From: Calothrix sp. C42_A2020_038
GTDB lineage: Bacteria > Cyanobacteriota > Cyanobacteriia > Cyanobacteriales > Nostocaceae
Direction of reading: 5' to 3'
Length of the DNA: 64,000 nt
NCBI GenBank assembly: GCA_015272395.1
Contig: JACYLQ010000007.1
Span: forward strand, 124,001 to 188,000
Every line of letters starts with the position of its first letter. Position 1 is the stretch's first letter. Under the pieces are notes generated by a model. It saw only the letters and a list, made by a program, of their open reading frames with translations, had not been told where the DNA came from and ran no database searches. This document shows positions 1 to 64,000 of this stretch, in pieces. Position numbers and translations under genes: made by a program.

Positions 1-396
1 GGACAAATGCTCGAAAATCGCAATATGTTAACGACTAATGCAACAGCTAGATTGTTGCATAGCATCGTTGGTGGGGTTGCTGTTTCAAGCGCACGCTCCC
101 AAGCAATGATGAAATTATTAAATCGCAACATCAAACCAGAACTTTTACCTCAAGAAGTTGAAGAAGATCAAGTAACAGGTTTTTTAGGTGCGGGACTTCC
201 TGAAAATGCTCAACTTTGGTCAAAAGCGGGATGGACAAGTCAGGTTCGTCATGATGCAGCTTATATAGAAATTCCTGATTTACGTCCTTATTTATTAGTT
301 GTGTTTACCGAAGGAAAACCCCAAGCGAAAAGTCGCGAAATTTTACCATTTATTTCACAAAAATTTGTTGAAGCAATTAGTGAGCTGAGTCTTTAA
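1..396 (+). CDS. Serine hydrolase / class A beta-lactamase-like protein, C-terminal part
   Basis: The reading frame is open from the first base of the window, so this is the 3' end of a gene whose start lies outside. The visible 130 or so residues contain the segment SKAGWTSQVRHDAAYIE. This resembles the KTG-box strand of class A beta-lactamase/PBP-like serine hydrolases, where KTG is followed by a beta strand and a conserved basic/aspartate region. Here the box reads KAG rather than KTG. The SxxK nucleophile motif would lie in the missing N-terminal part, so catalytic competence cannot be judged. Cyanobacteria carry several such hydrolases that are not resistance enzymes. The family call is by recognition of this one region, so moderately sure. 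Confidence 0.6.
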   Translation, partial: GQMLENRNMLTTNATARLLHSIVGGVAVSSARSQAMMKLLNRNIKPELLPQEVEEDQVTGFLGAGLPENAQLWSKAGWTSQVRHDAAYIEIPDLRPYLLVVFTEGKPQAKSREILPFISQKFVEAISELSL

Positions 397-685
397 GTTG
401 GGAATCTGAACTCTCGATTATCGCAGATTTTGACCCCCCAACCCCCCCTTAAAAAGCCAGGACTATTTCATTCGGTCTCAAACCAGATTTATCAAGATAG
501 TTAGCGAGGAAAATCCTAAGAGGTTTTATCCAACACCACGAAACTTTTGACACAGACTACTGGTTCATGTCAAAAGTTTTAGTGGGATAAAAAATGTCTT
601 GTGGGTCAGGCATTATTGCCTGAACACTGCATAGGCAGGGACACCTGTTCCACAACTTCCCAAAATTAATGACATGAACTACTAA
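397..685. other. Intergenic region with two hairpins between convergent genes
   Basis: No gene is seen. A long stem pairs AAACTTTTGACA (541-552) with TGTCAAAAGTTT (568-579), and the flanking CCAC/GTGG extends it. A second hairpin pairs TCAGGCA (606-612) with TGCCTGA (617-623). A C-rich run at 427-452 matches another at 41880-41912 and is a common kind of cyanobacterial intergenic repeat. The hairpins could end transcription from both sides, but no clean T-run follows them. Confidence 0.5.
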
Positions 686-1948
686 TCATAATTTTCCAAA
701 AACGTAGCGTGTTACCCAAAGTGTAAATAGGGGCAAACAAGTGATGTGTGCCCATAAAACTGCGATTGCGACTCCAATTATTGAAAATTTGGCGCCAATC
801 AATAGCGTAATACCGAAGATGGAAGTAAATATCACGTTCCAGCGCAAGTCTATATTGGGTTTTCCAATTGCGACAAGTAGCTGAGAAGCTGCATCCGCAA
901 AAGGTCGTGGAATTGCTGATAAACAAACTAGTATGATAATGGGAATCGCATTGACCCGGTTTTGCCCAAAAACTATGGGCACATACAACGGCGCCAAGCT
1001 TGATTGTAAAAGAACAAATGGGAAAATAATCAAGGCAATTATTTTCAGGCTATGAAAATAAGTTTTTTTGAACTTGTCAATCTCAGAACGAGCTGCACAT
1101 AAATGCGGTAATATTGCGGAACTAACTGCGTTAATAATACTGAGGCTGATTCCCAAACCAGCATTGAAACCGAAGAAATATATTCCTAGTTCTTCAACTC
1201 CCAAAAAATTAAAAACTATCAAGTAATCTAAATTATTTCGGAGAGTTTTAAATAAGCCTATAGCTAAAATATTTCTACCAAAAGTCCAAATAGAGTGCCA
1301 ATGTTTAGTTGTAAAACCTGTTTTGATTCGCCAGTTATTATATTTGGAGTAAATAATAGTTTCCATTGGAGCTATGAGTACTGCGGGCAGAGCAAATGCC
1401 CAAACTCCCATATCCAAGACAGCAAATAAAGCTGATAATACACTTGCTAAGGAAAATTGAATACTATCGGTAATCGCGATAATTTTAAAATGGTTAGCTC
1501 TTTGAATCAGAATTTTTTGAATACCACTAATCGGCCAAACTAAGTAAGCAATTCCCGATACACAAATTGGTAATACAACTTCAGGAGTATTTCTGACCCA
1601 GGAAATTGGGAATGCAATCAGGCATTGAATCACAAACAAACTACCAAACACTAACCAATTTAACCAGTATGCTGAGTCACATAATTCTTTTAACTCTTTT
1701 TCTTCGGCTTGAATTATTTTGGCGCCGAGACCCAAGTTACTAAAATTAACAGCGAACTCACGTACCATTAAAACTATGGCGCCCAAGCCATAATCATAAT
1801 CACTCAAAAACCTCGCCATAATTGCAACGAGAGCTAAACGGAAAACACGATAAATAATTTCCGCCAAACCTAACCAGCTAAGGTTACGTAAAAATTGGTT
1901 AGATAACTTTTTCTGAATTTGCCCAACTAGGCTTTGAATAACACTCAC
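686..1948 (-). CDS. Wzx-like polysaccharide flippase (MOP superfamily)
   Basis: This is a polytopic inner-membrane protein of 420 residues with about twelve hydrophobic segments and no catalytic motif. The N-terminal pattern (a Ser/Thr-rich helix, then RLALVAIMARFLSDYDYG) is typical of the Polysacc_synt/WzxC group of the MOP exporter superfamily. These proteins flip lipid-linked sugar repeat units across the membrane. The gene starts at a GTG and lies 109 bp downstream of the Wzc-like gene on the same strand, so the two probably form one transcript. The neighbouring polymerase and glycosyltransferases support a role in exopolysaccharide or capsule assembly. The substrate cannot be told from sequence. 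Three GGCGCC sites lie in the gene and a fourth overlaps its central part. Confidence 0.82.
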   Translation of the reverse strand: MSVIQSLVGQIQKKLSNQFLRNLSWLGLAEIIYRVFRLALVAIMARFLSDYDYGLGAIVLMVREFAVNFSNLGLGAKIIQAEEKELKELCDSAYWLNWLVFGSLFVIQCLIAFPISWVRNTPEVVLPICVSGIAYLVWPISGIQKILIQRANHFKIIAITDSIQFSLASVLSALFAVLDMGVWAFALPAVLIAPMETIIYSKYNNWRIKTGFTTKHWHSIWTFGRNILAIGLFKTLRNNLDYLIVFNFLGVEELGIYFFGFNAGLGISLSIINAVSSAILPHLCAARSEIDKFKKTYFHSLKIIALIIFPFVLLQSSLAPLYVPIVFGQNRVNAIPIIILVCLSAIPRPFADAASQLLVAIGKPNIDLRWNVIFTSIFGITLLIGAKFSIIGVAIAVLWAHITCLPLFTLWVTRYVFGKL

Positions 1949-2057
1949 TCACTTATTTTGAAAATATTAGGATTGGAAACATGGAATTGAAATTAGAACT
2001 ATAAAATTATACCTAACACTCATAACTAATAACTCCTAACTGTTTAATTCTGATTGA

Positions 2058-4370
2058 TCAATTTTCCAAATTGTTTGTAACCAGCCCTATAACTCCTATT
2101 TTTCCACCTTTTAACTCTTCTACTGCTTGTTTAAAGTTCGGACGAGATGCTTTACCAAGTCCAACTACAAGTAATATACCATCAGAGTTATTCGCTAGAG
2201 CATTAGTATCCAATCTACCTAGGAAATTAGGTGTATCATAAATAATCAAGTCAAAATGTGTCCGTGATAGCTCGACAAAATTATCCATCTGGTTAGAAGT
2301 AAATAATTTGTTGGGATTTGCTTTTGCTCTACCCGAAGTTAAAACATACAAGTTTTCCTCTTTGGGTAACTGCTGAACTGCCAAGTTGATATCTAAGCCT
2401 TGTGACAATACCTCACTCAATCCTTCTGTATTGGGTATACCTAGTTGAGTATGAAGCTGAGGATGCTGTAAATTAGCATCAACAAGCAAAACTTTTTGTC
2501 CAGCTTCTGCTGCGATTTGTGCTAAGTTGACTGCTACAGTGGTTTTACCTTCACCTGCTGTTGCAGATGTTATTGCGATTGTGCGAATTGGCATTTCTTG
2601 ACTCAGAGATTGAACGCGGTTGTAAAGCGAACAAAATGCTTGTGTGAAAACTGCATTTTTACTGTTTAGCTTCACAGCTAGGTTAGACTCTGCCAGGTTT
2701 TTATCCTTAACATTAAAGTCGATTACATTGCTAACTGCTGGAATCGGAACATTTCGACAAAATGGAATCGAGCCGATAATGGGTAATTTCCCTACACGCT
2801 TCACATCTTCTGGGTCGTGGAAAACATTTTTAAAATTCTCCAACAAAAATGCAGCCCCAGTGCCAAGAAGTAAACCTGCGATTCCACCAAGCATTAGATT
2901 TTGCGAGGATGGTGCTGAAACAGGAATTAGGCGACCCTTTTTGTCGCGCGGTAAAGTTGGAGGCATGATCACCTCCCAAGGAACCTCATGCTGTGCGACA
3001 TCAACTCGCAAAGCTTCTTGTCTAGCAAGAAGTTGATTATGGGTATCGGTAGCAATTTGTAAATCACGCTGTATATTGGTGTATTGACGGGCAACAAAAG
3101 GGTATTGTTTAATTTGTTCGTTCAGTTGAAACTCGGCTTGAGTTAAGGCCCGCAAACTTGCATCAAGTGACTGCATTTGATTGCTAGCATCGGCAAGTTG
3201 TTTCGTTAAATCGCGTCGTACTGTATTTTGATAGGTAACAACTTCATCAGGCAGGGTTACACTTCCTCGATTATTACCTAACGCTAACCGCTGTTCTTGT
3301 TCTAACAAAGGCAACAATTTTTGACGTTCTTCACGCAAGTTTCGCATTACCGGGCTTTCTTCTCGATATCGTACAGACTGGGCTGCTATTTGAGCATCAA
3401 TTTCGCTGATACGAGTTCGTATTTGTTGGTACTGAGGTGACTCACTCAATGCCGATGCTGCAATTGCCGCATTTTGTGACATTCCCAATTGGTTCTGTAG
3501 TGATGTGTATAGCGACCGTGCTTCTAAAAATTTACGCTCCGTTTCCAGGCGCTGTACTCTAATATCATCAAGGCGCCTCAATAATTGCTCACCTTGTAAC
3601 TGTGGGTTATAAAAACTGTAACGCTGTTGAAATGCTTGAAGTTGTGCTTGAAGTGTATTGACACGCATCTGTAGCTTCGGTATCTGCTGCTCAACAAATT
3701 TCATACCTTGTCGCAAATTCGTTTGCTGTTGTTCTATACTATACTTGCGATAGGCTTGAGATACTTTCTTCAAAACAGACTCTATTTTCTGAGGGTTTGC
3801 CTCGCGGTAACGTACTTCAATCACTCGTGACTCATCTTTACCTTTAGCAAGTCGCGTTATTGATAATGTACCTTCACGGTTAGTTGGTGCTTTACCCGCT
3901 ACATCTGCACCGACTAAGTGGTCATAGCTAATCTCTGGAAACTGGGTTTTTAATTCTTGGACGACTGGTTCTATTATCTTTGGACTCTTGAGTACTTCCA
4001 TCAAAGCGTTATAGTCTAACGCAGTCGTGTTGTGCCTAGTTATTTCATTTACGTTTTGTTGAAGTGTCTGAGATAGCAACTTCAAAAGTTCACTATCAGT
4101 AGTTTTCAAGGGTTCCACCATGATTTGAAACCGACCTTCGTATTTTGGCGCCCGCGTTGCAGACCAAAAAGCCGAAGTTGCAGCGACTGCTATTGTTACC
4201 CCAGCAATTAAAAATGCTTGACGACGAAGAACTCCGAAAGCATTTGTAAACACAGAGTTTTCTTCTTCAAATTCTGGCTTTTTCCAGACCCAAAAAGATT
4301 CACGTGCAGATGGATAGGAGTTTTTGAACCTTGATATGCCATTCTCTTTTGTTGGTATTTGTGTTCCCAT
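2058..4370 (-). CDS. Wzc/CapAB-like polysaccharide co-polymerase with BY-kinase-type ATPase domain
   Basis: This inner-membrane protein of 770 residues should control chain length and export of polysaccharide. A first membrane helix is at about 50-70. A long periplasmic coiled-coil region (about 190-440) follows the Wzz-type domain, a second membrane helix is near 490-515, and a cytoplasmic P-loop domain completes it. The Walker A motif SATAGEGKTT is near residue 600, and a Walker B-like segment LIIYDTPNFL is near 710. Two features are odd for a bacterial tyrosine kinase: the Walker A' segment reads LLVDANLQHPQ, lacking the usual DxDxR pattern, and the C terminus has no tyrosine cluster. It may therefore act as an ATPase co-polymerase without autophosphorylation. 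It probably heads the minus-strand arm of the polysaccharide cluster. Confidence 0.88.
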   Translation of the reverse strand: MGTQIPTKENGISRFKNSYPSARESFWVWKKPEFEEENSVFTNAFGVLRRQAFLIAGVTIAVAATSAFWSATRAPKYEGRFQIMVEPLKTTDSELLKLLSQTLQQNVNEITRHNTTALDYNALMEVLKSPKIIEPVVQELKTQFPEISYDHLVGADVAGKAPTNREGTLSITRLAKGKDESRVIEVRYREANPQKIESVLKKVSQAYRKYSIEQQQTNLRQGMKFVEQQIPKLQMRVNTLQAQLQAFQQRYSFYNPQLQGEQLLRRLDDIRVQRLETERKFLEARSLYTSLQNQLGMSQNAAIAASALSESPQYQQIRTRISEIDAQIAAQSVRYREESPVMRNLREERQKLLPLLEQEQRLALGNNRGSVTLPDEVVTYQNTVRRDLTKQLADASNQMQSLDASLRALTQAEFQLNEQIKQYPFVARQYTNIQRDLQIATDTHNQLLARQEALRVDVAQHEVPWEVIMPPTLPRDKKGRLIPVSAPSSQNLMLGGIAGLLLGTGAAFLLENFKNVFHDPEDVKRVGKLPIIGSIPFCRNVPIPAVSNVIDFNVKDKNLAESNLAVKLNSKNAVFTQAFCSLYNRVQSLSQEMPIRTIAITSATAGEGKTTVAVNLAQIAAEAGQKVLLVDANLQHPQLHTQLGIPNTEGLSEVLSQGLDINLAVQQLPKEENLYVLTSGRAKANPNKLFTSNQMDNFVELSRTHFDLIIYDTPNFLGRLDTNALANNSDGILLVVGLGKASRPNFKQAVEELKGGKIGVIGLVTNNLEN

Positions 4371-5043
4371 GAAAACCCGTGATTGATTGAAATGAATATT
4401 AATAGCTTTTATCTTCTACAAAAAGTTTATAAAACGCTTGCTCATGCAAGACTAAAGCACTGAAAAACAATTTTGAGATTGCTATCAACATCTGAATATA
4501 TACCGCTTACCAAAATAATATTACATCTTACAGGTATATTACAGACAAACAGACTCTTAAGGTCCGCAGAAGCAGCAATTTTAAAACTGCGCCTAACCCA
4601 CTTTCGTAATGATATGGAGTACATATACTTTTTTATCTCACATATTCCATGAGGCAATGCTTTTTAGGGGAAATGAATCAAAAATTTTCCATATCTTTAC
4701 GTTTCCTTAACACCATGCAGCACTTATCAGTGTGAAAATACCCAAAATTTACTTTCTTTAACACATTTTGTCAAATGTGTGATCAATTCAGCTTTACTAA
4801 AAGTTTGTAGGAGCATCTAAGGGATGAAGATTAAGTAAAGTCAATCCAAAACACTTACACTACAGTTATTCTTTTGAGAATATCAGTATAAGCCCAGGTG
4901 TTTGTAGCTTCAGTCCCACTCAAGTAAAAACATGACGGGCTAAATTGACACTTGCACTTTATGATACTGAAATGATAGAAAAATTACTTTTTCTCTCGAT
5001 ATTTTTCTCCTTACAAAATTAAAAGTATTCGAGACTCTGTCCA
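4371..5043. promoter_or_regulatory. Divergent intergenic region of the polysaccharide cluster
   Basis: These 673 bp separate the minus-strand Wzc-Wzx arm from the plus-strand Wzy-glycosyltransferase arm, so promoters for both arms should lie here. A TATGAT -10-like hexamer is seen around 4958-4963, about 80 bp before the plus-strand start, without a convincing -35. Short frames on the minus strand (for example 4442-4657) have no family resemblance and I treat them as chance. No operator was identified. Confidence 0.45.
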
Positions 5044-6402
5044 ATGATGTCAAGGAATCTACCAACAATTGTTGAAAAATTATTTGTAACGCTTTCGCTA
5101 TTCTTTTCTACAACTGCATTAATACCAGTTCTTTTGGATAGTGAAGAGGCATCGAGTGTACCAGCAGACCCTTATAGCCCTGTGCTATTTATGGGGATTT
5201 ATGCGGTTACTATACTGCTGATAGTAAAGCATTGGAAGAACTTTGAACGTGTGGTGCTAAATGATGTCTGGGTATGGTTACTTGTTGGAATTGCTATCGC
5301 ATCAATATTTTGGACGGTGGCGCCTGATATTACACCGCGTCGAAGTTTCTTGCTGTTGGGAACAAGTATATTTGGTATTTACTTCGCAATGCGCTTCAGT
5401 TTACGCGAACAATTAGAGTTACTTGCTTATGCCTGTGGACTAATCGTTGTATTAAGTTTTGTATTTGCTGTGGCATTACCATTTTATGGTGTGATGAGTG
5501 TCCAAGAAGGAGGTATTCACGCAGGTTCATGGCGAGGAGTTATGACACACAAGAATATCCTCGGTCGAGTTGTAGTGCTTAGTAGTTTAGTGTTCATGTT
5601 CACAGCAGTAGCGAAACCGATAGTAAGAAATCGGTATCAGTGGCTGTTCTGGGTCGGTTACGCTTTATCGGTAGCATTAATAGTACTTTGCACATCGAAA
5701 ACAGCACTGATTTCATTCCTAGTTCTGACTATCACATTCTTTTTGTATAGGTCGTGGCGCGCTCACTATTCTTACTTGATTCCTTTCATGATTACTGTTG
5801 TCTTGATAGTAGGAAGTGGAGCAATTTTGGTACTTGATAATTTGAATGTGATTGCGAGTGCAGTCGGGCGTGACTTGACATTAACAGGACGTACTGACAT
5901 CTGGGCAGTCATGCTTGACAAAGTTGCTGAACGCCCTTTTATTGGTTATGGGTTCAACGCATTTTGGCGTGATTGGAATAGTGAACTGACCGCAGAAGTT
6001 TGGCGCCTGCTAGCTTGGGAATGTCCATATGGGCATAACGGTGTAATGGACTTGCTTGTGGAATTGGGAATACCTGGATTAATCGCATTTATGTGCAGCT
6101 ACATAATTGCTTTGGTAAAAGCAATTCAACTGTTAAGAAGGACTCGAAATGTTGAGGGTATGTGGCATTTGATGTATTTAACTTATTTACTTATCTATAA
6201 CGTTAGCGAAAGTACCTTAGTGGCAACGAACAGTATTTTCTGGATACTCTACGTGTCAACAGCTTTTTCGTTGTCGGTAAACTTACAGCAGTCGAGAAGT
6301 CGCGAGTATGTGCCATTAGTGTCCAATCACAATTTGCAACAGGTCTACACTAGCGATGATTGGATAGAACTCGAAGCTTCAAACGAACAAAACTTTTCAT
6401 GA
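5044..6402 (+). CDS. O-antigen polymerase/ligase family protein (Wzy/WaaL type)
   Basis: This is a polytopic membrane protein of 452 residues with around ten to twelve hydrophobic segments. Motifs typical of the O-antigen ligase/polymerase family (Wzy_C) are visible in order: RGVMTHKNILGR, SKTALI, LTGRTDIW, GYGFNAFW and HNGVMDLLVELGIPGL. The His and Arg residues in these loops are those usually held to be functional. In this setting the likely role is periplasmic polymerisation of lipid-linked repeat units delivered by the Wzx-like flippase. It is the first gene of a plus-strand arm and ends 36 bp before a glycosyltransferase. Two adjacent ATG codons are possible starts; the first is given. 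Confidence 0.85.
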   Translation: MMSRNLPTIVEKLFVTLSLFFSTTALIPVLLDSEEASSVPADPYSPVLFMGIYAVTILLIVKHWKNFERVVLNDVWVWLLVGIAIASIFWTVAPDITPRRSFLLLGTSIFGIYFAMRFSLREQLELLAYACGLIVVLSFVFAVALPFYGVMSVQEGGIHAGSWRGVMTHKNILGRVVVLSSLVFMFTAVAKPIVRNRYQWLFWVGYALSVALIVLCTSKTALISFLVLTITFFLYRSWRAHYSYLIPFMITVVLIVGSGAILVLDNLNVIASAVGRDLTLTGRTDIWAVMLDKVAERPFIGYGFNAFWRDWNSELTAEVWRLLAWECPYGHNGVMDLLVELGIPGLIAFMCSYIIALVKAIQLLRRTRNVEGMWHLMYLTYLLIYNVSESTLVATNSIFWILYVSTAFSLSVNLQQSRSREYVPLVSNHNLQQVYTSDDWIELEASNEQNFS

Positions 6403-6438
6403 ATACCTAAGTAAATCACTAGAACAAAAAACTGCAAC

Positions 6439-7689
6439 ATGAAAATAACCTTAGTATGCCACGACATTCCTTATCCTGCGATTCATGGTGGTCGAGTAGA
6501 CATGTGGCGAAGGATAAAAGCTTTCTCACAGCTTGGTATTGACCTGCAAGTTATATGCTGGGTGAATCAAACTCCCAAAGCTGAAGATATTGCCCAAATC
6601 AACAGATATGTTCAACATCTTTGCTTAATTACTTACCAAAAAAGTATATTTTCAACTGTTTCTCAAATCTGTAATTTATTGAAATTTCCTTTAGAAGTTA
6701 CTTCAAGAATAGTTACTAGTAGTAAATTAAAGTCCTTGGTAACAGAAGTTGGTTTATTCTCTCCTGATGTAATTTGGCTTGATGGAATTCATGGTGGAGA
6801 AGTTGCTTTAGAGTTGAGTCAGCGATTAAATATACCTTTGATTTATCGCTCGCATAATATTGAATATTTGTATTATCAGAGATTATTTGCTTCTGCAACT
6901 GGTTTCGCTAAAATGAAAAGATTTTTATCGCAAAATCATATGGAGCAATACGAAAAACATATACTCACAAAAAGTACTTTATTCTATGATATTTCACCAG
7001 AAGATTTACGATTTTGGCAGTCTCAAGGTTTTACAAATGGACGTTATCTATCACCAATTGTAGAATTTGATATTCATAGTGATAATAATGATACTAATAC
7101 AGAAAGAAAGAATCCAGAATATGATATTGTTTTTCTGGGTAACTTATATTCTAATAATAACGTTGCTGGAATTATTTGGTTTTTAACCGAAGTTACGCCG
7201 ATACTTTTAGCAAAACTACCAAACACTAAAATTCTTATTGCTGGCGCCAATCCTGTGAAAAAAATCAAGAAACTTTGTCAACAGACAGGAGTAACTCTTA
7301 AAAGTAATCCAACTTCATCAACCGAAATTTATAATTCGGGACGTGTTTTTATCAATCCAGTTCTCACTGGTAGCGGTGTGAGTATTAAATCGGTTGAAAT
7401 GTTGGCTTTTAATAAACCCATCGTATCAACATTACAAGGCGTAGCTGGATTACCAGAAGTTGTCAAGGAATATTTTAATATTGCCGAAGATGCACAATCA
7501 TTTGCAGAACAAATTATCTATTTACTTTCTCAAACATCAAAAATATACTTTGATACATCATTGCTCAAATCTTTTTTTGGAATTCAGAATATTGAAAATA
7601 TTCTTAAAGAAATAGACTTTTTCATTAAACCTGAAAAAGCACAAGTATCTAATGTTTTGTCTGATTTTAAATCAGCTTTTATGAGATGA
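6439..7689 (+). CDS. Glycosyltransferase, GT-B fold (GT4-like)
   Basis: The protein has 416 residues. The N terminus MKITLVCHDIPYPAIHGGR is the Rossmann start with an acceptor-side glycine loop, as in GT4-type enzymes. A middle segment YRSHNIEYLYY resembles the RSHNIE motif of this subgroup. The C-terminal half carries a GT-B donor domain, with GSGVSIKSVEMLAFNKPIVST replacing the classical EX7E region (an E in VEMLA and downstream residues). It should transfer a sugar from a nucleotide-activated donor onto the growing repeat unit at the cytoplasmic face of the membrane. It sits 36 bp after the Wzy-like gene and 58 bp before the next transferase, in one apparent operon. The linkage formed is unknown. 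Confidence 0.82.
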   Translation: MKITLVCHDIPYPAIHGGRVDMWRRIKAFSQLGIDLQVICWVNQTPKAEDIAQINRYVQHLCLITYQKSIFSTVSQICNLLKFPLEVTSRIVTSSKLKSLVTEVGLFSPDVIWLDGIHGGEVALELSQRLNIPLIYRSHNIEYLYYQRLFASATGFAKMKRFLSQNHMEQYEKHILTKSTLFYDISPEDLRFWQSQGFTNGRYLSPIVEFDIHSDNNDTNTERKNPEYDIVFLGNLYSNNNVAGIIWFLTEVTPILLAKLPNTKILIAGANPVKKIKKLCQQTGVTLKSNPTSSTEIYNSGRVFINPVLTGSGVSIKSVEMLAFNKPIVSTLQGVAGLPEVVKEYFNIAEDAQSFAEQIIYLLSQTSKIYFDTSLLKSFFGIQNIENILKEIDFFIKPEKAQVSNVLSDFKSAFMR

Positions 7690-7747
7690 AATTTGAACAA
7701 GATTGAATCAAAAAATAACCACAGTAATCTATACATAATTTGTAAAT

Positions 7748-8926
7748 ATGAAAATTCTATATCTGACTACAGTTCTACCTAGCCAAAAAAGAACAGGTGG
7801 TGAAATTGCGTCTCAGACTTTCATCGAAGCACTAGAACGTGATGGACATGAAGTTACAGTTGTTGGCTACCAAAGATGTAATTCAAATATAGTCAAAACT
7901 AACGAAATAGTTGTTGATGTCAGAAATATTGAAACTCATAACTCCTATTTGTACCCAATTTTATGGATAGGTGATAGTTTACTTAAAAAACAACCTTACT
8001 CCAGTACAAAATATTATTCTCAAAAATATCTTAGAACTGTTATATCTCTTTTTGAAACAAATAATTATGATGTTATAGTTATAGACCACGCTCAAATTGG
8101 CTGGATAACTAACTTTTTAGTACATCATCAAATTTACAAAAAGTGCAAAATCATATTTATTGCTCATAACATTGAGCATGAAGTTTACTTATCTCAGTGT
8201 CATAGTGCCAAAAGTCATTTATCTAAGTATATTTACTTGCGCGAAGCAAATCTCATCAAAACTATCGAAGATAAACTAGCTAGTCTTGCTCACCAAGTTT
8301 GGACTTTTACCAAACACGATGCGAAGTATTTTTATGCTCTGAATCAGCAAACAAAAGTTTTTGATTTACCTTCTAGCTTAACTCCTTTGAACAAATTATC
8401 CCAACATCATGCTCCAATAAAATTTGATATTGGTCTTATTGGTAGTTGGACGTGGAAAGCAAATTTACTTGGTTTGAAGTGGTTTTTCCAAACTGTTTAC
8501 CCATGCTTACCAAAACATATATCGATACGTGTTGCGGGCAAAGGCGCTGAATGGTTGCGCGGAGAGTATAAAAATGTAGAATATTGCGGTTTTGTCCCCG
8601 ATGTGCAGGCATTTATGGCACAGGCAAGAGTTATTGCAATTCCCTCGATAGCAGGTGGTGGTATTCAAATTAAAACACTCGATGCGATTGCATCAGGTTT
8701 ACCGATAGTTGCTACTCCTGTTGCTTTGAGAGGAATTTTTGACTATCCATCTTTGGTGAAAGTCGCAGAAAAACCCGATGAATTTGCCTACAATTTGGTT
8801 GATTTGATAGAACTAAGTCGTTTTGAAGAGGTTCCTAGTAAGCTGATTGAGGAACGCTTTCACTGGTTGAACTCAAGGCAACAAAAGTTTTTGGCAAATA
8901 TTACAGGTGCAATTAATATTTTATAA
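7748..8926 (+). CDS. Glycosyltransferase, GT-B fold (GT4-like)
   Basis: This is a 392-residue enzyme of the same broad class as its upstream neighbour but not a close copy. It begins MKILYLTTVLPSQKRTGGE, with the glycine loop after the first strand. AHNIEHEVY around residue 140 matches the HNIE motif of this subgroup, and GGGIQIKTLDAIASGLPIVAT near 300 is the donor-binding region. The gene is third in the plus-strand arm. The presence of two related transferases fits a repeat unit with several sugars. The specificity cannot be assigned. Confidence 0.82.
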   Translation: MKILYLTTVLPSQKRTGGEIASQTFIEALERDGHEVTVVGYQRCNSNIVKTNEIVVDVRNIETHNSYLYPILWIGDSLLKKQPYSSTKYYSQKYLRTVISLFETNNYDVIVIDHAQIGWITNFLVHHQIYKKCKIIFIAHNIEHEVYLSQCHSAKSHLSKYIYLREANLIKTIEDKLASLAHQVWTFTKHDAKYFYALNQQTKVFDLPSSLTPLNKLSQHHAPIKFDIGLIGSWTWKANLLGLKWFFQTVYPCLPKHISIRVAGKGAEWLRGEYKNVEYCGFVPDVQAFMAQARVIAIPSIAGGGIQIKTLDAIASGLPIVATPVALRGIFDYPSLVKVAEKPDEFAYNLVDLIELSRFEEVPSKLIEERFHWLNSRQQKFLANITGAINIL

Positions 8927-8975
8927 ATTTGAAAAATCTTTGTAATTTTTTTGACTGAATCATTAGGGTTTTAAC

Positions 8976-10133
8976 ATGTCTTTTGATATTCATAAAAATT
9001 CTTATAGTGGCGATAACGCGCGTATTTTAGTTGCTTCAATGCGAGGTTTTAATTCAGAAGTATTTCGCTCACCAGAATTCGAGTTTGAAGATGCAATTTG
9101 TCAGTTTGACCATGTTGATATGTTAGTACCAGTACTGAATTTAAATTTGACTTCAACAGTACGTAAGCGTGTGGCTAACTATATTAGTATCAAAACAGCC
9201 AAAAAAGAGCTTCTTACATCAGGGTGTACTACATCATATGTCAAGTGCGAATACGACTTGTTCTTCTTTATCTGCCAGCATTTTTGGGATATTACATGTA
9301 TTAACTCGATTTTGGGATGGCGAGAAAAGTGTCATCAAGCAGTATTGTGGCTTGATGAAATCTGGGTTAAAGAACTAAGTAACCCAAAAACAAAACTTTG
9401 TTTAGAACTGCTCAAAAACTTTGATTATATTTTTACAACCCAAACTGCTAGTGCTAAAGCAATTACTGATTTAATCAATCGTCCTTGTTACTCACTGCCT
9501 TATGGTGTTGATGCAATTCAATTTTGCCCCGTGAGTATCCAACCAGAAAGAAGTATTGATATATATAGTATTGGGCGCCGTTCACCGATAATTCATCAAG
9601 CATTACTCGAATTTTCCGAACAAAAGAACTTACTATATCTGTATGATACTCTCAAAGGGTTGCAAATGAATAACTACAAAGAGCATCGAAAACTTTATAG
9701 TAACTTGATAAAACGTAGCCGCTACTTTATTGCCAACAAAGCAAAATTTGATACACCAGAGCAAACAGGTGGGCAAGAAGAAATCGGTTCACGATTCTTC
9801 GAGGGTGCAGCAGGAGGTGCAGTGATGATTGGAATTCCACCAAATAATGAAGCTTTCAATACAATCTTTGATTGGAATGATGCCATTATTCCAATTGGTT
9901 ATGATACAAGTAATTTAAGTGATATTATTACAGAATTAGATAAGCAACCAGAGCGTTTACATCAAATTCGCGAAAATAATATAGTCAATACGCTATTACG
10001 CAATGACTGGGTTTATCGTTGGGAAAAAGTTTTGGAGAAGGTTGGTCTTCATATCACACCAAAAATGATATCAAGAAAAAATTATCTCCATGATTTAGCA
10101 AAGTTGGCAACAACATCAAAAATAATGGTATAA
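8976..10133 (+). CDS. Putative glycosyltransferase (GT1-like, divergent)
   Basis: The product has 385 residues. The N-terminal half is poorly conserved. The C-terminal half contains PYGVDAIQFCP, a signature common in GT-B transferases. It also has a segment (EEIGSRFFEGAAGGAVMIG) resembling the Glyco_trans_1_2 pattern, where a conserved Arg-Phe-Glu helix binds the donor. It follows the second GT4 gene by 49 bp in the same direction and ends just before a strong terminator, so it should be the last gene of the plus-strand arm. No signal peptide or membrane segment is seen. The call rests on the C-terminal motif and the context. Confidence 0.7.
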   Translation: MSFDIHKNSYSGDNARILVASMRGFNSEVFRSPEFEFEDAICQFDHVDMLVPVLNLNLTSTVRKRVANYISIKTAKKELLTSGCTTSYVKCEYDLFFFICQHFWDITCINSILGWREKCHQAVLWLDEIWVKELSNPKTKLCLELLKNFDYIFTTQTASAKAITDLINRPCYSLPYGVDAIQFCPVSIQPERSIDIYSIGRRSPIIHQALLEFSEQKNLLYLYDTLKGLQMNNYKEHRKLYSNLIKRSRYFIANKAKFDTPEQTGGQEEIGSRFFEGAAGGAVMIGIPPNNEAFNTIFDWNDAIIPIGYDTSNLSDIITELDKQPERLHQIRENNIVNTLLRNDWVYRWEKVLEKVGLHITPKMISRKNYLHDLAKLATTSKIMV

Positions 10134-10150
10134 AATTTATTTTTGATGTT

Positions 10151-10197
10151 CAGATTCCTGACTTATTGAATAAGCCGGGAATCTGACTTTTTTATTT
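10151..10197 (+). terminator. Hairpin terminator between convergent polysaccharide genes
   Basis: The stem CAGATTCC (10151-10158) pairs with GGAATCTG (10178-10185), and an inner GACTTATT/AATAAGCC-like extension narrows the loop. A run of T residues (10188-10197) follows on the plus strand. It closes the plus-strand arm and lies directly against the 3' end of the opposing WecG-like gene. Confidence 0.8.
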
Positions 10198-10986
10198 TTA
10201 ATATTTATCTGCGGTACGCCAAAAGTGATGTGTGTCTTTATGATTTTTATTGATATAGAACTTTAACTTTTGTTTCAAAATTAAAAAGAAAAAAGGAATA
10301 TCTTCAATTAAATAACGCTTCCATAACCTTTTTGGTTCGCAAACCAACCTAAATAACCATTCAAAACCGACTTGACTAACCCATTTCGGCGCCCGCTTGA
10401 TATTTCCTGCCTCAAAATCAATTGTGGCACCAAGTGCCATGAAAATTTTAATGTTCACTAATTTCTCTTTATATTTATATATCCATTTTTCTTGTTTAGG
10501 GGCACCGACTCCTATAACTAGAACAGTGGCGCCAGAGTTATTAATAATATCAACAATTTGTTGACATTCTGAAAGATTATTTTCAAAACCAAAGCTGGGA
10601 GAATAGGAACCAACAATAATATTTCTACCTACTTTATCATTAATTCTTTGTTGTGCTTGTAAAGCAATTCCTTCTTTAGCACCTAGTAGAAAAATTTTAA
10701 TATTGTCATTATGACTGTGATAGTGATAGAAAGCTGGAAACAAATCAGAGCCAGAAATTTTTTCACATATAGGAGTACCTAGAAATCTTGCAGCTAAGAG
10801 CAGTATTTGACTATCACAAAGGTTATAGTTGCTAATACTATAAGCTTGAAGGAATTCTGGGTCTTTTTGTAGCTTCATTAAATGATCTACATTAGGTGTA
10901 AATACAACACCTGACTGTAAGCTGTCTAAAAATTCTGTCTTTGATAAATTATCGATTTCTAAGTTCAGAATTTTGATTTTACTCAT
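10198..10986 (-). CDS. WecG/TagA/CpsF family glycosyltransferase
   Basis: The family (GT26) transfers N-acetylmannosaminuronic acid, N-acetylmannosamine or glucose to lipid-linked acceptors in surface polysaccharide synthesis. Family motifs are clear: TPNVDHLMKL, DSQILLLAARFLG, SGSDLFP, VIGVGAPKQEKWI, and the C-terminal ALGATIDFEAGNIKRAPKW followed by GFEWLFRL and EPKRLWKRYL. I chose the ATG at 10984-10986, giving MSKIKILNLEID, because the family alignment begins there. A longer frame to 11022 adds twelve poorly conserved residues. The gene converges on the plus-strand glycosyltransferases and should belong functionally to that cluster. The UDP-GlcNAc 2-epimerase at 55287-56399 would make a suitable ManNAc precursor, though it is unlinked. 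Confidence 0.86.
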   Translation of the reverse strand: MSKIKILNLEIDNLSKTEFLDSLQSGVVFTPNVDHLMKLQKDPEFLQAYSISNYNLCDSQILLLAARFLGTPICEKISGSDLFPAFYHYHSHNDNIKIFLLGAKEGIALQAQQRINDKVGRNIIVGSYSPSFGFENNLSECQQIVDIINNSGATVLVIGVGAPKQEKWIYKYKEKLVNIKIFMALGATIDFEAGNIKRAPKWVSQVGFEWLFRLVCEPKRLWKRYLIEDIPFFFLILKQKLKFYINKNHKDTHHFWRTADKY

Positions 10987-11814
10987 GGTAGAACACTGCT
11001 TTAAAAAAACAATTTGAAACAATTTTAATTTGAACGAATTGGGAACAACGAGTATGTGGGAGTATGTTCAAGCACAAGCAAATTATTTTGAGGAGATAAT
11101 TGCTTGATAGTGACATTATTCGATTTTCATTACTATTGTTTGAATTGAGTATTTCTACTAATAGCAATCGACAATCATTTAATATCTAAATGATAAGTTA
11201 GCATACTTATTTGAGTAATAATATCAAGTTTATATATTTTTCATCAAACTTATATGACGCAAGTATAGTGTCAATGATAGAAAAACTTTCTCTCACCTAG
11301 TTTCATCGTTTTTACTTAATTATATCTGCTGGCAGCTTTATAAAATTCATGTAAAGACTACGCATTTAGATCAGGTCTCAAAATATTTCGACATCAAACA
11401 AATTACAAAACAATCAAAAACTGTGAATTATAATACACGATTTTTATATAATATTTAATATACAAATAGTTGCAAATCACTAAATTATACTGATTATTTT
11501 TAAGTAAAAATTGTAAAAACTATTGTTATATAGACATAAACGATTTTTTTACAATCAATTCTTATGTATTTAATAAGATGTTATTTATAAATTAATTAAA
11601 CGCTAACTTATTCTTAACAATGCTACATTTATTACTGTCAACCGTATATTTATTGATATTTGATAAATAGAATAGCAATAAATTTTACATTTACAGGTTT
11701 TAAAGACGATGTTGAAATTAAATTTTTGATGTTAAATGTTGAATAATGCTAAAAAAACACGCGTAGCAAGTAAGCTTATTAATTGGTGTGACAGTATTTT
11801 TTTGAGGAGTGAAC
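10987..11814. other. Long AT-rich intergenic region
   Basis: These roughly 830 bp are strongly AT-rich and hold no frame that I believe. They include promoters for the divergent flanking genes. The start of the plus-strand outer-membrane protein is marked by GAGGAG at 11804-11809. No repeats, tRNA or riboswitch-like structures were recognised. Confidence 0.5.
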
Positions 11815-12513
11815 GTGAATAATATTTTTTGTGCTTTGGGTTTAATGTCTATTTTAGTGATGGCAAGCAGTTCATCAGCAGTTGCCCAAGTGACTAATTC
11901 TAGAAGTTATCAAAATTTGAACTATGTTCTGAAACGCACGCACAACAACGCAGCAGTTACACCCGTTCCAGGAACTACATCAACAACGAGTGCTGCGTTA
12001 ATGAAATCTCACACACCTGCTACTCAACAACAAACCCAGCAAGTAACTACCAAACAAGTAGCACAAGCGAACATTGACCCAGGTCGAACAACCCGTGGTG
12101 GCTCAAGCTATATTGGTGTGGCTGGTAATATTGGCCTTGGTGGTGGAGATTCAGCACTGGGAGATGGAAACTTTGCTGTGATGAGTAAAGTCGGTCTAAC
12201 CAGAGTTTTTTCAGTACGACCTGCTGCTGTATTCGGTGATAACACAGCTATTTTGATTCCTGTTACCTATGACTTTTCCTTACAGCAGACTGATGACCCA
12301 TTTGTCGAGCCATTACCGATCGCACCTTATGTTGGGGTTGGCGCCGCGATTAAAACAGGTGGTGACTCTCAACTAGCCTTTTTAGTTTCAGGTGGAGTTG
12401 ATTTCCCACTTACCCAACAATTTACTGCAACCGCAGCAATCAACGCTGGATTTTTTGACAGAACCGATGTTGGACTTTTAATTGGTGTCGGTTATAACTT
12501 TGGTGGATTTTAA
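11815..12513 (+). CDS. Exported outer-membrane beta-barrel-like protein, hypothetical
   Basis: The start GTG at 11815 is preferred over the in-frame GTG at 11809, because GAGGAG (11804-11809) lies five bases before it. The product then has 232 residues. A classical signal peptide (MNNIFCALGLMSILVMASSSSAVAQ) is followed by a Thr/Gln-rich linker to about residue 95. A glycine-rich C-terminal region of about 130 residues follows, with alternating hydrophobic strands and a terminal Phe (LLIGVGYNFGGF), as in small outer-membrane barrels. It stands alone between a long AT-rich region and a repeat-type hairpin. No specific family is recognised; the surface location is an inference from the signal and the terminal aromatic residue. 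Confidence 0.72.
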   Translation: MNNIFCALGLMSILVMASSSSAVAQVTNSRSYQNLNYVLKRTHNNAAVTPVPGTTSTTSAALMKSHTPATQQQTQQVTTKQVAQANIDPGRTTRGGSSYIGVAGNIGLGGGDSALGDGNFAVMSKVGLTRVFSVRPAAVFGDNTAILIPVTYDFSLQQTDDPFVEPLPIAPYVGVGAAIKTGGDSQLAFLVSGGVDFPLTQQFTATAAINAGFFDRTDVGLLIGVGYNFGGF

Positions 12514-12518
12514 TTAGT

Positions 12519-12561
12519 TTAGGAGTTAGGAGTTTGGACTCCTAACTCCTAACTCCTAACT
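12519..12561. repeat. Heptamer-type short tandem repeat forming a hairpin
   Basis: Copies of AGGAGTT/AACTCCT occur on both sides of a short centre (TTTGGACTCC), so the repeat folds into a hairpin between convergent genes. Related AACTCCT or AGTTAGG runs recur at 2018-2041, 16806-16845 and 19438-19507. This is typical of cyanobacterial STRR sequences, and the copy here may also act as a terminator. Confidence 0.75.
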
Positions 12562-12562
12562 T

Positions 12563-13912
12563 TTATTTAGGACTAACTTTTTCAATCGTCTTGACTTTAC
12601 CATCATCGCCAACAGTCCACACATCATAAACGCCTATAACGTCGCCATTTTCGTCGATATCAACATTACCACTGGCGCCTTGATAGTTGATTTCCTTTCC
12701 TTCTTTGAGTAACTTCAGTCCTTCACAAACATCAGTTACTTCTTGACCTGGGGCATTGGCGACTTCGCGTAGTTTACTGGCAATACCGACACCTGTGTTT
12801 TCTTTAGCTGATTGGGCAGCAAGTGTCAGTAAAGCAGTAGCGTCCCAAGCATGGGCAGTATATGGTGCAGGTGGTGCGTTTTTCTTAGATTGCCATAGTT
12901 TGGTAAATGCTTCTAAACCCTTGCCACTAGAACCTGGGACTGTACCAATAACTCCCGACACAATATATTTACCCTCAGTTGATTTACCGACACGTTCTGG
13001 GAAAGTATCTGATTTTACACCATCAGTGAGTAGCATCTGCACGCCTTTAGTCAAACCTTGTTGATAAGCAGCTTTGATGAATAAACTGCCTGTTTCTTCG
13101 TAAAATACTCCTAAAACAGCATCGGGCTTGTCTTTGAATGCTTGTTGTGCTTCGGTGTCGAATGTTGTAGCCTTTTGGTCGTAACGAACGGGGTTACTTT
13201 TGTTAACTACAGTACCACCAAGTTTTTCAAAAGCTTCTACAAATGCTCTTTCAAAGCCGACACCATAGTCATTATTAATTACGACAGTAGATACTCGTTT
13301 AAAACCTTTTTGATTAGCTAGTTGAGCTAGTGCAAGTGCTTGATATGTATCTGGTGGTGCTGTGCGTGCCCAAAAGTTATTAGGTGTACCACCTTTAAAT
13401 TCCCCTTTTTGTGCTTGCTCGGTAAATTTAGGGCTGGTACTGCCTGGTGATATCAGCACAACTTTATTAGGCACTGCGATCGACACAGCAGCACTCGACA
13501 CGCTACTAGCGAATGAACCTACTATACCTGCTACTTTATCAACAGTTGCTAGCTTGGTTGCACCTGCTGCACCCGCTTTCGGGTCAGTTTGGTCGTCTAC
13601 TGTAATCAGTTCTACTTTCTCACCATTAACTCCACCACAAGCGTTGACGGTTTCCACAAGATAAGGTACGGCATCTATCATCTGTTGTCCAATAGATGCC
13701 AAATCACCTGTCGCTGGTAGCAGCGAACCGATTTTTAACCCTTTACCGCTGCCACCACTGGCGCCTGTAGTTGCATTTGTGTTTGCTTGTGGTGAAGTAT
13801 TGGTTGGAGGTTGATTAGCGCTATCGTCACAAGCTGCTACCAAAAAACCTGTTGTCAAAATTACCAGTCCCAAACTAATGGCGGTACCAATTCTTTGCAT
13901 ATTATTTTGCAT
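12563..13912 (-). CDS. ABC transporter substrate-binding lipoprotein (branched-chain amino acid/amide type)
   Basis: This is a 449-residue periplasmic binding protein of the Leu/Ile/Val family (Peripla_BP_6). A lipoprotein signal peptide ends in LVAAC, so the mature protein should be anchored through that Cys. A Ser/Asn/Gly-rich linker follows, then KIGSLLPATGDLASIGQQM, the canonical start of LivK-like domains. Other family features are NACGGVNGEKVELITVDDQTDP, VAGIVGSFASSVSSA and the AHAWDATALL region. The start ATG at 13912 has GAGGAG about twelve bases upstream. No permease or ATPase genes are adjacent, so partners must be encoded elsewhere. It could bind neutral amino acids, as NatB does, or urea or short amides; the sequence alone does not decide. 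Confidence 0.88.
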   Translation of the reverse strand: MQNNMQRIGTAISLGLVILTTGFLVAACDDSANQPPTNTSPQANTNATTGASGGSGKGLKIGSLLPATGDLASIGQQMIDAVPYLVETVNACGGVNGEKVELITVDDQTDPKAGAAGATKLATVDKVAGIVGSFASSVSSAAVSIAVPNKVVLISPGSTSPKFTEQAQKGEFKGGTPNNFWARTAPPDTYQALALAQLANQKGFKRVSTVVINNDYGVGFERAFVEAFEKLGGTVVNKSNPVRYDQKATTFDTEAQQAFKDKPDAVLGVFYEETGSLFIKAAYQQGLTKGVQMLLTDGVKSDTFPERVGKSTEGKYIVSGVIGTVPGSSGKGLEAFTKLWQSKKNAPPAPYTAHAWDATALLTLAAQSAKENTGVGIASKLREVANAPGQEVTDVCEGLKLLKEGKEINYQGASGNVDIDENGDVIGVYDVWTVGDDGKVKTIEKVSPK

Positions 13913-14125
13913 ATTATTTATCCACTCCTCGTTTTTAGAGAAGCCAAAGTGAGAATTAAAAACTCTAATATATGTTGAGCTTTATCTTTATGGCTTCAAA
14001 GGATAAATAATAGCATCCTTCTTATGGAGTATTTGTAAATGAGTTATCTACAAGCAATAGTATGCCTTAAGTAGTAGCAAAAGCTAATTAACATACAAAA
14101 TCTGAGCTTTTGGCATTACTTAAAA

Positions 14126-14217
14126 CGGAGAGGGAGGGATTCGAACCCTCGGTACGGAGTTACCTGCCGTACAACAGATTAGCAATCTGCCGCTTTCGAC
14201 CACTCAGCCACCTCTCC
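14126..14217 (-). tRNA. tRNA-Ser(GCU)
   Basis: On the minus strand the gene begins GGAGAGG and ends CCTCTCC plus a discriminator G, giving a seven-pair acceptor stem. The D-arm GCTGAGTGGTCGAAAGC, anticodon arm CAGATTGCTAATCTG (anticodon GCT), a long variable arm and the T-arm GAGGGTTCGAATCCCTC are all present. The long variable arm and the discriminator G identify serine. CCA is not encoded. Confidence 0.96.
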
Positions 14218-14356
14218 AGGTGTACGAATAAACATATTATCTTACTAAGATAATAATGTCAACTAATAAATGGAAATTGGGAATAGGGAATTGTGAATGG
14301 GGATAACAATTAGACCCATTAGTCAATGCCCAATGCCCAATGTCCCGAAACCCAAT

Positions 14357-16712
<2,356 letters not shown>

Positions 16713-16922
16713 TTACTTTACTTTCTTCAATATTTCTTAATGGTTTTGCCGTTTTCATTATACTTTGCATTCCGTTACATTTGGCATTTCTCATGGTAAA
16801 GTTAGGGGTGATAAGTTAAGAGTTATGAGTGTTAACTGCTAACTTCGCTCCGAATCTTTGTGTGGGTGACGCGATTAGACTCCTTGCTTCGTCCTTAGAA
16901 AGAACTTGTAGTGTCGCATACT

Positions 16923-17816
16923 TTACTCTAAAAACTCTCCTTTTGCAACCATAATTACTTTTCCTCCTACATGTACTTCTATTGGTAAGGTTGGTGATTT
17001 ACTGGCTTTTAAAAGAAGTAAAGATGGCCTGTTAATTTCGTAACCTTGTTCGACGCGGATATCAATTTCATTTTTTCCAAAATACGAATGTTCAACTAAA
17101 TAAGCAGCTAAACACCCGTTGGCGCTGCCTGTAGCAGGGTCTTCTGGGATGCCAAGGAAGTCACAAAATACACGTACATTTAACTGATTTTCTGGGTAGT
17201 AAGTCTCTGGGCAAAATATTAAAATATTCTTGGCTTCAATATCTCTAATCAATTTGTAATACTTATCATGATTGACTTTTGCTCGTTTTAATGACCCAAG
17301 AGTTTTAAGGGGAACAATAATAAAAGGTAAACCTGTCGAAACAGCCTGTATTGGGTACTGGATATTGATTTCGCTTGTATCTAGTCCCAAAGTTTCAGCT
17401 ATTACTTCTGGCGTAAAAATTTCATGAAAAGTAGGTGCTTTTTGTTTCATCCATAAATAAGTCTCATCATTTTCTTGATTAATGATTTCAACTGGTATTT
17501 GTCCAACTTGTAAGTTTAAAATAACCCTTTCGACTGATTGCTTAATAACCTCTCGCTGAAGTATATATGCTGTCCCTAAAGTTGGATGACCAGCAAAAGG
17601 AATTTCTTGATGGGGTGTAAAAATTAGTACATTATATCCATCTGATGTAATCTGTGGTGAAACGACGAAAGTTGTTTCTGAATAATTTATCTCCCTTGCT
17701 ATAGCTTGCATTTGGGACTTTGTGAGAGTGTGCGCGTTAGTGAATACCGCAAGTTGATTCCCAGTATATTTAGCTTCTGCAAAAACGTCTAAAATGTAGT
17801 AAATATTACTTGCCAT
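16923..17816 (-). CDS. PhzF-family isomerase/epimerase-like protein
   Basis: The protein has 297 residues with the two-domain PhzF/DapF fold. Signature segments are FAEAKYTGNQLAVF, INYSETTFV (the Glu matches the catalytic Glu of PhzF), PFAGHPTLGTAYI and PEDPATGSANGCLAAYL. Known members act as isomerases; PhzF itself acts in phenazine synthesis, but most relatives have unknown substrates. No phenazine genes are nearby, so a phenazine role is not implied. It is a single gene between short-repeat spacers. The start ATG at 17816 gives the expected N terminus. Confidence 0.88.
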   Translation of the reverse strand: MASNIYYILDVFAEAKYTGNQLAVFTNAHTLTKSQMQAIAREINYSETTFVVSPQITSDGYNVLIFTPHQEIPFAGHPTLGTAYILQREVIKQSVERVILNLQVGQIPVEIINQENDETYLWMKQKAPTFHEIFTPEVIAETLGLDTSEINIQYPIQAVSTGLPFIIVPLKTLGSLKRAKVNHDKYYKLIRDIEAKNILIFCPETYYPENQLNVRVFCDFLGIPEDPATGSANGCLAAYLVEHSYFGKNEIDIRVEQGYEINRPSLLLLKASKSPTLPIEVHVGGKVIMVAKGEFLE

Positions 17817-18162
17817 GAAAATAGTTTACGTAAAAAACCTGTTGATATTGATTGTATTTTTGCATATTTTGTAGGGGAAAAAAATGAATATATAAAAAAT
17901 TTAAATCGAAAAAGTCTAAAAAGTCGGAAACAACATCGGAAAGTTTTATTTGCTTGTTGAACAAGGACAAGATAATATTAATTGTGCTGGGGATCAATCC
18001 AGCAATTTCTGTTTGGCTATCGGTGCTTGAGTCAATAAAGTTCCTTAAATTGCTTAAGTAAAGGCTTGTTATCGGCTAGATTCAGTTTGCATCTAAATAA
18101 ATCTTTGTCAGGAGTAGGTTTGCACCTGTACAAGGTGCTGTCACCAACATATCGACTAAACC

Positions 18163-19428
18163 ATGCTATTTCTTGGAATTTTTTTTGTAACCTCTTGGAT
18201 TAGTAACTTATTGTCTTTGAAGCAGATACCTGTAAGTGTTAGTCAAGAATTCTCAACGGCAAAAGTGTCATCTAGTCTAGGAAAAACTGTTAGTAATGCT
18301 CGGTCTTTATTTGTGTTACCGCAGCATGTGACTGCATTGAATGTAACACTGCTACCATCGAGATTTTTAAATATAGATTGGGGTGCAAAATCATCCAAAT
18401 CAACAAAGAATCAGACACCTATTCAAGTCAGGACAGAAGTAAAAGCTATTAAGAATAGGTTTTGTTTACCTACTGGTAATCTAGACGAGTCATCAAGTAC
18501 TAGACCAAAGGTTTTAAACACAGTCAATGCAAGCATTTCAGCATCTCCGCAGCTACTCAACACAAACTCCAACGATGGTGATTTTTTCCCAAACAAGATT
18601 CTGCGAAGTATACGGGAAGGATTACCTCCCACATTGCGAAACTTGTTCCGTCTTCCCATTTCCTTTGAGTCGCATGTGTCTTCGTTCAACTTGCCTGTGA
18701 TGATTCGTCGTGATGAAACGAATTATGAAATATGGCTAGATAATCACTTGATTGCTAATTTACCTAATCAAGTACAAGCACATGTAATGCAGCGACGCTT
18801 GACTGGACTGCTCAAGTCTGAAACATTAGACCCATCCCAACTGCGACCTGCTATCGTTGATGGCGCCCCAGCCATAATGGCAGGTAATCGTTTTGTATTC
18901 GGAGTTAATGAAGAAATATCCAGCAACACTACTCGCAGTTCTGATTTGATTGCTATTGACTGGGTAAATAACCTGCGGACTGCGTTGAAAGCACCTGTAC
19001 TTTCACTTGTTCAAGGACAACTTGATATGTATGGTTTGACATATTCTGAGCAGAAATTATCTGGTCTAGCTTCTTGGTATGGAGGTTATTTCCACGGTCG
19101 TACTACAGCTAACGGTGAAACTTATGATCAGAACGAACTCACAGTTGCTCACAAATCTTTACCGTTCAACACCTTCTTGAAAGTTACTAATATGAAAACC
19201 GGAAAAGCAGTGATTGTGCGCGTTAATGACCGAGGACCATACATCCCACCCCGCAGTCTTGATTTATCACTCGAAGCTGCACGCTGTATTGATAGTGAAG
19301 ATGCTGGTGTTGTCCCTTATCAAGCGGTTATTATGCAACCTAAGCAGCCGAAGATGACTCTAAATGCTGCGCTAGCAATAAGAGATAGTAAAAAACCTCA
19401 ACAATTAGCTGTTGTCTCAGAGTTTTAA
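18163..19428 (+). CDS. rlpA: Septal ring lytic transglycosylase RlpA family protein
   Basis: The C-terminal quarter (about residues 300-395) is a double-psi beta-barrel with the RlpA pattern GLASWYGGYFHGRTTANGE, DQNELTVAHKSLPFNT, VIVRVNDRGPY and RSLDLSLEAA. The Asp in NDRGP is the residue conserved in catalytic members. The N terminus has a hydrophobic segment (LFLGIFFVTSWISNLLSL) that should act as a signal peptide or anchor. The long middle region (about 40-290) is of low conservation, as in other cyanobacterial RlpA proteins. The likely role is cleavage or remodelling of peptidoglycan at septa. No SPOR domain is seen. The next gene (lysC) converges on it across a tandem-repeat spacer. Confidence 0.88.
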   Translation: MLFLGIFFVTSWISNLLSLKQIPVSVSQEFSTAKVSSSLGKTVSNARSLFVLPQHVTALNVTLLPSRFLNIDWGAKSSKSTKNQTPIQVRTEVKAIKNRFCLPTGNLDESSSTRPKVLNTVNASISASPQLLNTNSNDGDFFPNKILRSIREGLPPTLRNLFRLPISFESHVSSFNLPVMIRRDETNYEIWLDNHLIANLPNQVQAHVMQRRLTGLLKSETLDPSQLRPAIVDGAPAIMAGNRFVFGVNEEISSNTTRSSDLIAIDWVNNLRTALKAPVLSLVQGQLDMYGLTYSEQKLSGLASWYGGYFHGRTTANGETYDQNELTVAHKSLPFNTFLKVTNMKTGKAVIVRVNDRGPYIPPRSLDLSLEAARCIDSEDAGVVPYQAVIMQPKQPKMTLNAALAIRDSKKPQQLAVVSEF

Positions 19429-19437
19429 CAGTGGTGA

Positions 19438-19507
19438 GTGGTGGGGAATGAGTTAGGAGTTAGGAGTAATGAGTTGTGAGTGATGAGTTATAACTTCTAA
19501 CTCCTAG
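19438..19507. repeat. STRR-type short tandem repeats between convergent genes
   Basis: The spacer is built from degenerate AGTTAGG/AGTGATG/AACTCCT units, with the two halves partly complementary. It is the same class as the unit at 12519-12561 and may fold as a terminator for rlpA and lysC. Confidence 0.7.
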
Positions 19508-19511
19508 CTTT

Positions 19512-21320
19512 TTACGCTGGGACAACGAATTTTTCGCTACCAGCTAAACCAAATGCTTCGTGAATTACTTGTAGTGCTTTTATGCCTTGTTCTTGTTCAA
19601 CAACACAGCTAATTTTGATTTCAGATGTGGCTATCATTTGAATATTAATTTGATGCTGTGCTAGTGCTTCAAACATTTTTGCTGCTACACCAGGTTGCCC
19701 TGCCATGCCGGCGCCGACGATACTGACTTTTGCGATGGCGCTATCTAAAACTACCTCACCCCAACTATATTCTAATGCTGCTTCAGTTAGCATTTTTTGT
19801 GTATTTTCGGCATCGATACGCGCGACAGTAAAGGCAATGTCTCGTCTAGGGGTGCTATTGATTATATGACAACGCTGTGACTGAATAATCATATCGACAC
19901 TGACATTATGTTGCGCCAATAAACCAAATAACTTTGCTGCCATACCAGGTTTATCAGGAACGTTACGAATTGCCAAGCGCGCTTGGTTCATATCAAGTGC
20001 AACACCACGAACCGGAGGGAGGGAAGCAGAGAGAGGAGATAAGCAGGTAGGAAGGGGGGAGGTTGTAATATCAAAAGCTTGTGCTAATGAGGTGACTGCT
20101 TTTTCGCAGTCACTTTCATCTACTACACAGCTAACTTTGACTTCGCTTGTAGAAATCATTTGAATATTGACACCAACTTCAGCAAGTGTAGCAAACATCT
20201 TGGCTGCTACACCTGGGCGCCCAATCATCCCAGCACCGGAAATACTGACTTTGGCTATGTTTTGTTCGACCAAGACTTCGGCTTCTTCTGATTTTGCTTT
20301 ACTGCTGCGAAGTACGGGCGCAATTGCTGCTGCTACTGCTTCAGCTTTTTTTAATATTGGTGTCATTACGGTAAAAGCAATGTCATTACTATTACCATCA
20401 TGAATCGATTGAATGATTAAATCGACATCAACTTTCTGATGTGCAATTTCTCCAAACAAGCGCGCGGCAACTCCAGGTTTATCAGGAACACGTAACAAAG
20501 CTATTTTGGCTTGGTTGGGGTCAAATTCAATAGCATCAACTGGACGGGCAATTTCTAAATTTACAAGCGAACGCTCTTGTTGTTTATTAGATTTTACCCA
20601 AGTACCTGGTTGGTCACTCCAACTCGAACGTACCACTAGAGGCATACTATAGTTACGGGCAATTTCTACTGCACGTGGATGTAATACTTTTGCTCCTAAA
20701 GAAGCAAGTTCGAGCATTTCATCACAGGTAATTTCATCCATTAATTGCGCTTCAGGAACTATTCTTGGGTCTGTAGTCAGAATACCTGGAACATCGGTAT
20801 AAATTTCACAAAAATCTGCGCGTAGTGCCGCCGCTAATGCCACTGCTGAAGTATCCGAACCACCACGTCCTAAAGTTGTAATTTCTAAAGCTTCAGTACT
20901 GCTAATACCTTGAAACCCTGCAACTACAACTACTTTACCTTCTTGAAGATGGCGCTCTAATCTTTCGGTTTCGATATGTAAAATTCGTGCGCGCGTGTGG
21001 TGAGCTTCGGTGACAATTCCAACTTGGGCGCCTGTCATCGAAATTGCTGACTGTCCAATTTCCTGTAAAGCCATACTCAATAAGGCAATAGTTACCTGTT
21101 CTCCCGTCGAAAGCAACATATCCATTTCCCGACGGTTAGGAGTTCTTGAAATTTCATGCGCTAACTTAACTAGTCCATCGGTGGTTTTACCCATTGCCGA
21201 AACCACCACAACCAGGGAATTTCCTGCTTTGACAGTATTACTTACACGCTGTGCAACCGCTTGAATGCGTTCGACCGAACCTACAGATGTACCACCGTAT
21301 TTTTGTACTATGAGCGCCAT
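19512..21320 (-). CDS. lysC: Aspartate kinase with four ACT domains
   Basis: It phosphorylates aspartate, opening lysine, threonine and methionine synthesis. Its 602 residues start MALIVQKYGGTSVGSVERI, the KxGGTS motif of the family, with TTLGRGGSDTSAVALAAALRA near residue 150. The C-terminal 340 residues hold four ACT units: two resemble each other around VPDKPGVAARLF and VPDKPGMAAKLF, and two around GAGMIGRPGVAAKMF and GAGMAGQPGVAAKMF. This doubling of the regulatory pair is usual for cyanobacterial aspartate kinases of about 600 residues and implies allosteric control by end-product amino acids. The gene stands alone. Confidence 0.96.
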   Translation of the reverse strand: MALIVQKYGGTSVGSVERIQAVAQRVSNTVKAGNSLVVVVSAMGKTTDGLVKLAHEISRTPNRREMDMLLSTGEQVTIALLSMALQEIGQSAISMTGAQVGIVTEAHHTRARILHIETERLERHLQEGKVVVVAGFQGISSTEALEITTLGRGGSDTSAVALAAALRADFCEIYTDVPGILTTDPRIVPEAQLMDEITCDEMLELASLGAKVLHPRAVEIARNYSMPLVVRSSWSDQPGTWVKSNKQQERSLVNLEIARPVDAIEFDPNQAKIALLRVPDKPGVAARLFGEIAHQKVDVDLIIQSIHDGNSNDIAFTVMTPILKKAEAVAAAIAPVLRSSKAKSEEAEVLVEQNIAKVSISGAGMIGRPGVAAKMFATLAEVGVNIQMISTSEVKVSCVVDESDCEKAVTSLAQAFDITTSPLPTCLSPLSASLPPVRGVALDMNQARLAIRNVPDKPGMAAKLFGLLAQHNVSVDMIIQSQRCHIINSTPRRDIAFTVARIDAENTQKMLTEAALEYSWGEVVLDSAIAKVSIVGAGMAGQPGVAAKMFEALAQHQINIQMIATSEIKISCVVEQEQGIKALQVIHEAFGLAGSEKFVVPA

Positions 21321-22028
21321 TGTTTTAAACTTTGTAGAGATGAGGTTTTGCCCCCTAATCTCTTAAGTTATCAGAATTTTCCGACATAAAAAAGGTTAAC
21401 TTTACATTTCGTTTATGGCTTTGGAGGCGCCATATTGAACTTTATATAGTCAAAATATACTAGGGGATAAAATCAATCGTAAAAAGTAGTAAAGACCCCA
21501 ATAAGCAAACATTAAAGCGAAAATTCCTCTAAATTACTTAATAAGCTGTCTAATTTCAAACCTAACTTCCCGACCCCGCATCTTTCTTGACAAAGCGATA
21601 ATGCTACACACAAGGATTTTTACAAATAAATATAGTTTTATCTTGACATCCGGGAAAACATATGTATCAAGATATGGCGTTTTCCATTCTAATAAAGTAC
21701 GTAAGGGCGGGCAAGGATGCAATTCGTGTCAACGATAGGTTTTGTTGAAAAAGTATAAAAACGAACTTTTTGAGGCTTTTTACTGTATCTAGGACTTATG
21801 CAGATGAACAAAGCATTTATGAACCTTAAAAAGTTCGTTTTAGATCTACTTGGTCATAACATTCATCCTTATATTTTAGAGCTTCAGAGACTTTGGCTGT
21901 TTTACTATTTATATTGCTTCTAAAACGAAGGCGCCGATTTTCTGATGATGATAGTAACTAAAGAAGTGGCAGAAACAGCTATCTCGCACTATTGTCATTT
22001 TTATTGAAGATTTTGAGGTACCAACATT

Positions 22029-22090
22029 GTGAGGTATATTTTGTTTTATAAGTTTGTGAAGTATATTTTGTTTTATAAGTTTGTGAAGTA
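22029..22090. repeat. 27-bp tandem repeat upstream of the pilin gene
   Basis: Two copies of a 27-bp unit (22029-22055 and 22056-22082) beginning GTGA(A/G)GTATATTTTG and ending ATAAGTTT differ at one position. A third copy begins at 22083 (GTGAAGTA) and breaks off. No coding frame crosses it. Confidence 0.85.
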
Positions 22091-22225
22091 GAACATGAAC
22101 TGTTTGTCCAAGCTATGATTCAAAGCATACGCTTATAGCAGGATAGATTCTAGGTTATTATATAAATAAATCATAAATTATCTATCGTAAGCAGCTTTTG
22201 AGCCGCTTTCCTGTTCTTTATTATA

Positions 22226-22254
22226 GATAATCTATAGATAATCTATAGATTATC
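22226..22254. promoter_or_regulatory. Repeat-palindrome, possible operator upstream of the pilin gene
   Basis: GATAATCTATA occurs twice in tandem (22226-22236 and 22237-22247), and the second copy continues into an 18-bp perfect palindrome, GATAATCTATAGATTATC (22237-22254). A related half (AATTATCTATC) lies at about 22177. The position, 270 bp before the pilin start, suits a protein-binding site, but a transcript hairpin is also possible. Confidence 0.45.
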
Positions 22255-22523
22255 AAGAGACTTTTCTATACCAAGTTTAAATACTGAAATTTATTGAGAA
22301 AATAAACTGTAAAAATAAGTATTAACACCGTAGAAAAATACTGAGACAACTAACATAATTACAACTATGAAGTTAATCTAAATAAGGGTATCAACAGGAG
22401 TTAAAAAGAGATCGGGTAAATCTACCTGTTGTGTTACCTTAAACACTCTACAAGATTAAATATTTCTGTTGATGGCTCATTACCAACTTCAATTAAAAAA
22501 AGTATTAATTTGAGGAAACTGGA

Positions 22524-23006
22524 ATGATTCGTCGTGTTTTAATTGCTTCAGCTTTGATTTTAGGAAGTGCTGCTTTTGCTCCTAGCGCTTTTGCTGCTGA
22601 CACAGAAAATGTCCCATTTGGGGCTACAGTTGTTGCTGCTTGTTCTTTTCCTGGTGCTCCTGGTGCTGGTACATTAGGCAACCCGCTTCCTAATACTTTA
22701 AGTAGTGCTTTAGCAGATGGAGGAACAAAAGGTACAGCACAAGTGAGATGCACAGGTGGACCTGGTAGTCTCAATATTACAAGTGTTACACAGACAGCTG
22801 GAGATACTTTAACTTCTCCCATATATAATGCAACTGCTACTGGAGGAACGATTGCAGCTACTTTCACGGCTGGAGTTCCTGGCGTTCCGCAAGTTGTGCT
22901 GCCTGGTACAAGTATACCTTTAGATGTAAATATGGCTGTTGTTAATGGTGGAGAGTTAACAGCAGGCACTTACGGCTTTACTGTTGATTTAACAGTAACA
23001 CCTTAG
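22524..23006 (+). CDS. Secreted pilin subunit of chaperone-usher type (SCPU/Csu-like)
   Basis: The gene encodes 160 residues, with GAGG eight bases before the ATG. A signal peptide ends in PSAFA at about residue 24. The mature protein is small, rich in Gly, Ala, Thr and Val, and has exactly two Cys residues (in VVAACSF and QVRCTGG), as expected for the single disulfide of chaperone-usher subunits. The C-terminal strand AGTYGFTVDLTVTP ends the protein, and the N-terminal segment TENVPFGATVVAA could serve as the donor strand. This layout fits spore-coat-U/archaic chaperone-usher pilins. The chaperone and usher genes follow on the same strand, separated by 480 bp of repeat material. It would be the only structural subunit at this locus. 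Confidence 0.75.
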   Translation: MIRRVLIASALILGSAAFAPSAFAADTENVPFGATVVAACSFPGAPGAGTLGNPLPNTLSSALADGGTKGTAQVRCTGGPGSLNITSVTQTAGDTLTSPIYNATATGGTIAATFTAGVPGVPQVVLPGTSIPLDVNMAVVNGGELTAGTYGFTVDLTVTP

Positions 23007-23029
23007 AAAATATAGCGTTTTCAAATCAT

Positions 23030-23177
23030 TTGACCCCCCCTGGAATCGGCGCCGAGGGGATTCTAAGAATTTGTTCAGAAGCGGGATAAATCCTCGCTTC
23101 GGAACTTCTCCAATTTAAGAAGATTAATTCTTCTAGGCTGGATCAATGCAGCCCTAGACACTCCGGTAAAACCATTA
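23030..23177 (-). mobile_element. IS200/IS605-type right-end remnant (omegaRNA-like)
   Basis: Read on the minus strand, the segment runs TAATGGTTTTACCGGAGTG ... GGAGAAGTTCCGAAGCGAG ... AGAATCCCCTCGGCGCCG ... GGGGGGGTCAA and ends at 23030. It is nearly identical to 38517-38647 apart from a small extra hairpin (GAAGCG/CGCTTC). The AGAATCCC-hairpin-TCAA ending is the conserved right end of TnpB-type elements. No tnpB is left. It lies 24 bp after the pilin stop. Confidence 0.75.
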
Positions 23178-23346
23178 TGCTGACTTTTTCTAGCAATATT
23201 TAGCGAACCATTCAGATCACTATTAACCAAATGGTAAATCAATAATTTTGAATTTGCCTACCCTTCGAGAAAACTATGTTTATGTTGATGACAATGAATG
23301 CATTTTGAATTTTGAATTTCTATAAATCTGGTGATTTCTATAGCTT

Positions 23347-23429
23347 ACAGCAAATTTCAAGTTGGTTAAATACAGTAGAGCGGGCAAGGATGCCACTCGA
23401 CAAGAGTTTGATTTTAATCTATGTACCTC
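23347..23429. repeat. 83-bp dispersed repeat, copy A
   Basis: The segment from ACAGC through CAAGTTGGTTAAATACA, GAGCGGGCAAGGATGCC and AGTTTGATTTTAATCTATG to GTACCTC matches 62795-62878 with only a few differences, in the same orientation. Its core is a small palindrome (GGGCA/TGCC). Shorter relatives of the core occur near 21704-21722 and 35386-35403. Confidence 0.9.
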
Positions 23430-23486
23430 ATTTAGCTAAAAACTGCTGTATAAATTTCACGATTTTTAAGGATTTACTACATTATT

Positions 23487-24356
23487 ATGAACAGTGATTT
23501 GACTTTGGAAAAATGGGGAGTCTTTCTTAAGAATTTGTACCTGCAAAATATTATTATTCTTACATCTGCTTCTCTGGCAGGATTTTTTAGCGCTGGTGTT
23601 GTACAAGCGCAAGTGCAAGTTTCACCTATGGTAATTAAAGCAGAGGCTAAACAAGGACAGGCAGAAGGTGTGATTAACGTCAAGAATATGACTAATGAAC
23701 CCTTCCGCGCTCGTGTATACGTTCAGCCTTTTACCTATAATCGAGATACAGGATTTCAATCTTTGCAATCTAGCCTGACTGACCTGACTCCTTACTTACA
23801 ATTTTCGCCAGGGGAATTGACTATTCCACCAGGTGGGACTAGACGCATACGATTAATTAGTCAGTTACCTCCTAACTTGCCAGATGGTGAGTATCGAGTG
23901 GTAATCTTCACCGAAAATTTGAAAGAAATTAGCTCTAAAGATATTAATGGGAATGCTATTAGTATTAGAGGTAAAGTAGGTTCTACCTTTTATGTCCGCA
24001 AAGGTAATGTATCACCTAATCTAGTTGTGGATAGCGCACAATTAAATACATCTGCTAAGAAAATTCAATTGTTAGTTAAAAATACAGGCACAGCTTCTGT
24101 TTTACCGACAGCTAACTGGACTTTGAAAAAGGAAGGGAAGGTAATTAGAAGTGGACAATTACCACCAACAGCAATTGTTGCTCAAAGCGATCGCAACTTT
24201 TTCCTAAATCTTGTTGGCAAAGATCAACCAGAAATTACTTCTGGTCAATATGAGTTAACGGGTGAATTGGTATGGACTGATAAATCGATATCGAACACTG
24301 TTCCTTTTAAATTAAATTTGACTATACCTCAAACTGCGGCGGCTGCTCTACGTTAA
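23487..24356 (+). CDS. Periplasmic pilus chaperone (PapD-like)
   Basis: This 289-residue exported protein would cap and deliver pilin subunits to the usher. A hydrophobic segment near residues 20-42 ends in VVQAQ, a likely signal cleavage site. The mature protein begins VQVSPMVIKAEAKQGQAEGVINVKN, the first strand of a chaperone Ig domain, and continues with PFRARVYVQPFTYN, LQFSPGELTIPPGGTRRIRLIS (the G1-strand region) and LPDGEYRVVIFTEN. A second Ig domain follows from about 180. The pattern is closest to archaic chaperones that pair with SCPU-type pilins. A short hairpin (24370-24388) follows the stop, and the usher gene starts 216 bp downstream. Confidence 0.85.
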   Translation: MNSDLTLEKWGVFLKNLYLQNIIILTSASLAGFFSAGVVQAQVQVSPMVIKAEAKQGQAEGVINVKNMTNEPFRARVYVQPFTYNRDTGFQSLQSSLTDLTPYLQFSPGELTIPPGGTRRIRLISQLPPNLPDGEYRVVIFTENLKEISSKDINGNAISIRGKVGSTFYVRKGNVSPNLVVDSAQLNTSAKKIQLLVKNTGTASVLPTANWTLKKEGKVIRSGQLPPTAIVAQSDRNFFLNLVGKDQPEITSGQYELTGELVWTDKSISNTVPFKLNLTIPQTAAAALR

Positions 24357-24572
24357 TCAGATAATTTTAGGAGGTAGAGACTGCCTCCTTTCCTCTCAGC
24401 ACAAAGAGAGTGTAGAAAACTTGCTACATTGAAACTACCTTTTCTTCGTGAATTTTGGCGTTTCCAAATAATCTGCTTATTACTTCTTTTTAATTGAAAA
24501 TTAGGGATTTGAAATCCTATGCAGACATAAAAGAAGCATATTAATAAAACTTATTTCCCTTGTAGAATATCT

Positions 24573-27437
24573 GTGTCTTATTTAATATCTCATACTGAAC
24601 TTGCGACAAATACCAATTATTTGCTGCCCACAAATGCGCTCGCTCCAAAGCAAAATCCAGCATCATTCGCCAAAACAAGCTCCACTGAAGTAATAATTAG
24701 ACCTAGCTTTCCAGAAAGTCTACCTCCCCTATACTCTCCAGCAGAAAAAAATTTAGATCAACAGCCATCGGAATTCCCTACAAAACAATTTGTAGCGATG
24801 ATGTCACCACCAGAAAGCTTTCTTCCAGAAGCCTCTTTAGCTGACTTTTCTGGGAAGACAGTTAAATTATCTGATGCTTCGTTGCCAAATTCCGAGCCAC
24901 AAAATACGACAGCAACAGGAGTTACACCGTCCATCAAAGTACCGAGAACACAGGAGCTTCAGGTTTTTCCTGTAGGCTTGGATGTAGACCAACGTTCTAT
25001 AATTAAGAGTCTCTTAATCCGAGGTAGAGAAGACGGTACCCAAGCAATCAATTTTGAGCAATGGTTAATACCCTATGAGGCTGTCGTCAAGGCTTTGCAA
25101 TTAAATGTCACAACTTTAGCTGATGGTCAATTAGAAGTTCGCGCTCCTGGTTTGGTAACTCGCATTGATCCGCAACAACTCCAGAATGACCCAAGATTGG
25201 GATTAGTGTTTTCTGTAGCCCAGTTGCAAACTCTGCTGGGGGTCACAGCAACATTTAATATTGATGATTATGCAGTACGGTTGCAACGTCCCTGGTTACT
25301 CAATCCCAGCCAGTTAATCGCACCGCCAGAACCAACTATAGAATTAGCCGGATTATCTGAAGTTCCTGCTCCTGGCTTCACATTCACAGCAGTGGAGCAA
25401 AAGTTGAATGTCAGTGGTTCATCTAGCAGGTTGCCTAATTACCAAGGAAATTTAGCGGCTGTGGGTACAGCCTTAGGTGGTAGTTGGTTTGTACGTATCA
25501 ATCAACCTAACTTACAAAATACAGGTACTTGGACACTGAGCGAAGCGCAATTTTTACGACAAACCAATCAAGCTGATTACATCATCGGTTCACAAGCTCC
25601 GTTTTGGTTAAGCCAGGGTGTTGGTGATTATTGGGGATTGACGACTATTCAACGCTGGGGTTTTACACCACCAGACACCATTGGCGGTGGTTCATCTCCT
25701 AGCCAAAGAATGCAGTCTGCTCAAATTGGGAGGGTAATTACAGGAACAGCCGAGCCAGGAACTTTGGTGCGACTAACTCAAGGTTTGAGTGATCGCATTA
25801 TTGCTGAGGTGTTGGTGGATTCTTCAGGAATTTATCGTTTTCCTGATGTGAAGGTTGATAGTCGTTTCTTGGGTGCAAACTATCAGCTTTTGCTTTATCC
25901 CCAAGGACGCTTAACGGAAACCCCAGAAATTCGTAATGTCACTTTTTCTACATTACCCGGTCAATTACCAGCTGGAGCGAGTGCGCTAGTTGTTTCAGGT
26001 GGTCTACGCAGACAATTCTCTGATGCCAATTCCTTAATCGGAGAGTTTTCTGATTTTCGCGGTGGTATGGCCCAACGTTGGGGTTTATCTTCGGACTTAA
26101 CTGTAGGCATTGGTGGTATTTACGATCAGTCATTTAAAGGATTGGCAGAAATATTTTACCAACCCCAGAATGTACCCTTGAAAGTAGCGTTATCAGCCCT
26201 GAGTGGCGATCAATGGGATATTAACGCTAATGTAACGTTTGATATATCACCAAGTATAAATACAAGATTTACTAGCGATCGCTTTAAAACTAGATTTGAT
26301 TTTGATTGGCGGATGTCGTCTTGGTTGACCTTACTTGGTGGTGTAGATAGCCGAGATGGTGGATTTGGAGGTCTACAAGTTGCCCATAACCATAAAAATT
26401 CTTTCACTTTTGCTCGTGTTACTTTCAATACCCAAAATTATTTACGTTGGAATTTATTGCAACGTCTGGGCCAGCTAGAGTTAAAAACTAATGGTAACGA
26501 GATTGCCTCTTTTTCAGAATTAGCTTACTATTTTTCACCTCAGAAATTTTCTAACCAAGGCAACTCATTGTTTGTCAGTTATGAAACTAGTAATATTTTC
26601 CAACCAAGTGATAGCCTCACTACCTTGGGATGGCGTTATCGTTCTCCACAACGTACCCTCAACGGTAACTATCTTTGGGAGACGCAGTTAGGGTATGCTA
26701 CAGGTTCTCAAGGTTCGGGGATAATTGCAACTTTAAGTACAAATATTCTTCCAGGGTTCTTATTGCGGGGACGTTATCAAGGGGTATCTACTACCTCTGA
26801 TGAACCGAGTTTTGGCTTAGAGTTAGTTTCTAATCTTGACTTGCAAAGGGGAATAAAACCTGATATTTCTCAGCAATCTAATTACTTACGCACTCAAGGT
26901 GGAATCAAGATTCAGCCCTTCTTTGACCACAATGAAAATGGTAAACGCGACGCTAATGAACCAATCTATCTAGAAAAACCTAACTTACTATTCACAATTA
27001 ATAACCAACCTTTACAGTCTTTTGCACCCACAATTCAAAATGATGGTGCTTTGGTCTATTTATCTCCTGGGAAATATCGTCTTGACCTAGATCCGGCTGG
27101 CTTCCCTGCAAACTGGCAAACTGCGGTTGAAGCCTTAGCTGTGGATGTAGTCGCTGGTAGTTATACCCCTGTGATGTTGCCGATGATTCGCTCTTTTACT
27201 CGTTCAGGCGTTGTCACTGATTCTAAAGGTATACCAATTCCAGGGGCAAGAGTAGAGGCTATAGAGGTCAATTCCGGACAAAGGCGATTTTCTGTAACAA
27301 ATGGGGCAGGGGTATATTATTTACAAGGTTTACAGCAGGGTAAATACAAGATAGAAGTTAATGGACAAGCAGTCAACATGGAAACTCTACAATTGGAAGA
27401 AACCTCAGCAACATTCCAAGAACTCAATCTTCAGTAG
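24573..27437 (+). CDS. Divergent usher-like outer-membrane protein
   Basis: This is a 954-residue protein with a long region of alternating hydrophobic strands (about 260-790), consistent with a large outer-membrane barrel. An EF-like DHNENGKRDANEP loop follows, and the C-terminal domain reads GVVTDSKGIPIPGARVEAIE ... AGVYYLQGLQQGKYKIEV, a transthyretin/CarboxypepD_reg-like fold. The position after a PapD-like chaperone suggests the pilus usher. The N terminus is odd: the first start is GTG at 24573, and no standard signal peptide follows. The frame is open to 24531 and would add a basic stretch (KKHINKTYFP) that looks like a signal n-region, but it offers no ATG/GTG/TTG. An unusual start or a start-site mutation is possible. 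Two of the four GCGATCGC sites in the window lie in this locus and no GGCGCC does. Confidence 0.68.
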   Translation: MSYLISHTELATNTNYLLPTNALAPKQNPASFAKTSSTEVIIRPSFPESLPPLYSPAEKNLDQQPSEFPTKQFVAMMSPPESFLPEASLADFSGKTVKLSDASLPNSEPQNTTATGVTPSIKVPRTQELQVFPVGLDVDQRSIIKSLLIRGREDGTQAINFEQWLIPYEAVVKALQLNVTTLADGQLEVRAPGLVTRIDPQQLQNDPRLGLVFSVAQLQTLLGVTATFNIDDYAVRLQRPWLLNPSQLIAPPEPTIELAGLSEVPAPGFTFTAVEQKLNVSGSSSRLPNYQGNLAAVGTALGGSWFVRINQPNLQNTGTWTLSEAQFLRQTNQADYIIGSQAPFWLSQGVGDYWGLTTIQRWGFTPPDTIGGGSSPSQRMQSAQIGRVITGTAEPGTLVRLTQGLSDRIIAEVLVDSSGIYRFPDVKVDSRFLGANYQLLLYPQGRLTETPEIRNVTFSTLPGQLPAGASALVVSGGLRRQFSDANSLIGEFSDFRGGMAQRWGLSSDLTVGIGGIYDQSFKGLAEIFYQPQNVPLKVALSALSGDQWDINANVTFDISPSINTRFTSDRFKTRFDFDWRMSSWLTLLGGVDSRDGGFGGLQVAHNHKNSFTFARVTFNTQNYLRWNLLQRLGQLELKTNGNEIASFSELAYYFSPQKFSNQGNSLFVSYETSNIFQPSDSLTTLGWRYRSPQRTLNGNYLWETQLGYATGSQGSGIIATLSTNILPGFLLRGRYQGVSTTSDEPSFGLELVSNLDLQRGIKPDISQQSNYLRTQGGIKIQPFFDHNENGKRDANEPIYLEKPNLLFTINNQPLQSFAPTIQNDGALVYLSPGKYRLDLDPAGFPANWQTAVEALAVDVVAGSYTPVMLPMIRSFTRSGVVTDSKGIPIPGARVEAIEVNSGQRRFSVTNGAGVYYLQGLQQGKYKIEVNGQAVNMETLQLEETSATFQELNLQ

Positions 27438-27504
27438 CTTTCCTTAGTAATACAACATGAAACAATCGGCTGTTATCGTCAGATCAGAAGCCAGCAAAAC
27501 TTTG

Positions 27505-28125
27505 CTACTCTTTGTGTAACCAATTCAAAATACCTAGACCTGCAACTAAACCTGCAAAGTTTCCGGTGATACCGTTCATGTTAGCCATAGCAACAAAGAT
27601 ATCCAACGCGCGGATGATACGATTTGGGTTAACCACTGCTACACCTTGAGGTACAGCGATTGATTTTGCAAGTAACACTCCCAGAGTTACACCACCTCCT
27701 ATAATTGTCACGAGCATTCCTACTAAGCTAGCAGTAATACCCCATCGGACAATTTTCATCACCTCAGATTTCTTGGGGTGTTTGCTAACGTTAGCATTGC
27801 GAAGTCGTCTGGCAAGGCGTGTTTGTCGAAATGCCAAGTAAACATTAAATAGCAGTATTAATATTCCGCATCCTGCCCAAAAAATTCCAATTTCCAGACC
27901 AGGTGTTGCAGACTGAGTATAGTCAGCTTCTGTTCCTGGTAAAGGATTTGTAGTTGTAATCGTTTGGTTGAAATTGCGTCCGGTAATGGCAAATAACAAG
28001 GTCAGTCCTCCGGCAACAGCAAATCCAAGCTCTACCCAAAAGCCAACCCATCCGATCAGCCGTAAGATATTGCCGATTTGTTCTAACTTCTGCTCTACAA
28101 CTTGTGTTTTTGACCTTGTTTCCAT
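27505..28125 (-). CDS. DUF3611 family membrane protein
   Basis: The protein has 206 residues and about four membrane segments: LRLIGWVGFWVELGFAVAGGLTLLFAI, IGIFWAGCGILILLFNVYLAF, IVRWGITASLVGMLVTIIGGGVTLGVLLA and ITGNFAGLVAGLGILNWL. The N-terminal QVVEQKLEQIGNILRLIGWVGFW is a pattern I associate with DUF3611 proteins of cyanobacteria and plastids. No catalytic motif is seen and the function is unknown. It converges on the usher gene, with 67 bp between the two stops. Confidence 0.8.
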   Translation of the reverse strand: METRSKTQVVEQKLEQIGNILRLIGWVGFWVELGFAVAGGLTLLFAITGRNFNQTITTTNPLPGTEADYTQSATPGLEIGIFWAGCGILILLFNVYLAFRQTRLARRLRNANVSKHPKKSEVMKIVRWGITASLVGMLVTIIGGGVTLGVLLAKSIAVPQGVAVVNPNRIIRALDIFVAMANMNGITGNFAGLVAGLGILNWLHKE

Positions 28126-28279
28126 TGTACGTACTCTTGTAAATCTAGAAATTAGATAAAATATTTATCTCTATTATTTATTTCTTTTACGTCATCGGCG
28201 CCGTTTGAACTTCTATCTAAGGTTAAAAGCGCAAACACCAACCTGGTGCCTAACGAACTGTAGAGCGTCCGGTTTCAGA

Positions 28280-28307
28280 GTCGAGACGTTACATGTAACG
28301 TCTCGAC
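28280..28307. repeat. Perfect 28-bp palindrome
   Basis: GTCGAGACGTTACA is followed directly by its exact reverse complement. Palindromes of the form GAGACGTT(G/A)CA... are widespread intergenic repeats in cyanobacterial genomes. TTTT follows after three bases, so in RNA it could act as a terminator for transcription coming from the left. Confidence 0.85.
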
Positions 28308-28431
28308 GTTTTGGTTACATCATTAAATTAACTACTAACCAGTAGCCAACAAGCAGAGAAACCACTCCTATCCATAATTTAGTTTTGTCCATAGGTCAAA
28401 GATTGAAAATAGGTTTTACACAAATTGATTA

Positions 28432-28595
28432 GAAATGAATCAGTTCTTGATGTAATTTTTATTACTTTTGGTAATTACTCAACTTAACAAAAGGTTGTAT
28501 GTAATAGTTTTGTAGCAAGGAGTGAAATCCTTACCAAAAGCTATCAAAATAAACAATTAGTACTTTTGGTTGAGTAGTTACGAAGGATTCATTTC
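28432..28595. repeat. MITE-like imperfect inverted repeat
   Basis: The left arm contains GAAATGAATC (28432-28441) and GTAATTACTCAAC (28471-28483). The right arm contains GTTGAGTAGTTAC (28569-28581) and GATTCATTTC (28586-28595), which are their complements. CTTTTGGTAA and TTACCAAAAG pair inside. It has the size and structure of a small non-autonomous element, with no coding content. Confidence 0.6.
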
Positions 28596-29056
28596 AATGT
28601 ACAGCTTATGTAAATGCTTAGAAAGCGAGTATAATAAGAATCTCGTCACAAAGATACTTATTCTCACTAATTTTTCTTGCCAATTTGTGTTTAAAGGAAA
28701 GCTGTACTAAAACTTTTACTAATATTATAGCAATTATAATAGTTCTTAAACTCTTACGTCTGGTAGTTGTCAACTCAAAAATATTTTATCTAAGCAACTT
28801 TATTGCATCAAAGCTTGGGCTGAAAGGTTACATAAGTTTTTCGCTATCTAAATATATATTCCGATAAAAATATTTCCGGAGGGGGGATACTTTCAATACT
28901 CCGGGTAGAGAGTTTTTCAATCCCTGAACCATTAAAGTTCTGATTAGAATCTCAAATGCGCTTTTAAAACAGCTTACGTAAAATAACACAAAATTTGACT
29001 ATCGCAGGCGCCGTCACGAAGCGCAAGTGTGTCTAATTAACTTAAAGGAGAAAAAG

Positions 29057-30148
29057 ATGCGGATTGCCCAAGTTGCGCCATTATGGGAAAGAGTACCACC
29101 ACCAGGTTACGGTGGGACTGAGTTGGTAGTAGGGTTACTAACGGATGAATTGGTTCGACGCGGACATGAAGTAACGCTATTCGCTTCGGGAGATTCGCTT
29201 ACTCTGGCCAAGCTTGAATCAGTTCATCCTCGCGCGTTGCGATTAGACTCGACAGTTAAAGAGTACGGCATATACGAAATGCTACAACTCAACTGGGTTT
29301 ATGAAAGAGCTTCAGAGTTTGATATTATTCATTCTCATGTCGGCTTTAGTTCCCTTCCCTTTGCTAATTTGGTATCAACGCCTACAGTTCACACTTTGCA
29401 TGGTATTTTCACGCCTGACAACGAGAAGATGTTTATGCACGCTAAGAATCAGCCATATATCAGTATCTCCAACGCACAGCGTGAACCAAGACTAGGATTA
29501 AATTGCGTTGCTACAGTTTATAATGGTATAGATGTTAGCAGTCATAAATTTCATTCTCAACCTGACACTGAAAAGCCCTATCTAGCTTTTGTTGGTCGTA
29601 TATCTCCAGAAAAAGGGCCGCATCACGCTATCGAAATTGCTAAACGTTCAGGATGGCAGCTGAAAATTGCTGGTAAAGTTGATGTCGTGGATGTTGAGTA
29701 CTTTGAACGTGAAGTAAAACCTCATATCGACGGTGAGCAAATTCAATATCTTGGTGAAGCAAACCACCATCAAAAGAATGACATTATGGGACGCGCAGCA
29801 GTGACACTCTTCCCAATTACTTGGCGTGAACCTTTTGGTTTAGTTATGGTTGAATCAATGGCAGCAGGTACGCCAGTTATTGCAATGAAAATGGGTTCTA
29901 CTCCTGAAGTTATCGCGCATGGTAAAACAGGTTTCATCTGTGAAAACGTTGACGAATGTATAGCAGCTATTGACAAAGCTGTTGCTCTTGACCGTAGCGC
30001 TTGTCGTGATTATGTTTGGCAAAATTTTAGCGCTCAGAAAATGGCTGATGGCTATGAAACTGTATATCGCCAAGTAATTGCAGAACGTTTAGGCAAGAAG
30101 AACGGACATTTGAAAGGTGCAGTTATTGCAGCATCGAGTATCAACTAA
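29057..30148 (+). CDS. Glycosyltransferase family 4 protein
   Basis: I place the start at ATG 29057 (MRIAQVAPLWERVPPPGYGGTE) because AAGGAG at 29045-29050 is ideally spaced; an earlier GTG frame lacks a site. The 363-residue product has both GT-B domains: PPPGYGGTELVV near the N terminus, VHTLHGIF, and the donor domain with AFVGRISPEKGPHHAIEIA and EPFGLVMVESMAAGTPVIAMKMGSTPEVI, which carries the EX7E motif. The N-terminal type is common in soluble sugar transferases of cyanobacteria. It stands alone, flanked by a repeat region and a strong terminator. The substrate is unknown. Confidence 0.9.
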   Translation: MRIAQVAPLWERVPPPGYGGTELVVGLLTDELVRRGHEVTLFASGDSLTLAKLESVHPRALRLDSTVKEYGIYEMLQLNWVYERASEFDIIHSHVGFSSLPFANLVSTPTVHTLHGIFTPDNEKMFMHAKNQPYISISNAQREPRLGLNCVATVYNGIDVSSHKFHSQPDTEKPYLAFVGRISPEKGPHHAIEIAKRSGWQLKIAGKVDVVDVEYFEREVKPHIDGEQIQYLGEANHHQKNDIMGRAAVTLFPITWREPFGLVMVESMAAGTPVIAMKMGSTPEVIAHGKTGFICENVDECIAAIDKAVALDRSACRDYVWQNFSAQKMADGYETVYRQVIAERLGKKNGHLKGAVIAASSIN

Positions 30149-30150
30149 GA

Positions 30151-30182
30151 AAAAGGTGGATAAGTTAATCCACCTTTTTTGT
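30151..30182. terminator. Bidirectional hairpin terminator
   Basis: AAAAAGGTGGAT and ATCCACCTTTTTT form a strong stem with a short AAGTTA-type loop. There is a T-run on each strand, directly after the GT4 stop and before the 3' end of the opposing gene. Confidence 0.9.
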
Positions 30183-30199
30183 GAGTTTCGTTATCTATT

Positions 30200-30703
30200 T
30201 CATGCTGTTCCTGCATAACCTTGTAGATTCTCTGGTTCAAAGGAGCGGAGAATACGAGTTGCTTTAGTAATTAGTTCTTCTGTGCCTTTAACTATAATCA
30301 GGTACTTGCCTGCATCAAGGCGGTTACGATAGGGCAAAGCATCTCCACTACCTACTGTTAAACCGACTCCACCACCTACGAAGTAGGCACCTAGGGCGCC
30401 GGACAATGCTCCCAATATACCGCCAAAGATATGATTGCCAAGATTGCCAATAGGAAACAATTGAATATTAGTTAAAACATTAAAAGCATAACCAGCAATA
30501 TAGCCAAAGGGAATTAACCACAGCGCTAAACGGTTTATTCCCTTTCTAGCTTGCTGTTCAGGATTAATTAACCCATATTCATCAGCACTTTTATAACCTT
30601 GTCCTAATATATCAATTTGATCTGTTGGTACTTCTTTTTCAAGTGCAGTATATGCTGCTTCTGCTTGAATTCGGTCGGGTAGGACTGCCACAAGATAATT
30701 CAT
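30200..30703 (-). CDS. Conserved small membrane protein with glycine-rich segment
   Basis: This 167-residue protein has an N-terminal alpha/beta-like portion (MNYLVAVLPDRIQAEAAYTALEK), two hydrophobic segments (LALWLIPFGYIAGYAF and IFGGILGALSGALGAYFVGGGVGL) and a C-terminal portion YLIIVKGTEELITKATRILRSF that resembles the N-terminal strand order. The Gly-zipper-like middle suggests helix packing in the membrane. It resembles conserved cyanobacterial hypothetical proteins, sometimes annotated as stress-related, but no function can be assigned here. It converges on the GT4 gene across a terminator. Confidence 0.72.
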   Translation of the reverse strand: MNYLVAVLPDRIQAEAAYTALEKEVPTDQIDILGQGYKSADEYGLINPEQQARKGINRLALWLIPFGYIAGYAFNVLTNIQLFPIGNLGNHIFGGILGALSGALGAYFVGGGVGLTVGSGDALPYRNRLDAGKYLIIVKGTEELITKATRILRSFEPENLQGYAGTA

Positions 30704-30892
30704 ATCTGTATATCACCATTAACGCTACTATACAAGCATCGTTTATTCCAAAATTAGACTTGCGCACGTTGGAAAACCTCAATCTTAGGAATGATTGTAT
30801 AAAGTATTAAATAAAATATTTATTACAAATACACACTTCTGTAATATGATAATCTACAAACATTCAACTACCAAACGTTAGGTAAGTTTACA

Positions 30893-31489
30893 TTGTCTGA
30901 GTCCCCACTCTCCGAGCTAACAGTTTCTTGTAGTGGACGCTCGCGCGTTATTGATGCAGCAGAGCGACTGTTTCGTGCGCGCGGCTATAGTAATGTCACA
31001 ATGCGAGACATTGCCAAAGAGGTGGGAATTCGACAAGCATCACTGTACTATCATTTTGAGAGCAAGGAGCAACTTTATGTAGCTGTCACCGAGCTAGAGT
31101 TCGAGCATCACCACAAAGGTTTACAACACGCTATAGAACAACAAGACAATCTACGCGCGCAGCTTGATTGCGTGGCAAAGTGGTTCCTTTGTCAACCTCC
31201 TGTGCATCTTTTAAGTATGCTGCATACCGATATGCCTTGTTTAAGCGAAGAGAATCTAAAGAAGTTGTCGGAAAGTTCGCATAGATGTATATTTGTGCCA
31301 ATTCAGCAAATGTTTGAACAGGCACAAAAAAGAGGTGAAATTCGTCAAACACGTCCAAATGTGCTGGCAGGATTTTTTTTATCGGTAATGGAAAGCATTC
31401 CGCTTGTAATCACAGGAGAGACAATGGCGCCAAAACAAGCTGTTGTCAATGAAATGATTGATGTTTTATTTAATGGTTTGAAACCTTGA
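30893..31489 (+). CDS. TetR/AcrR family transcriptional regulator
   Basis: The product has 198 residues. The N-terminal DNA-binding helix-turn-helix is clear: VIDAAERLFRARGYSNVTMRDIAKEVGIRQASLYYHFESKEQLYVAV. The C-terminal ligand domain is less conserved and its ligand is not predictable. The best start is TTG at 30893, since the first in-frame ATG would cut into the HTH. It lies 50 bp upstream of, and in the same direction as, the FAD/Rieske carotenoid-type oxidoreductase. The two could form an operon, with the regulator controlling the enzyme and itself. Confidence 0.88.
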   Translation: MSESPLSELTVSCSGRSRVIDAAERLFRARGYSNVTMRDIAKEVGIRQASLYYHFESKEQLYVAVTELEFEHHHKGLQHAIEQQDNLRAQLDCVAKWFLCQPPVHLLSMLHTDMPCLSEENLKKLSESSHRCIFVPIQQMFEQAQKRGEIRQTRPNVLAGFFLSVMESIPLVITGETMAPKQAVVNEMIDVLFNGLKP

Positions 31490-31539
31490 TTATTTTTTTT
31501 GAGTTTAACCTAACAATTGGTAGGTAGATAAATAAATTC

Positions 31540-33486
31540 ATGAGTATACTATCCAATTTGCCAGAAGAATCATCGATAATTTCCCGTAGAACACTACTGA
31601 AATTATTTGGTATTGGTGCAGTTGCTGGGGTAACAGGATATTCACGATTTGTGAAACCGAAACCAACGGTATTTCAAAAAGATATACTTAGTTTACCATT
31701 GACACTAAACCAAGCAAAAAGTGCTGTAGTGGTTGGTGGAGGTTTAGCAGGATTAGCTTGTGCATACGAACTTAGTCAACGAGGGTTTACAGTCACTTTA
31801 CTTGAAAAATCACCACAGTTTGGAGGTAAAATTGCCAGTTGGCAAGTAGATGCAGTTGGAGAAAAATTTAGAATGGAACACGGTTTCCACGGCTTTTTTC
31901 CTCAGTACTATAACTTGAATAGCTTAGTTAGCGAATTAGAAATAACAGATAATTTTAAATCCCTCAACACTTACTCTGTTGTTTATCGCGACCATTATCA
32001 ACCAGAAGTATTTCGTCCCAGTCATTCAGCATTCCCTTGGAATATAGTTGATTTAGCAATTGCTTCGCCAAATCGCTTACAATGGGGAATAAATCTGACA
32101 AAAATCAAACATCTGCAAGTATTTCAAGCAATTGGTGGATTTGAACGTGAAAAGAATTATCAGCGTTTTGATAACATCTCGGTTGCTGATTGGGTCGCAA
32201 AAGATTTTCCTCAAGGATTGTATGACTTATATTTTTTACCTTTTGCTAAGTCAAGTTTGAATGCGCCTGATTTGATGAGTGTGGGAGAATTAATGCAGTT
32301 CTTCCACTTTTACTTTTTTGGAAATCCTGAAGGACTTGCTTTTAATGGTACTAAAGACGATATGGGCACTAGTTTAGTTCAGCCTATAATTAATGCTATT
32401 AAGAGTAAAGGTGGTAACGTTGTAACTGGTGCGAACGTTCGTGAAATTGAAGCTAAAAATAATCACATAGATGCACTTACTTATCAAGTTGGTAACGGCG
32501 CCAGTCATCTACCATTCTCTGTGAAACGTAACAATGTTATCGCTGATAACAGTAAGATGAAATATTTCGGCGCCGCAGATGAAGTATTTGCAGTAGCAGA
32601 AGGCAGCAGCGAAGCAATTTCATTGACCTGTACCCACCAAGGTTGTATAGTCAAAATGGCAGAAGATGGTAAATTCCATTGTCCTTGTCACGGAGCAGTT
32701 TTTGCCGCAGACGGTAAAGTCCTAAAAGGCCCAGCCGAAAGAGATTTAGCCAAGTTTGAAATCAAAGGACACCTTGCAGACAACAAGTTAGAATTAGTCG
32801 CAGTCAACTCAAAATCTTTTCAACCAGAGACAATTCAAGCTGATTACTACATATTTGCAACTGACGTTCCGGGAGTACAACAGCTATTCCAGCGCTTGCA
32901 TGGTGATGTTAGCCAAAAAATGCGCGATCAAATTATAAAATTGAGCATTGCAGACCCCTTTGCAGTATGTCGCTTCTGGTTCGACCGTGATTTTTATTGG
33001 GAACAAAGCAACTTTACTTCGTTATCTGGTTATGCACTCACAGACAGCATCACCTTATATCATCGCATTCAGCAACAGTTCATTGACTGGGCGCAGCGCA
33101 CAGGTGGTAGTGTCGTCGAGTTACATGCATATTGCTATAAAGAAAAACAATTTCCCACTCAGGAAGCGCTACTCAAAACTTTTGAACAAGAACTTTATGC
33201 CATTGTTCCAGAACTCAAGCAAGCTAATATCCTACACCGAGAGTTAGTTAATCAAAAAAATTTCTCCGGGTACCCACCCAATAGTTATGCAAATCGTCCT
33301 GAAACTCGTAGTGATATTAATAACTTAATTTTTGCTGGAGATTGGGTGAAGATGCCTTTCCCATGCGGACTCATGGAACGCGCGGTCAGTAGCGGGTTAT
33401 TAGCAGCGAATGAAATTTTACACGCAGAAGGTCTACAACGGCGAGAAATCCTATCGGTAAATCCAGAAGGTTTACTACAAATTTAA
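31540..33486 (+). CDS. Tat-signal FAD oxidoreductase with inserted Rieske domain (CrtU/CruE-like carotenoid enzyme)
   Basis: This is a 648-residue protein. The N terminus has a twin-arginine motif (SRRTLLKLFGIGAVAGVTG). From about residue 64 an FAD fold reads AVVVGGGLAGLACAYELSQRG, then EKSPQFGGK and EHGFHGFFPQYYN, a pattern of carotenoid desaturase/CrtU-type enzymes. A Rieske [2Fe-2S] insertion is at about 360-400 (CTHQGC ... CPCHG, giving the C-x-H and C-x2-H ligand pairs). The FAD domain resumes to NLIFAGDWVKMPFPCGLMERAVSSGLLAANEI. Known relatives convert beta-carotene to aromatic carotenoids (CrtU, CruE in synechoxanthin synthesis). The exact reaction here is inferred. The upstream TetR gene is probably its regulator. 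Confidence 0.8.
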   Translation: MSILSNLPEESSIISRRTLLKLFGIGAVAGVTGYSRFVKPKPTVFQKDILSLPLTLNQAKSAVVVGGGLAGLACAYELSQRGFTVTLLEKSPQFGGKIASWQVDAVGEKFRMEHGFHGFFPQYYNLNSLVSELEITDNFKSLNTYSVVYRDHYQPEVFRPSHSAFPWNIVDLAIASPNRLQWGINLTKIKHLQVFQAIGGFEREKNYQRFDNISVADWVAKDFPQGLYDLYFLPFAKSSLNAPDLMSVGELMQFFHFYFFGNPEGLAFNGTKDDMGTSLVQPIINAIKSKGGNVVTGANVREIEAKNNHIDALTYQVGNGASHLPFSVKRNNVIADNSKMKYFGAADEVFAVAEGSSEAISLTCTHQGCIVKMAEDGKFHCPCHGAVFAADGKVLKGPAERDLAKFEIKGHLADNKLELVAVNSKSFQPETIQADYYIFATDVPGVQQLFQRLHGDVSQKMRDQIIKLSIADPFAVCRFWFDRDFYWEQSNFTSLSGYALTDSITLYHRIQQQFIDWAQRTGGSVVELHAYCYKEKQFPTQEALLKTFEQELYAIVPELKQANILHRELVNQKNFSGYPPNSYANRPETRSDINNLIFAGDWVKMPFPCGLMERAVSSGLLAANEILHAEGLQRREILSVNPEGLLQI

Positions 33487-33565
33487 GAGTTTTATCGCTT
33501 CTAATTATGATGGATTGAAATATTATAAGGATTCAAGATAACTTGAAAACCGCTTAGTTAATATA

Positions 33566-34087
33566 ATGACACGTCAGGTTAGTGACATCCTTAATATTCT
33601 CTTGATTCCATTGACTTTATGGTTGATTTTCAACTTAGTATGGGGGAGAAGACAAACTGGTCAACTTTTGCGATTGGTTCCTAGTCAGGGAAGATACATC
33701 GGGCAGGTATTAGCTTTTTTAGTGGCAATATTACTCATTGTCTCAGCAGCTTTATCAGCTAGAGAATTTATTACCGAAAATAATACCTCAGAAGGGATAG
33801 CTGCTTTATCTAGATTGCTTTTTGCTGGTTATATGCTGCTGAATGGGTTGACTTTTCAGCCCTCACTTACAGAACATGGAATTTGGTATGGAAACGGAGT
33901 ATTTATTGAATGGAAAAAAATATTATCTTATGAATGGGCTGTAGACCCTTCACAACCAGATATAGATATTTTGACCATACGAGCTTCGAGTCCTGCACCT
34001 TCATTTTGCCGCTTGATTGTAAAATCGTCACAGCAACAAGCTGTAGATGATTTATTACGACAGCATATTCCTACTGTTAATGCTTAG
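33566..34087 (+). CDS. DUF5673-like membrane protein
   Basis: The 173-residue protein has two or three hydrophobic segments (ILLIPLTLWLIFNLVW, IGQVLAFLVAILLIVSAAL, LLFAGYMLLNGL). The C-terminal domain contains LTEHGIWYGNGVFIEWKKILSYEW and ends in a strand-rich part. This C-terminal pattern matches what I know as DUF5673, a domain resembling a PH-type fold next to membrane helices. No catalytic residues are seen. It lies 80 bp after the Rieske oxidoreductase and 22 bp before the DUF89 gene, so co-transcription with the latter is likely. Confidence 0.68.
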   Translation: MTRQVSDILNILLIPLTLWLIFNLVWGRRQTGQLLRLVPSQGRYIGQVLAFLVAILLIVSAALSAREFITENNTSEGIAALSRLLFAGYMLLNGLTFQPSLTEHGIWYGNGVFIEWKKILSYEWAVDPSQPDIDILTIRASSPAPSFCRLIVKSSQQQAVDDLLRQHIPTVNA

Positions 34088-34108
34088 TAGTTAATAAGTG
34101 CTTATTAC

Positions 34109-35341
34109 ATGACTCAATCCCGCATTCCTAGATTACCTTTACCTGCACCCTTAAAGGGCGCCGAAACTGGTTCTTTTACAGAGTTTACAGTCACGCAACG
34201 AATGCCTGCGATCGCACGTCGTGTTATTATTGAGAATTCTTTTCATACTATTGTTAATAACAGCTTAGAACAACTAGCTGCTACATTACCAAAGGGATAT
34301 GTACAACCTTTGGTAGATGACACTGGTGTTGATATTGTGGAATGGAATGAATATCAACAACCTTATCTTGGAAAACGTTGGATTGATATTCCTTGGTTTT
34401 TTGCAGAAACTTATTTCTACCGTTTAATTTTAAATATCACTGGTTACTTCTCTCCTGGAGAAGGACATGGTATTGACCCGTTCGCACAACAAAAACGTCA
34501 AGGTCTAGAAACTAGTTTTGACTCCACTGCTAAAATTTGTCATCAAGTTAATCGCTGGTTAGATAATCGAGAACGAGAAACGCACGTATTGGAAGATGGG
34601 TTGGCTAGTTTATTATATTTTGCCTTATGGGGTAATCGCGTTGATTTAAGTTTGTGGTCTGCATTTGAAACAGACCGCAGTCAATTTGATATTCAAAGTC
34701 TCAAAGCCCATATTTTAGTGAATCACGTAGCAGATGTAATTAATTTAATTAGCAGCAACCAGCAAGGACGTTTTGATGTTGTAGTGGATAACGCTGGGTT
34801 TGAATTGGTTTGTGATTTATGTTTAGTTGATTTTTTACTATGTAGCGGTTTAGCAAAACAAGTCAAGTTACATCTCAAACCACATCCGACTTTTGTATCG
34901 GATGCAATGATTCAAGATGTGCATCAAACAATTGAATTTTTTGCCAATTCCAATCATGTGGATGTATCAAGTGTAGCTAATCGATTGCAGCAGTACTTGG
35001 ATAATGAACAATTAATTTTGAGCAGCGATTACTTTTGGACATCACCATTAGCATTTTGGGAAATGCCTTCTTCAATCAGCAGTGATTTAACTGCTAGTAA
35101 TTTGACCATAATTAAAGGTGATGCAAATTACCGTAGATTACTCGGTGATAGACATTGGGATTACACTACTAATATCAGCGATATTATCTCTTATTTTCCG
35201 GCGCCCATGCTTGCATTACGTACTCTCAAGTCAGAAGTTGCTGCTGGCATTAAACTAGAGGTCGTCGAACAAGTTGCACAAAGTGACACAAACTGGTTGA
35301 CTAATGGGCAATGGGGTGTGATACAGCTAGTAACAGCTTAA
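34109..35341 (+). CDS. DUF89/ARMT1-type damage-control phosphatase
   Basis: This is a metal-dependent phosphatase family that removes damaged or excess sugar and metabolite phosphates. The 410 residues include the family's active-site segments: WGNRVDLS (the Asn/Asp pair), VVVDNAGFELVCDLCLVDFLL (DNAGxE with metal ligands) and IIKGDANYRRLLGDRHW (KGDxNYRRL). The gene follows the DUF5673-like gene closely. The likely substrates, such as fructose 1-phosphate type compounds, are inferred from the family only. The 3' end is followed by IS605-type debris. Confidence 0.88.
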   Translation: MTQSRIPRLPLPAPLKGAETGSFTEFTVTQRMPAIARRVIIENSFHTIVNNSLEQLAATLPKGYVQPLVDDTGVDIVEWNEYQQPYLGKRWIDIPWFFAETYFYRLILNITGYFSPGEGHGIDPFAQQKRQGLETSFDSTAKICHQVNRWLDNRERETHVLEDGLASLLYFALWGNRVDLSLWSAFETDRSQFDIQSLKAHILVNHVADVINLISSNQQGRFDVVVDNAGFELVCDLCLVDFLLCSGLAKQVKLHLKPHPTFVSDAMIQDVHQTIEFFANSNHVDVSSVANRLQQYLDNEQLILSSDYFWTSPLAFWEMPSSISSDLTASNLTIIKGDANYRRLLGDRHWDYTTNISDIISYFPAPMLALRTLKSEVAAGIKLEVVEQVAQSDTNWLTNGQWGVIQLVTA

Positions 35342-35385
35342 AACAAAACTAAAAATTATCAACATGAATAAAACTCTTGTAAGAT

Positions 35386-35465
35386 GAGCATCCTTGCCCG
35401 TCCTTATTCCAATTACTTTTTTACAACGGGGTGCAGGTTTGAGACTTTGCGGTAGTCCCCGTTGA
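35386..35465. repeat. Palindromic repeat fragments downstream of the DUF89 gene
   Basis: GCATCCTTGCCCGTCC (35388-35403) is the inverted core of the 83-bp dispersed repeat family. CAACGGGG (35425-35432) and CCCCGTTG (35457-35464) form an eight-pair stem around a 24-base loop. No coding content is supported. Confidence 0.6.
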
Positions 35466-35489
35466 AATTTTAACGTGAGTTCGACGGAT

Positions 35490-35536
35490 TTGACACTCCC
35501 ACGGCTTTTAGCCGATGGGATTCTTGTTTCTTTCAT
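35490..35536 (-). mobile_element. IS200/IS605-type right-end remnant
   Basis: On the minus strand it reads AGAATCCC, a hairpin built from ATCGGCTAAAAGCCG, then GTGGGAGTGTCAA ending at 35490. The frame through it (MKETRIPSAKSRGSVK) resembles the C-terminal tail of TnpB, which overlaps the omegaRNA in such elements. The rest of the element is gone. Confidence 0.7.
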
Positions 35537-35774
35537 GGCGCCGACTAAAAGATAACCTAGAATTCTTTAACTTTTAACCACAATTGCTGCATAAAACGTC
35601 TAAGATGTCAATTGTATATTTCTGAGACTAGGTATTATTAGTTACTGAAATGTCGCAATATTTGTCACTTTAACATAACTTTATATGTAAAAAATAGACA
35701 ATAACTCTTACGACGAAATGGTTAAAATTTGTTAAGAATAGTGACAGTAATGTCAAAATTAGGAAAGCCTTTAT

Positions 35775-37187
35775 ATGGTAAATGCAGTCGATAACCAGCC
35801 ACCATTAAACCAAACATTGTTTTTAGCAACAGAATCTCCCGCACCAAGTCGCCCTCATGTTGTGATTGTTGGGGGTGGCTTTGGGGGGTTGTATGCAGCA
35901 AAAGCGCTGAGTCATGTGAATAATATCCAGGTAACGCTAATTGATAAGCGTAATTTTCACCTTTTCCAACCGTTGTTGTATCAGGTAGCAACAGGTACGG
36001 TATCACCTGCGGATATTTCTTCACCATTACGTGCGGTGTTGAATAAGAGTAAAAATACTAAGGTGTTACTTGGTGAAGTTACTCATATTGACCCGCAAGG
36101 ACAGAAAGTCTTTATGGGTGATGAAGTAATTAGTTATGATTCGTTGATTTTGGCAACGGGTGCAAAACATTCTTATTTTGGTAAGGATGAATGGGAAGAA
36201 CACGCACCCGGTTTAAAAACGGTTGAAGACGCAATTGAAATGCGGCGCCGTATTTTTAGTGCGTTTGAAGCAGCAGAGAAAGAAACTGATCCAGAAAGAA
36301 GACGCGCTTGGTTAACATTTGTAGTGGTTGGTGGTGGTCCAACTGGGGTGGAATTAGCTGGCGCCATTGCCGAAATTGCTTACCATACGATGAAGGATGA
36401 TTTCCGTAATATAGATACATCAGAAGCGCGCGTATTATTATTGGAAGGCTTAGACCGAGTTCTACCACCTTTTGCACCTCAGTTATCAGCAGAAGCTGCT
36501 GCGTCGTTACAGCAATTAGGTGTGACTGTACGTACAAATACTTTGGTGACAAATATTGAAAATAATATAGTCACAATTAAAAGCGGCGAAAATATTGAGC
36601 AAATACCTGCACAAACAGTATTATGGGCAGCAGGTGTGAAAGCATCACCATTAGGTAAAACTCTTGCAGAAGTTACTTCGGTTGAATGCGATCGCGCGGG
36701 ACGTGTTGTAGTAGAGCCTGATTTCAGTATTAAAGGTTATCCAAATATATTTGTGATTGGTGACTTAGCAAATTACTCACATCAAAACGGCAAACCTTTA
36801 CCTGGAGTGGCACCCGTTGCAATGCAAGCTGGTGAGTATGTTGCGTCTGTGATTAAAGCACGACTCAAAGACAAAACTTCAGCACCCTTTAAATATAAAG
36901 ACTACGGTAGTTTAGCTGTGATTGGACGTAATCGCGCGGTTGTTGATTTGGGCTTTATGAAACTTACAGGTTTCCTTGCTTGGGTGTTCTGGCTATTCGT
37001 CCATGTTTATTTCTTGATTGAATTTAATAATAAATTAGTTGTTATGGTGCAATGGGGATGGAATTACATTACCCGTAACCGAGGTGCAAGATTAATTACA
37101 GGTAGCGAAGCACTGGCGCCATTACCTGTTAAACGCAGTTCAGATGATTATTCAGTGATGCACAATCGTCCAACTGTAAACGTTTAG
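35775..37187 (+). CDS. ndh: Type II NADH dehydrogenase (NDH-2)
   Basis: The enzyme passes electrons from NAD(P)H to quinone without pumping protons. Its 470 residues hold two dinucleotide-binding folds: HVVIVGGGFGGLYAAKAL (FAD) and TFVVVGGGPTGVELAGAIAE (NAD(P)H). Other NDH-2 motifs are RNFHLFQPLLYQVATG, LPPFAPQLSAEA, NIFVIGDLA and the quinone-side AP(V)AMQAGEY. The C-terminal FLAWVFWLFVHVYFLIEF is the amphipathic membrane-contact segment. AGGAAAG lies eight bases before the ATG. Cyanobacteria carry several paralogues and which one this is cannot be told. It is followed by an IS605-type remnant. Confidence 0.94.
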   Translation: MVNAVDNQPPLNQTLFLATESPAPSRPHVVIVGGGFGGLYAAKALSHVNNIQVTLIDKRNFHLFQPLLYQVATGTVSPADISSPLRAVLNKSKNTKVLLGEVTHIDPQGQKVFMGDEVISYDSLILATGAKHSYFGKDEWEEHAPGLKTVEDAIEMRRRIFSAFEAAEKETDPERRRAWLTFVVVGGGPTGVELAGAIAEIAYHTMKDDFRNIDTSEARVLLLEGLDRVLPPFAPQLSAEAAASLQQLGVTVRTNTLVTNIENNIVTIKSGENIEQIPAQTVLWAAGVKASPLGKTLAEVTSVECDRAGRVVVEPDFSIKGYPNIFVIGDLANYSHQNGKPLPGVAPVAMQAGEYVASVIKARLKDKTSAPFKYKDYGSLAVIGRNRAVVDLGFMKLTGFLAWVFWLFVHVYFLIEFNNKLVVMVQWGWNYITRNRGARLITGSEALAPLPVKRSSDDYSVMHNRPTVNV

Positions 37188-37206
37188 TAAAGTCAAAGTT
37201 TTGGTG

Positions 37207-37260
37207 TTGACGCTCCCACGCCTTTAAGGCGTGGGATTCTTGCTTCATTCAGCCAACTTA
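37207..37260 (-). mobile_element. IS200/IS605-type right-end remnant
   Basis: On the minus strand it runs GAAGCAAGAATCCCACGCC, completes a ten-pair hairpin (CCCACGCCTT / AAGGCGTGGG) and ends GAGCGTCAA at 37207. The sequence EARIPRLKGVG in frame resembles the TnpB C terminus. It begins 19 bp after the ndh stop. Confidence 0.75.
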
Positions 37261-37303
37261 CGTAAAAACTTGTCCTGTATGTGTACCTCATGATTGATAA
37301 AAC

Positions 37304-38422
37304 CTAGCTTAATTGATCGCGAAACTTGCTGATACTAATAGTCATTAACACAATCACAAAACCAATTAATGTCAGAACGTGCATCCATAAAACATCTATT
37401 CCAACACCTTTGAGTAAAATACTACGAACGATAGTGATATAGTGGCGAAGTGGGTTGAGTAAAGATAAGGTTTGGAAAAAAGGAGGCATGGCTTCAATTG
37501 GTGCAATGGCACCAGATGTTTGCACCATTGGCAAATTGATAAAAAATGACATCAGTACTACTTGTTGCTGCGAACCTGCCACAGTTGCTAGCATAATTCC
37601 TAAACTAATGCCTACGAATAAATATATACTTGATAGCGTAAAAAATAGTGTAAAACTGCCACGAAAAGGTAGATTAAAGACGAATCTACCTAATCCTAAA
37701 GCAAGCATGACATCGCCTAATAACAGAAATACTAGGGGTACAATTTTTGCTAATAAAATTTCCCAGTTAGTGGCTGGAGTCATTAATAATTGTTCGAGGG
37801 TACCTGTATCTTTTTCTTTGACAACCGTAACTGCTGAAACTAATGTAGCAATTAGTGTTAATACTAATCCCATAACTCCAGGTACGAAGAACCAACTACT
37901 CGTTAAACCAGGATTGTAAAGAAAAACGACCTCTGGATATACTGGTGTTGTTTGCTTGTTTGCCAAATTTTGATTAAATTTTCTGATAATTTGAGTCATA
38001 TAACCATTAGCAATACCTGCTGTATTGGCATTTACCCCATCTATGAAGACCTGAATTTCTGCTTTTTGTTGTACAAGTCGGCGCCCAAATTCGGGTGGTA
38101 TTATCACTCCAAGATCAAGTTTACCTTCTTCGACTTGGCGACTTAGTTCTTTTTCATTGGTGGGCACTAGTTGAAGATTAAAAATGCGATTCGATGTCAT
38201 TGCTTTTACTAGTTCTCGACTTTCGGCTACATTTGCGTAGTCAATAACACCTAGTCGTAAGTTATGAACGTCAGGATTTAGTGCAAAGCCATAGAGTAAT
38301 AGTTGTATTGTTGGTGGAACGATTAATAAAACAATTAATTGTCGATTTCGCAGAATTTGGTTAATCTCTTTGCGAACTAGAGCAAAAAATGGGGTATTAA
38401 ATAAGTTGAATAAGTACTTCAT
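37304..38422 (-). CDS. ABC-2 type permease (DrrB/YbhR-like)
   Basis: This integral membrane subunit of an exporter has 372 residues when started at ATG 38422 (MKYLFNLFNTPFFALVRKEINQILRNRQL). A longer frame to 38500 adds 26 residues that come from a palindromic repeat, so I exclude it. The layout is one N-terminal membrane helix, an extracytoplasmic domain (about 60-180) and five C-terminal helices, with the ABC-2 signature VKEKDTGTLEQLLMTPATNWEILLAKIVP. It is the last of four genes of one exporter on this strand. A 276-bp stretch of IS605-type and palindromic repeat separates it from the paired permease upstream. Confidence 0.88.
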   Translation of the reverse strand: MKYLFNLFNTPFFALVRKEINQILRNRQLIVLLIVPPTIQLLLYGFALNPDVHNLRLGVIDYANVAESRELVKAMTSNRIFNLQLVPTNEKELSRQVEEGKLDLGVIIPPEFGRRLVQQKAEIQVFIDGVNANTAGIANGYMTQIIRKFNQNLANKQTTPVYPEVVFLYNPGLTSSWFFVPGVMGLVLTLIATLVSAVTVVKEKDTGTLEQLLMTPATNWEILLAKIVPLVFLLLGDVMLALGLGRFVFNLPFRGSFTLFFTLSSIYLFVGISLGIMLATVAGSQQQVVLMSFFINLPMVQTSGAIAPIEAMPPFFQTLSLLNPLRHYITIVRSILLKGVGIDVLWMHVLTLIGFVIVLMTISISKFRDQLS

Positions 38423-38446
38423 AAAAACCTTGCGGGAGTTTGGAAA

Positions 38447-38500
38447 CCCCTGGTTTAAAACCAGGGGAGGAAAAACGACTCTGTGGGATTTATCCCACAT
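38447..38500. repeat. Two palindromic repeats before the permease gene
   Basis: CCCCTGGTTT-A-AAACCAGGGG (38447-38467) and TGTGGGAT/ATCCCACA (38482-38499) form two hairpins. They sit just upstream of the likely start of the permease and extend its frame by chance. Confidence 0.7.
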
Positions 38501-38516
38501 TATCTGTTGTTGACGC

Positions 38517-38647
38517 TAATGGTTTTACCGGAGTGTCTAGGGCTGCATTGACCCGGCCTAGAAGAATTAATCTTCTTAAATTGGAGAAGTTCCGAAGCGA
38601 GACAACTTCTTAGAATCCCCTCGGCGCCGATTCCAGGGGAGGGTCAA
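38517..38647 (+). mobile_element. IS200/IS605-type right-end remnant (omegaRNA-like)
   Basis: The segment runs TAATGGTTTTACCGGAGTG ... GGAGAAGTTCCGAAGCGAG ... AGAATCCCCTCGGCGCCG ... AGGGGAGGGTCAA. It is nearly the same as the minus-strand copy at 23030-23177 but lacks an internal hairpin of about 18 bp. It lies between two permease genes of one operon, pointing opposite to them. Confidence 0.75.
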
Positions 38648-38698
38648 TACTCGTAATTAACTTCGCTTTGTTTAAGAATTGTTGATAGAGTCATACAC

Positions 38699-39805
38699 CT
38701 ATGTTGCTAACTGCATTCTACTTAAGACTTGACGTGAGATGTAGAAAAATATCAAACCTAAAAATGCCAGCATGACAAAATCAAACCAAACTCCTGTCCA
38801 CCCAGTACCTCGGACAAATGCATCGCGTGTGATATCTATGTAATAACGTGCGGGTACTATATTGCTTACTAGCGATAGAGGAAAGGGTATGTTATTGAGT
38901 GGGTAAATAAAACCAGAAAGTAATAATGATGTAATAAACCCAATTAATGCAACACCTTGGACTGCTGCGTTTTGGTTACTGCTTCGCACTCCCAGTAATA
39001 AGCCAAAAAATACACTATCGGTGAGGTATATAAGAGTACCTAGTAAAAGAGTCGTAACATTACCAGCTAAACCAACTTGAAAAATTAAGGCGCCTAATCC
39101 CATCAAAACTATTGCTTGGGTGATGGCTATAATTAAATATGCCAGTGCTTTTCCAACAAGAAGTTCCGTTGCTCCAATACTAGAAGCGTAAACTTGTAAT
39201 ATGGTACCTTTTTCTTTCTCACGTACCATTGCAATTGCGCTTAGTAATGATGGAAAAATCCACAAAATTACACCGTATACACCAGGAACTATATAAAGTG
39301 ATTCTAGTCTACCTGGGTTAAACCATAAACGAATCCGTGGTGTAATCGCCCCTGTTGAAGGTATTAATTGTTCTTGCTGCATAAAAAAGTTAGTCACCCC
39401 TTGGATGCTATTTCTAATTATACGCGCGTTATTCACATCTGTTGCATCTATTAAGACCTGTAATTTAGTATTTCTACGAGCTAAAATATCACGACTGAAA
39501 TTAGGTGGAATTATGACCGCAGCTTTGGCTATACCTTTATCAATTGCATCATGGGCGGGGTTACTACCTTTCCATTGTTTAGGTATAAATTGATTAGTTG
39601 CGTATAGTCGCTCAATGTAGCTACTGCTTAAGTTAGTACGGTTAAAATCTTGGACAATCAAAGGAATATCTTTGCTTTCAAGACGAATTGCAAACCCAAA
39701 AACTAGCAGTGTTATAAATGGTAAGAGAAAAGCTAACGCCAAGGTTAAATGGTCGCGTCGAAATTGAACTAGTTCTTTTGTGCATTGGCTAAAGATACGT
39801 TTCAT
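38699..39805 (-). CDS. ABC-2 type permease (YbhS/YhhJ-like)
   Basis: The second permease of the exporter has 368 residues. It begins with a cytoplasmic stretch MKRIFSQCTKELVQFRRDHLTLALAFLLPFITLLVFGFAI (first helix), followed by an extracytoplasmic domain to about 170 and five further helices. The ABC-2 signature is MVREKEKGTILQVYASSIGATELLVGKALAY. Two unlike permeases beside a double-ATPase and an HlyD-type adaptor is the arrangement of Ybh-type exporters. It lies 47 bp after the ATPase gene across a 13-bp tandem repeat. Confidence 0.88.
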   Translation of the reverse strand: MKRIFSQCTKELVQFRRDHLTLALAFLLPFITLLVFGFAIRLESKDIPLIVQDFNRTNLSSSYIERLYATNQFIPKQWKGSNPAHDAIDKGIAKAAVIIPPNFSRDILARRNTKLQVLIDATDVNNARIIRNSIQGVTNFFMQQEQLIPSTGAITPRIRLWFNPGRLESLYIVPGVYGVILWIFPSLLSAIAMVREKEKGTILQVYASSIGATELLVGKALAYLIIAITQAIVLMGLGALIFQVGLAGNVTTLLLGTLIYLTDSVFFGLLLGVRSSNQNAAVQGVALIGFITSLLLSGFIYPLNNIPFPLSLVSNIVPARYYIDITRDAFVRGTGWTGVWFDFVMLAFLGLIFFYISRQVLSRMQLAT

Positions 39806-39815
39806 ATAATTTTTT

Positions 39816-39863
39816 ATTTTTGCATTTTATTTTTGCATTTTATTTTTACATTTTATTTTTGCA
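39816..39863. repeat. 13-bp AT-rich tandem repeat at a gene junction
   Basis: The unit ATTTTTGCATTTT is repeated about 3.7 times, with a GC-to-AC change in the third unit. It spans the 3' end of the ATPase gene (whose stop at 39853 lies inside it) and the spacer to the next permease. Confidence 0.9.
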
Positions 39864-41841
39864 CCCGCTGTACAATTCCGATAAACGCATCTTCAAGAGA
39901 AAATGAAATCACGCGGAGTGATTGAACAGTCAAATTAGCTGATGCTAATAATTTATTAATTTGTGGTATTTCCAAATCAGGGTTATCGAGGACGATGTGT
40001 AAACTACTGGCAAAAATAGATACACGCCACGTATCAAAGTGTTTTTTGAGTAAATTAGAAGCAGCTTGATTATTGTTAACAGTTAATTCGATTAACTTTC
40101 CTGGTTGTCCTGCTTTAATAGAACTTGGTGTACCTTCGGCAACGGTTTCCCCTGCAACCATAAAACTCATCCGGTTACATTGTTCTGCTTCTTCGAGGTA
40201 ATGAGTTGTCACGAGAATTGCAGTACCGTTACGTGCAAAGTCATTAATCAGCTTCCAAAATTGGCGCCTTGCTAAAGGGTCTACTCCTGATGTAGGCTCA
40301 TCAAGGAATAAAATATCTGGTTCGTGCATTACTGAGGCGCCAAATGCAACCCGTTGCTTCCAACCACCAGGTAATTTTCCAGTCAGCATGTTTTCTTGTC
40401 CTACCAACCCGCAGGTGGCAATAACCCAGTCAATTTTCTCACGTCGTAATTTCCTCGGTACACCATACACACCACTGTAAAATTCTAAATTTTCTAAAAT
40501 AGTTAAGTCGTCGTACAGTGTAAATTTCTGACTCATGTAACCAATACGGCGCCGTAAGTCGCGAGAACGTAAGTTTCCTGTTTCTCCACCCAACGAAATT
40601 TTCCCACCACTCGCTTCCAGCAACCCACACAACATTTTAATTGTGGTAGTTTTTCCGGCGCCGTTTGCACCAAGAAGTCCAAATATTTCTCCATAGTGTA
40701 CTTCAACATTTACATCTTTCACTGCTTGGAATTTACCAAACACGCGATTTAGGTTGTGAGCATAAATAGCAGGTGTAGAAACGCGATATGTCACGTCTTG
40801 TGCTGATTTATAAGTAAATGAAGGATTCTTATTCCCTCCTCGATATCTTGGGAAAGGAAAAAATTCTGGCGCCGAACCTTGTTGACGTAGACGGGCAACA
40901 AAAACGTTTTCTAGAGTCGGTTCGTTACTCTCAATATTTGGCGATGGTAGGTTATTGTTTTGCAAAAGCTGACGAACTTTGGCTTCACCCTTGTTAGTAT
41001 CTTTGACAAGAACATCTAAACGGTCGCCGAATGTCTGTACATCTGCAATATCTGAAGGTACCGCTCCCAAAAGTACTTGTTCAACTTTGTCTAAGTAAGC
41101 TGCACGAACTTCGAGACGCTGTAATCCTAAATTTTGACGTAATTGTTGTGGAGTGCCAATTTCATGAATTTGCCCATCATACATTAATGCAATGCGGTCA
41201 CACCTCTGGGCTTCGTCTAAATATGGTGTCGCAACAACTATCGTCATTCCTTCACTGCATAATTCTGCCAATACATCCCAAAACTCTCGCCGTGATACTG
41301 GGTCAACACCTGTCGTCGGTTCATCAAGTAATAACACCTGCGGTTGCGACACTAATGCACAACATAACGCCAACTTTTGCTTCATTCCTCCAGATAATTG
41401 TCCTGCTAACCGGGCGCCAAATTTATCTAAATCCATTAATTTCAGGTATTTATTGCGACGCTCGATAAACAATTCATCTGGAACTTCTCGTAACCCTGCC
41501 GCATACCGCAAATTTTCATCTATACTCAAATCTAGGTAAAGTGAGAATTGCTGCGTTAGGTACCCTGTTTGCTGCCGTGTAGAACGTGCAGGTTGTCCGA
41601 ATACCCACGCATTGCCTGCTGTCGCTTCCATTACACCACCAAGAATATGAAACGTAGTCGTTTTACCTGCCCCATCTGGGCCGATTAAACCGAATAATTC
41701 ACCTTTATTGACAGTAAAATTTATACACCCGACAGCAACTAAATTACCGTACTGCTTGTGCAGCGCACGCACTTCTATGGCTATAGGTGAAGAATTGACT
41801 TCATGATGCAAATTTAAAGGGCTGGCTATATTATGGCTCAT
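39853..41841 (-). CDS. ABC transporter ATPase with two fused nucleotide-binding domains (YbhF/RbbA-like)
   Basis: This 662-residue protein joins two ATPase domains. Domain 1 has LFGLIGPDGAGKTTTFHIL (Walker A), QLSGGMKQKLAL (signature) and VLLLDEPTTGVDP (Walker B). Domain 2 has IFGLLGANGAGKTTTIKML, KLPGGWKQRVAF and ILFLDEPTSGVDP. The second signature reads LPGGW rather than LSGGQ. No membrane helices are present, so it should drive the two ABC-2 permeases downstream. The order adaptor, ATPase, permease, permease matches Ybh-type multidrug or cell-envelope exporters. The substrate is unknown. Confidence 0.92.
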   Translation of the reverse strand: MSHNIASPLNLHHEVNSSPIAIEVRALHKQYGNLVAVGCINFTVNKGELFGLIGPDGAGKTTTFHILGGVMEATAGNAWVFGQPARSTRQQTGYLTQQFSLYLDLSIDENLRYAAGLREVPDELFIERRNKYLKLMDLDKFGARLAGQLSGGMKQKLALCCALVSQPQVLLLDEPTTGVDPVSRREFWDVLAELCSEGMTIVVATPYLDEAQRCDRIALMYDGQIHEIGTPQQLRQNLGLQRLEVRAAYLDKVEQVLLGAVPSDIADVQTFGDRLDVLVKDTNKGEAKVRQLLQNNNLPSPNIESNEPTLENVFVARLRQQGSAPEFFPFPRYRGGNKNPSFTYKSAQDVTYRVSTPAIYAHNLNRVFGKFQAVKDVNVEVHYGEIFGLLGANGAGKTTTIKMLCGLLEASGGKISLGGETGNLRSRDLRRRIGYMSQKFTLYDDLTILENLEFYSGVYGVPRKLRREKIDWVIATCGLVGQENMLTGKLPGGWKQRVAFGASVMHEPDILFLDEPTSGVDPLARRQFWKLINDFARNGTAILVTTHYLEEAEQCNRMSFMVAGETVAEGTPSSIKAGQPGKLIELTVNNNQAASNLLKKHFDTWRVSIFASSLHIVLDNPDLEIPQINKLLASANLTVQSLRVISFSLEDAFIGIVQRVQK

Positions 41842-41879
41842 GAGGCATCACCTTTTCTTTATTTCTTGCTTTTTCTACC

Positions 41880-41915
41880 AGATTCCCGACTTTTTGATCC
41901 CCCAACCCCCTAAAA
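41880..41915. repeat. C/G-rich intergenic palindromic repeat
   Basis: GATCCCCCAACCCCCTAAAAAAGGGG has a CCCCT/AGGGG hairpin and resembles the C-rich run at 427-452. It lies in the spacer between the HlyD-like and ATPase genes. Confidence 0.6.
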
Positions 41916-41955
41916 AAGGGGAACCAAGAGCGTAAGTCCTGAGAAGTTGGAAATC

Positions 41956-43344
41956 TTATTTAGCCTTCAACAAAATATCCGCATCTGCCGGCATTCCAAT
42001 TCGTGCGCATGGTAAATCTGCACCAGCATAAGGACTATTAGGATTAAAACAACCATCAGGGTTGTCAACACTAATGCGAACTCCCACAACTTGCCTAACT
42101 CTGTCTTTCTGAAAATAAATATTTTCTGGTGTAAAAGAAGCTTGTGGGTCTATAGATATTACTTTGCCATTTAAAGGATTTTTCGGCGCCGAGTCGAGAA
42201 AAATTCTAGTAATTTGTCCAATACGAATTTTACCAATGTCACCTTCGGGAATAAAGCCCCGTAAATATATCGTTTTTGGATCTACTATTGTGAGAATCTT
42301 TGTTTGATTATTGACTACTGCACCTGGTTCAACAGAGCGTGCTGTTACAACACCATCAAGAGGACTAACTACATTTAAATCTCTTTTCGAGTCGTTAATT
42401 TGAGTCACAATTTGTTGTTGTGACGCAAGTGCATCTTTAACTTTCGCTTGTGCTGATTTTACTCTTGCTTGTGCTGACTTTAACTGAGCTTGGGTTTGCG
42501 CGCGTTTTCTATATAATGCTTGGAGTTGGGCATTGCGTATTCCTGGGTTAAAAGCTGTGGTCTGGGTTTGCATGAGTCCACCTTCAGCAGCACTTAATTG
42601 TTCACGTGCGCTGTTGATTGCTGCTTTTCGAGCTTCAAGGGTCGCAACTGCTGTATCATAAGTTGTCTGTGCTTGGTCAAATTGTTGTTTGTTAATGGCG
42701 CCATCTGCAACTAGTTTTTGGTATCTGTCAAGATTGATTTTTGCCAGCTTAACTTCAGATGCTGTTTGCTTCGCTTGTGCTTCTACTTGAACAAGTTGTG
42801 AAGAAGCTGCTGCAACAGAAGCTTGTGCTTGCTGAATTCGTCCTTGTGTATCACCTTGTGATTGTTGAACATTGAGTTGAGCCTCACTAATTTGACTTTC
42901 AACTTGTTCTATTTGGCTCATTACACTCAAGACATCTGACTGTGCTTGCTGTTCATCTGACTGTGCTAATGCTACACGTGCTTGGGCGCCTCGTAATTGC
43001 TCGGAAAGTATTAAATCATTACTGTCATCAAGCTTAATTAACTGTTGTCCTTTTTTAACTGCGGCGCCTTCACGTACTGTAATACTTTCAACTCTTCCCG
43101 AACGCTTGACACCTATCTCAGTTTCGTAACCTTCAATTCGCCCACTTACTCTCAGTGTATCTGCTGTCACTCGTGGTTGCGTGCGCCAGACAGCATATCC
43201 AATAACACCTGCCAATAAAACTAATATCGCCAAAAGCAACTTAATAGGTTTCTTATTGGGTTTTGGCTTTGAGTTTAGTACTTCTGAATCAGTGTTTGAA
43301 CCAGGAAGTGATTTTTTTTCTGTGGATGGGGCTACCTGAGTCAT
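41956..43344 (-). CDS. HlyD-family membrane fusion/adaptor protein
   Basis: This 462-residue protein has a cytoplasmic N terminus, one membrane helix (KLLLAILVLLAGVIGYAVW, about 34-52) and a periplasmic part. Strands VSGRIEGYETEIGVKRSGRVESITVREGAAVKKGQQLIKLD form the lipoyl-like half-motif. A long Gln/Ala-rich coiled coil spans about 125-315, and the second half-motif is VVSPLDGVVTARSVEPGAVV, followed by a barrel domain. Such adaptors link an inner-membrane ABC exporter to an outer-membrane channel, but no TolC-like gene is nearby. It is the first gene of the four-gene exporter, and 114 bp separate it from the ATPase. Confidence 0.9.
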   Translation of the reverse strand: MTQVAPSTEKKSLPGSNTDSEVLNSKPKPNKKPIKLLLAILVLLAGVIGYAVWRTQPRVTADTLRVSGRIEGYETEIGVKRSGRVESITVREGAAVKKGQQLIKLDDSNDLILSEQLRGAQARVALAQSDEQQAQSDVLSVMSQIEQVESQISEAQLNVQQSQGDTQGRIQQAQASVAAASSQLVQVEAQAKQTASEVKLAKINLDRYQKLVADGAINKQQFDQAQTTYDTAVATLEARKAAINSAREQLSAAEGGLMQTQTTAFNPGIRNAQLQALYRKRAQTQAQLKSAQARVKSAQAKVKDALASQQQIVTQINDSKRDLNVVSPLDGVVTARSVEPGAVVNNQTKILTIVDPKTIYLRGFIPEGDIGKIRIGQITRIFLDSAPKNPLNGKVISIDPQASFTPENIYFQKDRVRQVVGVRISVDNPDGCFNPNSPYAGADLPCARIGMPADADILLKAK

Positions 43345-43477
43345 GGTGATACCCTCAGTTATGGAATGATTATCCAGTTTGAAATCATACTAAACCGTCT
43401 AGTGTGACAATTTGCTAAAATCCTAAAAAACTTAATATCTTTGCTAGCAGTTCATGTCATTAAATTATGGGTAGTTG

Positions 43478-43503
43478 TGGAACAGGGATTATTGCCTGTT
43501 CCA
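43478..43503. repeat. Hairpin repeat between two operons
   Basis: TGGAACAGG pairs with CCTGTTCCA around an eight-base loop. Similar pieces (CATTATTGCCTG, CCTGTTCCAC) occur at 606-652. It lies in the spacer after the Hsp70-like gene on the minus strand and may be its terminator. Confidence 0.6.
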
Positions 43504-43536
43504 TAATAAACTTTTTATACCACAAGAAATTTATTT

Positions 43537-45492
43537 TCACGCAATTAATAACCGTGCTTTATCTGCTTGTTCTTGAACACTTTCTTTTAACCATTCGCTG
43601 ATGGCTTTTGCTAATTTAATTGCAATGGTAGGGTCTTTTGTTAGAGTTTCATAGATTTTTTGTTGTAGTTCTGGTTTCTTTGTCGTTGCAAGGTTCCTAA
43701 TACGTGCGTCTGATACAAAATTGCGTATCCAACCTGGAATATCAGTTTCTTTGACCAAAGATTCTCCGGCAAAGTATGCGACTATTCCTAAGATAGGTGC
43801 CAATATTCCCGCAAATAATAGTATATGGAATAACCCAGCTAAGACGGCGCCAACTATTAAAGCAACTAAGTGTCCAATGAACACCGACAGTCCGGTTAAG
43901 TCATCGAATGATACCGAGGTTGAAACTTTCTCAGTTTGGTCACTGAAGTTTATTTCCCTTGCATTTAATGTACCTAAAGGCAAGTTATACCTACGAGAAA
44001 TAGAGTCAGTTTGTTCGCGAACTTCGGTTTGTACTGTTGATAGCCAGTCTAGTAGACAATTTGTGACTTTTTGATTTCCTTCACTGCCAGCTAACCAAGT
44101 TTTGGCTTTTTGTTCGATATCGACTTCGAGTGCTTTGAGTGTGGGGATCTGACGCTGGCGCCAGTCTTTGATACTAGTTGTAATTACCTCATTAACTAAG
44201 CCAGTTGCTAGTTCTTCTGCTAGTTTATCCAAAAACGTTGGTATATAATTACCAACAATATCTGTAAGTTCTTGGTCAAGAAATTGACTTATTTCCTGAA
44301 CAAAACCAGATGTGCGAAGATAGACTCTCCCCCAACGCGCGAGTCCTCTGGCTATAGAAAGTTCGGGTTCACCGTCGCGTTTACAAGATATTTGAGGAAA
44401 TACTTGCTGACAAGTATCCAGCACAAAATACATTTTAGACGCACTACCTGTAAGTAAAATTGCACTCGGCTCAATATCTAATTCAAATAACTTTTTCTTT
44501 ACTGTCATTAACTGGTCAGTAAATGCTGTACGCCAACTTTTATTATCTAATTCAGCTAAAGGCTTATCTAAGATTACATCCATGATTTCGCCATTCACCA
44601 AAGGCATAAATTTATACTTACGCTGAATGTCTTCACTACCGACATTAACTAAAGTATCTTCGTGTAGTTGAAAAAAGTTAAAGTATTCTTCTTTGGCTTT
44701 GCGACAGCGTAGCTCGCAGCGGTTTCTATATATAGGATGTTGTTGAAATATCGCTTCTAGTTGAAAAATTTCTTCTAGTTGAAAAATTTCACTTTCGCTT
44801 AAATAATCTGTAAGATGGATAATTTTTTCATTCCCTTGACGGTATTGGCGGTGCAGTTCTAGGGTTAATTGTAGTATTTCTTTATCGATCAGTGAGGCGC
44901 CTAAATCGTATCCAAAGTCAATGGGAGTATCAGCCATACCCTTAACTAGGGTATAATCAGTTGTTGAGGAACCAATATCAATGATTAATACAGATTTTTG
45001 TAGTTCTTGAATCGTGAAAATATTACTTTCTTTGGCGTGCATCAAAGCCGCACGTGATTCTTTGACTATGTTAGAGTTGGGTAAAATCTCGCCTAAAAGC
45101 TGCTTATAGGTATTAATTTCCTCTTGCCACCATCCAGAAGGACAACCGATAAAAAAGTAATTTGTGTCTGAGGGTTGAATTTGCGTGGTATCAACTAAAT
45201 GCTCATAGATAGCTTTCACAAAAGCCTGAATAGTGATTTGATATTCTTTATCATCAAACCTACGACTTTTGAAGGCAATATCAAAGGTATTAGCATCAGA
45301 TATTTGAAAAGCCATATCACCAATTAGAGTACCGCGCGTTGGGTGATTTGCGATTGCAGTAATTTGACTTTTGCGGTTATTGATAAGTAAACTTTGGGGG
45401 GTATCTTGGTTATTTGCACTTACCCAGGTGAGTGATGTTTCACCGTGACCTAAGTCGAAACCAATAATTTTTGTATTTTGGTAATCTTGCAT
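43537..45492 (-). CDS. Hsp70/actin-like ATPase with C-terminal membrane segments
   Basis: The protein has 651 residues. The N-terminal 390 residues show the actin/Hsp70 ATPase fold: phosphate-1 FDLGHGETS, phosphate-2 LIIDIGSSTTDYTL, and an adenosine motif ILLTGSASKM. In the C-terminal region (about 400-650) the usual Hsp70 peptide-binding domain is not recognisable. There is instead a helical region and a hydrophobic stretch at about 545-590 (LSVFIGHLVALIVGAVLAGLFHILLFAGILAPILGIVAYF) that looks like membrane segments. It starts 2 bp after the stop of the upstream glycine-zipper gene, so the two are translationally coupled. An 18-bp exact tandem repeat (44755-44790) encodes a repeated EIFQLE. 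The function is unknown. Confidence 0.78.
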   Translation of the reverse strand: MQDYQNTKIIGFDLGHGETSLTWVSANNQDTPQSLLINNRKSQITAIANHPTRGTLIGDMAFQISDANTFDIAFKSRRFDDKEYQITIQAFVKAIYEHLVDTTQIQPSDTNYFFIGCPSGWWQEEINTYKQLLGEILPNSNIVKESRAALMHAKESNIFTIQELQKSVLIIDIGSSTTDYTLVKGMADTPIDFGYDLGASLIDKEILQLTLELHRQYRQGNEKIIHLTDYLSESEIFQLEEIFQLEAIFQQHPIYRNRCELRCRKAKEEYFNFFQLHEDTLVNVGSEDIQRKYKFMPLVNGEIMDVILDKPLAELDNKSWRTAFTDQLMTVKKKLFELDIEPSAILLTGSASKMYFVLDTCQQVFPQISCKRDGEPELSIARGLARWGRVYLRTSGFVQEISQFLDQELTDIVGNYIPTFLDKLAEELATGLVNEVITTSIKDWRQRQIPTLKALEVDIEQKAKTWLAGSEGNQKVTNCLLDWLSTVQTEVREQTDSISRRYNLPLGTLNAREINFSDQTEKVSTSVSFDDLTGLSVFIGHLVALIVGAVLAGLFHILLFAGILAPILGIVAYFAGESLVKETDIPGWIRNFVSDARIRNLATTKKPELQQKIYETLTKDPTIAIKLAKAISEWLKESVQEQADKARLLIA

Positions 45493-45494
45493 TT

Positions 45495-46439
45495 TTATTT
45501 ATTAATAATAGGTTCTATGACATAACCTGGTATAAGCACACGGTTATCTTTTATTAATGCGTGTTTAAGCGTAATATAATCATTGACATCAGCATCCAAA
45601 CTTGGTTCAAAGTAAAACATGGATTGGTCTGCGTTTGGTTGATAAGTGCGTGCTTCGATACCATGATGCCTTAAGATGCTAGCAGCTTGTTCAATACGGC
45701 GCCTTACTGTTACAGGTAATTGAATATTATCATCGAGTCCATCTGCCATCAAATCTTGGAGATACTCTAATAAATCAAGATTCTTCTCAATGCCATCCCT
45801 AGGTATTTTATCTTCATTTCGGTAAGCTGTAACTGTAATATCGATTGACTGTAAAGCTTGATAAAGATAGTTAAGCAGTTTATCTATATCTATATTTACG
45901 TTAGCAATTTCTGGTTGACTTGCTTCTAAAGCTAGATTTTCTTTATCTTTTTTAGGCTTAATAACTTGTGCTATTGTACCTCCAGTTATACCACCAATTG
46001 CGGCACCGATAAGTCCCCAATACCATCCACCTTCAAGAACTCCCGCTAACCCCCCAGCCAGTAAACTGCTAATAAATTCTCGACTTTGCTGTACTTTTTG
46101 TATCAATACTTGCTTGTAATTAGGCGCCAGAACTGCATTTTTTATCGGTGATACTAATTTTGTTGTTAATTCAGTAAATGTTGGTTGGTATACACCATTA
46201 TCTATTTGGGGTTTGACTAATAATAAAACACTTGTATACTGACTCAAAGATTGTAACATCCTGCGTGCTAGCCGTGCTTGAGGGGGAGTCAAGCTTTGCA
46301 TGTACTCGCTATTAATATCTGTAAGCGCGTTAATTTCGGTTTGAATAATTTTGACAGCAACTTCAGGCGCCATCGTTTGTTGAAGCTGAGATGTTAATTT
46401 ATCTTTTATTTGTTGGTAGTAGTTTATAAGTGTAGTCAT
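45495..46439 (-). CDS. Membrane protein with glycine-zipper segment, partner of the Hsp70-like ATPase
   Basis: This 314-residue protein has an all-helical N-terminal domain (1-110), a membrane or membrane-active stretch (about 115-155: LLAGGLAGVLEGGWYWGLIGAAIGGITGGTIAQV) rich in GxxxG patterns, and a C-terminal helical region (180-314) with LDLLEYLQDLMADGL. No specific family is recognised with confidence. The immediate junction with the Hsp70-like gene points to a two-component complex. A nucleotide-exchange or anchoring role is conceivable but unproven. Confidence 0.7.
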   Translation of the reverse strand: MTTLINYYQQIKDKLTSQLQQTMAPEVAVKIIQTEINALTDINSEYMQSLTPPQARLARRMLQSLSQYTSVLLLVKPQIDNGVYQPTFTELTTKLVSPIKNAVLAPNYKQVLIQKVQQSREFISSLLAGGLAGVLEGGWYWGLIGAAIGGITGGTIAQVIKPKKDKENLALEASQPEIANVNIDIDKLLNYLYQALQSIDITVTAYRNEDKIPRDGIEKNLDLLEYLQDLMADGLDDNIQLPVTVRRRIEQAASILRHHGIEARTYQPNADQSMFYFEPSLDADVNDYITLKHALIKDNRVLIPGYVIEPIINK

Positions 46440-46677
46440 ACTGAGGGAGAATGGGGAAAAGAAAAAGTGTTATTATATACAAACAGATTCTTAGAATCAA
46501 ATTAAATTATAGTAGTTTATGAATTTGGGCGCCGACTAATAAAAGATTGATATTTAAATTACTAGTAACAATCAACTGTACTACTTTCGACTTATTCATC
46601 ACTTGCTCCGTCAAACAGTTCATCTAAGTTACGCAATAAAATATTACATAATCATCAACAGGAAAACTACGTAATTA

Positions 46678-46709
46678 AGAGGATGTTTAAAAAGTCTAAA
46701 AATATACAT
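46678..46709 (+). repeat. 32-bp direct repeat, left copy
   Basis: Starting AGAGGATGTTTAAAAAG and ending AATATACAT, this matches 51632-51663 in the same orientation with 29 of 32 positions equal. It lies 53 bp beyond the stop of the TPR gene and marks the left side of the XPB/Bax1/TPR segment. Confidence 0.8.
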
Positions 46710-46762
46710 AATATCCCTGCTCTCGTAGGGAAGGGGTTGGGTACTTCCAGGTGACGGTACAA

Positions 46763-48604
46763 TCACAATTCCCGTTTAAAATCTTCAAGTAATTGTGGCA
46801 AATAATCATACCCATCGACACCAATAACTGCAACAATTCTAGAACGACTTTGTTGTAGCATTTGCAGAAAGGTATCTTCACCTAATTGTGATTGTAGTCT
46901 TGTTAGTAAAGATGCAGGTTTGTGCCACTCGCGCGATGCAATTTGGTTCAATAAGTACATTCCCAAAGAAGCTGTATAAACTGAACGTTCAAAGTTGGCG
47001 AGACTGTAATTACTAGAACCTAAATGAGATAGATTTAATCCCTGTAAATATAAATCTCCTGCAACTTGCGCTGCTTGAAACCCTGCTTCTAAATTTGTCA
47101 CAGCAAGCTGTAAGTCTCCTATAACTTGGTATGCTATCCCTAAACTACTCAAACATAGAGCTTTACCTTGAATATCACCAAGTTGCTCGGATAATTTTAA
47201 ACCTTGTTGTAGATAATTAATCGGCATTTCATAACTTTCAGCTTCAGCGGTTTCTTGCTGTAAGTTCATAACTTCGCTGTAACCTAAGTTTACTAATGCG
47301 TTTTCTTCACCAACTTTATCACCTGCTTGCCGACTTAATATTAACGCGCGCTGACTGTAATTTATCGCTTCGGTATAATTTTTTTCTTCAACGTAAGAGC
47401 GGCTAAGATGGTTGAGGTTGGCAATTTCGCAAGTTCTATCACCTGCACTTCGAGCTATCTCTAAGGCTCTATCATGAAAATCTTTTGCACGCTGGTTTTG
47501 ACCCATCGCGCGCTGTGAGTATCCAAGTAGTGTTAAAATTCTTGCTTTTTCTTGTGTTCCTTCAGCATTGCGTAGTGGTTCGTCCAAATAATCTAGTGCA
47601 TCACGTAGGTAGTTACCTGAAAAAGACGCGAAAATGCCACCATATAAAGGAAAATACTGCCGCTGTGAAAAAGTCCGTAATATTTGCAGCATTATTTGCC
47701 AACAGCCATCGACGTATATTTTACCAATACGCTGAAAACCATTGGCAAGCAAACTCCAAATGACGGCAAAAGTTAAAAAGGTTGAAATTGACAGTTTAGA
47801 ACCTGCCTTAACATTATAAGGTTGTTGGTCAAACCAGTGAACTAAACCACGTTGAATATATTGTAAAACTATAGCTAATTCTATCCAGTCACTTAATTGC
47901 AGCGCGCGCTGTTGTTCGGCAAACTCGATTGCTGATTTTTCTGATGCTAAAGTCCGAAACAGTGCTTGGGGTATTTCGCTTTTAACGTGTTTTGCCCAAG
48001 TTGCCCAAGGGCCACTTTCACCTGGAACACCCCCAAACCCTAATGATTCTTGCCGTTCATACATCCAACTAACTAAGTTATCTTGGACACGTTGCCATGA
48101 TGCAATACCACGTTTTATTCCGTCACATATTTGTTGTAAATTAGAATCTGCTTGTGCGTATTGCCCTAAAGACTTTGCCAACTGCTGAATTTGCTGTATG
48201 TTCAAAGGTTGCTTTTGATTTGGGTCAATCGCCCGCAATAATACACTCAGTTGTTTGTCTGCCTCTGCTGTTGTAATTTCTCTAATGGCCGATGCGGTAA
48301 CTGCACTAGCTTTGTTCTGCTCTTGGGCGCGTTGCCATTGCGCTTGAATAGTCTTTATCGCGCGTAGACTACGAGTCAGCTTGGCTTTTTTGAGTTCGTC
48401 CTTTTCCGAGTCAACACTTTGCTGGGTAGAATTAACTTGCTCACCCAACACCATCTCAAATACTTCCGCAGTATCGACAGTGACTCCTTTGAGCAACATT
48501 TGGTAAACCTGCTCAACAGAACTAATCTTACCTTTTAAGGTGGCTTCAACAATTTCCGAGATCAAAGCCAGATATTTATCGCCCAACGTGTGAGAATCAG
48601 ACAC
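46763..48604 (-). CDS. Tetratricopeptide-repeat protein with N-terminal conserved helical region
   Basis: Start choice: GTG at 48604 (SDSHTLGDKYLALISEIVEATLKG). The in-frame extension to 48739 adds 45 residues of unrelated, basic and Cys-rich character. The 613-residue product has a conserved N-terminal region (about 1-330) and a C-terminal TPR array (about 340-560) with units like RILTLLGYSQRAMGQNQRAKDFHDRALEIARSAGD, NLNHLSRSYVEEKNYTEAINYSQRALILSRQAGD and LCLSSLGIAYQVIGDLQLAVTNLEAGFQAAQ. TPR arrays mediate protein binding. It is divergent from the helicase gene (spacer about 240 bp) and in the repeat-bounded segment. No enzymatic motif is seen. Confidence 0.78.
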   Translation of the reverse strand: MSDSHTLGDKYLALISEIVEATLKGKISSVEQVYQMLLKGVTVDTAEVFEMVLGEQVNSTQQSVDSEKDELKKAKLTRSLRAIKTIQAQWQRAQEQNKASAVTASAIREITTAEADKQLSVLLRAIDPNQKQPLNIQQIQQLAKSLGQYAQADSNLQQICDGIKRGIASWQRVQDNLVSWMYERQESLGFGGVPGESGPWATWAKHVKSEIPQALFRTLASEKSAIEFAEQQRALQLSDWIELAIVLQYIQRGLVHWFDQQPYNVKAGSKLSISTFLTFAVIWSLLANGFQRIGKIYVDGCWQIMLQILRTFSQRQYFPLYGGIFASFSGNYLRDALDYLDEPLRNAEGTQEKARILTLLGYSQRAMGQNQRAKDFHDRALEIARSAGDRTCEIANLNHLSRSYVEEKNYTEAINYSQRALILSRQAGDKVGEENALVNLGYSEVMNLQQETAEAESYEMPINYLQQGLKLSEQLGDIQGKALCLSSLGIAYQVIGDLQLAVTNLEAGFQAAQVAGDLYLQGLNLSHLGSSNYSLANFERSVYTASLGMYLLNQIASREWHKPASLLTRLQSQLGEDTFLQMLQQSRSRIVAVIGVDGYDYLPQLLEDFKREL

Positions 48605-48843
48605 AGCAAAATACGAATAGCAGCAATTTAATTCTAGCGTTAGGTTGGGTGTTGTTTTTTGAAAATGTAAACCACCAGGTCTTGTCTTTGTCACCGTTGA
48701 ACCCGTTCGCACATCCCTAGTGAGGAAGAACACCAGCAAACTGAAAGAAGTATTTTTTTCTTCCTTAAAGTCGAAGCAGATAAATATACGCTTTTTGCGT
48801 TATTAGTAAGTTAAGTGATACAACAACGGGAACCGCGAAAAAA

Positions 48844-50358
48844 ATGGCTCGCACCCCTACTTTAACTTTTGATCGTGGCACATTAATTTTGCATCCACCA
48901 CCCCGTGGTAAAGCTTGGATGGACTTTGCCACATGGGATGACAGGGTAGAAAAATTTCGCATTCCTGCGATTCACTACCGCACATTAGTTGAATCCTTAC
49001 AAGCTGAGAATATAATTTTCATTGATGATGCCAAAGCATTTTATCCAGTAGACCTGGTTGCAAGTCTTGAAATGGAACCTTACCAGCACCAAAGCGAAGC
49101 TTTAGCAGCTTGGAAGTTGGCAGGGAGACAAGGTGTTGTAGTGCTGCCAACAGCAGCAGGAAAGACATATTTAGCGCAAATGGCAATGCAATCAACACCA
49201 CGAACTACGTTGATTGTGGTACCAACGCTCGATTTAATGCATCAATGGTACGCGCATCTGAAAGCAGCATTTCCCGATGCGGATATTGGTTTATTAGGAG
49301 GAGGTTCGCGCGATAAAACTCCAATATTAGTGGCAACGTATGATAGTGCAGCGATACATGCGGAAACGCTGGGTAACATGTATGCGCTAGTTATTTTTGA
49401 TGAGTGTCATCATTTACCAACAGATTTTAATCGGGTAATTGCTGAGTATACAATTGCTCCTTACCGTTTAGGTTTGTCAGCGACTCCGGAACGTAGTGAC
49501 GGCAAACATACTGATTTAAATATACTGATTGGTAGGGAGGTATATCGTAAGCGTGCGGAGGATTTAGCAGGGAAAGCGTTAGCTGAACACGAAATTATCC
49601 AAATCAAAGTCAAGCTATCGCAGCAAGAGCGCGAGAGATACGATAAATTAATTCAAATTCGTAATGATTTTTTAAGAGAATCAAAAATATCTTTGGGTAG
49701 TCTTCAAGGATGGCAAAATTTTGTTATGGCTAGCGCACGCTCGCAAGCTGGGCGTAAGGCAATGTTAGCACACCGTGAAGCCAAGGAAATTGCTTTGGGT
49801 ACTGATGGCAAAATTAGAATCCTTGCGGATTTATTATCAGAGCATTATCCGGAGAGAATACTAATTTTTACTGCTGACAATGCGACAGTATATAAAATTT
49901 CTAATGAGTTTTTAATTCCCGCAATTACCCATCAAACACCTGTGAAGGAACGACATGAGATTTTAACTAAGTTTAAGGAGGGAGAGTATAAAAGTTTGGT
50001 TGCTTCCCATGTGTTAAATGAAGGTGTTGATGTACCGGCCGCGCGTGTCGCTATTATTTTATCTGGTACAGGTTCAGTTAGGGAATATACGCAGAGATTG
50101 GGAAGAGTTTTGAGGAAGGGACAGGTTGAGAATAAACAAGCGATTTTGTATGAAGTAGTGACTGAGGATACTAGTGAAGAGGGAACATCGGCAAGAAGAA
50201 GAAACGAACAGCAAAGAGCGCAAAGAACAGAAAGAAAACAAGAAGAGAAAGAACAAGAATTAAGGGTTGTTTATGGCACTGGTCAACCAAAAACTCAACG
50301 TGCGGCTGAACAGTTAGCACTATGGAAGGATAATGTTGTCAGTGATGATTCGGGATAA
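48844..50358 (+). CDS. XPB-like (Rad25-type) SF2 DNA helicase
   Basis: The protein has 504 residues. Helicase motifs appear in order: Walker A VVLPTAAGKTYLA (about residue 100), VPTLDLMHQW (Ia), FDECHH (II, about 185), GLSATPERSDG (III), then IRILADLLSEHYPERILIFTA (IV), VASHVLNEGVDVPAA (V) and YTQRLGRVLRKG (VI). The small N-terminal domain (about 1-75) and the GREVYRKRAEDL-containing thumb region fit archaeal-type XPB proteins. The adjacent downstream gene encodes the Bax1/DUF790 nuclease that partners XPB in archaea, so a DNA repair or unwinding role is inferred. The tail (about 450-490) is highly charged, Glu/Arg/Gln-rich. Confidence 0.92.
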   Translation: MARTPTLTFDRGTLILHPPPRGKAWMDFATWDDRVEKFRIPAIHYRTLVESLQAENIIFIDDAKAFYPVDLVASLEMEPYQHQSEALAAWKLAGRQGVVVLPTAAGKTYLAQMAMQSTPRTTLIVVPTLDLMHQWYAHLKAAFPDADIGLLGGGSRDKTPILVATYDSAAIHAETLGNMYALVIFDECHHLPTDFNRVIAEYTIAPYRLGLSATPERSDGKHTDLNILIGREVYRKRAEDLAGKALAEHEIIQIKVKLSQQERERYDKLIQIRNDFLRESKISLGSLQGWQNFVMASARSQAGRKAMLAHREAKEIALGTDGKIRILADLLSEHYPERILIFTADNATVYKISNEFLIPAITHQTPVKERHEILTKFKEGEYKSLVASHVLNEGVDVPAARVAIILSGTGSVREYTQRLGRVLRKGQVENKQAILYEVVTEDTSEEGTSARRRNEQQRAQRTERKQEEKEQELRVVYGTGQPKTQRAAEQLALWKDNVVSDDSG

Positions 50359-50420
50359 TCCTAATTTCTAAAACAAATGTTGTCAGTGATGATTCGGGAT
50401 AATCCTAATTTCTAAAACAA
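50333..50420 (+). repeat. 44-bp exact tandem duplication at the XPB-Bax1 junction
   Basis: The 44 bp from 50333 to 50376 (ATGTTGTCAGTGATGATTCG...) are repeated exactly at 50377-50420, and a third partial copy begins with the start codon of the next gene (ATGTTGCC). The first copy includes the last codons and stop of the helicase. The unit is not a multiple of three. Confidence 0.95.
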
Positions 50421-51644
50421 ATGTTGCCTACTGATTTACTGATTTATCGCCAAAATGGGGAACAAATTATACCCAAACGCTTGAAAATTGATGCCAAAAG
50501 TTTAGAGTTGGCAACTGAGTTGATTAATTGCTTTATTAATATGCAAGGTAAAACTCAAGGTGATTTGGAACGACAATTGTCTGAGTTGGAGGGTGAAAGT
50601 ACTGATTATCGAGTGAAGCGAGGTTTGGCTTATATTCTTAAAAGCAGCTTCTGCAATTTTGAGGTTGTCAGTCCTATTGAACCACAAATGCTACGTGAAC
50701 GTGTATTCGCACGCGCGGCTTTAGCTGTTCCCAGTGTGCAACAAACCCAGTCTACACTCACATATGTGGCTGATTTGTTAAGTCAAGAACTCGAACGTGA
50801 GGTATTGTCAGAACAAGTCAAATCCGGTTTGTATGCCGATTTATCGGAAAATAAAATATTGACTGCTTTTGAGGAACCATTACCAGAAGGTTTGATACAC
50901 CGATATAATCTTTCCCAAGTCCAAGGAATATTTTACAAAGCGAGTCAGTTAGTTATCAACGCCCATCGTAATAATCCTGGTGAATATAAACTTTTATTTC
51001 GATATTTGAAATTATTTCAGTTGATGGCTTATATCGAAGGTGACGCTGACCACGGGTTTACTATTACTATCGACGGTCCAGTCAGTTTGTTTAGTCCTAG
51101 TACTAGGTATGGGTTAGCAATAGCTAAATTAATTCCTGCTATTCTTCATGTCACAAAATGGAGTCTTGCGGCAACATTACAAACGCGCGATGTTTATAAT
51201 GATGCTTGGAAAACAGGAAGATTCACCTTGAACTCCGCAGATTGTGGTTTAGTTACGCATTATCCACCTGGTAAACCATACGACAGTATGATCGAAGCAT
51301 CGTTCGCTGATAAATGGGATTCGCTTAAAACCGAATGGCAATTAGAACGTGAAGTCGATTTAATCCCAATTCCCGGTAGCGTCATGATTCCTGATTTTCG
51401 TCTTGTTCATCCAGACGGTAGAGATTATCTATTAGAAATTGTCGGATACTGGCGCCCAGAATATCTACAAAAGAAGTTTTCTCAAGTTAGACGCTCAGGA
51501 TGCAATAATTTAATATTGGCTATTTCCGAAAGATTAAACTTAGAAAAAGCTGGTGTCAAATTAACCAATGTCCCCGCGCGTATCGTTTGGTTTAAAGATA
51601 AATTACAACCAAAAGCTGTATTAGCAGTATTAGAGGATGTTTAA
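50421..51644 (+). CDS. Bax1/DUF790 family nuclease, XPB partner
   Basis: The product has 407 residues. The N-terminal pattern (LLIYRQNGEQIIPKRLK ... LELATELINCFINMQGKTQGDLERQLSELEGESTDYRVKRGLAYILKSSFC) is that of DUF790. The C terminus carries a PD-(D/E)xK-like nuclease core: IPDFRLVHPDG (Asp, about 323) and YLLEIVGYW (Glu, about 338), with a Lys-rich YLQKKFSQVRR after it. DUF790 includes Bax1, which binds and assists the XPB helicase in archaea; here the gene follows the XPB-like gene after 62 bp. The stop overlaps the right copy of the 32-bp repeat. Involvement in nucleotide-excision-type repair is an inference from the archaeal pair. Confidence 0.88.
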   Translation: MLPTDLLIYRQNGEQIIPKRLKIDAKSLELATELINCFINMQGKTQGDLERQLSELEGESTDYRVKRGLAYILKSSFCNFEVVSPIEPQMLRERVFARAALAVPSVQQTQSTLTYVADLLSQELEREVLSEQVKSGLYADLSENKILTAFEEPLPEGLIHRYNLSQVQGIFYKASQLVINAHRNNPGEYKLLFRYLKLFQLMAYIEGDADHGFTITIDGPVSLFSPSTRYGLAIAKLIPAILHVTKWSLAATLQTRDVYNDAWKTGRFTLNSADCGLVTHYPPGKPYDSMIEASFADKWDSLKTEWQLEREVDLIPIPGSVMIPDFRLVHPDGRDYLLEIVGYWRPEYLQKKFSQVRRSGCNNLILAISERLNLEKAGVKLTNVPARIVWFKDKLQPKAVLAVLEDV

Positions 51645-51663
51645 AAACTCATAAAATATACAT
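51632..51663 (+). repeat. 32-bp direct repeat, right copy
   Basis: Beginning AGAGGATGTTTAAAAAC, it supplies the final codons (EDV) and stop of the Bax1 gene. It repeats 46678-46709 with three mismatches and the same orientation, 4.95 kb apart. Confidence 0.8.
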
Positions 51664-51722
51664 TCAACCCCCTCTGATAAATCTCTCCCCGAAGTGAGGA
51701 TAGGCTTTGAAACAATAATTTT

Positions 51723-52478
51723 TTATTTATTATCTTTGGCGCCTAGCATGTGTAAGATACGTTCAGCGTTATCTAAATCGCCGATGACCCTTCGTATTGG
51801 TTGCGGATAAACTTTGACTAAAGTAGGTGTAGCTGATATTTGATTCGCTTCTGCAAGTTCAGGATGGGTTAAAACATCGATTACTTTGAGTGTGTAAGGA
51901 TGACTCAGGTATTTTTCTAATAACTCGTGGAGTAATTTTAATATACGTTCGGTGTTTGGACTTCTTCCTGCTACAAATAATCTAAGTACGTAAGCTTGGG
52001 CATTTTGTTCATTTATGGCTGGTAATATTATTGGAGCCTTCAGTTCAGATTCAACTAAGTCGGCACGGACAATTAAATCATGGTCTTCCCAAAGTTGAGG
52101 AAATGTTGAACGGTGTGTAGATAATACAACGCTATCGCACAAACCTTCTCTCCACGGCGCCTTTTGCCAAACTAAATCATTAGTATCAAAAATAGCGTTT
52201 AGCAAAGCTTGATGTTTGAGTACTGCTGGATATGCTTCAGCAAATGTTTGTATTTTCTGAGTTCGTGGGTCTAGCCAATGGTCAATGGTGGCTGTATAAC
52301 AAGGAACTAAAAAATGTGGTGGTTCTGGTAAATCTAAAATCCTCTGTAAAGTTGTACACAAGTGCAAATGCCATCTGCCCTGTTTACTGGGGTCAATACA
52401 GTAGAGCATATCTCCTCCAGGTGTGAACAGCGCAATGCCTTTAAACAACTTAGGTAGTGATGAGGGATTTTGTGTCAA
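51723..52478 (-). CDS. KaiB-like domain protein with an N-terminal extension
   Basis: The protein has 251 residues. The C-terminal 85 (about 162-245: YVLRLFVAGRSPNTERILKLLHELLEKY, then YTLKVIDVLTHPELAEANQISATPTLVKVYP) have the KaiB/SasA-N thioredoxin-like pattern, including the PTLVK strand. The N-terminal 160 residues (FKGIALFTPGGDMLYCIDPSKQGRWHLHLC ...) match no fold I recognise. A stand-alone KaiB is about 100 residues, so this is a fusion. It could take part in clock-related or redox-type protein contacts. No kaiA or kaiC is present in the window. A tandem AGATTTT repeat lies upstream. Confidence 0.85.
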   Translation of the reverse strand: MTQNPSSLPKLFKGIALFTPGGDMLYCIDPSKQGRWHLHLCTTLQRILDLPEPPHFLVPCYTATIDHWLDPRTQKIQTFAEAYPAVLKHQALLNAIFDTNDLVWQKAPWREGLCDSVVLSTHRSTFPQLWEDHDLIVRADLVESELKAPIILPAINEQNAQAYVLRLFVAGRSPNTERILKLLHELLEKYLSHPYTLKVIDVLTHPELAEANQISATPTLVKVYPQPIRRVIGDLDNAERILHMLGAKDNK

Positions 52479-52489
52479 CAGCGTTTGGT

Positions 52490-52557
52490 TTTTAGATTTT
52501 AGATTTTAGATTTTAGATTTTAGATTTGGGATTTGGGATTTAATCCCAAATCCCAAA
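52490..52557. repeat. Heptamer AGATTTT tandem repeats plus palindrome
   Basis: About five tandem TTTTAGA heptamers (52490-52527) run into a palindrome built from GATTTGGGATT and AATCCCAAATC. It separates the start of the KaiB-like gene from the end of pilT. This is STRR-like; the hairpin may end pilT transcription. Confidence 0.8.
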
Positions 52558-52567
52558 TTCACGATTG

Positions 52568-53881
52568 TTAAACTCGACCTCTCAGGAATTGTGCCATTTC
52601 GTTAGGGGTTGGTGACATTTCCAAGGCAGTTTCTTCGGTGATTCGACCTTCTTGGTAGAGATTGAGCAATGCTTGATTCATGGTAATCATACCGTCGAAG
52701 CTTGCTTGCTTCATTAATTCGCCGATTTCATCATACTTACCATCTTTAATCCACTCTTTAACAGCATCGGTGTTAATTAGGATATCGTGGAATGCCGCGC
52801 GTTTACCATCGGTTGTACGACATAATCCTTGTGCGATTACTGCCACCAAGGATTCTGCAACAGCAACGCGCATTGCATCCTGTTCTTCAGCTGAGTAAAG
52901 GTTCAAAATACGTTCAATCGTTTTGACAGCACTGTTGGTGTGCAGGGTTCCCATTACTAAGTGTCCTGTTTGCGCGGCTTTAAGTGCAGTATTGACAGTT
53001 TCCTTATCACGCATTTCACCCACGAGTATGACATCTGGGTCTTCCCGTAACGCTGCTTTCAAAGCATTGTCAAACTTACGCGTATGCATTCCGACTTCGC
53101 GCTGCTTAATTAATGATTTCTTACTTTGGTGAACAAATTCGATCGGGTCTTCGATGGTAATAATGTGTCGAGGCATTTCATTATTCATGTAGTCCATCAT
53201 TGCAGCCATTGTGGTTGATTTACCCGAACCTGTTGGACCTGTAACCAGAATCAGGCCTTTGTGGTAATGACAAACATCGCGGAACACGGGAGGAAGACGC
53301 AATTGTTCCATTGTTAAAATTTTCAATGGAATTAATCGCAGTACCATTGCATAACCCAGCAGTGAATCGAAAACGTTAATCCGCACGCGCGCAAATTCAT
53401 ACTGTGTGGCGCCATCAAATTCGAGGTTTTCTTGAAAGCGGCGAATTTCTTCTTCAGTCATTATTTCCCGCAACCAACACATAAAGGTTTCTTTGTCAGT
53501 TTTGGGATATTCGGTTGGCTCAATTTCACCTCGGTTACGAAATCGTGGCACTTCACCTACACCCAAATGGATATCTGAAAATCCTTTATCAAACGCTTCT
53601 TTGATGATTTTCTCCATCGTCAAGCGATTTGGATTGCTTTGCACATGCCCATTATTATGTGCTGTCGGTGGAGTACCCGGACGGTGAGCGACAGCACTAT
53701 TCGATGCTGTTGGTGCTGGAGGTATTCCAGGAGGAGCAACCCTTGTACTTTTTTCAGCAGACATGTCTAAAGTTTGTGTTGCCTGTCGTTGTGTACTCAT
53801 TGATGGTGGTGGTGGTGGCGCCGGGGGGATACCGCGAGGTACTGTCGGAGTTGGGCTTGATGCACGAACTATGTCTGTCAT
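52568..53881 (-). CDS. pilT: Twitching motility ATPase PilT
   Basis: The retraction ATPase of type IV pili has 437 residues. A Pro-rich tail at 1-90 (PRGIPPAPPPPPS) is longer than in most PilT proteins. The core then has ILVTGPTGSGKSTTMAAM (Walker A, about 216-230), IITIEDPIEFVH (Asp box), REDPDVILVGEMRDKETVNTALKAAQTGHLV (Walker B and His box) and MGTLHTNSAVKTIERI. The typical PilT helix AIAQGLCRT is also visible. No other pilus genes are near. The gene stands alone after a repeat-rich spacer. Confidence 0.95.
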   Translation of the reverse strand: MTDIVRASSPTPTVPRGIPPAPPPPPSMSTQRQATQTLDMSAEKSTRVAPPGIPPAPTASNSAVAHRPGTPPTAHNNGHVQSNPNRLTMEKIIKEAFDKGFSDIHLGVGEVPRFRNRGEIEPTEYPKTDKETFMCWLREIMTEEEIRRFQENLEFDGATQYEFARVRINVFDSLLGYAMVLRLIPLKILTMEQLRLPPVFRDVCHYHKGLILVTGPTGSGKSTTMAAMMDYMNNEMPRHIITIEDPIEFVHQSKKSLIKQREVGMHTRKFDNALKAALREDPDVILVGEMRDKETVNTALKAAQTGHLVMGTLHTNSAVKTIERILNLYSAEEQDAMRVAVAESLVAVIAQGLCRTTDGKRAAFHDILINTDAVKEWIKDGKYDEIGELMKQASFDGMITMNQALLNLYQEGRITEETALEMSPTPNEMAQFLRGRV

Positions 53882-54741
53882 ATATCTTTACTTTTTAAAT
53901 GAATATTGATTGATTTGATTCATATTTTTTGAGGACGCGATTCAGGTGCCAACATCTAGAAGCGGAACATGAAAACTAATTATTTACCCTAAAAGATTAA
54001 GGTGTTCAATTACATGAGCAACTGTTGTATTAAATATTTCATCAAGAATGAATCTTGTGAATCTATATAATTCCTATCCGCCTCTATTTACTTGTTTAAC
54101 ACATTTGCTTCCAGAAGTAATCTCAGTGATTATTCTGAAGTTTTTATGTATAAATAAATAAGATAATAACTATCATAATACAGTTCGGTTCACGTTTTTT
54201 TACCAGAACTGATCCCCCAACAAGGACGCTAACTGTAAAAAATCTACTTCAGAATTAGCTCCTGCCTCCCCCTTCCCTTTGAGGGAAGGAGGGTTAGGTT
54301 ATTTGGCGCCTATATATTAGGTATTTCAAAAAATATTAGAAAGTTTTTGAGGCTCTATATTTTGAACTTCTTAATTAATCAGTCAAAATCTAGATTAAAC
54401 AATTTTGCTTTTATGAGAATGGGGGTGAGTTTTAATAAGAAATGTTAAGCTGTTCAGTAATTAAGTCTGTCAAAGGGAATTATAAATTTAGCGTTATTTC
54501 AAGTTTTATTCCCTATGACAGATGCCGATAAAGGATGCTTGACGGTAGTGAACGAGAGATATCGATTCATAATTACGAAAGATTAACTGTAAAGTTTATT
54601 AAATAAATGCTCATCTTTACGAATCCTTTTTATATACTAAATTTCTATCGAAGGCTGATCCCCGACGAAATTGCTGTTTGGTTTAATCGTTGAGTTTCTG
54701 TTGGATAGTTGATTTCTGCTGTGTATTTGGGAGGAAAAGTT
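53882..54741. other. Intergenic region with a G/C-rich palindromic repeat
   Basis: This roughly 860-bp spacer between divergent genes has no supported gene. A hairpin made of CCTCCCCCTTCCCT and AGGGAAGGAGGG (54265-54293) is of the kind seen again at 60519-60602. GGAGG (54730-54734) is the ribosome-binding site of the next gene. Confidence 0.5.
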
Positions 54742-55113
54742 ATGGCATTAGCTCAAGCATCTGATTTAGGAAAAACTGATTCATTACAAATGATTAAAAG
54801 CTTTTTAATATGGACTTTTACATTGGCAGTATGCTTGTTAGTTGTCGGTTTTCCGTTGGTCGTTTTGATGGCTACAGTCGGTTGTCTGTTATCTATTGTT
54901 TTGCAATCGGTAATGCCTGTTAGTGCAGTATTACTAGTTGCGGGCGGATTGATTCTGTTTAATGTAATGGCAGTTATGGTTGCAGCAGGTGTGCTAACGG
55001 CAAAAGGTGTTCATCCTAGTGATATGAAATGGTTAAGCTGGCTGCACGGAGAAGCTGAAGAAATGCAGACCACTGTTTATGCTGCTTGTCCTCTAACTTG
55101 CGAAATCAAATAG
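54742..55113 (+). CDS. Small membrane protein, hypothetical
   Basis: The start ATG at 54742 is preferred, eight bases after GGAGG. It gives 123 residues starting MALAQASDLGKTDS. Two long hydrophobic segments (about 27-60: LIWTFTLAVCLLVVGFPLVVLMATVGCLLSIVL; and 64-90: AVLLVAGGLILFNVMAVMVAAG) indicate a two-helix membrane protein, and a soluble C-terminal tail contains two Cys. No family is recognised. A terminator follows the stop. Confidence 0.7.
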   Translation: MALAQASDLGKTDSLQMIKSFLIWTFTLAVCLLVVGFPLVVLMATVGCLLSIVLQSVMPVSAVLLVAGGLILFNVMAVMVAAGVLTAKGVHPSDMKWLSWLHGEAEEMQTTVYAACPLTCEIK

Positions 55114-55151
55114 TAGTCATTACTGTTAGAAATCGATAAACAGTGCATCTG

Positions 55152-55173
55152 CCCGGTAAGTACCGGGTTTTTT
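55152..55173 (+). terminator. Rho-independent terminator
   Basis: CCCGGTA (55152-55158) and TACCGGG (55161-55167) form the stem and TTTTTT follows. It is 39 bp after the small membrane-protein gene. Confidence 0.92.
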
Positions 55174-55199
55174 CATATTTATATATCCAAGTTTATATA

Positions 55200-55286
55200 T
55201 TAAATTTTTGTAACGGTTGACGATTGACTATTTACAATTAACCATTAACTATTGACCAATGAACAATAACTAATAACTATTGACTA
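55200..55286. repeat. Degenerate heptamer/octamer repeat run
   Basis: Units of the form TTGACTA, AACTATT, ACCATTA and ACTATTG recur through the 87 bp before the epimerase start. They look like STRR repeats. The repeats run up to the start codon, so the upstream control region must be short or lie beyond them. Confidence 0.65.
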
Positions 55287-56399
55287 ATGACTATTGATAA
55301 ATGTGTTTACATTATTTTAGGTACTCGTCCAGAAGCGATCAAGCTGGCGCCTGTGATTAAGGTGTTTGGTGCTGCTGTTGGTATTAAGTCGAAGGTGATA
55401 TTAACAGGACAGCACCGGGAAATGGTTGAGCAGGTGATGGGGTTGTTTGATATTAAGGCTGATAGAGATCTGGAGATTATGCAGCCAAAGCAGTCTTTGA
55501 GCGATATTACTTGCCGGAGTTTACGAGGGTTAGAAATATTATTTCAAGAAGATAAGCCAGATTTAGTTATTGTTCAAGGAGATACGACTACTGCGTTTGC
55601 GGCGAGTTTGGCTGCTTTTTATCATAAAATCCCAGTTGGACATGTTGAAGCTGGTTTGAGAACCGATGATTTGTATAACCCTTATCCAGAAGAAGCAAAT
55701 CGGCGCCTGATATCACAGATTACGCAACTACATTTTGCACCAACGAGTTTAGCGGTAGAAAATTTACAGCGTTCGGGTGTATTGGGTGAAGTACATTTAA
55801 CAGGAAATACAGTAATTGATGCCCTATTAGATGTGGCAGCAAAGCAACCTCCTTGTAATATACCTGGTTTAGAGTGGGATAAATTCCGCGTTCTCTTAGC
55901 AACAGTACACCGTCGTGAAAATTGGGGCGAACCTTTGCAGGATATAGCTCACGGGTTTTTACAATTATTAGACAAATTCCCAGATACAGCATTACTACTT
56001 CCCCTACACCGCAACCCAACAGTACGCGAGCCGCTACAAGCAATACTTGGTAATCATCCACGTATATTTTTAACAGAACCACTCGATTATGCCGAACTAG
56101 TCGGAGCAATTATGCGCTCCTACTTACTGCTAACTGACTCCGGTGGGTTACAAGAGGAGGCGCCAAGTCTTGGTAAACCAGTTTTAGTACTACGAGAAAC
56201 TACCGAACGTCCGGAAGCAGTCACAGCAGGTACAGCTAAACTAATAGGTACAAACACAAATAATATTGTCATAAATGCAACTGAGCTATTAGCAAATTTA
56301 ACTGCGTATGAAACAATGGCCAACGCAATCAACCCATTTGGTGATGGCAAAGCTGCCACAAGAATCTTAGATATAGTACAAAAATACGTAAGTGAATAA
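55287..56399 (+). CDS. wecB: UDP-N-acetylglucosamine 2-epimerase (non-hydrolysing)
   Basis: It converts UDP-GlcNAc to UDP-ManNAc for surface polysaccharides. Its 370 residues start MTIDKCVYIILGTRPEAIKLAPVIK, the family's N-terminal signature. Others are TGQHREM, VIVQGDTTTAFAASLAAFYHKIPVGHVEAGLRT, NPYPEEANRRLISQI, and in the second domain VHRRENWGEPL, DSGGLQEEAPSLGKPVLVLRETTERPEA. The gene is not in the polysaccharide cluster at 0.7-11 kb, but its product would feed a WecG-type transferase. No terminator of the upstream gene reads into it. An unrelated short gene follows on the opposite strand. Confidence 0.95.
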   Translation: MTIDKCVYIILGTRPEAIKLAPVIKVFGAAVGIKSKVILTGQHREMVEQVMGLFDIKADRDLEIMQPKQSLSDITCRSLRGLEILFQEDKPDLVIVQGDTTTAFAASLAAFYHKIPVGHVEAGLRTDDLYNPYPEEANRRLISQITQLHFAPTSLAVENLQRSGVLGEVHLTGNTVIDALLDVAAKQPPCNIPGLEWDKFRVLLATVHRRENWGEPLQDIAHGFLQLLDKFPDTALLLPLHRNPTVREPLQAILGNHPRIFLTEPLDYAELVGAIMRSYLLLTDSGGLQEEAPSLGKPVLVLRETTERPEAVTAGTAKLIGTNTNNIVINATELLANLTAYETMANAINPFGDGKAATRILDIVQKYVSE

Positions 56400-56522
56400 T
56401 TGAAACGAAGAACAACAAGCACTATTTTGTTGTAATTATTGATGGTGCGTAACAGTAGTCAATTTTTTCGTATTGTTACGCACTCTACTCTGTGATCAAT
56501 GATGCCGTGGAAAGAAAACTTT

Positions 56523-56621
56523 TCATGAATCGATTTTTACTTCTTCGTCGCGACCTAAGAAGTCGGCGTAGTCGGAGAGGGTTTTTTCGACTTCACGATA
56601 ATTTATATTTGGGGAATCCAT
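56523..56621 (-). pseudogene. Short gene resembling the N terminus of xisI, probably truncated
   Basis: Thirty-two codons begin at ATG 56621 and end in TGA at 56523. On the minus strand the start is preceded by GAGGAG at eleven bases. The sequence MDSPNINYREVEKTLSDYADF followed by LGRDEEVKIDS resembles the start of XisI-type element-excision factors, where NYRE(I/V)..L.EYA.(F/L) is common. A full XisI has about 110 residues, and no continuation of the family is seen after the stop, so it may be a remnant. The reading is based on a short stretch and is uncertain. It converges on wecB and is divergent from the histidine kinase gene. Confidence 0.45.
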
Positions 56622-56828
56622 TGAACAATCGTCTCCTCAAAAGGGTCGAAGGTTACTAAGCGCCATCACAGAAACTCGGTTGATTTTAACTATCTAAACA
56701 TAAACATAGATAATTACCAGAAAACGCGGAAGTGGATTGAAAAAAGTCTAGTTATAGTGGTGTAACACTTGTTTATTTTGATAACCTATTTTAGCTTGTC
56801 AGGTGTCTCAAGACTCTACCACTACCCT

Positions 56829-59800
56829 ATGTATACGCAAAATCGAGCAGAACTTATCGAGATACTATTGGAACATACACCTCTGGCGATTGCTATGTTC
56901 GACCGAGAGATGCGTTACATCGCGACTAGCCGTAAGTGGTTAATAGATTATAATTGTACTGAGCAAAACTTGATTGGACAGCATAATTGTCGGGTTTTGC
57001 CAAATATTGCTTCGATGTGGAAGGATGCTCATGACCGTTGTTTAAGAGGTGAGGTACACTTTACTTGCGAAGCGCAAAAATTTGTGACTCAAGCTTCGGG
57101 TTCTGTGGATTGGCTAAAATGGGATTGTCGTCCTTGGTATGAACAGAACGGTGATATTGGTGGAACTATATTTTATACAGAAATAGTTACTGAACAAAAG
57201 CAAGCTCAAGAAGCGCTGCGGCAAACTCAGTCACGTTTCCAGAAGTTGGCAGCAAACGTACCGGGGATGATTTACCAGTGTTTATTAACTGCTTCTGGTG
57301 TATTTACTTTGCCATATGTAAGTCCGGGTTGTCGGCGCCTACTCGAATTAGAACCAGAGACGCTTCAAGAATATGGCTCTTTATTTTACGACTTTATTCA
57401 TCCGGAAGACAAATCTGTATTTCAGGAATCAATGGCAATAAGTGCAGATACGCTATTGCCTTGGTTATGGGAAGGTCGAATGATTACTACTTCAGGTAAA
57501 TTTAAATGGGTGCGCGCGACAGCCAGACCTGAAAAACAAGTAAACGGCGATATCATTTGGGATGGACTACTAATTGATATTAGTGACCGAATACTGGCAG
57601 AAGCACAGTTACATCAATATAAAGAGCTATTAGAAAACTTAGTAGAACGGCGTACTAGTGAATTAAATACAACTAATATTCAATTGCAAGCGGAAGTATT
57701 GGAACGTCAAAAAGTAGAATTTGCATTGCGACGAAGTGAAATGCGCTTTCAAAAACTCTCAGCAAATATACCTGGAGTTTTGTATCAGTATGTACTTTGC
57801 CCAGATGGTTCTCACCACTTTTCTTATATTAGTGCTGGCTCTCGTCAAATTTATGAGCTAGAACCAGAACAAGTTTTGAATGATGGCGAAGCTGTGTTTC
57901 GACTTGTGCATCCAGAAGATTTACCCAATTTATATCAATCTGTACAATTATCAGCCAAAACCCTAGAACCTTGGAGCCTTGAATGGCGTATTATTACACC
58001 ATCTGGGCGCCTGAAATGGTTACAAGGGTCATCACGCCCAGAAAAGCAACCTAACGGTGACATTGTTTGGGATGGTTTAGTGATGGATGTAACTGAACGC
58101 AAGCGTGCGTTGGAAGCACTATGTCAAAGTGAAACTCGTTATCGAAAGCTAACAGCAAATTTGCCAGGAATGACTTTTCAGTTTGTGATGTACCCAGACA
58201 AAAGTTATCATTTTGCTTATATCAGCCCTGGTAGTAATGAACTGTATGGATTAGAACCAGAAATAATACAACAAGATACAAATAGACTACTTGAGCTAAT
58301 TCACACTGACGACCGCGCGCAACTTTTACAATCAGTTACAATCTCAGCCGAAACCTTACAAGTTTGGAAACAAGAATGGAGAGTTATAAGACCAAGTGGC
58401 GCAATAAAGTGGGTACAAGCTTTATCTAAACCAGAGAAACAAGCTGATGGAAGTATTATTTGGGACGGCTTAATGACCGATATTACGGAGCGGAAAGTAG
58501 CAGAAGAATCACTAAAACTCAGTGAACAAAAATTCCGAACCTTATTTGAAAAGTCGGCTGATGGTATATTAATATACGATGGAGAAATTTTTATAGATTG
58601 TAATCAAGCGGCAGTTAAGATGATGGGTTGCTCCAGTCAAGACCAACTATTGAGTCTTTCTCCTTCTCAACTATCTCCAGAGTATCAATATGATGGTCGT
58701 CCATCCTTTGAAAAAGCTGTAGAACTGACAAACATAGCATATGAAAAAGGTAGCCATCGGTTTGAGTGGGTACATCGTCGCATCAATGGCCAAGACTTTC
58801 CTGTAGAAGTACTTTTAACAGCAATCCCACTTCATGGTAAAGAAGTATTTTATACAGTCTGGAGAGATATTACTGATCGTAAGCAAGCAGAAGAAGCGTT
58901 ACGGAAAAGCGAGCTTCGTTATAAAGAACTTGCAAGACGTGAACAGTTACTTAACCATCTAGCGAATCAAATTCGTAATACCTTAGATTTAGATACCATT
59001 CTGGAAACAGCAATTATAAATATCCAGCAAATACTACATATAGACCGTTGTAGCTTTTCGTGGTTCAAAGCGGATGCAAATCCACCTGTTTGGGAAACTG
59101 TAAAGGAAGCAAAACATCCTAGTTTTCCTAGTTTATTGGGTTGTCATCCTGTAGATAAGATTGGACCAGTTACTCAAATGTTTGTAAACCAAGAAATTCT
59201 CAAAATTGATGATGTGACACAATTTGAAGAATCGATGCACAGGGAGTTTTTGAAGTCATTAGGAATTAAATCGGAAATTGTTCTGCCAATTAAAACTCGT
59301 TCGGATCAAATTGGTGTGATAGTTTGTGGTCATTGGACAGAAACTCGTACTTGGACTTCAGACGAAGTGGAACTTTTGCAGGCAGTTGTCGATCAATTAG
59401 CTATTGCCATAAACCAAGCCGAACTTTATACTCAAAGTCAACACTCTGCTTTAATTGCCACTCAACAAGCCCAACAAATAGAAAATGCTCTCGAAGAACT
59501 GAAGCGCACTCAAATGCAGCTTGTACAAAGTGAAAAAATGTCAAGCCTCGGTCAATTAGTCGCTGGTGTTGCACATGAAATTAATAACCCTGTAAATTTC
59601 ATTTACGGTAACTTATCTCATGCTAGTAATTACACTGAGGATTTACTCAATTTAGTTGAACTATATCAGGAAGAGTACCCTCAGCCTACAGATAAAATCG
59701 TTGAACAAATTGATGCTATTGATTTAGATTTTCTTATTTCTGATTTACCTAAAATCATGTCTTCTATGAAAGTAGGTTCTGAAAGAATTCGCGAAATTGT

Positions 59801-60341
59801 TCAGTCATTACGGACTTTCTCTCGCCTCGACGAAGCTGAAATGAAAAAGGTTGACATTCATGAAGGAATTGAAAGTTCTTTAATGATTTTGCAACATCGC
59901 CTCAAAGCTAGGCAAGACCGGGAAGTAATTCAGGTGATTGAAGATTATGGAAGCCTACCAATGGTTGTATGCTATGCTGGACAGCTCAACCAAGTTTTTC
60001 TTAATATACTTGCTAATGCTATTGATGCATTAGAAGAGGGAGTGGAAAAGGGTTTAGTATCACAACCCACTATACGTATTACTACTAAAATGTTAGAAAA
60101 TGCTCGCGTCGCAATTCACATTGCTGATAACGGGGTTGGGATGGAAGCGGAAGTTAAAAAACGTTTATTCGATCCATTTTACACTACAAAACCCGTTGGA
60201 GTTGGTACAGGCTTAGGACTTTCAATTAGCTATCAAATCATTGTAGATAGGCATGGTGGATGTTTACGTTGCAATAGCGAACTTGGCCAAGGTACAGAAT
60301 TTGTTATTGAAATACCAATTCTTCAAACAGGTAATACATGA
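56829..60341 (+). CDS. Multi-PAS/GAF sensor histidine kinase
   Basis: The start ATG at 56829 (MYTQNRAELIEILLEHTPLAIAMFD) follows the family pattern; a 20-residue extension to 56769 is possible. The 1170 residues contain five PAS domains (about 8-130, 136-265, 305-430, 437-560, 570-690), a GAF domain (about 705-860), a dimerisation/phosphoacceptor domain with His near 915 (GVAHEINNPVNF) and an HATPase domain (FLNILANAIDAL, IADNGVGM, GTGLGLSISYQII). The middle three PAS units are close copies of each other (RFQKLAANVPG, RFQKLSANIPG, RYRKLTANLPG), each ending in an IWDGL-type segment and DIxxR/E. It should act as a soluble sensor. No response regulator is adjacent, so its partner is unknown. Confidence 0.93.
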   Translation: MYTQNRAELIEILLEHTPLAIAMFDREMRYIATSRKWLIDYNCTEQNLIGQHNCRVLPNIASMWKDAHDRCLRGEVHFTCEAQKFVTQASGSVDWLKWDCRPWYEQNGDIGGTIFYTEIVTEQKQAQEALRQTQSRFQKLAANVPGMIYQCLLTASGVFTLPYVSPGCRRLLELEPETLQEYGSLFYDFIHPEDKSVFQESMAISADTLLPWLWEGRMITTSGKFKWVRATARPEKQVNGDIIWDGLLIDISDRILAEAQLHQYKELLENLVERRTSELNTTNIQLQAEVLERQKVEFALRRSEMRFQKLSANIPGVLYQYVLCPDGSHHFSYISAGSRQIYELEPEQVLNDGEAVFRLVHPEDLPNLYQSVQLSAKTLEPWSLEWRIITPSGRLKWLQGSSRPEKQPNGDIVWDGLVMDVTERKRALEALCQSETRYRKLTANLPGMTFQFVMYPDKSYHFAYISPGSNELYGLEPEIIQQDTNRLLELIHTDDRAQLLQSVTISAETLQVWKQEWRVIRPSGAIKWVQALSKPEKQADGSIIWDGLMTDITERKVAEESLKLSEQKFRTLFEKSADGILIYDGEIFIDCNQAAVKMMGCSSQDQLLSLSPSQLSPEYQYDGRPSFEKAVELTNIAYEKGSHRFEWVHRRINGQDFPVEVLLTAIPLHGKEVFYTVWRDITDRKQAEEALRKSELRYKELARREQLLNHLANQIRNTLDLDTILETAIINIQQILHIDRCSFSWFKADANPPVWETVKEAKHPSFPSLLGCHPVDKIGPVTQMFVNQEILKIDDVTQFEESMHREFLKSLGIKSEIVLPIKTRSDQIGVIVCGHWTETRTWTSDEVELLQAVVDQLAIAINQAELYTQSQHSALIATQQAQQIENALEELKRTQMQLVQSEKMSSLGQLVAGVAHEINNPVNFIYGNLSHASNYTEDLLNLVELYQEEYPQPTDKIVEQIDAIDLDFLISDLPKIMSSMKVGSERIREIVQSLRTFSRLDEAEMKKVDIHEGIESSLMILQHRLKARQDREVIQVIEDYGSLPMVVCYAGQLNQVFLNILANAIDALEEGVEKGLVSQPTIRITTKMLENARVAIHIADNGVGMEAEVKKRLFDPFYTTKPVGVGTGLGLSISYQIIVDRHGGCLRCNSELGQGTEFVIEIPILQTGNT

Positions 60342-61131
60342 TTAATTTTGATGTCAAGAGCTACCCATAATCATAATTCTGGAATTAGCAACTGATTTTA
60401 TTGAGAAGTTATAAAGGTTAAATGCTTTATATAATTGAATCTATAATCAAGAATATTTTAAACGTTAATTTATAATTAACCTGGCTTTTCGCTCGTTATG
60501 CGGAAAACCGACGTAAAACCTATCCCTCTAACCTCTTTTCTTTAAGGAAAGGGGAAAAAATATACTCCCCTTTCTTTGTAGGAGAGAGGTTAAGGGAGAG
60601 GTTCTTAACATGTAAATAAATTATTAGATAATTAACACAAAGTTTTTAATTTTTTACTAAACTATTCTACTTGAATAGAGACTGATAAATTACAATATCA
60701 AACAGCTTTATATAAATAATTTATTATTAATTTTTTATAAATTAACTAAAAATGTTAATATATACTTCACAAAATTTTAAAGAAATATCCATAATATTAC
60801 TTAAAATTATTAATAATCGATGACTTTAGTAAAACGCATAGATTTTCTGAGTTTTTACGACTGTCAAAAAAAAATATAAGCTGTAAATTATATTTGTGGT
60901 ACGCAATCAAAGTAATTTACATAATTTTGTTTAAACTTTGGTTGAAATTTTTGTTTTTTAACTAATATTATGTTAGTTAAATTTTAGCTCTTGCTAAATG
61001 CATCTAAGTTATCAGGTCGCACTATCACAAATGAGAAAATTAGCTCTAAGGCAAAAGAAGATAACTTCTTGATTGAGCTAAATTATTCACCTTTACCTTG
61101 ATAACCTAAGCGCACATAGCGAGTAAATAAA
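60342..61131. other. AT-rich intergenic region with a palindromic repeat
   Basis: The 790-bp spacer has no supported gene. At 60519-60602 an imperfect inverted repeat pairs CTAACCTCTTTTCTTTAAGG with GAAAGGGG-type and GAGAGAGGTTAAGGGAG-type segments. It resembles the hairpin near 54265-54293 and a common cyanobacterial intergenic repeat. At 61035-61084 AAATTAGCTC and GAGCTAAATT form a weak hairpin upstream of the next gene. Confidence 0.5.
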
Positions 61132-61878
61132 ATGAAAGAAGTATTAGCATTCATCGAAGAACAAAAACAAGAATACACCAAGCTTCCTTTATTTCAGTTT
61201 CTAGATGACAAAACTATCGATCCAAGGCAAAGATTAGGCTTTGCTCCATGTATAGCTCACTTCATTATGAGTTTTGGTGACTTAAACAAATATGTTTTCC
61301 GAGAAAAAGAAGCAGTAACGAAAGCTCAACAAATTATCAATGAACATACTTTTGAAGATGATCATCATTGGCCCTGGTTCATTACAGATTTAGAAAAATT
61401 AGGATTCAATCAAAGTATGACCTTTACTCAAGTGTTGAGGTTTTTGTGGAGCGAACAAACAAAAGTTAGTAGATTGCTATCTTATTATCTTTCTGCATAT
61501 ACCTTACAAGCAGACCCATTAATGAAAATAATTGTAATTGAGGCAATTGAAGCAACAGGTAATGTTTTATTCTCGAAAACTGCAAAAATAGCTTCAGAAT
61601 TAACTGCTGTTACTCAACAAGACTATATATACTTTGGTGAATTTCATTTCAACTTAGAGACTGGTCATGCAATGGGAGAACACGAGGGTGAAAAGTATCT
61701 CGAACAAATAAAATTGACCGATGTGCAGCGGCAAGAAGCATATGATCTGGTTAAGAAAATATTTAGCATTTTTACCGACTGGACGAACGAACTTTTGGCT
61801 TATGCACAAAAACAAATCATTGAAGAAGAAAACTCTAAGGTAGCAAACTCTACTTTGGTACATTGTGGAAAACATTAG
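61132..61878 (+). CDS. Heme-oxygenase-like fold protein, candidate diiron oxidase (HDO-type), copy 1
   Basis: This is a 248-residue, mainly helical soluble protein. Residues that fit the ligand pattern of heme-oxygenase-like diiron oxidases are visible: E71 and H78 in EHTFEDDHH (E-x6-H), E140 in EAIEATGN, and H172, E176, H179 in FHFNLETGH (H-x3-E-x2-H). The spacing resembles that of the CADD protein (E81-H88, E142, H174-D178-H181), the last interval being the same. Histidine-rich HHWPWF and the FIMSFGD stretch are shared with the second copy. A function in an oxidative conversion is possible, with the substrate unknown. A paralogue follows after 143 bp. No signal peptide is present. The fold call is by motif only. 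Confidence 0.72.
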   Translation: MKEVLAFIEEQKQEYTKLPLFQFLDDKTIDPRQRLGFAPCIAHFIMSFGDLNKYVFREKEAVTKAQQIINEHTFEDDHHWPWFITDLEKLGFNQSMTFTQVLRFLWSEQTKVSRLLSYYLSAYTLQADPLMKIIVIEAIEATGNVLFSKTAKIASELTAVTQQDYIYFGEFHFNLETGHAMGEHEGEKYLEQIKLTDVQRQEAYDLVKKIFSIFTDWTNELLAYAQKQIIEEENSKVANSTLVHCGKH

Positions 61879-62021
61879 CATTTTATAATGCTACTAAGCC
61901 CTTCTATATTAGGAGGGTATTTTATTCAAAAAATTTATTTATACCTATTCTATAAACACAAATGGAATAGGAAAATATTTGTTCAATACTTTTGAAGGCA
62001 AATCGGTGAGGATAACTCAAA

Positions 62022-62759
62022 ATGGAAGAAATAATCGCTTTTATCAATTATAAAAAGCAAGAATTTGTTCAATTACCTTTGTTTAAAATGATGAAAAGTC
62101 CTACATTAGGAGCAAAACAAAAACTCATTTTTGCTCCTTGTATGGCTCATTTTATCATGAGTTTTGGAGATATTAATTGTTATATATTGCGAAATTTAGA
62201 TACAGTAGACCCAATTCAAAACATTGTTAACCAGTACAGTTATGAGGATGATAAGCATTGGCCATGGTTTATTACAGATATTGAGCAATTAGGTCTTGAC
62301 GCAAAATTATCCTTTACCCAGTCATTAAGATTTATTTGGAGTGAGCAAAATAAAATCACACGTCAGTTAACTTATTATATTTCTGCATTCACTCTACAAG
62401 CTAGTTCATTTATCAAGTTAGTAGTGATCAGAGTCCTAGAAGCAACCAGTGATGTGTTTTTTTCCATATCAAACACAATTACCTCAGAGTTACAAAAAAC
62501 AACTAATCAAGAATACCTGTATTTCGGTAATTACCATTTAATTGCTGAAAAAGAGCATACGATCACGTCATCAGAATCAGAAGATTATCTTTCTCAAATC
62601 ACACTTACAAAGGCACAACATCAGGAAGCTTTATATGTAGTTGAGGAAATATTCAATCTTTTCTCAGAGTGGACATATGAACTACTAGCTTACGCGCGCA
62701 ATCATGCTGCAGAGTCAACAGCAGAAAAAACATCCAACGCTACATTGTTAGCTGTGTAA
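62022..62759 (+). CDS. Heme-oxygenase-like fold protein, copy 2, with altered metal ligands
   Basis: The 245-residue paralogue of the preceding gene is alignable without gaps through about residue 180 (FAPCMAHFIMSFGDINCYI, EDDKHWPWFITDIEQLG, LRFIWSEQNKITRQLTYYISAFTLQA). It keeps E140 and the H172-x3-E176-x2-H179 set, and H79. The two residues matching E71 and H78 of copy 1 are Q71 and K78. If those are iron ligands, this copy may bind one metal or none, or may be non-catalytic. It is in the same direction, 143 bp downstream, so it probably arose by tandem duplication. There is no clear ribosome-binding motif near either start beyond short A/G-rich stretches. Confidence 0.72.
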   Translation: MEEIIAFINYKKQEFVQLPLFKMMKSPTLGAKQKLIFAPCMAHFIMSFGDINCYILRNLDTVDPIQNIVNQYSYEDDKHWPWFITDIEQLGLDAKLSFTQSLRFIWSEQNKITRQLTYYISAFTLQASSFIKLVVIRVLEATSDVFFSISNTITSELQKTTNQEYLYFGNYHLIAEKEHTITSSESEDYLSQITLTKAQHQEALYVVEEIFNLFSEWTYELLAYARNHAAESTAEKTSNATLLAV

Positions 62760-62794
62760 GTAAAGTGAATAGCAAAGTACACAGCCTAGTTTTT

Positions 62795-62878
62795 ACAGCT
62801 AATTTCAAGTTGGTTAAATACAATCGAGCGGGCAAGGATGCCCACTCCACAACAGTTTGATTTTAATCTATGTACCTC
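62795..62878. repeat. 83-bp dispersed repeat, copy B
   Basis: It matches 23347-23429 over its whole length (TTCAAGTTGGTTAAATACA, GAGCGGGCAAGGATGCCC, GTTTGATTTTAATCTATG, GTACCTC). In this copy the core is a better palindrome (GAGCGGGCA...TGCCCACTC). It lies 36 bp after the copy-2 gene stop. Confidence 0.9.
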
Positions 62879-62895
62879 TGCGTTTAATCCGTTTA

Positions 62896-62936
62896 CCTAA
62901 GCATAGGGGGTGACTCCTATGCTTAGGCTCTCGCTT
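62896..62936 (+). terminator. Hairpin terminator between convergent genes
   Basis: CCTAAGCATAGG (62896-62907) and CCTATGCTTAGG (62916-62927) form a twelve-pair stem, followed by a CTTTTT run. It serves the plus-strand paralogue and the opposing SH3-domain gene. Confidence 0.85.
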
Positions 62937-62953
62937 TTTCTTGATAGACCTTT

Positions 62954-63553
62954 CTACAATCCCAATGCAGCTCGAGTTTGCGGTCCAACTCGACCATCAG
63001 CAAGCAAACCGTTATTAATTTGGAAGTTACGCACCGCGCGTTCTGTAATTGAGCCGTAGTATCCAGTAGCTGCTATGCCTAAACGACGTTGAACTTGCGA
63101 AACTGGGGCGCCTGCTGAACCAACACTCAGAGTCACTGGTCCACCAACACCAAGTCCAGGAGTAACAGGTCTTACACCTGTACCTGGACGAGAAGCTACA
63201 AATCTAGTAGCTACGTAATAGCCTGAAGTCAAACGAGAAAAACCGTTTTCGGTATCAACTACAACTGCCAGGCGAGAACCATTCGGCAAACAGCCAACAA
63301 CTCGCGAATTCAAACTTGGCTGGCTACGTACATTTAAACAACTACCATTAGTGCGGACAAAACCTGTAACAGCTGCTTGAGCTTCCCCAAATGTAGCAAA
63401 GACAAGCCCTAGGCTTGCCAGTGCCAAACTTGTGGATTTGAATAAGTTTTGATTGAAAAGTTTCTGAAAGTTAAATTCTATTTCGGGGAGTCCTAATTCG
63501 GGTTCTGCGGTCTCATTCGCGTCAAACATCGAAGCATAAGCTAAATATTCCAT
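62954..63553 (-). CDS. Exported SH3 and peptidoglycan-binding domain protein
   Basis: The protein has 199 residues. An unusual acidic N-terminal extension (MEYLAYASMFDANETAEPELG) precedes a hydrophobic segment with a signal-like AQA end (LFKSTSLALASLGLVFATFGEAQA, about 38-60). The mature part has a bacterial SH3-like domain (TNGSCLNVRSQPSLNSRVVGCLPNG, about 68-120), a Gly/Pro linker and a C-terminal PG_binding_1 domain (VSQVQRRLGIAATGYYGSITERAVRNFQINNGLLADGRVGPQTRAAL, about 150-197). Such proteins bind cell-wall peptidoglycan. Several cyanobacterial relatives have the same extended N terminus before the signal, which is why I keep this start. Confidence 0.85.
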   Translation of the reverse strand: MEYLAYASMFDANETAEPELGLPEIEFNFQKLFNQNLFKSTSLALASLGLVFATFGEAQAAVTGFVRTNGSCLNVRSQPSLNSRVVGCLPNGSRLAVVVDTENGFSRLTSGYYVATRFVASRPGTGVRPVTPGLGVGGPVTLSVGSAGAPVSQVQRRLGIAATGYYGSITERAVRNFQINNGLLADGRVGPQTRAALGL

Positions 63554-64000
63554 CTTGATCTCCTAATCCTAAATATTAATTATTGTTTCAAGTTCAACAA
63601 ATAGTATTTTTTCCAAATGATAAAAATTGAAATGCTTTAGCTTACTCCCTATTTCTCATTCGGAAAGCCATTTGCTTCTGTGTATCTTACACTACTCATT
63701 ATACTATGATGCTATTACTGACAGTAAAATTAAGAAAAAATAAAATTTGTTAAATTACTCCGGATATCAAACAGTTTCAATAGCTTCTGTAGTTTTTTTA
63801 CTGGCTGTTGATACAAAAGATGATAATGTTGAGTTTACCGTACTTAGCTTTTTAGTATTTACACTACTTAAAATATTTAAATTCCTGACTTCGTAAAATT
63901 TGATCGGCATATTATTTTTTATATCGGTTTTCCTGAATTTGAAAGTGATATCAACCGTATTTTCAAGCATTTCAAATCTCATTACTATAAGGACATACGA
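63554..64000. other. Right-end region
   Basis: The region is AT-rich. A 71-codon frame on the minus strand (63767-63982) has no clear ribosome-binding site and no recognised family. I list it separately with low confidence. Nothing else is supported. Confidence 0.4.
63767..63982 (-). CDS. Possible small protein, unrecognised
   Basis: The frame encodes 71 residues starting MRFEMLENTVDITFKFRKTDIK and ending in a Ser/Thr-rich tail (STLSSFVSTASKKTTEAIE). No motif, signal peptide or family is recognised and no purine-rich site precedes the ATG. It may be a small gene or chance. Confidence 0.25.
   Translation of the reverse strand: MRFEMLENTVDITFKFRKTDIKNNMPIKFYEVRNLNILSSVNTKKLSTVNSTLSSFVSTASKKTTEAIETV

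What the first reader, a model, noticed from the sequence alone, without database searches (positions are those of the whole stretch)
61132..62759. Tandem heme-oxygenase-like paralogues with a diiron-oxidase ligand pattern, one copy missing two ligands
Copy 1 has E71, H78, E140, H172, E176 and H179. These fit the E-x6-H ... E ... H-x3-(D/E)-x2-H arrangement of HDO enzymes such as CADD; the E140-H172-E176-H179 spacing equals that of CADD. Copy 2 keeps E140, H172, E176 and H179 but has Q71 and K78. The two genes seem to be an intact and a modified version of one active site, which would be a new pair of either two enzymes or an enzyme plus a regulatory partner. The substrate is unknown and no biosynthetic gene lies next to them.
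Basis: partly seen in the sequence, partly recalled or inferred. Interest (0 to 1): 0.75.

Follow-up and report, generated by a model that had tools for sequence, protein, structure and literature searches.

The report
Paired AetD-like diiron oxidases, both intact

Summary
Both ORFs are real: 248 and 245 aa, 50% identical, same strand. They are heme-oxygenase-like diiron oxidases (HDOs) of the AetD subfamily: phmmer E 3.5e-55 and 1.9e-40, ungapped, same numbering; AlphaFold models match AetD crystals at TM 0.85-0.92. AetD crystals show D76 and H79, not E71 and H78. Both copies keep all six AetD ligands (D76, H79, E140, H172, E176, H179) plus F44, F48 and Y167; copy 2's K78 is also AetD's residue. 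Copy 2 is not missing ligands.

What differs is the pocket. The A (7 rows) and B (20 rows) clades are fixed for different residues at only three positions, 15, 139 and 146; the last two line AetD's substrate pocket. The pair is old: A-type genes occur in 8 of 217 family genomes, 7 of 8 in tandem with B. An O-methyltransferase sits beside A in 7 of 8 A loci, though not in the window.

Best reading: two working enzymes that oxidatively cleave the side chain of free aromatic amino acids (probably tryptophan), with diverged substrates or outcomes. Substrate and product are inferred. New members of a known kind.

The parts
61132..61878 (+). Copy A: AetD-subfamily HDO, 248 aa; ligands D76, H79, E140, H172, E176, H179; pocket I41, F44, F48, I139, T142, L146, Y167, F214, L221
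62022..62759 (+). Copy B: AetD-subfamily HDO, 245 aa; the same six ligands; pocket M41, F44, F48, L139, T142, F146, Y167, F214, L221
61898..61918 (+). Terminator-like hairpin followed by a T-rich tail between A and B; the two need not share one transcript
   Evidence: consensus scan only: 5 such sites in 60300-63000 against 1.0 expected
56769..60341 (+). PAS/GAF multisensor histidine kinase upstream; syntenic with related HDO loci, no functional link shown
   Evidence: Pfam; relatives 56-68% identical at 13 of 16 compared loci (in L003 only a fragment)
55287..56399 (+). UDP-GlcNAc 2-epimerase; syntenic neighbour
   Evidence: Pfam; relatives 80-92% identical at 9 of 16 compared loci
62954..63553 (-). 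SH3 / peptidoglycan-binding protein downstream; syntenic neighbour
   Evidence: Pfam; relatives 47-83% identical at 4 of 16 compared loci

Best explanation
The two genes encode two catalytically complete diiron HDOs of the AetD/SktA subfamily, products of an old duplication kept in tandem. Each probably binds a free aromatic L-amino acid, most likely tryptophan, whose amine and carboxylate ligate Fe1 at the site left open by F48, with Y167 holding the carboxylate and F44 plus residue 146 sandwiching the ring. Substrate binding helps complete the diiron site, O2 gives a peroxo-diferric species, and the side chain is oxidatively cleaved or rearranged. A and B differ in the ring pocket (139 I/L, 146 L/F, 41 I/M), so they most likely take different substrates or give different products. 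Shown here: homology, fold, ligand conservation, fixed A/B differences, conserved pairing. Taken from published AetD work: binding mode and chemistry. Inferred: substrate and product of A and of B.
For: phmmer to AetD, ungapped, both copies. Models of pLDDT 91.7 and 90.1 whose only Foldseek matches at E <= 0.001 are 21 AetD chains each. Six ligands plus F44, F48, Y167 in both; full ligand set in 92 of 95 family members. A and B clades fixed for different residues at 15, 139, 146; two of three are AetD pocket positions, P 0.004 post hoc. Purifying selection on both lines, dN/dS 0.08-0.22 (four A pairs) and 0.16-0.26 (four B pairs). AetD turns over plain L-Trp at lower conversion, about 35%; PDB titles list AetD crystals with L-Tyr and L-Phe.
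Against: No substrate or activity data. Copy B departs from residues conserved in at least 85% of the family at seven positions (26, 34, 51, 72, 137, 143, 178; R137 is unique to it), copy A at none. B pairs show somewhat higher dN/dS in three of four comparisons. The A clade has support 89/89, below the tool's star level. Distances around the metal site were not measured in the models (no coordinates laid out). AetD's own pocket residues M139, A142 and S214 are not kept.
Confidence: 0.65

Rival explanations
1. Copy B is mainly a regulatory or structural partner of A (heterodimer) with little catalysis of its own.
For: A-type genes are in tandem with B in 7 of 8 genomes. AetD is dimeric. B departs at seven conserved positions. 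A one-chain fusion of an intact and a ligand-depleted AetD-like domain exists on Escherichia plasmids.
Against: All six ligands are kept in B. B-type genes stand alone at 8 loci (L102-L105, L111-L114; L103 is a short contig) and A alone at L110, so neither needs the other there.
Confidence: 0.12
2. Both are AetD-type nitrile synthases that differ only in ring preference.
For: AetD is the only characterised enzyme found by sequence or fold search.
Against: AetD's M139, A142 and S214 are replaced by I/L, T and F; T142 and F214 are the SktA state, and SktA, with a predicted identical ligand set, gives skatole instead of nitrile (review). No Trp_halogenase (PF04820) match in the own genome, although that model may miss AetF-type halogenases (recalled).
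Confidence: 0.15
3. One reading: A has E71/H78 as metal ligands and B has lost them.
For: The letters are as stated and fit the CADD-type spacing (recalled).
Against: AetD crystal ligands are D76 and H79; AetD has I71 and K78; E71 occurs in 29 of 95 relatives.
Confidence: 0.03

Closest known systems
AetD, nitrile synthase of Aetokthonos hydrillicola (e.g. PDB 8JI3, 8TWW)
   Same: Fold, ungapped alignment in the same numbering, all six diiron ligands, F44, F48, Y167
   Different: 38-40% (A) and 31-33% (B) identity in the Foldseek alignments; M139, A142, S214 replaced by I/L, T, F; no matching gene cluster in the window
SktA, tryptophan to skatole HDO (J. Am. Chem. Soc. 2025, 147, 6326; paper not held)
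   Same: T142 and F214, and the same predicted ligand set according to the review
   Different: SktA has T139, A has I139 and B L139; sequence not available here, so identity and place in the tree are not tested
CADD / CT610 (PDB 1RCW, 8VA9)
   Same: Heme-oxygenase-like fold, TM 0.61-0.76 in the 1RCW rows
   Different: 12% identity; self-sacrificing p-aminobenzoate synthase; Fe1 ligand order E-H-H rather than H-H-E
UndA (6P5Q) and BesC (7TWA)
   Same: HDO fold, in the Foldseek lists; like them AetD is substrate-triggered
   Different: 10-14% identity; other substrates

Membership tests
HDO superfamily | Heme-oxygenase-like helical bundle | tested here: met
   AlphaFold models and Foldseek
HDO superfamily | 3-His/3-carboxylate diiron ligands on three core helices | tested here: met
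   Both copies by ungapped alignment with AetD; 92 of 95 relatives. Geometry in the models not measured
HDO superfamily | Binds iron and reacts with O2 | not testable with these tools
   Needs purified protein
AetD subfamily | D76 and H79 as helix-1 ligands, F48 in place of the Glu ligand, Y167 to the carboxylate, F44 stacking | tested here: met
   positions
AetD (nitrile synthase proper) | M139, A142, S214 in the pocket | tested here: not met
   I/L139, T142, F214 (AetD residues)
AetD (nitrile synthase proper) | Makes a carbonitrile from tryptophan | not testable with these tools
   Needs assay
SktA | T139, T142, F214 | tested here: inconclusive
   T142 and F214 met, T139 not; T142 and F214 are common in the family, 79 and 91 of 95
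SktA | Same branch of the tree | not tested
   SktA paper and sequence not held
   E71 in 29 of 95, H78 in 71 of 95; neither in AetD

The most novel reading that the evidence does not exclude
A and B form a conserved two-enzyme module, possibly a heterodimer, in which two diiron HDOs with different ring pockets act in sequence or side by side on aromatic amino acids. In most A-bearing lineages the module is extended by an O-methyltransferase that caps A's product: a small, unclustered pathway to a volatile or signal made from plain aromatic amino acids.
Probability: 0.18. Interest if true: 0.65.

Novelty: new member of a known kind. Interest (0 to 1): 0.42.

Why it matters
AetD chemistry became known through one toxin pathway, yet its subfamily is common: 141 of 217 genomes of the window's family match copy B at E <= 0.001, and neither Pfam nor NCBIfam has a model that names it. 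A pair with identical ligands and a few fixed pocket differences is a natural experiment on how the second sphere of HDOs sets substrate and outcome, which the 2026 HDO review singles out for future work. The linked O-methyltransferase is a concrete lead to a product.

Tried and rejected
Curated families: copy A gave only a sub-threshold DUF7675 match and copy B none in Pfam; no NCBIfam match for either; of the 37 members of alignment A1, two matched DUF6202 and one DUF5662 weakly (best E 0.0059 and 0.0072), which explains nothing. Rfam: no match at gathering score in 60300-63000. Promoter-like sites were no more frequent than in shuffles, 11 against a mean of 13.7. Biosynthetic cluster: 29 neighbours of relatives scanned with Pfam gave housekeeping genes, transporters, regulators, TonB receptors and single enzymes, no consistent pathway except the O-methyltransferase. 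Remnant of a lost second HDO between the upstream gene and the HDO at nine single-HDO loci: nothing but one 12-residue match of E 0.16. O-methyltransferase as a general HDO partner: only partly upheld, since 33 further loci holding 35 other methyltransferase places show no HDO in the fetched stretch, some of which are short contigs. Papers: seven full-text searches listed no report of a tandem AetD-like pair that I could recognise from titles and abstract starts; the library lacks many subscription papers, including the SktA paper. An order-wide search drew 388 genomes and added no further A-type gene (other hits 53-58% identical).

Full report
Observation. Window 61132-61878 and 62022-62759 hold two same-strand ORFs of 248 and 245 aa, 143 bases apart. 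They are 50% identical over 243 residues without a gap. The own genome (6.53 Mb, 50 contigs) has these two and no other match to copy A at E <= 0.001.

What they are. Pfam gives only a sub-threshold hit for copy A (DUF7675, 16.1 bits against a cut-off of 27) and none for copy B; NCBIfam gives none. Against solved structures copy A hits AetD at E 3.5e-55 over residues 1-227 and copy B at 1.9e-40 over 2-232, both without gaps and in the same numbering. AlphaFold2 models built with 37 aligned sequences (of the 95 found in all) have mean pLDDT 91.7 and 90.1. In both Foldseek searches 21 AetD chains are the only matches at E <= 0.001 (TM 0.85-0.92); heme-oxygenase-fold proteins such as CADD, UndA, BesC and TenA follow at 8-16% identity. 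A and B are therefore members of the AetD subfamily of HDOs.

The ligand question. I read passages and single sections of the two AetD papers: PMC11611611 (passages, section 6) and PMC10654658 (passages, section 7). Fe1 is bound by H79 and H172, Fe2 by D76, E140 and H179, with E176 bridging; the alanine variants of Fe-coordinating residues tested in PMC10654658 lost activity. Both window copies have all six. In 95 distinct family sequences from all loci held at that point, 92 have the full set; the exceptions are a copy truncated by an in-frame stop (L003), one E176D (L007) and one D76E (L063). Position 71 is E in 29 of 95 and position 78 is H in 71 of 95. PMC10654658 itself notes that AetD's ligand order complicates reading the ligands from an alignment. 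'One copy missing two ligands' is refuted by homology.

What differs between A and B. A tree of 94 rows (the truncated L003 copy left out) gives a B clade of 20 rows (support 100/99) and an A clade of 7 rows (89/89, below the tool's star level), with one window copy in each. Both clades hold sequences from Rivularia, Plectonema, Cyanomargarita and the window, so the split is older than these lineages. Only three positions are fixed for different residues: 15 (Y/F), 139 (I/L) and 146 (L/F); position 41 is nearly so. Residue 146 clamps the indole against F44 in AetD; 139, 142 and 214 are the active-site differences between AetD and SktA named in the review PMC13108848 (passages). That two of three fall among nine pocket positions named in these papers has hypergeometric P 0.004; the test is post hoc and ignores shared ancestry. 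Against an equal role for B, it departs from residues conserved in at least 85% of the family at seven positions (26, 34, 51, 72, 137, 143, 178), copy A at none; several of B's departures are shared with other B-clade members. Both lines are under purifying selection: dN/dS 0.08-0.22 for four A pairs and 0.16-0.26 for four B pairs, B being higher in three of four, with synonymous sites near saturation in the pairs that include the window.

Pairing and surroundings. A-type genes (67% identity or more; the next hits are at 58%) occur in 8 of 217 genomes of the window's family. In 7 of these 8 a B-type gene follows; G081 has A alone. In G191/L003, one of the seven, the A frame carries a stop. Eight other loci fetched with wide flanks (L102-L105, L111-L114) have B alone; L103 is a short contig. 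Among 7 genomes of the genus only the window's has an A-type gene. The position is syntenic: relatives of the window's upstream PAS/GAF histidine kinase (56-68% identity) lie at 13 of 16 compared loci, of the UDP-GlcNAc 2-epimerase at 9 and of the SH3/peptidoglycan-binding protein at 4; some stretches are too short to show all. None of these suggests a pathway. A terminator-like hairpin lies between A and B.

A methyltransferase lead. An O-methyltransferase (Methyltransf_2 with dimerisation domain) lies divergently upstream of A in 7 of 8 A loci and in 0 of the 8 B-only loci. The window is the exception, and its genome has no match (E <= 0.001; the same query matches in 37 of 217 genomes at E <= 1e-60). 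Of the 42 places listed in those 37 genomes, the seven of at least 69% identity are exactly those beside A. The other 35 places, in 33 loci fetched, have no HDO in the stretch. Elsewhere, a methyltransferase 34-37% identical to these overlaps the HDO gene by four bases in Dyella (L029) and Burkholderia cepacia (L047) and lies at the same place in B. arboris (L045); a more distant one follows the HDO in two loci of the window's genus (L159, L160). The association is real for A but not a property of the whole family, and the seven A loci are related, so they are not seven independent events.

Mechanism. From AetD work: the amino acid chelates Fe1 and pre-organises the labile site, and a peroxo-diferric species starts the oxidation. 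AetD accepts unbrominated Trp at about 35% conversion, and crystals with L-Tyr and L-Phe are listed by title. With F44, F48 and Y167 kept and F214 where AetD has the S214 that contacts the 7-bromine, A and B are most simply read as acting on aromatic amino acids without a 7-substituent. Whether the outcome is nitrile, skatole plus cyanide (title of the SktA paper in the reference list) or something else cannot be told: T142 and F214 agree with SktA but position 139 does not, and most of the family shares T142 and F214 (79 and 91 of 95). The own genome has no PF04820 tryptophan halogenase; the control search rang in 5 of 14 genomes.

Verdict. New members of a known kind, with a conserved pairing and a methyltransferase link that I did not see described in the listings. 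An arrangement of that kind turned up elsewhere, as a two-domain protein found mostly on Escherichia plasmids.

Noticed in passing
L115:8001-9503 (NZ_CP099341.1, Escherichia fergusonii plasmid): A 500-aa 'hypothetical protein' is two AetD-like domains in one chain. Domain 1 (1-231) keeps all six ligands and F44/F48/Y167/F214 equivalents; domain 2 (270-468) aligns with L, N and E at the D76, E176 and H179 positions. DNA matches in 265 of 5426 complete E. coli genomes, 263 of 268 places on plasmids.
   Followed up: partly
L001, L002, L003, L004, L005, L107, L110; also L029, L045, L047, L159, L160: Class II O-methyltransferase beside AetD-like HDO genes: 7 of 8 A loci, a 4-base overlap in Dyella and Burkholderia cepacia, and more distant relatives in two Calothrix-type loci.
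   Followed up: partly
Tree: L007, L064, L090, L094, L095, L097: The six rows of 95 that carry SktA's T139/T142/F214 set all fall in one 17-row cyanobacterial clade; candidates for SktA-like enzymes.
   Followed up: no
plasmids collection: AetD-like matches on 332 plasmid records, among them 36 of Piscirickettsia and 22 of Salmonella; only the first 20 rows were seen and only an E. fergusonii, a Calothrix and a Streptomyces record were opened.
   Followed up: no
L003:2531-3001 (G191:C154): The A-type copy of an uncultured Calothrix MAG has an in-frame TAA while its B neighbour is open; gene decay or an assembly error.
   Followed up: no
window 56769-60341: The PAS-rich histidine kinase beside the HDO genes varies in length between loci (749-1211 aa), mostly at its N-terminal sensor part.
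   Followed up: no
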